Below, in pieces: positions 1-22,057 of a stretch of DNA of 22,057 nucleotides; the stretch's first letter is position 1; each line of letters starts with the position of its first letter. Source of the DNA: a virus. Both the position numbers and the translations under genes were made by a program. The notes beneath the pieces are model-generated. The model was not told the DNA's origin and ran no database searches. It saw only the letters and a list, made by a program, of their open reading frames with translations. The stretch lies in IMG/VR virus record IMGVR_UViG_3300020109_000146, positions 1-22,057 of that record, one strand, 5' to 3'.

Positions 1-126
1 AGACAATGCATCAGGTAAAAGATATTTGATGGCCATAGCGCATGTGCTTGAGAAACACATTCGATCACCATGACCGGTAGCACTATCTGTTTGGGGGTAA
101 TACTGCCGAACAGGCAACATTACCAT
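1..126 (-). CDS. C39-like cysteine peptidase, N-terminal 42 residues (partial)
   Basis: This reading frame starts at ATG 126 (an in-frame ATG also lies at 120) and runs off the left edge after exactly 42 codons without a stop. The visible part matches the start of the C39-like peptidase fold: Gln12 sits where the oxyanion-hole glutamine is expected, and Cys24 in the motif CFSSTCAM aligns with the family motif CGPTSLAM. The His and Asp of the triad would lie outside the window. Similar proteins occur in cyanophages. The gene begins 5 bases after the stop of the small membrane protein, so the two are probably cotranslated. Inference: a virion or lysis peptidase, possibly cutting peptide cross-links of peptidoglycan. 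The family is likely, but the role is open because most of the protein is not visible. Confidence 0.68.
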   Translation of the reverse strand, partial: MVMLPVRQYYPQTDSATGHGDRMCFSSTCAMAIKYLLPDALS

Positions 127-131
127 TGTTG

Positions 132-329
132 TTATTTGAGAGAGTCTTTGACTTGTCTAATTTTATCGTCTTCTTTGCGGACCAGCTTCAGGTATGAAAC
201 AACCGAAAGAACAACTTGAATAATACTATTCTCTTTTAGTTTGCTTGCTGCCAGAGCTTCTGAGCCAAGAAACAAGCCAAAAAAGGCAAGAGCCTCATAG
301 GAGAGACTCACGCCAAGAATGGTAAGCAT
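132..329 (-). CDS. small membrane protein, candidate holin
   Basis: A 65-residue protein with one hydrophobic N-terminal segment (about residues 3-27, leucine-, phenylalanine- and alanine-rich), followed by a charged, lysine-rich tail (residues 29-65). The start at ATG 329 has a plausible Shine-Dalgarno stretch (TAGGTAA) upstream, and the stop is TAA at 132-134. Size, single span and position downstream of the fiber genes match T7 gp17.5, the 67-residue holin encoded directly after the tail fiber. A peptidase-like gene follows 5 bases later. What is seen is a short one-span membrane protein. The holin role is inferred from position and architecture, not from sequence identity; it could instead be a minor membrane or virion protein. 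Confidence 0.6.
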   Translation of the reverse strand: MLTILGVSLSYEALAFFGLFLGSEALAASKLKENSIIQVVLSVVSYLKLVRKEDDKIRQVKDSLK

Positions 330-357
330 TGTAGTTACCTAAATGAGTTATTGATGA

Positions 358-663
358 TTACCAGGGGCAGCCCGCCGCTTTGGTAGGGTTACGTTGTTCA
401 TCCAACTGGCTCTGAAGAGCGGCTTCAACTTCAGCTACTTTCTCCTCACCCAGTTGGTCTTTGACCCACTGAACGCAGACTTCAGGAGTCAGCTGAGAAT
501 AAGGAATCATTTCGTCTTCGGGTCGCGCCAGACCAATCGAGCCGTAAGCACCAGAGGAATAGGTGTCATCTTTGGCATCTACAGTATAGTGGCATACGTA
601 AACGTAACCGTCAATTACCTCACGTTCGAGGTTTGAAATATTCCAAGTAAAGGTAGTAGACAT
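358..663 (-). CDS. conserved small cyanophage protein of unknown function
   Basis: A 101-residue soluble, acidic protein with no signal peptide or membrane segment. The first half contains a Thr-Trp motif at the start, a Tyr/Val-rich likely beta region (residues 19-30) and a glycine-rich turn near residue 40. The second half looks helical: a WVKDQLG stretch, then an alanine- and glutamine-rich segment, ending in CPW. I recognise it as a recurring small protein near tail genes in cyanophages, but know no function. The start at ATG 663 lacks a clear Shine-Dalgarno sequence. It is the first gene after the terminator at 686-717, so it depends on read-through or on its own promoter. A small structural or assembly protein is possible. 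Confidence 0.75.
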   Translation of the reverse strand: MSTTFTWNISNLEREVIDGYVYVCHYTVDAKDDTYSSGAYGSIGLARPEDEMIPYSQLTPEVCVQWVKDQLGEEKVAEVEAALQSQLDEQRNPTKAAGCPW

Positions 664-685
664 AACTAATGTGAGTGTTTAGGTG

Positions 686-717
686 AAAAAAAAAGGCACC
701 CCATGTAAGGAGTGCCT
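686..717 (-). terminator. rho-independent terminator after the fiber genes
   Basis: On the minus strand, a 9-base-pair stem (AGGCACTCC paired with GGGGTGCCT, one G-U pair) closes a 6-base loop. It is followed at once by a run of nine T. It lies 30 bases downstream of the stop of the 588-residue fiber protein and is oriented for that transcript. The stem and T-run are directly visible and of textbook form. Confidence 0.9.
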
Positions 718-746
718 ATGAAAAAGGTGGTAGTGAAGGGGACTAA

Positions 747-2513
747 TCAGCACGCCATCAGTACACAAGGCACGCAGTAGCTGCCGTCCTCGTAGGTGCA
801 GCTCACGTTGGTACTGGTGACCTTGGCAATGGTCTTGCTGCGGATAATGTCATCGTCTTGAGGCTTGGCGGTTCCATCACCAGCGGACATCAGCAGATCG
901 CCGCGCTCGACGGTTACACCTTCGGCAATGCGGATGATGAAGTCACCCGTCATCGCGCAGTAGAAGTCGTTCGTGTAGGTGTCGTCATCGTCGTCCCACG
1001 CCTGGAACACACCGGACACGTTCTTGTCACCTTCAACGTCGCTCACCTTCATCCGGTTGAGCTGTTCGTTTTCCTCGTCGTCCCATTCGCACATCTCGTT
1101 GATGTTGGAGAGAACGGAACCACGCAGGATTTCTTCGCGTTCAGCACCGGAAGGGAGTTGAGACCAGCGACTTAGGTGAGCGCCGTTGTAGGAGACAGTG
1201 GTGCCGGAAACCGAAATTGAACCTTCAAAAGTATTATCCTGGAAAAAACGTATAAGATTGCCGTCATTTGTGTTGCGGTTAATGTTCATGCACTCGGAAC
1301 CGCTGACTGTTACATCTGTTTGACCAGTAGAACTTATTTGAAATCCAGCAACATTTAGGTCTGATGCTATTTTTCCTACAAGCACTCCGCCATTATTTGT
1401 AATCCTCATCCGCTCCGTCGGGGAACTCGCCCCGTCGGCGGTAGTCGAGAACTCTAGTCTTGTTGGCTGAGAAGACCCTGCAGTCCATGTTCCGCCATCT
1501 CGTCTTGCGACAATTCGTGCTGCGCTCGAATGGTTTGCAGCACTGAAGCTATAATCACCCAATGCGGCACCATCTGTAGGCGCTGACTCGCTATTGGCTA
1601 CAAGTATTGCCGGCGTAGGACCTCCATCAGCCCCGCCTGAAACAATCAGCTTTGGTAGTGAGCTAGACGTAGAAGACGTGCCAACTAACAGGCGTCCCGA
1701 ACTATCAAGGCGAGCTTTTTCATTCGCTCCAATACCAAAAACTAGATTGCTGGTTGCTCTTAAACCAAAATCAGACGAAGAGTTGCCGAACATCCAATTA
1801 GCATCACCAACATATCCAATATTTGCAGCACTTTTCAAGAAGTTAATGTAAGTATTGCTTGTGCCGTCTATTCCAATATTTGCTGTCGCAGCCGCAATAT
1901 CTAGCTTATTGTTAGGGCTCGCAGTGCCAATCCCTACATTGCCTCCAGATTGAACCACCATTTTGGTGGATCCATTTGGTTGAATATAAAAGCTGCCATC
2001 TGTGTATAGTTCCGTGTATCCACTATTGCCAGTAAGTCTTAATTGAGCATTGCCAGCAGTGTCTTGTACATGCAGGCGAGTGCTAGGGCTCGAAACCCCT
2101 ATGCCTAGACGCCCTGAGGAGTCAATCACGAGACTGTTGACTGGTGCGCTGCCGTTAAAACTAACGGCTTGGGTGGAGCCTGCGGTGCCACCACCCGTGA
2201 AATTAACGGTGCCGGTGCTGCCAATAAATACTCGCCCAGACCCACCAGTGCTGATGGCTAATTGGTCTGCTCCGGGTGAAAAAATGCCGGTGTTGGTGTC
2301 GCCAGTAAACTTAAGGCTTGGGGTGCCTTGAGAACCAAGGGCCAGGGCAGAGTTGCTGCCGTCTTCCCGCAGCAGGGGGTTACCACCAGCAGTAGAGCCG
2401 TCGTGGACGACAGCAGTTTTTTTAGTTGTGTCAACGGTGACTTCTTTGGAAACACCGGTAAAAGAAGCGTGCTGAGCAGTTGTGCCACCACGCAGTTGAA
2501 GTTGATCAGGCAT
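747..2513 (-). CDS. second tail fiber / appendage protein
   Basis: A 588-residue protein beginning 2 bases after the gp17-type fiber stop. Residues 1-50 contain an LRGGTTAQHASFTG segment and a VTVDTTKKTAVVHDG segment, a cap seen at the start of many cyanophage fiber and appendage proteins. Residues about 95-400 carry repeated GIGT/SP-type units (for example RLGIGVSSPSTRLHV and NVGIGTASPNNKLDI) typical of trimeric beta-structured fibers. The last ~160 residues form a distinct acidic domain with a run of aspartates and a cysteine-containing end (CVPCVLMAC). That end resembles C-terminal folding or chaperone domains of cyanophage fibers and may be related to self-cleaving appendage domains. Inference: the distal receptor-binding part of the fiber. 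Codon and base use shift to G/C-rich near position 1215, exactly where the C-terminal domain begins. Confidence 0.8.
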   Translation of the reverse strand: MPDQLQLRGGTTAQHASFTGVSKEVTVDTTKKTAVVHDGSTAGGNPLLREDGSNSALALGSQGTPSLKFTGDTNTGIFSPGADQLAISTGGSGRVFIGSTGTVNFTGGGTAGSTQAVSFNGSAPVNSLVIDSSGRLGIGVSSPSTRLHVQDTAGNAQLRLTGNSGYTELYTDGSFYIQPNGSTKMVVQSGGNVGIGTASPNNKLDIAAATANIGIDGTSNTYINFLKSAANIGYVGDANWMFGNSSSDFGLRATSNLVFGIGANEKARLDSSGRLLVGTSSTSSSLPKLIVSGGADGGPTPAILVANSESAPTDGAALGDYSFSAANHSSAARIVARRDGGTWTAGSSQPTRLEFSTTADGASSPTERMRITNNGGVLVGKIASDLNVAGFQISSTGQTDVTVSGSECMNINRNTNDGNLIRFFQDNTFEGSISVSGTTVSYNGAHLSRWSQLPSGAEREEILRGSVLSNINEMCEWDDEENEQLNRMKVSDVEGDKNVSGVFQAWDDDDDTYTNDFYCAMTGDFIIRIAEGVTVERGDLLMSAGDGTAKPQDDDIIRSKTIAKVTSTNVSCTYEDGSYCVPCVLMAC

Positions 2514-2515
2514 GA

Positions 2516-4873
2516 TTAAAGATTACCAAAATTGTAAGAACTAGAACCAGTCGCAAGAGCTACCCGCTTAGCAGGTACATTCTCGCCAGGAAATACTGCA
2601 CCAGTGATTGCTAGATCACCAAGATCAATTAGATTAGAACCGACCGCACCTGTGTAAATAGTATTGAAATTACCAGTAAGCGGAACAAATTCTGTAAATT
2701 GATTTTCTGCAAGAGACTGCCAGCTGCTGCCATTAAAGACACGCCACTGACTGGAAACACTATTAAAGTAGTTGTCTCCTGTATTAACTGGATTGCCAAA
2801 CGTATCAACGCTTGGATCCGAAGACAAGCTTCCAAGGTAAAGACCAAGGAAGTTATTCAGATAATTTGAAGCATTGATAACATTGGCAATGTTAGTTCCA
2901 ACAGTATTGACGTTTGCAATACTGCCTGCAACTGTATTAACATTCGCAATGGATCCTGCTGCTGTATTAACATTTGCAATGGATCCAGCAACGGTATTGA
3001 TATTTGCGCTATTGCCAGCTACCGAAGTTACATTGGCATTAATGCCCGCAACGGTGTTGATATTGGCAATGTTGGTTGCGTTGGTATTTACGTTGGCAAT
3101 AGACCCAGCAACAGTGGTTACGTTTGCGTCATTTGTAGCAACCGTGTTGACATTGGCGATGTTGTTTCCAACGTTATTGACATTGGCGATGTTCGTTGCA
3201 ACCGTATCAATTTCACTGACCGGTTCATTCAGGTCAGCAGCAACGGTTTGAATGTCACTGATGTTTGTGGCTACTGTATTGACATTGGTAATCGCATTAC
3301 CAACGGTATTCACATTAGCAATGTTAGTTGCAACGGTATCAATCTCGCTGACTGGCTCGTTCAGATCATTAGCAACCGTTTGAATGTCGCTGATGTTAGA
3401 CGCAACAGTCGTTACGTTTGAACTAATACCAGCAACAGTGGTTACATTAGAACTGATACCAGCAACCGTCGTTACATTACCGGCAATACCAGCAACCGTG
3501 GTCACCTCAGTGGCCTTAGGAACCAAACGGTGGAAGGTATACGTGTGAAGCGTACTGGTGGTCTCTACAAGGACACCAAAGCCCGCTGCAAGCACCGTAG
3601 AACCACAACCGTTAATCGTTACCGTATTACCACCAGCACCACTAGCAATGGTCACCGTACCCGACACCGGAGTGCGAGTCGTGGTCATTTCTTTGATACT
3701 GACAATAGTACCAGCACCATCCGGGTTGTTGATGTCCGGGTTGGTGACGGGAAAGCTGGTTTCGTTGGCAATCGGTACAAAACCGCCAACGTCATCCACC
3801 AAGTCGATGATCCTGGCGTCGATGGCGGCAGTCGTTGCAATGAAACTGTCGCTTCCACTCCACGCCATCCCGCTGTTAATGGTCTCAGTGCTGTCCTGGC
3901 GGAAGTACCGCAGGTCAGAGGCAGAGGTGGTGTAGAAGCTGGTGTCGTTAGGAGAGACGCCAGCTACCTCAGCGTTGGTGACGACCGTAGCGCCAGTCAG
4001 TTTGCTTGAATCAACCGTACCTGCAGTGAGCTTGGCACCATCAATACCGCTTGCTACCTTCGCATCAGTAACAGCACCATCAGCAAGCTTACCGGTGGTT
4101 ACATTAAGGTCAGCAATCTTGGCAGTGGTTACGTTCTGATCAGCAATCTTTGCTGTGGTGATATTAGCATCAAGGATCTTGGTAGTAATGACAGCATCAT
4201 TAGCTAGATCATTTGATACAATCGTTCCATCAGCAATCTTAGCAGACGTAACCGAACCATCAGCCAGTTTGGCCGTAGTTACGTTGGCATCAGCAATCTT
4301 AGTGGTGGTTACATTGCTATCAGCAATCTTTGCAGTAGTAACATTACTGTCAGCAATCATGGCCGTAGCCACACTGCCAACATCACCCGTGCTGACTAGA
4401 GTTCCAGAACTGTTGGGGAGGTTAAGGGTACGATCAGCCGTAGGGTCACCACCAAGTAAGGTGGTTTCATTGGCATCATTAGTCGTACCCTCAAAGATAA
4501 TACCTTTACCAGCAGCAAACTCAAGGTTGCCAGTCATTGTACCGCCAGTAGAGTCTACGCGACGGTCAATGGTTTCTTGAGTGCTGTAAAGGATTTGACT
4601 GAAATTATCGTTTAGATCCTGAGCACGAATCGAGGAACCAGCAAAGAAGGTTGCCTGAAGGGCATCAACGTCAGTTTCCCGATAAATACGAATAGCCGCC
4701 CCATTGGTCGGAGCGGTATTAAACTGAATAGTGGTAGCGTTGGCAAGAGTGTATGCAGTTGTTAGGGTTCCGTTAATCGTTGCTTTGATTTCGGAACTAT
4801 CAAGGTATGGGAAAGCAAACGAGTAAAGGACTGTTGATCCGTTACCCGTATAATTATTTTCTGTGATTGCCAT
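2516..4873 (-). CDS. gp17: tail fiber protein, T7 gp17-type N-terminus
   Basis: A 785-residue fiber. Residues 1-130 match the T7 tail-fiber N-terminal domain that anchors fibers to the tail: a GNGSTVLYSFAFPYL start, an IRIYRETDVD strand near residue 62, and a SIRAQDLNDNFSQ stretch near residue 81. A low-complexity shaft follows. Residues about 169-290 are decapeptide repeats of the form TTAKIADxNV, and about 454-664 are NVxTVAGxxA repeats including a 44-residue duplication. The C-terminal 110 residues include a YLGSLSSDP segment and a WRVFNGSSW segment, a short domain common at ends of phage fiber repeats. No large receptor-binding tip is obvious, which fits the adjacent 588-residue protein acting as a second fiber component. 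T7 gp17 is 553 residues, so the shaft here is much longer. Confidence 0.9.
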   Translation of the reverse strand: MAITENNYTGNGSTVLYSFAFPYLDSSEIKATINGTLTTAYTLANATTIQFNTAPTNGAAIRIYRETDVDALQATFFAGSSIRAQDLNDNFSQILYSTQETIDRRVDSTGGTMTGNLEFAAGKGIIFEGTTNDANETTLLGGDPTADRTLNLPNSSGTLVSTGDVGSVATAMIADSNVTTAKIADSNVTTTKIADANVTTAKLADGSVTSAKIADGTIVSNDLANDAVITTKILDANITTAKIADQNVTTAKIADLNVTTGKLADGAVTDAKVASGIDGAKLTAGTVDSSKLTGATVVTNAEVAGVSPNDTSFYTTSASDLRYFRQDSTETINSGMAWSGSDSFIATTAAIDARIIDLVDDVGGFVPIANETSFPVTNPDINNPDGAGTIVSIKEMTTTRTPVSGTVTIASGAGGNTVTINGCGSTVLAAGFGVLVETTSTLHTYTFHRLVPKATEVTTVAGIAGNVTTVAGISSNVTTVAGISSNVTTVASNISDIQTVANDLNEPVSEIDTVATNIANVNTVGNAITNVNTVATNISDIQTVAADLNEPVSEIDTVATNIANVNNVGNNIANVNTVATNDANVTTVAGSIANVNTNATNIANINTVAGINANVTSVAGNSANINTVAGSIANVNTAAGSIANVNTVAGSIANVNTVGTNIANVINASNYLNNFLGLYLGSLSSDPSVDTFGNPVNTGDNYFNSVSSQWRVFNGSSWQSLAENQFTEFVPLTGNFNTIYTGAVGSNLIDLGDLAITGAVFPGENVPAKRVALATGSSSYNFGNL
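2880..3510 (-). repeat. NVxTVAGxxA decapeptide repeat array within the fiber gene
   Basis: The fiber gene here encodes about 20 imperfect 10- to 11-residue units with consensus N-V-N/T-T-V-A-G-S/I-x-A, covering roughly residues 454-664. Third-position differences between units are frequent, so the array is old or kept diverse. The regular hydrophobic spacing suggests an elongated trimeric shaft. Confidence 0.85.
3181..3407 (-). repeat. 44-codon tandem duplication in the fiber shaft
   Basis: Positions 3181-3275 and 3313-3407 encode the same peptide, NISDIQTVA-N/A-DLNEPVSEID and onward, with a period of exactly 132 bases. The two copies differ by only a couple of residues but by about fifteen bases, mostly synonymous. 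The conserved LNEPVSEID insert interrupts the surrounding decapeptide rhythm at each copy. Confidence 0.85.
4004..4369 (-). repeat. TTAKIADxNV decapeptide repeat array within the fiber gene
   Basis: About 10 to 12 imperfect units of 30 bases encode TTAKIADxNV-like decapeptides, roughly residues 169-290 of the fiber. The last units decay towards DSSKLTGATV. Alternating I/L, A and V positions suit a repetitive fibrous fold. Confidence 0.85.
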
Positions 4874-4899
4874 TTAATGGTTACCACGAAGGGGTATAG

Positions 4900-7800
4900 T
4901 TAAAGGCCACCAAACTCGGTAAGTTCTTCCAACTCAGGGTTGGGTCCAAACTCACCTTGAAGAGCACGGATGTCCCTGTCTCTGCTTTGTGCAACAAGCA
5001 AACGATAGGAACCACTCTCTTCATAAAGCTTGCGGAGTGCGGGTTTCTTAAATTGATTGACGATCTTGCCAATCGCTTTAACGTGTGGAGCGGCTACTTC
5101 TTCATCCCCAATAATGGTTTCAGTATTGATGGGTCGTCCCGCATAGGCCTTGGCCATAGCCTGCCATTCAGGAGATTTCATTACCTTTTCAAGTTTGTTA
5201 CGAAGACCAGACTCAGCAAGAATCTGAGCAAGACGTTCGCGGTGTTCTGGTTCCAGTTGAACTGAATCAGTACCAGTCTTGAGGATGGTGTTGATTGGAT
5301 ACCCAATCTTGGTCAGTTGTTGAACAACGTAATCCTTCTCCACATCATAGACACGGATCGGACTTACAGCATTGAAGATACCACCACCAGTGCTGTAGCT
5401 CTTCTTACCAGTAATTGGGCTGGTTACAGTGGCTAGATCACGGCCAAACCCGGGGGCAGCAGCAACAAGCATACGATCCAACTCTCCACGGGTTTCCTTG
5501 AGGTAAGGATCCAAAGAGTTAGCAAATGCTCGACGTACACCCGAATAAGGAAGGATGGTGTTGGCTGAATTAAGTACAAAGGCCATACCGCTTGGATCAC
5601 TCAATGCTTTTGGATTAAGCATTTCACCGAGGGTACTGATACCGGCAAGAAAACTCTTTTCGGTATAAGCTGCCATGATGGAGTATTGAAGTTGTCGCAT
5701 TACGTTACTAGCAGCATCTGCCCCACCAATCTTCACAAGCCTCATTGCATCAGCAACAATGCTTAGCATCGAGTTAATTGGTTCAAAAGATGCATAGGAA
5801 ACCCACTTATCACCAACCTTAATGGACATAGCAGGACGACCCTCGGATCGCCACGCCTTACGTTCATTAGGATCGTGTGGAAGGTTACCGGTTACTTCTG
5901 TAGTAAGTCCAAGCATAAGCATGGTACCAACAAGAAGCGCACCAGTGGCCTCACGGCCTTCCATTTCTGCTACAAGCAGATCATCACCATTCTTGAGGGC
6001 AGCCTGGTAGGTTTCATTGAACTGACGCATTGCCCGACTAACAACAGGCATATGCTCCAGACCATAACCAATCAGGTTAGCAGGAGTCCGTACAAAGGGA
6101 ATGAACAGACGACCAAGACCCATAGGCATTTGGTCCACCATGTTGGCGATACTGTTCATAAAGGAACCTGGATCATTTTGGAAGGTAACCCGTTCCGCAT
6201 AATCAAGGAGATCCTTGTCTAAGATGCGACCAGTCTGTGGATCAATACCCTTAGAAAACCCTTCAATGTATTTGTTGAAAAGGGTATCCACATCCGCCTC
6301 ATCAGCAGAGTGGGCCATTGCTTCATACATTGCCTTACTGTGCATCCGATAGCGCGCAGACATTCCTTTAAAGAAGTCATCGCTTGCCATCAAGGCACGG
6401 CTAGGCCAGGATAGCCAGGGGTTATTAAGAACCTTATAGGTGTTATAAAGCATCCCTGCGGCTACTTTCTCACCATCGGTGCGGGCCGCCAGATTCATCT
6501 GTTCGAGGATGGCTCTGGTTTCAAAGTCTTCAACCACAAACTTCTGGCTGAAGTTAACCGAGTCACCTGTCTTTAGGGTAATCAGGGCTGTTTGCCAAGC
6601 ATCGTTGATGCCATTAAACATACCATGAATACCTGCCACAGCAGAATCACGCAGAGCCTTATCGTTCGTTATAGAACCACGAAGATACGTGGAGAATGGA
6701 CGTTCAATTAGCGAGTAGGTGTTACCAAAAAGGTTACGCAGGTGAGTAATAGGACCAGACAGCATTGACTGGTACATGCTCGTGGTAAGTGCCTTAGCAC
6801 CTTGACGAACAGCAACAGCACCGAATCTTACTGTTTTGGATGGATCACCACCAGCAAGGACCATAGCCCTCACCAGACGATCTACCTCATCCTGAGCACT
6901 TGGATCATTGCTGCGTTGGAGCTGCTTAACCTTAAGGGCCCATTCGCGGATCTGTCCACGAGTCAATTCGTTATCAGCGGCTTCTGCCGCATCATCATAG
7001 ACTTCTGCGTTGAACTTAAAGATGTTCAGCGTAGAACCAGTCTTTTGTGCGGTGTATTTATGAAGGTCAAGAAGTGTAACAAGACGATCCACTACCCGAT
7101 CAAACATATTACCATCAAACTCACCTGCTTCACGAAGAGCAGCAGCGTTGGTGGCAATCTCATTGATTTGAAGGGCAGTATCACGAACCAGAGCCTTGGT
7201 AACCAGAATACCCTTTTTGGAAAGAACCTTTCCGGTGATGTTTTCTGGATCAATAAGTTCAGCTTGCTTCATCATGTCAACAAGCTTCTCATTGGTGGTT
7301 TCCCCATCAATGGCTGCTCGGAAGTTCTGAAGCTCTTCAGCAGCAGACTTAACCACAGCATTCACGGAGGTACGTGCTGCTGCGGCTGCCTGTTGAAGGT
7401 CGGCTCGCTTGGAAATGTTACGAATCAGCTCTTCTGCATCACCCTTAATGCTGGATATGCGGAACTGAGCATCCGTCATCATGTGGGTAGCACCACGTAC
7501 CGTACCAAGGGGAACATCAAAGTTAACCGCCTTAGCACCCGCCTGATTAAAGGATGCGTGTTGTTGGGCAATGGCCTTTGTAGGGTCACCTTCCTTAACA
7601 ACTGCCGCTGCTTCTTGAGCAACATAGTCACGGGCATCATCTGGATAATAACCACGACTAATGGCTTCATCCAGCTCCTCAATATTTCGAGTAACGATGT
7701 CCTTTGTTTGACTCAAAGCAACATACTTTGGATCAGTCTCAGAGACACCAGCAGCCCGCATAGCATCGAGCTGTTGGCCGTATTGAACTTCAAGATCAGT

Positions 7801-8868
7801 CAGTTCTTCCAGTTCGGTTTGATGAGCATCACCCCACCGTTGGGTTTCCTTTTCAACTGCCTTGACGTGTTCCTTTTCAATCTCCTTGGCTTTTACTTCG
7901 GTTGCCTTAAGACCTTCCTGTACCGCCTCCTCCTTCGTAGCACCCGCTTTAAGGGCCTTCTGAGCGGCCCTACGGCCCACAGCCATAAATACTAGGCCAT
8001 CAGCCACAGCGCCGAATACAGAGCCTTCTAGGGTGCCCTTAAGCTTGGCTTCGAAGACGTTATCATCTTCCTCAGAAGCAAGGGCAAGAAGGAATGAATC
8101 CTTAAAGGCACTATCCTCGGGAATCATGTCCTTAACCATCCGAGAGAAGTTTCCGTCCTCTTTTGTGGTTAACATGAAGTCAGCCACAGCACCAGGCACA
8201 ACACCAGATGCAATAGCACCCTTGAGTCCCTTTCCTTTGGTACCAAGACCAACAAGACCCTTTGGTAAGTATTTGGCTGCCTGACGGGTAATAACAATCA
8301 GGTTAGCCAGCTTAGCAGCAGTCTGTCCGACTTGAGTTTTGGGTTTCTGGAGACCAAAGGAATAAGCAGCCGCCGTATAACGATCACTAAATGGATCCTC
8401 GGTTGGCTTTACTTTACCACCGGTAAGGTTAATGGCCCCAGCCTTCAGGATGTCCCCCGTCATGTCTAGGGTATTAAGCGTGCCCTCAATGGCACCAACC
8501 CCAACATCAGCAGCAACTCGAATAGCTTCTGCGCCAAACCCAGTGTCTTTCTGTATCTGAGTATTAGCGCGTTGAAAGGTAGCCTGATCTTGTTCTTTTT
8601 TCTGACGGTATGCCTCTTGGGTTTGGGTTCCAAGAACAGCATCAATAGTACCAGTAATGGCCTCACCGGCATCAAAGCCGCCAATAGCCTGTTGAATACC
8701 AGCCAATGGATTCACAGTAGCTGGGCCCGTCTGTCCCTCTCTCTGTGCTTTTTTCTTGGCTTCTTCTTGTTGAACTTCTTGAAACTTTTCTTGTTCCTTG
8801 TCGTACTGATTACTTGTGTAATACGGATCAGTTTGACCAGGACCAACTGGACCTGTAAGTTGAGACAT
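4900..8868 (-). CDS. gp16: giant internal virion / ejection protein, T7 gp16-like
   Basis: A 1322-residue protein, very close to T7 gp16 (1318 residues) and in the same position, between gp15 and the fiber. I chose ATG 8868 because GGGGA lies 6 bases upstream; the frame stays open to 8901. T7 gp16 enters the host envelope during infection and helps form the DNA conduit. Visible parts: a Gln/Glu/Lys-rich N-terminal 50 residues, a long charged helical zone (about 290-420), an MLSGPITHLRNLFGN segment near residue 700 typical of these large internal proteins, and a hydrophobic stretch around residue 970 (ALLVGTMLMLGL). Unlike T7 gp16, no transglycosylase motif is visible at the N-terminus; that domain is found instead on the upstream gp15-like protein. 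Confidence 0.85.
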   Translation of the reverse strand: MSQLTGPVGPGQTDPYYTSNQYDKEQEKFQEVQQEEAKKKAQREGQTGPATVNPLAGIQQAIGGFDAGEAITGTIDAVLGTQTQEAYRQKKEQDQATFQRANTQIQKDTGFGAEAIRVAADVGVGAIEGTLNTLDMTGDILKAGAINLTGGKVKPTEDPFSDRYTAAAYSFGLQKPKTQVGQTAAKLANLIVITRQAAKYLPKGLVGLGTKGKGLKGAIASGVVPGAVADFMLTTKEDGNFSRMVKDMIPEDSAFKDSFLLALASEEDDNVFEAKLKGTLEGSVFGAVADGLVFMAVGRRAAQKALKAGATKEEAVQEGLKATEVKAKEIEKEHVKAVEKETQRWGDAHQTELEELTDLEVQYGQQLDAMRAAGVSETDPKYVALSQTKDIVTRNIEELDEAISRGYYPDDARDYVAQEAAAVVKEGDPTKAIAQQHASFNQAGAKAVNFDVPLGTVRGATHMMTDAQFRISSIKGDAEELIRNISKRADLQQAAAAARTSVNAVVKSAAEELQNFRAAIDGETTNEKLVDMMKQAELIDPENITGKVLSKKGILVTKALVRDTALQINEIATNAAALREAGEFDGNMFDRVVDRLVTLLDLHKYTAQKTGSTLNIFKFNAEVYDDAAEAADNELTRGQIREWALKVKQLQRSNDPSAQDEVDRLVRAMVLAGGDPSKTVRFGAVAVRQGAKALTTSMYQSMLSGPITHLRNLFGNTYSLIERPFSTYLRGSITNDKALRDSAVAGIHGMFNGINDAWQTALITLKTGDSVNFSQKFVVEDFETRAILEQMNLAARTDGEKVAAGMLYNTYKVLNNPWLSWPSRALMASDDFFKGMSARYRMHSKAMYEAMAHSADEADVDTLFNKYIEGFSKGIDPQTGRILDKDLLDYAERVTFQNDPGSFMNSIANMVDQMPMGLGRLFIPFVRTPANLIGYGLEHMPVVSRAMRQFNETYQAALKNGDDLLVAEMEGREATGALLVGTMLMLGLTTEVTGNLPHDPNERKAWRSEGRPAMSIKVGDKWVSYASFEPINSMLSIVADAMRLVKIGGADAASNVMRQLQYSIMAAYTEKSFLAGISTLGEMLNPKALSDPSGMAFVLNSANTILPYSGVRRAFANSLDPYLKETRGELDRMLVAAAPGFGRDLATVTSPITGKKSYSTGGGIFNAVSPIRVYDVEKDYVVQQLTKIGYPINTILKTGTDSVQLEPEHRERLAQILAESGLRNKLEKVMKSPEWQAMAKAYAGRPINTETIIGDEEVAAPHVKAIGKIVNQFKKPALRKLYEESGSYRLLVAQSRDRDIRALQGEFGPNPELEELTEFGGL

Positions 8869-8874
8869 AGTGAT

Positions 8875-8886
8875 TCCCCGCAGGGA
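8875..8886 (-). promoter_or_regulatory. hairpin covering the gp16 ribosome-binding site
   Basis: On the minus strand, TCCC-TGCG-GGGA forms a 4-bp stem closed by a C(UGCG)G loop, a member of the stable UNCG tetraloop class. Its 3' arm is part of the GGGGA Shine-Dalgarno sequence of the gp16-like gene, 6 bases before ATG 8868. The pairing is seen directly; translational control is inferred. Confidence 0.55.
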
Positions 8887-8910
8887 CAAAAGGTTTACCA
8901 ACGGGAAACG

Positions 8911-8930
8911 GGGGTAAGCGCACCTACCCC
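8911..8930 (-). other. stable intergenic hairpin between gp15 and gp16
   Basis: On the minus strand, GGGGTAGG and CTTACCCC pair over 8 bp (one G-U) around a TGCG loop. No T-run follows, so it is not a normal terminator. It may be an RNA-processing or message-stabilising element. It lies 12 bases after the gp15 stop in a 73-base gap, unusually long for this packed block. Confidence 0.6.
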
Positions 8931-8941
8931 TATCTGTCTAC

Positions 8942-11530
8942 TTAAAGACCTCCCGCTCGCTTCAGCTGAGCATATGCCCGCCGAGCTTCATTCATATACT
9001 GAAGGTAACGCCTATCATTATAGGCACCCCAGGCAGATAGACCACTTCCCTTAAGGATGTCAGCCATCACCCGAGCATTGGTTTCTGGATCTTTTAGATC
9101 GTTGTCTGATTTAAGACCATACTTAGCCCTACGACTAGGACCAAGATCATCAATCATATTGATTTGCCACAGGCCATAGGAGTTATCACCCGTGGATCGG
9201 TTATCATTGCGAACACCAGCATTACCAGAAGATTCCGCCATTCCAATAGCAGCCATCAAGATAGCACGCTCAGGAGGCAGACCCTGTTGAAGACCAAGTT
9301 TCAAATAATCCGTCATGGTAACTTGTACTCCAGGCTGCAAACCGCCCGTAGCTGGAACACCTGTTTCTTGCATCCGAATGGCCCGTTGTTCTGCTTGAGC
9401 AATACGCTGAAGCTGAAGCATTTGGGTCATGTAATCTGGAGCAGTGGCAAGACGCTGAACAGCACGAGGGGCAAGACGCTGAAGACGCATCATTTCCTGG
9501 GCTTGGGGGCTGTTTTCAATAACAGCAGAGTCCAGGCCGTGGTGTTGGGCTTGATGGGTAAGCGCACCAACAATACCTAATGGATTGGTAGCCGCAAGGG
9601 TTTGCATCCGTGCGGTAGGAGGCTGTCCATTCTGAAAGCGTTGGATGTTATCCTCTACTTCAGGCTTGGGTAGGGCAGAGTTACCAGACCGTAGGTTCCG
9701 CAGTTGAATGGTTCGTGGATCAAATCCACCAACATCAGGCACATACCCACGCAACGTGCTCTTGATTTTATCAGGAGTGATGGCAGGGTTCCTGCTGATT
9801 TGACGAGTCTTCCAAGACTTGGTTTCTTTGTCATATTGGAAGTAACGACCAATAGCACGCGGAAGCTGGTTTTCAATCAACTGGTTAATGTCTTCATCAT
9901 TAAGCTGATTTCCTTTACGCCGTTCTGCATCATAGACCTTATAAATACTATCAGCCAGATCGTTAATGGTCTGATTGACGTGTTGGGTATGCTGAAGAGG
10001 CTGGCCAAAGGGGTTCAGGCTAATGGCACCTTCGTTTTTAAGCTTGGAAGTAACAGCTTCCTTAAACGAAGAACCAAACTGCTTCATGAAGTCCCCACGA
10101 TCCGAAGAGGTGGAGTACTGCTTAAGCTCTTCCGCCATATTAGCGGTGAGTCGTCCAGCCTGGAAGTCTCGTTGAATCTGTTCTGCGCTGGGACGTTTAC
10201 CCTGATCAATACCAGCACGGTACTGACGATAAAGGGTATAGTCAACGTTAGCAGGTTCAGCAAGAAGAGAAGCCCTTGATTGAAGAGCAGATGTACTACC
10301 CTTATCGGCAAGGATACCAAGCGTTTGGATGGTTTGTTGGCGAAGTGCCTTGAGTTGTTGCGGAGGAAGGTTAACGTCCTGCCGTGCCTTTTCAAGAAGC
10401 ATTACCGCCTGTTCTGCCTGCTTATTAAGCTGGGCTTCCTGGCGTTGTTGAAGGGCAACAGCTCGATCAGAGATAGCATCAGCCGCTTGGTTAAACTCCT
10501 TGGCATAGGCCAGGCCAAGCTTAATGCTGTTTGGTTGATCTTTGATCTTAGGAACGTTAGACAGCCTTAGCAGCAGCTGATCAGCCAAATCTTTGGGCAG
10601 ACTCTTAATGGATTCAAGAGCCAGCTCCACGGCACGATCAGAGGCCGCACCACGGCTCAAACCACCATCAGTTTGATACAGTTCCACAAGATACTGGAAG
10701 TCCGTAGACATGGTTTCCGTGGTACCCTGGGGGTTGCTGAAGCTGGAGTTAACCTGACTATCCAGATCAGAAATCGCCGTCTCCCTACGCTTCCTGGTTT
10801 GTTCGGAAAGATGATTGGAAGCAACTTGACCTTTAACGGCTTGAAGCGTTGGGGCTAGGTGTTCAACCAACACGAGAGGGTTAATGGCTGCCAACCTGTT
10901 TTGCTTTACAAATTCCTGCTGGGCAACATTCATTACGGCTGCCAGTTCCGTCTGACCCATAGCCTGCCCAGGAGCAATCACACGACCATCAGGAAGGGGA
11001 ATGATTGGATCAGTACGATCCATAAACTCAATAAAAAATGCCTGAGCATTGCTGGCTGCCTGTTTAGCAGTACCTACTGCCTGACCGTAAGCCCTCCACC
11101 CACTGATTGCTTTGCTGCGTGTGCGGAACTCAGTAGCAATACCAAGCTGTCCATCATTTTCGAGGAAGTTGGCAGTCTGGGTATCAGCATCAGCAGCACG
11201 ACGAAGGATGTCGGTTTCCTTCTGATAACTATCTACAATCTCAGTAGGAAGTTCCGCAGTTCCATTAAGAACCTCAGAAAGACCAAGATTGTATTCTTGT
11301 TCGTTTTTCTTCTGTTGGGTATCTTGAAGGAACTTACCAAGCGTCGAACTAAAACCAGCAAGGGTCTCAAGGTCAGATGCTTGATTGCGAGCAAACTGTT
11401 GCCCAATACGTTCTAGTTGATTGGTTACCTGTTCACCCTGACTTAAGATTTGACGAGAGGCATCAAATACCTGTTCGGTCTTAAAACCACGCGGTCCCTG
11501 GTAACCAGTAAGTTGTACTCGTTGTGCCAT
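8942..11530 (-). CDS. gp15: internal virion protein, T7 gp15-like, with C-terminal transglycosylase domain
   Basis: An 862-residue protein in the gp15 position (T7 gp15 is 747 residues), starting 6 bases after the gp14 stop. The first ~700 residues are largely helical and rich in Gln, Ala and Leu, as expected for a stacked ejection-core protein; cues include a KQRQEAQLNKQAEQ-like helix near residue 360. The last ~113 residues (750-862, DNA 8942-9283) look like a lytic transglycosylase/lysozyme-like domain: catalytic-type Glu766 in GMAESSG, the GLWQINM motif near 786, and a WGAYNDRRY segment near 835. In T7 this peptidoglycan-cutting activity sits at the N-terminus of gp16. Here it appears fused to gp15, where it could open the cell wall during DNA entry. 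The fold call is by motif only. Confidence 0.85.
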   Translation of the reverse strand: MAQRVQLTGYQGPRGFKTEQVFDASRQILSQGEQVTNQLERIGQQFARNQASDLETLAGFSSTLGKFLQDTQQKKNEQEYNLGLSEVLNGTAELPTEIVDSYQKETDILRRAADADTQTANFLENDGQLGIATEFRTRSKAISGWRAYGQAVGTAKQAASNAQAFFIEFMDRTDPIIPLPDGRVIAPGQAMGQTELAAVMNVAQQEFVKQNRLAAINPLVLVEHLAPTLQAVKGQVASNHLSEQTRKRRETAISDLDSQVNSSFSNPQGTTETMSTDFQYLVELYQTDGGLSRGAASDRAVELALESIKSLPKDLADQLLLRLSNVPKIKDQPNSIKLGLAYAKEFNQAADAISDRAVALQQRQEAQLNKQAEQAVMLLEKARQDVNLPPQQLKALRQQTIQTLGILADKGSTSALQSRASLLAEPANVDYTLYRQYRAGIDQGKRPSAEQIQRDFQAGRLTANMAEELKQYSTSSDRGDFMKQFGSSFKEAVTSKLKNEGAISLNPFGQPLQHTQHVNQTINDLADSIYKVYDAERRKGNQLNDEDINQLIENQLPRAIGRYFQYDKETKSWKTRQISRNPAITPDKIKSTLRGYVPDVGGFDPRTIQLRNLRSGNSALPKPEVEDNIQRFQNGQPPTARMQTLAATNPLGIVGALTHQAQHHGLDSAVIENSPQAQEMMRLQRLAPRAVQRLATAPDYMTQMLQLQRIAQAEQRAIRMQETGVPATGGLQPGVQVTMTDYLKLGLQQGLPPERAILMAAIGMAESSGNAGVRNDNRSTGDNSYGLWQINMIDDLGPSRRAKYGLKSDNDLKDPETNARVMADILKGSGLSAWGAYNDRRYLQYMNEARRAYAQLKRAGGL

Positions 11531-11536
11531 TTTATT

Positions 11537-12259
11537 TTAGAAAGCGGGACCGTAATAAGGCATTCTTGTACTAGCAGAAACGCTTCCTGGAATACCACGT
11601 TTTGCAGATTCACGACTTACGCCAACAGAAGCCGAATCGCTAAAACCAGATGGAGCTTTAAGGCCTTGATACATACTAAAGCCGCTAAGCGCAGCCTGAC
11701 CAATGCCTAGAACAGCCCCGGTAGCACTAGGACCAGGACCAATTATTGGAGCCATAGGTTGCGCCATACGACCCGCAGCTGCCTGTGCATTAGCTGAACG
11801 TGCATCTGCTTCAATGTCAAGACCAGCCAAGGTATAGGCTTCACGGGCATAACCAAGGTTGGTACCCAGATTGGCTAGATCCTTGCCGTATTCCCGCTCA
11901 GCATCACTGGCAAGTAGGGCAATGGATTTACCAGTCCTACCGGAAGAAAGTACTTGCCCTTGTGCCTTGAGCTTATCAATCATAAGCTGTTGAGCATCTT
12001 GAGCAGCCTTAGCATAATCCGTTTGAAGCTTACGCTGTTCGGCAATGTAAGCACGGTTAGCTGCTGCCTCGTTGGCCTTAATCTGTTCCTGGTAAGCACG
12101 TTGCGATTCCTGATACGCTTGTACCTGATACTGATACTGCGTTTGAGCAACCTGTTGTTCGTACTGATACTGTGCTTGTTGTTGTTGGTAACCTGCAATG
12201 GATTGCAAACTACCCATGACAGCAGTTGCTGCCCCAATAACAATCGCTGGATTACACAT
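11537..12259 (-). CDS. gp14: internal virion protein, T7 gp14-like
   Basis: A 240-residue protein in the T7 gene 14 position (T7 gp14 is 196 residues). It begins with a short hydrophobic, alanine-rich segment (residues 4-23). A very Gln/Tyr-rich helical region follows (25-60, repeated YQYQ-type units), then a charged coiled stretch (60-130) and a Gly/Pro/Ala-rich end. T7 gp14 is ejected first and inserts in the outer membrane, and the hydrophobic start plus amphipathic helices fit that. The start overlaps the end of the gp13-like gene by 8 bases, implying coupled translation. Sequence identity to T7 is weak by eye, so the call relies on order, size and composition. Confidence 0.82.
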   Translation of the reverse strand: MCNPAIVIGAATAVMGSLQSIAGYQQQQAQYQYEQQVAQTQYQYQVQAYQESQRAYQEQIKANEAAANRAYIAEQRKLQTDYAKAAQDAQQLMIDKLKAQGQVLSSGRTGKSIALLASDAEREYGKDLANLGTNLGYAREAYTLAGLDIEADARSANAQAAAGRMAQPMAPIIGPGPSATGAVLGIGQAALSGFSMYQGLKAPSGFSDSASVGVSRESAKRGIPGSVSASTRMPYYGPAF

Positions 12260-12707
12260 GATTTGTTAATTTAGCAAATTCAACATAAGTTAGTTTCTGT
12301 GGTCCGACAGTCACATAACCAAGTTTCTTAAACCCAAGAAGGTGAAGAAGCTTCATGTGCATTCGGTTTCGAGGATCAGCTATGTTATGAAGCACAGCAT
12401 AGGAGGTTTGTTGATCGACCCATTTTTTAGCCTCCTTAAAAAAGAGTTTTGGATACGGACGGACATGATCTGTTGTTAACATCCAAATCGCTCCGCTTTG
12501 GGCATCGGTTCTGGATACCCCCGCCATCCCACACAGCTTATCCTTAATCAAAAAACTGATTGGATTGTCAAGCTGAGAAAAGGACTCGGGTAGAACCTTT
12601 AATGGATTGTGGCCCCACCCGAGGATTTCATTAAGATCATCCGTCTGAAGGTGCTCAGCCAAATAGATAGTATCTTTGATTGTGGCTGGACGGATTTCGT
12701 GGATCAT
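12252..12707 (-). CDS. gp13: GNAT-fold protein, T7 gp13-like
   Basis: A 151-residue protein overlapping the tail tube B stop by 4 bases (ATGA) and the gp14-like start by 8 bases. It has the outline of a GNAT acetyltransferase: an N-terminal IRPAT strand, a central strand pair with MAGVSR and IWMLTTD, a helix with RNRMHMKLL, and LLHLLGFKKLG near residues 120-130. T7 gp13 (138 residues) shares this layout, including the TSDxVR-like and LGF-like regions, and is needed for virion assembly. Whether it acetylates anything is unknown; the usual Q/RxxGxG/A acetyl-CoA loop is not clear here, so a structural role is as likely. Confidence 0.8.
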   Translation of the reverse strand: MIHEIRPATIKDTIYLAEHLQTDDLNEILGWGHNPLKVLPESFSQLDNPISFLIKDKLCGMAGVSRTDAQSGAIWMLTTDHVRPYPKLFFKEAKKWVDQQTSYAVLHNIADPRNRMHMKLLHLLGFKKLGYVTVGPQKLTYVEFAKLTNHV

Positions 12708-15385
12708 ACAGCTTTAATACCTTTGTTGTTGTAAGTCCCTTCCCAGGTCATTGTAACCAAAGCCAGAGGAAAAGGAGCATTGCAGGTAATAGTAAGGTCA
12801 ACGTCTTTACCCTTTGCCATAATAGGAACAATGTTTTCAGCAGTCCTCAGCATTGGAGCTTCGTTAGCTTGGCTTTGGTTTGCTGTAATTTGTGGCAAGG
12901 TAATGTTAAAGGTAGCCCTACCTGGAACATCAAGGGAGGCCTCAAAGGGTCCAGACTCATGGCTATAGAAGCGGACGCGGTGAATAGTAGGAACATTTAT
13001 CTCATCTGCTACTTTATCTTTTTTGACATAGAACCCAGGAAACCGAGCCGTTGAGGTGATTTGATAACCAAGAGCAAACTGCTCAGCCGTCTGGTTTCCG
13101 TCAACCGTCACATAATACTTCTGTCCAGCGGGGGCAGCAGCGTTGTATTGGAGGGCTGGATACTCAACAAAGGAGTTATCGTTTGGACTAATCTTTACCA
13201 CACATGGTTGGGCTGATGCGATGTCAGCACCTTCATCAAAGAATATCTTTGTTTCATCTGTTGCGGACACGTATGTTTTAGCTGGGTTGTAATCAAACAA
13301 GTCCATCCGAAGGTCAACGTACTTATCCTCAAAGAAGATAGCACCGCCAGGGGTCTCTGTCAACAGTTCCATCCGACACAGCACCGGCTGGGTATCACCC
13401 TGAAGTACAAGGAACACCTCATCTTCGTGGAACTCAATCAACAGCACAGGCGCGGGAAAAGTCCACTTAAACCAAGACGCAATAAAACGTTCCTGATCTT
13501 GGGTATAGTACCGGAAAAGGTAAACAGTCTCTGGTTCCTGGATTGAGATAAGTCCAAATACAGAAGCACTCAAAGTGTTGGTAATTAGATTGATTCCATT
13601 GGGAATATAAGAGGGAATTAGCTTGCTAAGTTCCTTCTTAAGTGGATTGGAATCAATGTTGATTGTCAGCTCATTAACCGAAATGGAGGTTTCGTTTTCC
13701 TCCACAACCACAACCGTACTGCCAAGATCCAGAGGTTTAATGTCGGTGGTGTGACTAAAGCTAGAGATCAGGTTAAGTTCAGCTGTAGCAGGAGAGAATG
13801 CTTCAGTTCGAGTCTGAAGGATATACTGGGCGTTATCCGCAAACACCAGCAAACCATTGGATTGTTGAAGAGCATACCGAAATTCAACCCTGGTGGTAGA
13901 ACCAGCAGAGATGTCAATCGGATCGCTATCAATAACCGTAATAACCGTTGAAGGATAGAACGACAAAAACTCACCTGCCTGTGAGCAGACGATGTTCTCA
14001 TCACTCATCAAAATCAAACGGTTCTTGAAGAAGGAAATGCCAGAGATGCGACTCCCAACAAAACTTGGACTGGGAGATGAATCAACATCACCAACCGTTC
14101 TTTGTGACCAATATTCTGTTGCCCACGTACTACCAGAAATAGTAGCAGAGGCTACGGTTGTAATGGTAAAGGTATCGCCTTGGTTATTGGATACCACGTT
14201 GGTGGCCGCATAGCCTTGACCAGCTCGGATAATCTCAATGCCAGTAATTTGCTTTTGAGCATTAACACTACTTACCCGAAGACGTAGGTTCTTACCAGCT
14301 CCACCATAAACAGGAAAGGCTTGTCCTACGTTCCAACGGGCCGCACCCACGGAGGTAACACTGATGGCGGTAGGGATGCCTGTAACCGTCGTAGACAGCA
14401 CGTAGGAGGCCGCAGCTGCCGCGCTAAGTTCACGGAAGGTATAGGTGCCATCTGCCTCACGAATCAACGCATGGGGCATCGTGGTAGCGTTCAGACCAAG
14501 AACCTCACTTGGCTTGATTGTTTCCACCCAACTCCCTGCGCCTTGGTTGCCGCCATTACTGGTTTGGAATTTGACGTAGTAATCATCACCATTGGTATCG
14601 GCATTACCAGCAACCTTAACGATGTAGTTATTGAGGAACTGACTGGGCAGATCCTGAACACCATCTACAATTCCTTTATACGCAACAAGGCCAGTACCGC
14701 TAAGACTACCAGTAGCTTCAAGGCTAAAATCAGCATTATTAGCACGGCGGATGTGGATGTAGTTAGCAACACCAGTAGCAATATAAGCGGGGTTAGCATT
14801 GATGGTGCTAACAAGATTACTAATGATGGTATTGGCGTTGAGGTTAGAGCCAGAGGCGGTAGGTGTATTATAGGTAAACGCAGTACCATCAATCACAACA
14901 CGATAGGTCGTGTCATAAGCAATGGTAGTAAGCGTTACATAACCAAATGGGTTCTGAGCAGCAGAGGTAGTTGCTACGTCCTGAACAATTATCCCACGGT
15001 TCAACACAAAGATATAATCGTTGATCTGAAGAACCTCAAGATTAGAACTCTTCGTGTGGGTGGCGTATGTGGTAGCTGTACCAGAGAGGGCATTGACGGT
15101 TTGTTGAATGCCGCTTTGAGCATCCCACAGCCGTACCGTACCGTTGTTGGTAATTTGAAGAAGAAGCTTCTCGTCTAGTCCTTTACAAATAAAGAACCAA
15201 CTGCCACCAGACAGTGAATTTTCAATACGACGAACAAACTGTGCGCCTGGCCGTTTAAGAAGACCAAACGTTGGATCAGGGTAATAGTTATCACACTCCC
15301 TCAGTTGACCTGGAAGCATGAGAGAGTCCGGCTGTTGCGATACCCCACCAACCAGGCCAATAGTTCTTTGTGAGATAGCAGCCAT
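12704..15385 (-). CDS. gp12: tail tubular protein B (nozzle), T7 gp12-like
   Basis: An 893-residue protein (T7 gp12 is 794 residues) that would form the distal nozzle of the short tail. The N-terminus carries the characteristic GGVSQQPDSLMLPGQLRE segment (residues 13-30), then CDNYYPDPTFGLLKRPG, a hallmark of this family. The rest is beta-rich with many Thr/Ser/Val strands. A GSRISGISFFKNRLILMSDE region lies near residues 447-466, where the nozzle proteins have a typical RxxFFxNRL motif. It starts 3 bases after the tube A stop and shares ATGA with the next gene. The extra ~100 residues may be surface insertions that dock fibers. Confidence 0.92.
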   Translation of the reverse strand: MAAISQRTIGLVGGVSQQPDSLMLPGQLRECDNYYPDPTFGLLKRPGAQFVRRIENSLSGGSWFFICKGLDEKLLLQITNNGTVRLWDAQSGIQQTVNALSGTATTYATHTKSSNLEVLQINDYIFVLNRGIIVQDVATTSAAQNPFGYVTLTTIAYDTTYRVVIDGTAFTYNTPTASGSNLNANTIISNLVSTINANPAYIATGVANYIHIRRANNADFSLEATGSLSGTGLVAYKGIVDGVQDLPSQFLNNYIVKVAGNADTNGDDYYVKFQTSNGGNQGAGSWVETIKPSEVLGLNATTMPHALIREADGTYTFRELSAAAAASYVLSTTVTGIPTAISVTSVGAARWNVGQAFPVYGGAGKNLRLRVSSVNAQKQITGIEIIRAGQGYAATNVVSNNQGDTFTITTVASATISGSTWATEYWSQRTVGDVDSSPSPSFVGSRISGISFFKNRLILMSDENIVCSQAGEFLSFYPSTVITVIDSDPIDISAGSTTRVEFRYALQQSNGLLVFADNAQYILQTRTEAFSPATAELNLISSFSHTTDIKPLDLGSTVVVVEENETSISVNELTINIDSNPLKKELSKLIPSYIPNGINLITNTLSASVFGLISIQEPETVYLFRYYTQDQERFIASWFKWTFPAPVLLIEFHEDEVFLVLQGDTQPVLCRMELLTETPGGAIFFEDKYVDLRMDLFDYNPAKTYVSATDETKIFFDEGADIASAQPCVVKISPNDNSFVEYPALQYNAAAPAGQKYYVTVDGNQTAEQFALGYQITSTARFPGFYVKKDKVADEINVPTIHRVRFYSHESGPFEASLDVPGRATFNITLPQITANQSQANEAPMLRTAENIVPIMAKGKDVDLTITCNAPFPLALVTMTWEGTYNNKGIKAV

Positions 15386-15388
15386 GAT

Positions 15389-15988
15389 TTATCGGGCAAT
15401 AGCGCGGAAAGGAGTGTAACTAATGTAAAAGTTTTGACCAGTTTCCTGACCAAAGATGTTTACGTCAGAGCTGCTTGTATCATAAGCAAGGCAGTTGGCG
15501 CGGAGGAGGGCTTCGTCCTGGGCGTTAAAGGTTACCATTTCCTGGGAACCCAACACACGTCCAGCAAAGACTCGGGTGGATCGTTGGGTGATGTAGTCTT
15601 GGAAGACTTGAGGTAGATCCTCAAAATCAAACTTCCAAACAACATCGCATTTAATCGTTGATCCGGCAGTAAACGTATAGGTATGGTTTACCTTGTCGTA
15701 AAGTTTGCCATCACGCAATACGGTCTGGTATTTCTGATTGTTGGCATACTTGTTATCCGAAAGTTGAAGCACATTAACAGGAACAAAGATGTTACCGTTA
15801 TTGTCTGCGGTAAAGGGATAAGCAACCTCAGTGTTGAAGTGCCATCCTTCTCCTTGTACTTCTCTATCGACAGCATCTAAAATGTCTACTGCAATAGCAA
15901 TTTCGGGGTTAGCGACATCTAGGCTTACCACCGGGGCCTGCCCGATGCCACTAAGCATCTGATTGATAGCTTGGAGTTGGATTGTCAT
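15389..15988 (-). CDS. gp11: tail tubular protein A (adaptor), T7 gp11-like
   Basis: A 199-residue protein, nearly the size of T7 gp11 (196). The N-terminal helix AINQMLSGIGQAPV and the GEGWHFNTE motif near residue 47 match the family (T7 has NDILASIGEPPV and SRGWTFN). The C-terminal helical part contains QDYITQRSTRVFAGR and ends with a DEALLRANCLAYD helix. It forms the ring connecting the portal to the nozzle and holding fibers. It is the first gene after the capsid terminator (hairpin 16013-16039). No good Shine-Dalgarno sequence precedes ATG 15988. Confidence 0.92.
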   Translation of the reverse strand: MTIQLQAINQMLSGIGQAPVVSLDVANPEIAIAVDILDAVDREVQGEGWHFNTEVAYPFTADNNGNIFVPVNVLQLSDNKYANNQKYQTVLRDGKLYDKVNHTYTFTAGSTIKCDVVWKFDFEDLPQVFQDYITQRSTRVFAGRVLGSQEMVTFNAQDEALLRANCLAYDTSSSDVNIFGQETGQNFYISYTPFRAIAR

Positions 15989-16002
15989 TATCGGACAGGA
16001 AT

Positions 16003-16039
16003 TAAAAGAAAAGGGGCTAACCTTTAATAAGCTAACCCC
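16003..16039 (-). terminator. rho-independent terminator after the capsid gene
   Basis: On the minus strand, GGGGTTAGC pairs with GTTAGCCCC (9 bp with two G-U pairs) around a 9-base loop, followed by TTTTCTTTT. It lies 20 bases after the capsid stop, the same place as T7 terminator T-phi after gene 10. It would leave capsid message more abundant than the downstream tail genes. Confidence 0.9.
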
Positions 16040-16059
16040 TTATTAAAGCCTAAATTAAA

Positions 16060-17061
16060 TCAGGCAACGTTGCGGAACGCACCAGCACAGGAGACACGCA
16101 CAGGGGCAGCACCATAGGCCAGACGGCCCACGATCACATCACCCTGGTAGATCACCTTGGTGTCAGCACCGGTGGTCTGCACAGCAGGACCGATGGCTTC
16201 CACAACACCAGCAGCATCACGGTGGAAGATCAGGCCGCAAGCATTGGTGAAGTCAGCAGCCACACCGTAGTTGTTGTTCTCACCAGTCACAGCAGTCGCG
16301 TCGATGGCGGTACCGGCAGCAGAGCCATACTTGCCGAGGAAGGGGATGTTGTTGGACTTGTAGATTTTGATACCAGCGATCTCGTAGAGACCTTCGCCGC
16401 TGTTCAGGCTACCACCGGCAGCACCGTACTCGCGGTTCAGGATGTTGGTATCCACCTGGCTGATCAGAGCATAGTACTGACGCGGGGACAGCACAGCCAC
16501 ACGGCCATCCTTAGGAGCAGCGATTTCGTCCAGACGGGCAGCGGCTTCGAAGAAACCATCCACCAGAGCCTGAGCATCATACTCCTTGTTGGCGCCGAGG
16601 TTCACACGGAAGCCACCAGGCTCACCGGTCACAGCAGCAGTCAGACCTGAGGCACGATCCAGCACGCGGAAGATACGACGGTCATAGAACTCAGCCAGAG
16701 CCTGGCCGATCTGACGGGCGATGGGGCCCCGGATGTCGTACTGGGCGAGGGTTTCGTCCAGGTCATACACGAACGCAGAGGCAACCAGCAGGTCGTCCAT
16801 TGCGATGGTGGTCTCAGCCACAGGGGGGTTGCCGCTACCAAGGATAGCAGTGCCGGGGGTATGGAAACCAGCGGTCACACGCCCAGTGTGGATGAATTGA
16901 GCTTCCTTGCCGTTACGCAGGGTGCGGTTCATCACCAGACCCTTGGCAATAGTAGCATTACGGAAGGCCTCATAGACCTCACCGGTGAAGAGCTTCAGAA
17001 ACAGAGCCTTCTTATCGCCAGCTTTATTAGACTGGCCAAGTTGAGTAAGAGTTGCAGTCAC
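16060..17061 (-). CDS. gp10: major capsid protein, T7 gp10-like
   Basis: A 333-residue major head protein (T7 gp10A is 345 residues). The start includes GDKKALFLKLFTGEVYEAF (residues 16-34), matching T7 GDKLALFLKVFGGEVLTAF closely. MNRTLRNGKEAQF and AGFHTPG follow at the E-loop, then a DDLLVASAFVYDLDE segment near residue 90. The annotated start is GTG 17061, giving MTATLTQLG; no Shine-Dalgarno sequence is visible in front of it, surprising for the most abundant virion protein. Third codon positions are visibly richer in G and C than in neighbouring genes, as expected for very high expression. A 227-base leader with structured RNA precedes it and a strong terminator follows. Confidence 0.96.
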   Translation of the reverse strand: MTATLTQLGQSNKAGDKKALFLKLFTGEVYEAFRNATIAKGLVMNRTLRNGKEAQFIHTGRVTAGFHTPGTAILGSGNPPVAETTIAMDDLLVASAFVYDLDETLAQYDIRGPIARQIGQALAEFYDRRIFRVLDRASGLTAAVTGEPGGFRVNLGANKEYDAQALVDGFFEAAARLDEIAAPKDGRVAVLSPRQYYALISQVDTNILNREYGAAGGSLNSGEGLYEIAGIKIYKSNNIPFLGKYGSAAGTAIDATAVTGENNNYGVAADFTNACGLIFHRDAAGVVEAIGPAVQTTGADTKVIYQGDVIVGRLAYGAAPVRVSCAGAFRNVA

Positions 17062-17099
17062 AGTTTTTAAGGGGAATGAAGAATGTGAAACTTAATTCC

Positions 17100-17111
17100 C
17101 AAAGGCCTTTG
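17100..17111. other. perfect 12-base palindrome in the capsid leader
   Basis: CAAAGGCCTTTG is self-complementary. It lies about 40 bases before the capsid start. It could be a hairpin or a protein-binding site; no function is assigned. Confidence 0.5.
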
Positions 17112-17173
17112 AGAGAGATTATTTAATTTGGGGGTTTATCCTTTCCTGGGGTATCCACCGCAGCGGGCCCATT

Positions 17174-17187
17174 CCAGTCATGACTGG
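17174..17187. other. perfect 14-base palindrome in the capsid leader
   Basis: CCAGTCATGACTGG is fully self-complementary, preceded on the minus strand by an A-run (TTAAAAAC). It lies between the cloverleaf and the capsid gene. It may be an operator-like or RNA-processing element; no T-run follows, so it is not a terminator for the minus strand. Confidence 0.5.
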
Positions 17188-17216
17188 GTTTTTAACGAGG
17201 TTGTCCCATCCTCAAT

Positions 17217-17280
17217 AGGGAGTAGTGAGAATTGCACTCACCTCTTCCAGGCTATCTGCCTGGCGCTATCTTAGCCTCCC
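17217..17280 (-). ncRNA. tRNA-like cloverleaf RNA in the scaffold-capsid gap
   Basis: On the minus strand 8 bases after the scaffold stop, one closing stem and three hairpins fold end to end. The closing stem is GGGAG (17280-17276) with CTCCC (17222-17218). Arm 1 is GCTA-AGA-TAGC (17275-17265). Arm 2 is CCAGG, a 7-base loop, CCTGG (17263-17247). A 5-base AAGAG linker follows, then arm 3 GTGAG-TGCAATT-CTCAC (17241-17225). Arms 2 and 3 and the linker have exact tRNA anticodon-arm, variable-loop and T-arm sizes. The loop CAGATAG resembles the tRNA-Ile(GAT) loop but lacks U33. The T-loop lacks the second T, and the D arm is far too small. It is therefore not a standard working tRNA; it may be a decayed tRNA, a processing signal or a leader regulator. 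The pairing is seen; the biology is unknown. Confidence 0.5.
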
Positions 17281-17288
17281 CGGTTTTG

Positions 17289-18128
17289 TTAGATCAGATC
17301 ACCACTTGCGGCAAGCTTCTCTTCAATGTCCAAACGATAGGCAGGGTCATTCCGATAACGAGGATCGGAGATGGCACGGGCCAGTTCAGCTTGGCTACGG
17401 AATCCTTTAACGGTACTCTTCACCGATTTACCAGATACCCGCTTGCCTTCAAATCCAACAGCATCCATGTATCGTTGGTTGAGGGCTTGAACAGCAAAGA
17501 AGATCGCATCCTTGTTGCCACTGTTGACCACGTTATCAAACGCAGCCACCTCATCAGGCTTCAGGTTTTCTGCTGCCCAGGCAAGAGTTTCATTATAGGC
17601 AGACTCACCACCAACGGAAGCAAGGATTGCCTTAGCATCAGTGTCAGACAGTTCCTGCTGTTGGATGGTCGCATTCTTTTGCAGTTCCAGATACGCATCA
17701 ATGAGCTGCTCAGACGGCAGTTCCTTAAGCTTCTGAACGGTCTCTGGTTTTAGTTGGTTAGAGTTGCTGAAGTACTCCTCAGAGGCATCTTTAATAAACT
17801 GGGCAGTTTCAGAAACCTCATCAGCGGATTCCTCCTCTGACTCACTCACATCCTGGGTGTTATCACCCTCTTCTTGAGTGGCTTCATCTTTTTGGCCAAG
17901 TTTCTTTTCCAGCTCCTTGTATGCCTTTTCAAGATCCTCAGCGGACTTAAACTTACCGGCATACCGAAGCTCTGCCTCCTCGGCAGCACGAGCCCGTTCA
18001 TACTTATCGAGGTCACGTGCTTCTTCTTCAGCCATCAACTTATCACCAATGTCCACAAGCCGCGCTTCGTTTTCAAGCCGAGCTTCTGTCACATCAGGAT
18101 CAGTTGCGTCAAAAATGATTTCAGGCAT
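17289..18128 (-). CDS. gp9: capsid assembly scaffolding protein, T7 gp9-like
   Basis: A 279-residue, strongly acidic, helical protein directly before the capsid gene, like T7 gp9 (307 residues). The first 85 residues are charged coiled-coil (LENEARLVDIGDKL, then many E/A/R), with AEDLEKAYKELEKKLG near 62-77. A very acidic linker spans ~80-105. The C-terminus has FRSQAELARAISDPRYRNDP (244-263), a block typical of T7-like scaffolds whose basic end contacts the capsid protein. It would organise procapsid assembly and leave before packaging completes. It starts 11 bases after the small basic protein. Confidence 0.92.
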   Translation of the reverse strand: MPEIIFDATDPDVTEARLENEARLVDIGDKLMAEEEARDLDKYERARAAEEAELRYAGKFKSAEDLEKAYKELEKKLGQKDEATQEEGDNTQDVSESEEESADEVSETAQFIKDASEEYFSNSNQLKPETVQKLKELPSEQLIDAYLELQKNATIQQQELSDTDAKAILASVGGESAYNETLAWAAENLKPDEVAAFDNVVNSGNKDAIFFAVQALNQRYMDAVGFEGKRVSGKSVKSTVKGFRSQAELARAISDPRYRNDPAYRLDIEEKLAASGDLI

Positions 18129-18139
18129 GGTGTGGTGAA

Positions 18140-18331
18140 TTAGTGGATAACAAGACGGACGTTGCCAAGACCAGGAATAACCACCGGGTTTTTCTTGGGA
18201 CGGGCGGTATCCGTCTTGACTACGGGTTTACCTGCGGGCTTCCTACGAGGGGAAAGGGAGGTAGCTTCATCAGAGGTAATTTCAAAATCCTCAGGATTGA
18301 GGGGCTGGTTGAGTGGAGCTTGCGATTCCAT
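18140..18331 (-). CDS. small basic protein between portal and scaffold, unknown
   Basis: A 63-residue protein starting at ATG 18331, inside the last 41 bases of the portal gene in a different frame. A GTG at 18361 would give 73 residues. It has an acidic first third (NPEDFEITSDEA), then a Pro/Lys/Arg-rich region (SPRRKPAGKPVVK) and ends in IPGLGNVRLVIH. No domain or membrane segment is recognised. Its place between portal and scaffold suggests a head assembly or accessory role, but this is only positional. The overlap implies coupling to portal translation. Confidence 0.65.
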   Translation of the reverse strand: MESQAPLNQPLNPEDFEITSDEATSLSPRRKPAGKPVVKTDTARPKKNPVVIPGLGNVRLVIH

Positions 18332-19922
18332 CGACTGTATTTTGAAGGGCTTCGGTAACACCAGGGTTCTTATCAGGATCCATCATAGGAGCTTTAACAA
18401 GCTGCCCTGCCTGACCCATAAGAGACATCTGTGCTGCCTGTGCCTGCTGTTGCTTCATCTCATTCTCACGCTCTTTGGCGGTCTTAATGAGCTGAATAGG
18501 ATCAATACCTTGAGCAGCAGCAAGCCGTTTGATTGCTTCCTCTGGATTGATAAAGCGAATCATGGCTTCAGGTCCAAGAGACTGTGAGATAGTCTGAAGG
18601 AACATCATCAATGATTCACGATCCTGACCACGGCCAATGCCTTCGATACCAGCAATAACGGTAGGGAAGACAACGCCCTTAGGAAGTTTGGGTAGGACAC
18701 CAGACCGTTGAAGAACAAACAACTTCCGTTGAAGATAAGGACGAAGAAGTTCAGTGGTCAGGTTTCCATAGATACCACCAAGTTGTTCGTTAAGTTCCTG
18801 CTGGGTAGCACGGATCTCTTCGGCAGTGGTACGTTCCGACTGGCGAACAGTCAGAATAAGGAATGCCTCACTCAGCCGTTGGGTAAGCTGGGTGATCATT
18901 TGATACGCTGTGGAGAAGTCAGCCTGTTTGGCAACTTGAATCACAGACACATCATCCTGCCTTCCTTGAATGATAGCGCCATTACCAGCCTTAGCAAGTA
19001 CGCTGGGCTTGACAGTAGCAGACGGGGACACTAGGAAGACAACCTTAGAAGCAGCAGCAGAACCCTCTACCATGGCTTGCATCAGACCCTCAAGGGACTT
19101 CAGATCGCCAAGATACTCTTCGATACGACCACGCCCATAGTCCTCTCCATCCACAATGTTGAAGCGAAGGGGAAGCCAGGGGGTAGTATTCTTGGGGGCT
19201 TTGCCGTAGCTGTCCTCAATGATCTCACCATCGACCTCCTGACGCCAACGCCACTGACCATCAGTGAGCTTAGCCCACGTATAGACAGCAACCTCATCCT
19301 CACCCACTGTCACGTCCACAGAAGGAGTAGCAGTGTTATCATCCACACGATTGATGGATGACTTGGGCTTTTGGAATTGCTCAGGAAGGAATTGACGGTT
19401 GATAGATTCAACAGTAACGATCTCGGTGGGTTGACCCTCTCCATCACGGACGACCACAAAACGGTCAAGAGGATAAAGCTTAACACCACTCGAACCCATG
19501 TAAACCAGAACATTTCCGGTTACAATCAGATGCTTCATTGCCTGGTGAAGGATCACTCGATCCTGTGATTCAGCAACGTGTTGCATGATAACCCGCTCCA
19601 TTTTGGAGAGGCTCAAGTCGATCTCAGATTTGATCGTAGCATCAAGATTTGGATCCGAGGCGAGTTTACCGTCGTTGATCTGAAGCTTGAAGAACGTAGC
19701 CGTTACTGGGAACAAGCTAAGCATAAGCTTCGAGGCCATGACGTTAGCGCCTTTGGCACCGATAGATTGCCAAGGAGTGGGCAGTTGTTGGCCATTATAA
19801 ACACCAGTTGGCGTTAAAAGGTATGGCAAACTAAGCCTTGCACACTCCCGAGCAGTATCAAGGAAGATCGTTCTGTCACTCGCCAAACGAGCGTAACGGC
19901 CAGCAGCAGATTGATTTTCCAT
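18291..19922 (-). CDS. gp8: head-tail connector (portal) protein, T7 gp8-like
   Basis: A 543-residue portal, matching T7 gp8 (536). It forms the twelve-subunit ring through which DNA is packaged and ejected. Family features visible: ARECARLSLPYLLTP near residue 23, PTPWQSIGAKGANVMASKL near 49, NVLVYMG near 137, a PWLPLRFNIVDGEDYGRGR segment near 245, and TTAEEIRATQQELNEQLGG near 365. A helical Gln-rich tail (KQQQAQAAQ) follows. It starts 4 bases after the proline-rich protein stop and its end overlaps the next small gene. Confidence 0.96.
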   Translation of the reverse strand: MENQSAAGRYARLASDRTIFLDTARECARLSLPYLLTPTGVYNGQQLPTPWQSIGAKGANVMASKLMLSLFPVTATFFKLQINDGKLASDPNLDATIKSEIDLSLSKMERVIMQHVAESQDRVILHQAMKHLIVTGNVLVYMGSSGVKLYPLDRFVVVRDGEGQPTEIVTVESINRQFLPEQFQKPKSSINRVDDNTATPSVDVTVGEDEVAVYTWAKLTDGQWRWRQEVDGEIIEDSYGKAPKNTTPWLPLRFNIVDGEDYGRGRIEEYLGDLKSLEGLMQAMVEGSAAASKVVFLVSPSATVKPSVLAKAGNGAIIQGRQDDVSVIQVAKQADFSTAYQMITQLTQRLSEAFLILTVRQSERTTAEEIRATQQELNEQLGGIYGNLTTELLRPYLQRKLFVLQRSGVLPKLPKGVVFPTVIAGIEGIGRGQDRESLMMFLQTISQSLGPEAMIRFINPEEAIKRLAAAQGIDPIQLIKTAKERENEMKQQQAQAAQMSLMGQAGQLVKAPMMDPDKNPGVTEALQNTVDGIASSTQPAPQS

Positions 19923-19926
19923 TTAA

Positions 19927-20187
19927 TCAAGAACCAGGAATGTTGAGTCCGGTTGCTTGGCCACTGATCGTGCCAAGGGTAGGGGTGGGGGTAGGAGCAC
20001 GGAAGCCAGCAGCACCAGCAGCCTTTTGACGGGCGCTACGCATACTAGCGGCGGTCTTAATAGTGCCCACCTTTTCACCAGCACTCACAGGAGCCGGAGG
20101 AGGAGCAGGAGGAGCAGGAGGGGGCGGGGGAGGAGCAGGAGGTGAAGAAGGCGGCGTAAACCGCTGAGGCTGAGGAAGAAGACACAT
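19927..20187 (-). CDS. proline-rich small protein, T7 gp7.3-like
   Basis: An 86-residue protein read from ATG 20187, which begins 4 bases after the preceding gene's stop; the frame stays open upstream, but the earlier start would overlap that gene. Residues about 10-33 are almost entirely Pro, Ala and Ser. The remainder is basic, with SARQKAAGAAGF and a C-terminal GLNIPGS. T7 gp7.3, a virion protein needed for tail assembly just before the portal, also has a low-complexity body, a KKARAGGKK-like region and a Gly-rich end GGGINI. Position and the ending fit. The polyproline run probably forms an extended arm. Alternative: a species-specific structural spacer. Confidence 0.75.
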   Translation of the reverse strand: MCLLPQPQRFTPPSSPPAPPPPPPAPPAPPPAPVSAGEKVGTIKTAASMRSARQKAAGAAGFRAPTPTPTLGTISGQATGLNIPGS

Positions 20188-20191
20188 GATC

Positions 20192-20392
20192 TTAATCTCT
20201 TGAAGTTTTATTTTTGAGGTGTTTGATGACAGCAATAGCACCAGCCTGGAAAGCAAGTTCCCGCTCAGTTATATTGCAATCAGGAAACCGATCAGGATAC
20301 ATTGTTTCAAGCTCATCAATGAGCCGAAGCAAATCAACCCTACCCCCTACGACATGCGTAAGGGGCAAAGGATCCTCATCAAGGTATGACAT
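20192..20392 (-). CDS. conserved small protein before gp7.3/portal, unknown
   Basis: A 66-residue acidic protein starting 3 bases after the beta-subunit stop, with stop TAA at 20192. It contains RVDLLRLIDELETMYPDRFP (residues 18-37, a helix with a YPDR/FPD end) and ERELAFQAGAIAVIKHLK (43-60, a second helix). Small proteins with the pattern LLxxxxxxYPDR then ExxxxAGxxxVxxxL recur before the portal in T7-like phages; none has a known function to me. Two amphipathic helices suggest a small binding or assembly factor. Confidence 0.8.
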   Translation of the reverse strand: MSYLDEDPLPLTHVVGGRVDLLRLIDELETMYPDRFPDCNITERELAFQAGAIAVIKHLKNKTSRD

Positions 20393-20395
20393 GGA

Positions 20396-21127
20396 TTAAC
20401 CATATTGTGGAAGGTCGGTATTTGCCGCTTCAAAGAAGGCAGGCATCCTGGCCCGTTGGGTATCCTTCAAGCCAGGGGCTTTACCACGATCATAAAGAGA
20501 ATCGGATTGGCTAAGCCAGAAGTCCTTATCAAGATACTTATTCGTGGAAGACTTAAGCCCATCCACTACCCATCCCACAGTCGCTCGACGTAAGCGATTG
20601 AGGCTTGATGTGGACTTGAGGCCCAGCTCGGAGCAGACCATTGAGTGGATGGCGACGTGGGTTTGTTCGTCTCTACTGATGTCTGCTGCTGTGGTTCTGA
20701 TTCCGATGTCTCCGTTGAATCGAAAGAAAGGGAGAATAACAAAAAAGACACTGCGCTCCAGGATAGCTGCTTTGAGTATCGGATGCTCAGGTGCGTCAAG
20801 CCATGCTTTAAGGATGTGCTTGGCTTCGTCTTCATGCTTTAGGTCGGCACCATGAGCATCAATCACATAATTCAATGCCAGGTCATGGTTCTCTTCATCT
20901 TTCTGATTTGAAAGGAGAGCCTCACGCACGCCAGGTGTTCGGGGCAGATCCTTATCAAGAGCTTGTTGAAGAAACTCACGCACAGGCAGTTCAAGGTGGC
21001 GAAGGCCAAGGGCGCGTTTAAGCGAGTCCTCAGCCCCTTCTACCACCTGTCCCTTTTGTACCGCCACAGGGGTCCACTTGCGTTTGCGGCTGATAACTTG
21101 ATCGTATGGCGACAGGGTTGGGCTCAT
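20396..21127 (-). CDS. nrdB: class I ribonucleotide reductase beta subunit
   Basis: A 243-residue ferritin-like dimetal protein, shorter than typical NrdB (~320-375). Likely metal ligands are visible as two ExxH motifs, E78-E-N-H81 and E154-Q-T-H157, plus E124 in AILERS. The first acidic ligand is probably E46 or E51. It starts in an ATGA overlap with the large-subunit gene, giving coupled one-to-one synthesis. In cyanopodoviruses this gene was long called hypothetical; published reannotation of the P-SSP7 enzyme assigned it as a class I beta subunit of a possibly new subclass. Position H+4, normally the radical tyrosine (E. coli Tyr122), is Leu85 by ungapped reading, with Tyr88 three residues on. 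Radical chemistry may therefore differ from class Ia. Confidence 0.88.
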   Translation of the reverse strand: MSPTLSPYDQVISRKRKWTPVAVQKGQVVEGAEDSLKRALGLRHLELPVREFLQQALDKDLPRTPGVREALLSNQKDEENHDLALNYVIDAHGADLKHEDEAKHILKAWLDAPEHPILKAAILERSVFFVILPFFRFNGDIGIRTTAADISRDEQTHVAIHSMVCSELGLKSTSSLNRLRRATVGWVVDGLKSSTNKYLDKDFWLSQSDSLYDRGKAPGLKDTQRARMPAFFEAANTDLPQYG

Positions 21128-22057
21128 TCTCCGCAGGGAATACAGGGTTCGTTTTCTGGTTTAACTTTGGGACAGCCGCAGTCAGGATCAACCTCATCCT
21201 CAAACCCAAAGAGATCACGGAAGTCCTCGTCAAGAGCGGCGAGGGCGTCATCTTTTGCTTGAGTATCAGGCATCACCTGGAGGGAATAATAGAGACTCGT
21301 TTGAGGGGAATACATCCACTCATAGATAAAGTCTCGGTCATAGGTAACAACGTCTGACCAACTGTTGAAGCTGTATCCGTGGAAGAGAAGCGTGCTTTGG
21401 AAGAGGCGAACAATACCGTCCACAACTTCCTTGTAAGCATCCCAACCTACTTCAGCTGCAATCTCGATGTTCGGCGGGTAGTCATAAGACTGGACTCCAA
21501 AAGTCCCACTATCCCTATCGACGTGACGAGAGATAGGAGGGGCCAACTCTGGGGCAGTAGTATAGCCACGAAGATCGACGTTGTTATAAGAGCAGGAAGC
21601 CGTAGGTGCAATGGCAAAGGCACGGTCCATTTTAGCGACCCGAGCAATTTGCGCTGCAATCTCAATGGCTTTTGCAAGTTCAGATACAAGGAGGTAAGCC
21701 GGAGTATGCTCCGGTTGATGAGTATGGAATTTGGTAAGGGCGTTTCCAAACTCTTTATATGTTACGCCGTGCTGGCAAAGGAAGTTAGCCAGACCAAGAA
21801 CACCAAGGCCAACCTGACGGTCAGTCTCAGGGGAAAGGTACTCACCAGTTTCTCCAACGCCAGTCTTGCCGTGGAGTTCGATGAGGGTACTCATGCCTTC
21901 AAAAAATGCAGGAACCAAGTCCTCAATACCACAAGCTCCGAGATTGATATGCTGAAGAAGGCAGGTACCACGACTAGGTAGATACACCTCCAGACAAACG
22001 TTACCAAGGATACGATTGCCTTCAGCGTCATAACGGATCTTGTTTAGCCAGATGTCA
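21124..22057 (-). CDS. nrdA: ribonucleotide reductase large (alpha) subunit, C-terminal part
   Basis: The frame is open to the right edge and ends at TGA 21124; 310 residues are visible. It makes deoxynucleotides for phage replication. Seen: NVCLEVYLPSRGTCLLQ near the start, the APTASCSYNN active-site loop, a PPNIEIAAEVGWDAYKEVVDG helix region split over residues ~190-212, and the tandem tyrosines in SLYYSLQ (positions 21286-21291). At the end is a redox tail with CGCP and CIPCGE. A tandem Tyr in the C-terminal domain is the radical-transfer pair of class I enzymes (E. coli Tyr730-Tyr731). With the beta subunit next door, this argues against the common class II (B12) label on such cyanophage proteins. 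Confidence 0.93.
   Translation of the reverse strand, partial: DIWLNKIRYDAEGNRILGNVCLEVYLPSRGTCLLQHINLGACGIEDLVPAFFEGMSTLIELHGKTGVGETGEYLSPETDRQVGLGVLGLANFLCQHGVTYKEFGNALTKFHTHQPEHTPAYLLVSELAKAIEIAAQIARVAKMDRAFAIAPTASCSYNNVDLRGYTTAPELAPPISRHVDRDSGTFGVQSYDYPPNIEIAAEVGWDAYKEVVDGIVRLFQSTLLFHGYSFNSWSDVVTYDRDFIYEWMYSPQTSLYYSLQVMPDTQAKDDALAALDEDFRDLFGFEDEVDPDCGCPKVKPENEPCIPCGE

Follow-up and report, generated by a model that had tools for sequence, protein, structure and literature searches.

A tRNA-like structure or a fixed-length hairpin precedes the major capsid protein gene of cyanopodoviruses and probably marks a processing point in the mRNA

What is a structure resembling a tRNA doing between the scaffold and capsid genes of a virus? 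The window, i.e. the whole stretch of 22,057 bases of an IMG/VR virus record analysed in this study, comes from a freshwater-type cyanopodovirus, a T7-like virus of cyanobacteria, and its minus strand carries the structural genes (portal, scaffold, major capsid protein (MCP), and tail genes). The scaffold (capsid assembly) protein gene (17289..18128, minus strand), an open reading frame with a weak DNA match to the annotated scaffold genes of S-CBP2/3, has its stop 8 nt from the start of a tRNA-like structure (TLS; 17217..17280, minus strand), and the MCP gene (16060..17061, minus strand; tblastn 72% to the S-CBP2 major capsid protein) lies downstream of the TLS. An earlier reading of the letters of this stretch (hereafter the sequence-only reading) had described the TLS as a four-armed cloverleaf which is unlikely to decode and which could recruit RNase P or other tRNA-processing enzymes to the capsid mRNA.

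All the parts of this cloverleaf were found in place on the minus strand, and RNA folding confirmed the four-armed form. Read from 17280 to 17218, it consists of a closing, acceptor-like stem (GGGAG, 17280-17276, with CTCCC, 17222-17218), assigned from the fold and from the geometry that relatives share; a mini arm GCTA(AGA)TAGC at the D-arm place (17265..17275), where other phages have D-like mini-hairpins; a single G; a central arm CCAGG(CAGATAG)CCTGG at the anticodon-arm place (17247..17263); a linker AAGAG; a T-arm mimic GTGAG(TGCAATT)CTCAC (17225..17241) with a UGCAA T-loop signature; and TA before the closing strand. The 64 nt fold with -29.0 kcal/mol (67% of the ensemble, z = -3.67), one of 200 shuffles being equally good, and the plus strand folds more weakly (z = -2.4). 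In a context of 227 nt, the best fold, which is slightly better, pairs the T-arm elsewhere and z drops to -1.2, and thus energy alone does not guarantee a local cloverleaf. Since a 22-kb window offers many stretches that could be folded, a z of -3.7 in one of them is not decisive, and it is the comparative data that settle whether the structure is real.

The likeness to a tRNA lies in the T-arm half, whose dimensions, and whose position before the capsid gene, are borne out by sequence and fold. As compared to a tRNA T-arm (5 bp and a 7-nt UUCRANY loop), the mimic has 5 bp and 7 nt, and retains U54, C56, R57, and A58, with G in place of U55. The closing stem, two unpaired layers, and the T-stem (5 bp + 2 + 5 bp) add up to 12 layers, an RNase P-type acceptor/T stack ending in a T-loop, and the 3' trailer without CCA (CTCCC-T-ATTGAGG) is an RNase Z-type feature. 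The other tRNA features are replaced: a stem of 5 bp (6 with a flanking G-U) plus the two unpaired layers stands for the 7-bp acceptor, the mini arm stands for a D-arm with a GG loop, and CAGATAG, with A at position 33, stands for a 7-nt anticodon loop with U33 and purine 37. The central arm of 5 bp and 7 bases, as first described, is present in the sequence, but the predicted fold is CCAGGC(AGATA)GCCTGG, with 6 bp and a 5-nt loop, and the supposed 7-base anticodon loop probably closes further. Likewise, U33 is indeed lost, whereas the loss of both T of the T-loop was overstated, because U54 is kept together with the R57-A58 signature and only U55 is changed to G; this UGC variant recurs before MCP in other phages. 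ARAGORN called no tRNA in the window, and the Rfam tRNA model RF00005 gave no match in the local stretch even at E = 10. No Rfam 15 family reached its gathering score in the window, the local stretch at E = 10 yielded noise only (rli22, SAM-II, and flavivirus xrRNA, 12-14 bits), and the mascRNA/menRNA model RF01684 was without a match at E = 10.

The exact cloverleaf is rare, as an exact search found only two other contigs carrying it. The window and its relative L001 differ at two of 64 positions, the only two substitutions within the window's own subfamily: one lies in the central loop, AAATA in L001 with the stem unchanged, and the other in the T-stem, CTTAC in L001, where G-C becomes G-U and the pair is retained. 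The scaffold DNA directly upstream is only 72-80% identical, whereas the leader and MCP are 96-97% identical, so that the element, the leader, and MCP travel together. A DNA similarity search for the element in phage records gave nothing informative, its best pieces being matches of T-arm size, one of them in a tRNA-Thr of S-CRM01. Across relatives, the type of element and its position are conserved, whereas this exact sequence is not.

For this place, hereafter the slot, the sequence preceding MCP was read in 23 named cyanopodoviruses and in about 100 distinct relatives fetched by MCP. Twelve of the 23 contain a TLS (S-CBP2, with a weak acceptor, S-CBP3, S-CBP42, P60, Syn5, S-TIP28, S-TIP37, P-SSP7, P-SSP2, P-GSP1, S-SBP1, and NATL1A-7), eleven contain an alternative hairpin, and none is left with neither. 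After both types the same covarying MCP leader follows at about three bases or less; its start (TTGAGG, TTGTGG, or TTGGC) comes 0-3 nt past the slot element, and in some phages that have a psbA/hli cassette between scaffold and MCP the element remains beside MCP. The sequence-only reading had proposed to check whether the arms are lost while the flanking genes are conserved; when this comparison was made, the element survived as a class, with a TLS or the equivalent hairpin filling the slot throughout the cyanopodoviruses. Outside the group, Roseobacter phage CRP-125 (L313) has neither slot form, albeit with a leader-like hairpin GGCCTCATGCGTGAGACAACC, and Desulfovibrio phage ProddE has none of the elements.

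Examples of the TLS are AACTGA-TCTGGTGATTTAT-GGGGGG(TTCGATT)CCCCCC-T-TCAGTT in S-TIP37, ACTGAT-CCGTAAAAGCGGCAA-GGGAGG(TGCAATG)CCTCCC-ATCAGT in S-SBP1, GAGTA-ATCGGTTAAAGCCGATCA-GGGAGG(TGCGAGT)CCTCCC-TACTC in P-SSP7, and GGTAG-AGCTGGTGCGCA-GCAGGG(TTCGATT)CCCTGC-CTACC in Syn5. In P60 (L168) the fold starts within the scaffold coding sequence, and in a freshwater short form, GGGGACTGCAATGTCCCC, the companion arm uses the end of the scaffold gene, closure is weak, and the fold gives two separate hairpins. Some slot elements are recognised as tRNAs: NATL1A-7 has an annotated tRNA-Gly (RF00005, 70.5 bits), the same model scores 39.9 bits in L112, 39.1 in L054, 36.8 in L066, and 34.1 in L048, and ARAGORN calls a tRNA-Asn in L049/L055 and a 'tRNA-Cys' in L112. 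These recognitions make a tRNA ancestry of the class plausible. The ARAGORN calls amount to only three distinct cases, most slot TLSs being rejected, and the Syn5 element matches RF01684 below threshold (23.4 bits, cut-off 42.5).

The TLS geometry is concentrated in the slot. With a descriptor of a 5-bp T-stem, a loop T[TG]CRANN, and an acceptor partner no more than 50 nt away giving 11-13 layers, T-arm plus acceptor was found 33 times in 25.0 kb of slot and three times in 584.8 kb elsewhere at the same loci and strand, a 257-fold difference. A looser descriptor found the T-arm in 53 of 97 regions, a few of the T-arm-only matches falling in the scaffold gene outside the element, and T-arm plus acceptor in 33; on shuffled sequences the rates were 3.7% and 0.9%, and on the reverse strand the counts were 6 and 1. 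In 26 of 41 distinct TLSs the 3' strand of the acceptor has a 6-bp partner within the 60 nt upstream of it in the same phage, as compared to a mean of 6.0 and a maximum of 10 in 50 rounds in which the 3' strands were exchanged among phages, a control chosen to avoid circularity in acceptor detection. Acceptor and T-stem together make 12 layers in 20 of the 41 and 11-13 layers in 38, counts which are descriptive because the acceptor is the best-scoring choice.

The T-loop, the acceptor stem, and the 12-layer acceptor/T helix are retained by the TLS forms. Their anticodon arm is either missing or carries a loop of 4, 5, 6, or 7 nt, and many marine forms are without a central arm. Judged by inspection, the central-arm pairings of relatives hold through changes in the loop. 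In the L066/L070/L067 subfamily the loop reads CCTAGC, CCTAAC, or CAAC with the stem ACTGC/GCAGT intact, L126 has GCGAAA where L128 has GACAA, and between L063 and L072 the stem changes in a compensatory manner from GCCCT/GGGGC to GCCTT/GAGGC around the same TATGA loop. The near copies L048, L054, L062, and L049 have TAT, TGT, CGT, and GTT, respectively, at the anticodon place, with U at position 37. Loops thus vary while stems persist, which argues that decoding features have been lost and structure kept. By eye, a GG in the D-loop clearly accompanies UUC T-loops and not UGC T-loops, but the automatic hairpin call gave only 17 of 32 versus 1 of 9 (P = 0.05), and a cruder test of this association gave no signal; it therefore carries no weight in the argument.

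The alternative hairpin, found in S-CBP1, S-CBP4, S-SRP01, DSL-LC07 (one base different), SS120-1, S-RIP2, 9515-10a, NATL2A-133, S-B28, WH11-B, and MedDCM-S28-C3, has an invariant 15-nt loop CACCTCAGAGTCGGA on a covarying 10-bp stem. A scan of viral contigs gave at least 120 matches (e.g. L175-L254, and L167, L173, L308, and L309). Among the matches listed there are 101 distinct stems; 99-100% of them pair at each of the first five positions, with several types of pair in use, and pairing stops sharply at pair 10, TTG following at position 11 or 12. In 75 of the 76 listed contigs in which MCP was located, the hairpin stands 115-212 nt upstream of the MCP start. Its loop CACCUCAGAGUCGGA can be read as two C-G pairs and a T-loop-like UCAGA, which on the 10-bp helix would make 12 pairs altogether. 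No Rfam 15 family matches the hairpin at gathering score. A host origin was considered and rejected, as 11 exact 17-mer matches in 257 Gb of genomes fell in unrelated taxa, at about the rate of chance.

Past the slot element the MCP leader begins. In the window, a first hairpin GAGG...CCTC (17197..17213, minus strand), corresponding to the leader start of relatives, comes 3 nt past the end of the TLS, and is followed by a perfect palindrome CCAGT(CATG)ACTGG (17174..17187, minus strand) and by the MCP leader hairpin CCGC(TGCG)GTGG with a UNMG tetraloop and a conserved GATACC internal loop (17147..17172, minus strand). The leader hairpin follows every slot element in the form NNNGGC-CNNN(TACG/TGCG/TGAG/TAAG)NNNG-GAYACC-NNN. 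In 149 of 182 relatives it shows 32 distinct inner stems, all of them paired; as the finder requires pairing, the evidence lies in how diverse the stems are and not in the percentage. Most of the other 33 are members of the S-CBP2-like group, which has another form of leader. A phage promoter was also sought: what we take to be the Syn5 RNA polymerase promoter sequence had no match with up to three mismatches in the Syn5 locus or in the window, and since the leader pairs covary, which a promoter would not need, a promoter is disfavoured.

The slot element is usually a mimic of the acceptor and elbow half of a tRNA, rarely able to decode, or else a fixed-length hairpin, and in either form it probably marks a cut in the mRNA that gives the capsid message its own start. 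For the TLS we favour, with about an even chance of being right, the reading that the non-decoding mimic heads the capsid mRNA as a signal for RNA processing, served by RNase P and then by RNase Z. The scaffold-capsid transcript would fold into an acceptor/T-arm stack capped by the T-loop, host RNase P would measure about 12 bp from the T-loop and make the 5' cut, and the 3' cut, just ahead of the conserved UUGAGG leader, would fall to host RNase Z. The scaffold and capsid messages would thereby be separated, and the capsid mRNA would be left with a defined end and with its structured, covarying 5' leader; in other phages, tRNAs, armless tRNA mimics, or the fixed-length hairpin would act in the same slot. 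Many cyanobacterial tRNA genes are without CCA, and its absence from a mimic would therefore be nothing unusual. Substrates are recognised by RNase P through the T-loop, from which it measures 12 bp to the cleavage site, and acceptor/T minihelices are sufficient (PMC11143913); cyanobacteria possess both RNase P and RNase Z (PMC10989914). Recruitment of these enzymes, as the sequence-only reading had suggested, is the best available explanation. The sequences show the structure, its position, the conservation of acceptor and T-arm alongside the loss of decoding features, and the covariation of the leader and of the alternative hairpin, whereas cleavage, the acting nucleases, and an effect on capsid expression are what we infer; no in vivo end mapping or cleavage data for the element were found in the open-access literature. 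Several observations speak against it. The acceptor of the window has only 5 bp and two unpaired layers, another fold is slightly better in the longer context, and the freshwater short type closes weakly. Furthermore, 11 of the 23 phages use the 15-nt-loop hairpin, which is not an obvious RNase P substrate, and thus the common denominator might be another factor. We tentatively consider it possible, short of probable, that the tRNA mimic and the hairpin are two interchangeable processing heads of the capsid mRNA, independent solutions to the same recognition problem, through which host tRNA-maturation enzymes would time or dose capsid synthesis.

That another factor, such as RNase III, RNase E, a phage protein, or an exonuclease-blocking end, acts on a conserved processing or stability element is a somewhat doubtful alternative, in which the tRNA likeness would be a useful T-loop-capped helix or would reflect binding by some other tRNA-handling factor. 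The invariant 15-nt loop and the helix that stops at exactly 10 bp suggest that the alternative hairpin is recognised specifically. RNase III would find a fitting target in the UNMG leader hairpin, which with its conserved internal loop is no less constant, and P-SSP7 induces RNase E in Prochlorococcus (PMC10989914). Nevertheless, such a factor leaves the real tRNAs and the 12-layer acceptor/T mimics of the slot unexplained. We regard it as unlikely that tRNAs are passengers gained repeatedly at this spot and then decayed, which would make the element of the window a functionless relic. Some phages do hold tRNAs accepted by ARAGORN or the Rfam model, and the region does take up psbA, hli, and LAGLIDADG genes. 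However, under such decay the acceptor and T-arm should erode too, yet the 12-layer stack persists and the 6-bp acceptor partner is far above the swapped control; moreover, the element always adjoins the leader, with passengers on its other side, and phages without a TLS have the substitute hairpin instead of an empty slot.

A decoy or antitoxin-type RNA against host defence is very unlikely: an abiF RNA (RF03085) adjoins the TLS in L089, and sub-threshold copies occur in L008, L048, and L054, but the window has none, and a decoy for an anticodon nuclease needs the anticodon loop that is missing in most TLSs. It is hardly credible that the element of the window is a functional decoding tRNA of the tRNA-Ile(GAU) kind, despite the likeness of CAGATAG to an Ile anticodon loop and the good tRNA-Gly that NATL1A-7 has in the same slot. 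The resemblance to tRNA-Ile(GAT) seen in the sequence-only reading is unsupported, since the relative L001 has AAT for GAT and the loop is probably of 5 nt, whereas its view that ordinary decoding is unlikely holds, with U33 lost, no D-arm present, and both ARAGORN and the tRNA model at E = 10 silent.

Non-tRNA phage RNAs are known as RNase P substrates, namely bacteriophage M3 RNA, antisense C4 RNA, and T4 gene 32 mRNA (PMC11143913). The likeness is that the host enzyme handles a non-tRNA phage RNA as a precursor tRNA, which was shown there and which we infer here; those are separate small RNAs or single cases, whereas the cyanopodovirus TLS stands between two structural genes group-wide and is exchanged with tRNAs and a hairpin. 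The designed AT1-type acceptor/T-stem minihelices (PMC11143913) have the 12-bp distance in common with the cyanophage elements, which are natural and carry an added D-like mini-hairpin. Like the mascRNA/menRNA of MALAT1/MEN beta (RF01684), the TLS is a tRNA-like structure with a reduced anticodon arm within a long transcript whose RNA end would be made by tRNA enzymes; those, however, belong to eukaryotic nuclear lncRNAs, and as the only match is the sub-threshold one of Syn5, homology is not claimed. Unlike phage-carried tRNA genes, of which the tRNA-Gly of NATL1A-7 and a few others share the slot, the element of the window and most others cannot decode. The RNase III sites between T7 genes are structured processing sites that divide a late polycistronic transcript; these are plain hairpins and not tRNA-like, in contrast to the tRNA-like slot element of cyanophages. 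The sequence-only reading knew of no described element of such form, which agrees with our searches of open-access text and Rfam 15: no description of the slot element was found in open-access papers, most subscription papers lying outside the coverage. As kinds of element, tRNA mimics and RNase P substrates are known; the novelty is that one of them is conserved across a phage group at the capsid junction and can be exchanged for other forms.

Cyanopodoviruses are abundant in the sea and in fresh water. If our reading is true, an mRNA junction disguised as a tRNA controls one of their most expressed genes, and if the two forms of processing head are true as well, tRNA-maturation enzymes act in this way in phages that are among the most abundant on Earth. 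The slot would then show how, in nature, real tRNAs give way to mimics of decreasing size and to a hairpin unrelated to them, and would serve as a natural experiment on the recognition requirements of RNase P and RNase Z. For annotation, two recurrent structured RNAs are gained, the hairpin with the 15-nt loop and the covarying leader of the capsid mRNA, both absent from Rfam 15 at curated thresholds.

Several minor observations were made in the same regions. The leader hairpin with the UNMG tetraloop and GAYACC internal loop covaries strongly, and a similar one is present in CRP-125 (L313). Perfect palindromes occur past the leader start, in the window (17174-17187, minus strand) and in the gaps of L003, L026, L034, L077, L186, and others (CCAGTCATGACTGG, CCAGTTCGAACTGG, CCAGTCTAGACTGG, and CCAGTCGACTGG, and later AAGTACTT and AAAGATCTTT); they vary as a unit among relatives, and their centres (CATG, TCGA, CTAG) differ between phages yet remain palindromic, which is beyond the needs of an RNA hairpin. 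Directly upstream of the TLS in freshwater contigs, abiF RNA was found above cut-off at L089:2251-2287 (52.2 bits) and below it, with 30.6-33.9 bits, at L008:1464-1502, L048:2913-2951, and L054:3723-3761; carried by the phage, this abiF RNA might serve against AbiF-type defence as a decoy or an antitoxin RNA. A conserved, structured-looking block TGCCCGCGTCCGTGGC...GGCGCGGACAACT, with no Rfam match at gathering score, lies directly past the scaffold stop in L008, L020, L030, and L048. Glutamine-II riboswitch aptamers (RF01704) precede small ORFs between scaffold and MCP in the marine relatives L086, L167, L171, L172, L173, L190, and L226. Finally, some relatives (L002, L013, L038, L041, and L051) have a small ORF inserted between the leader and MCP, in the 350 nt preceding MCP; judged by eye, it resembles a homing endonuclease of the LAGLIDADG type (WAAGLFEGEGS).
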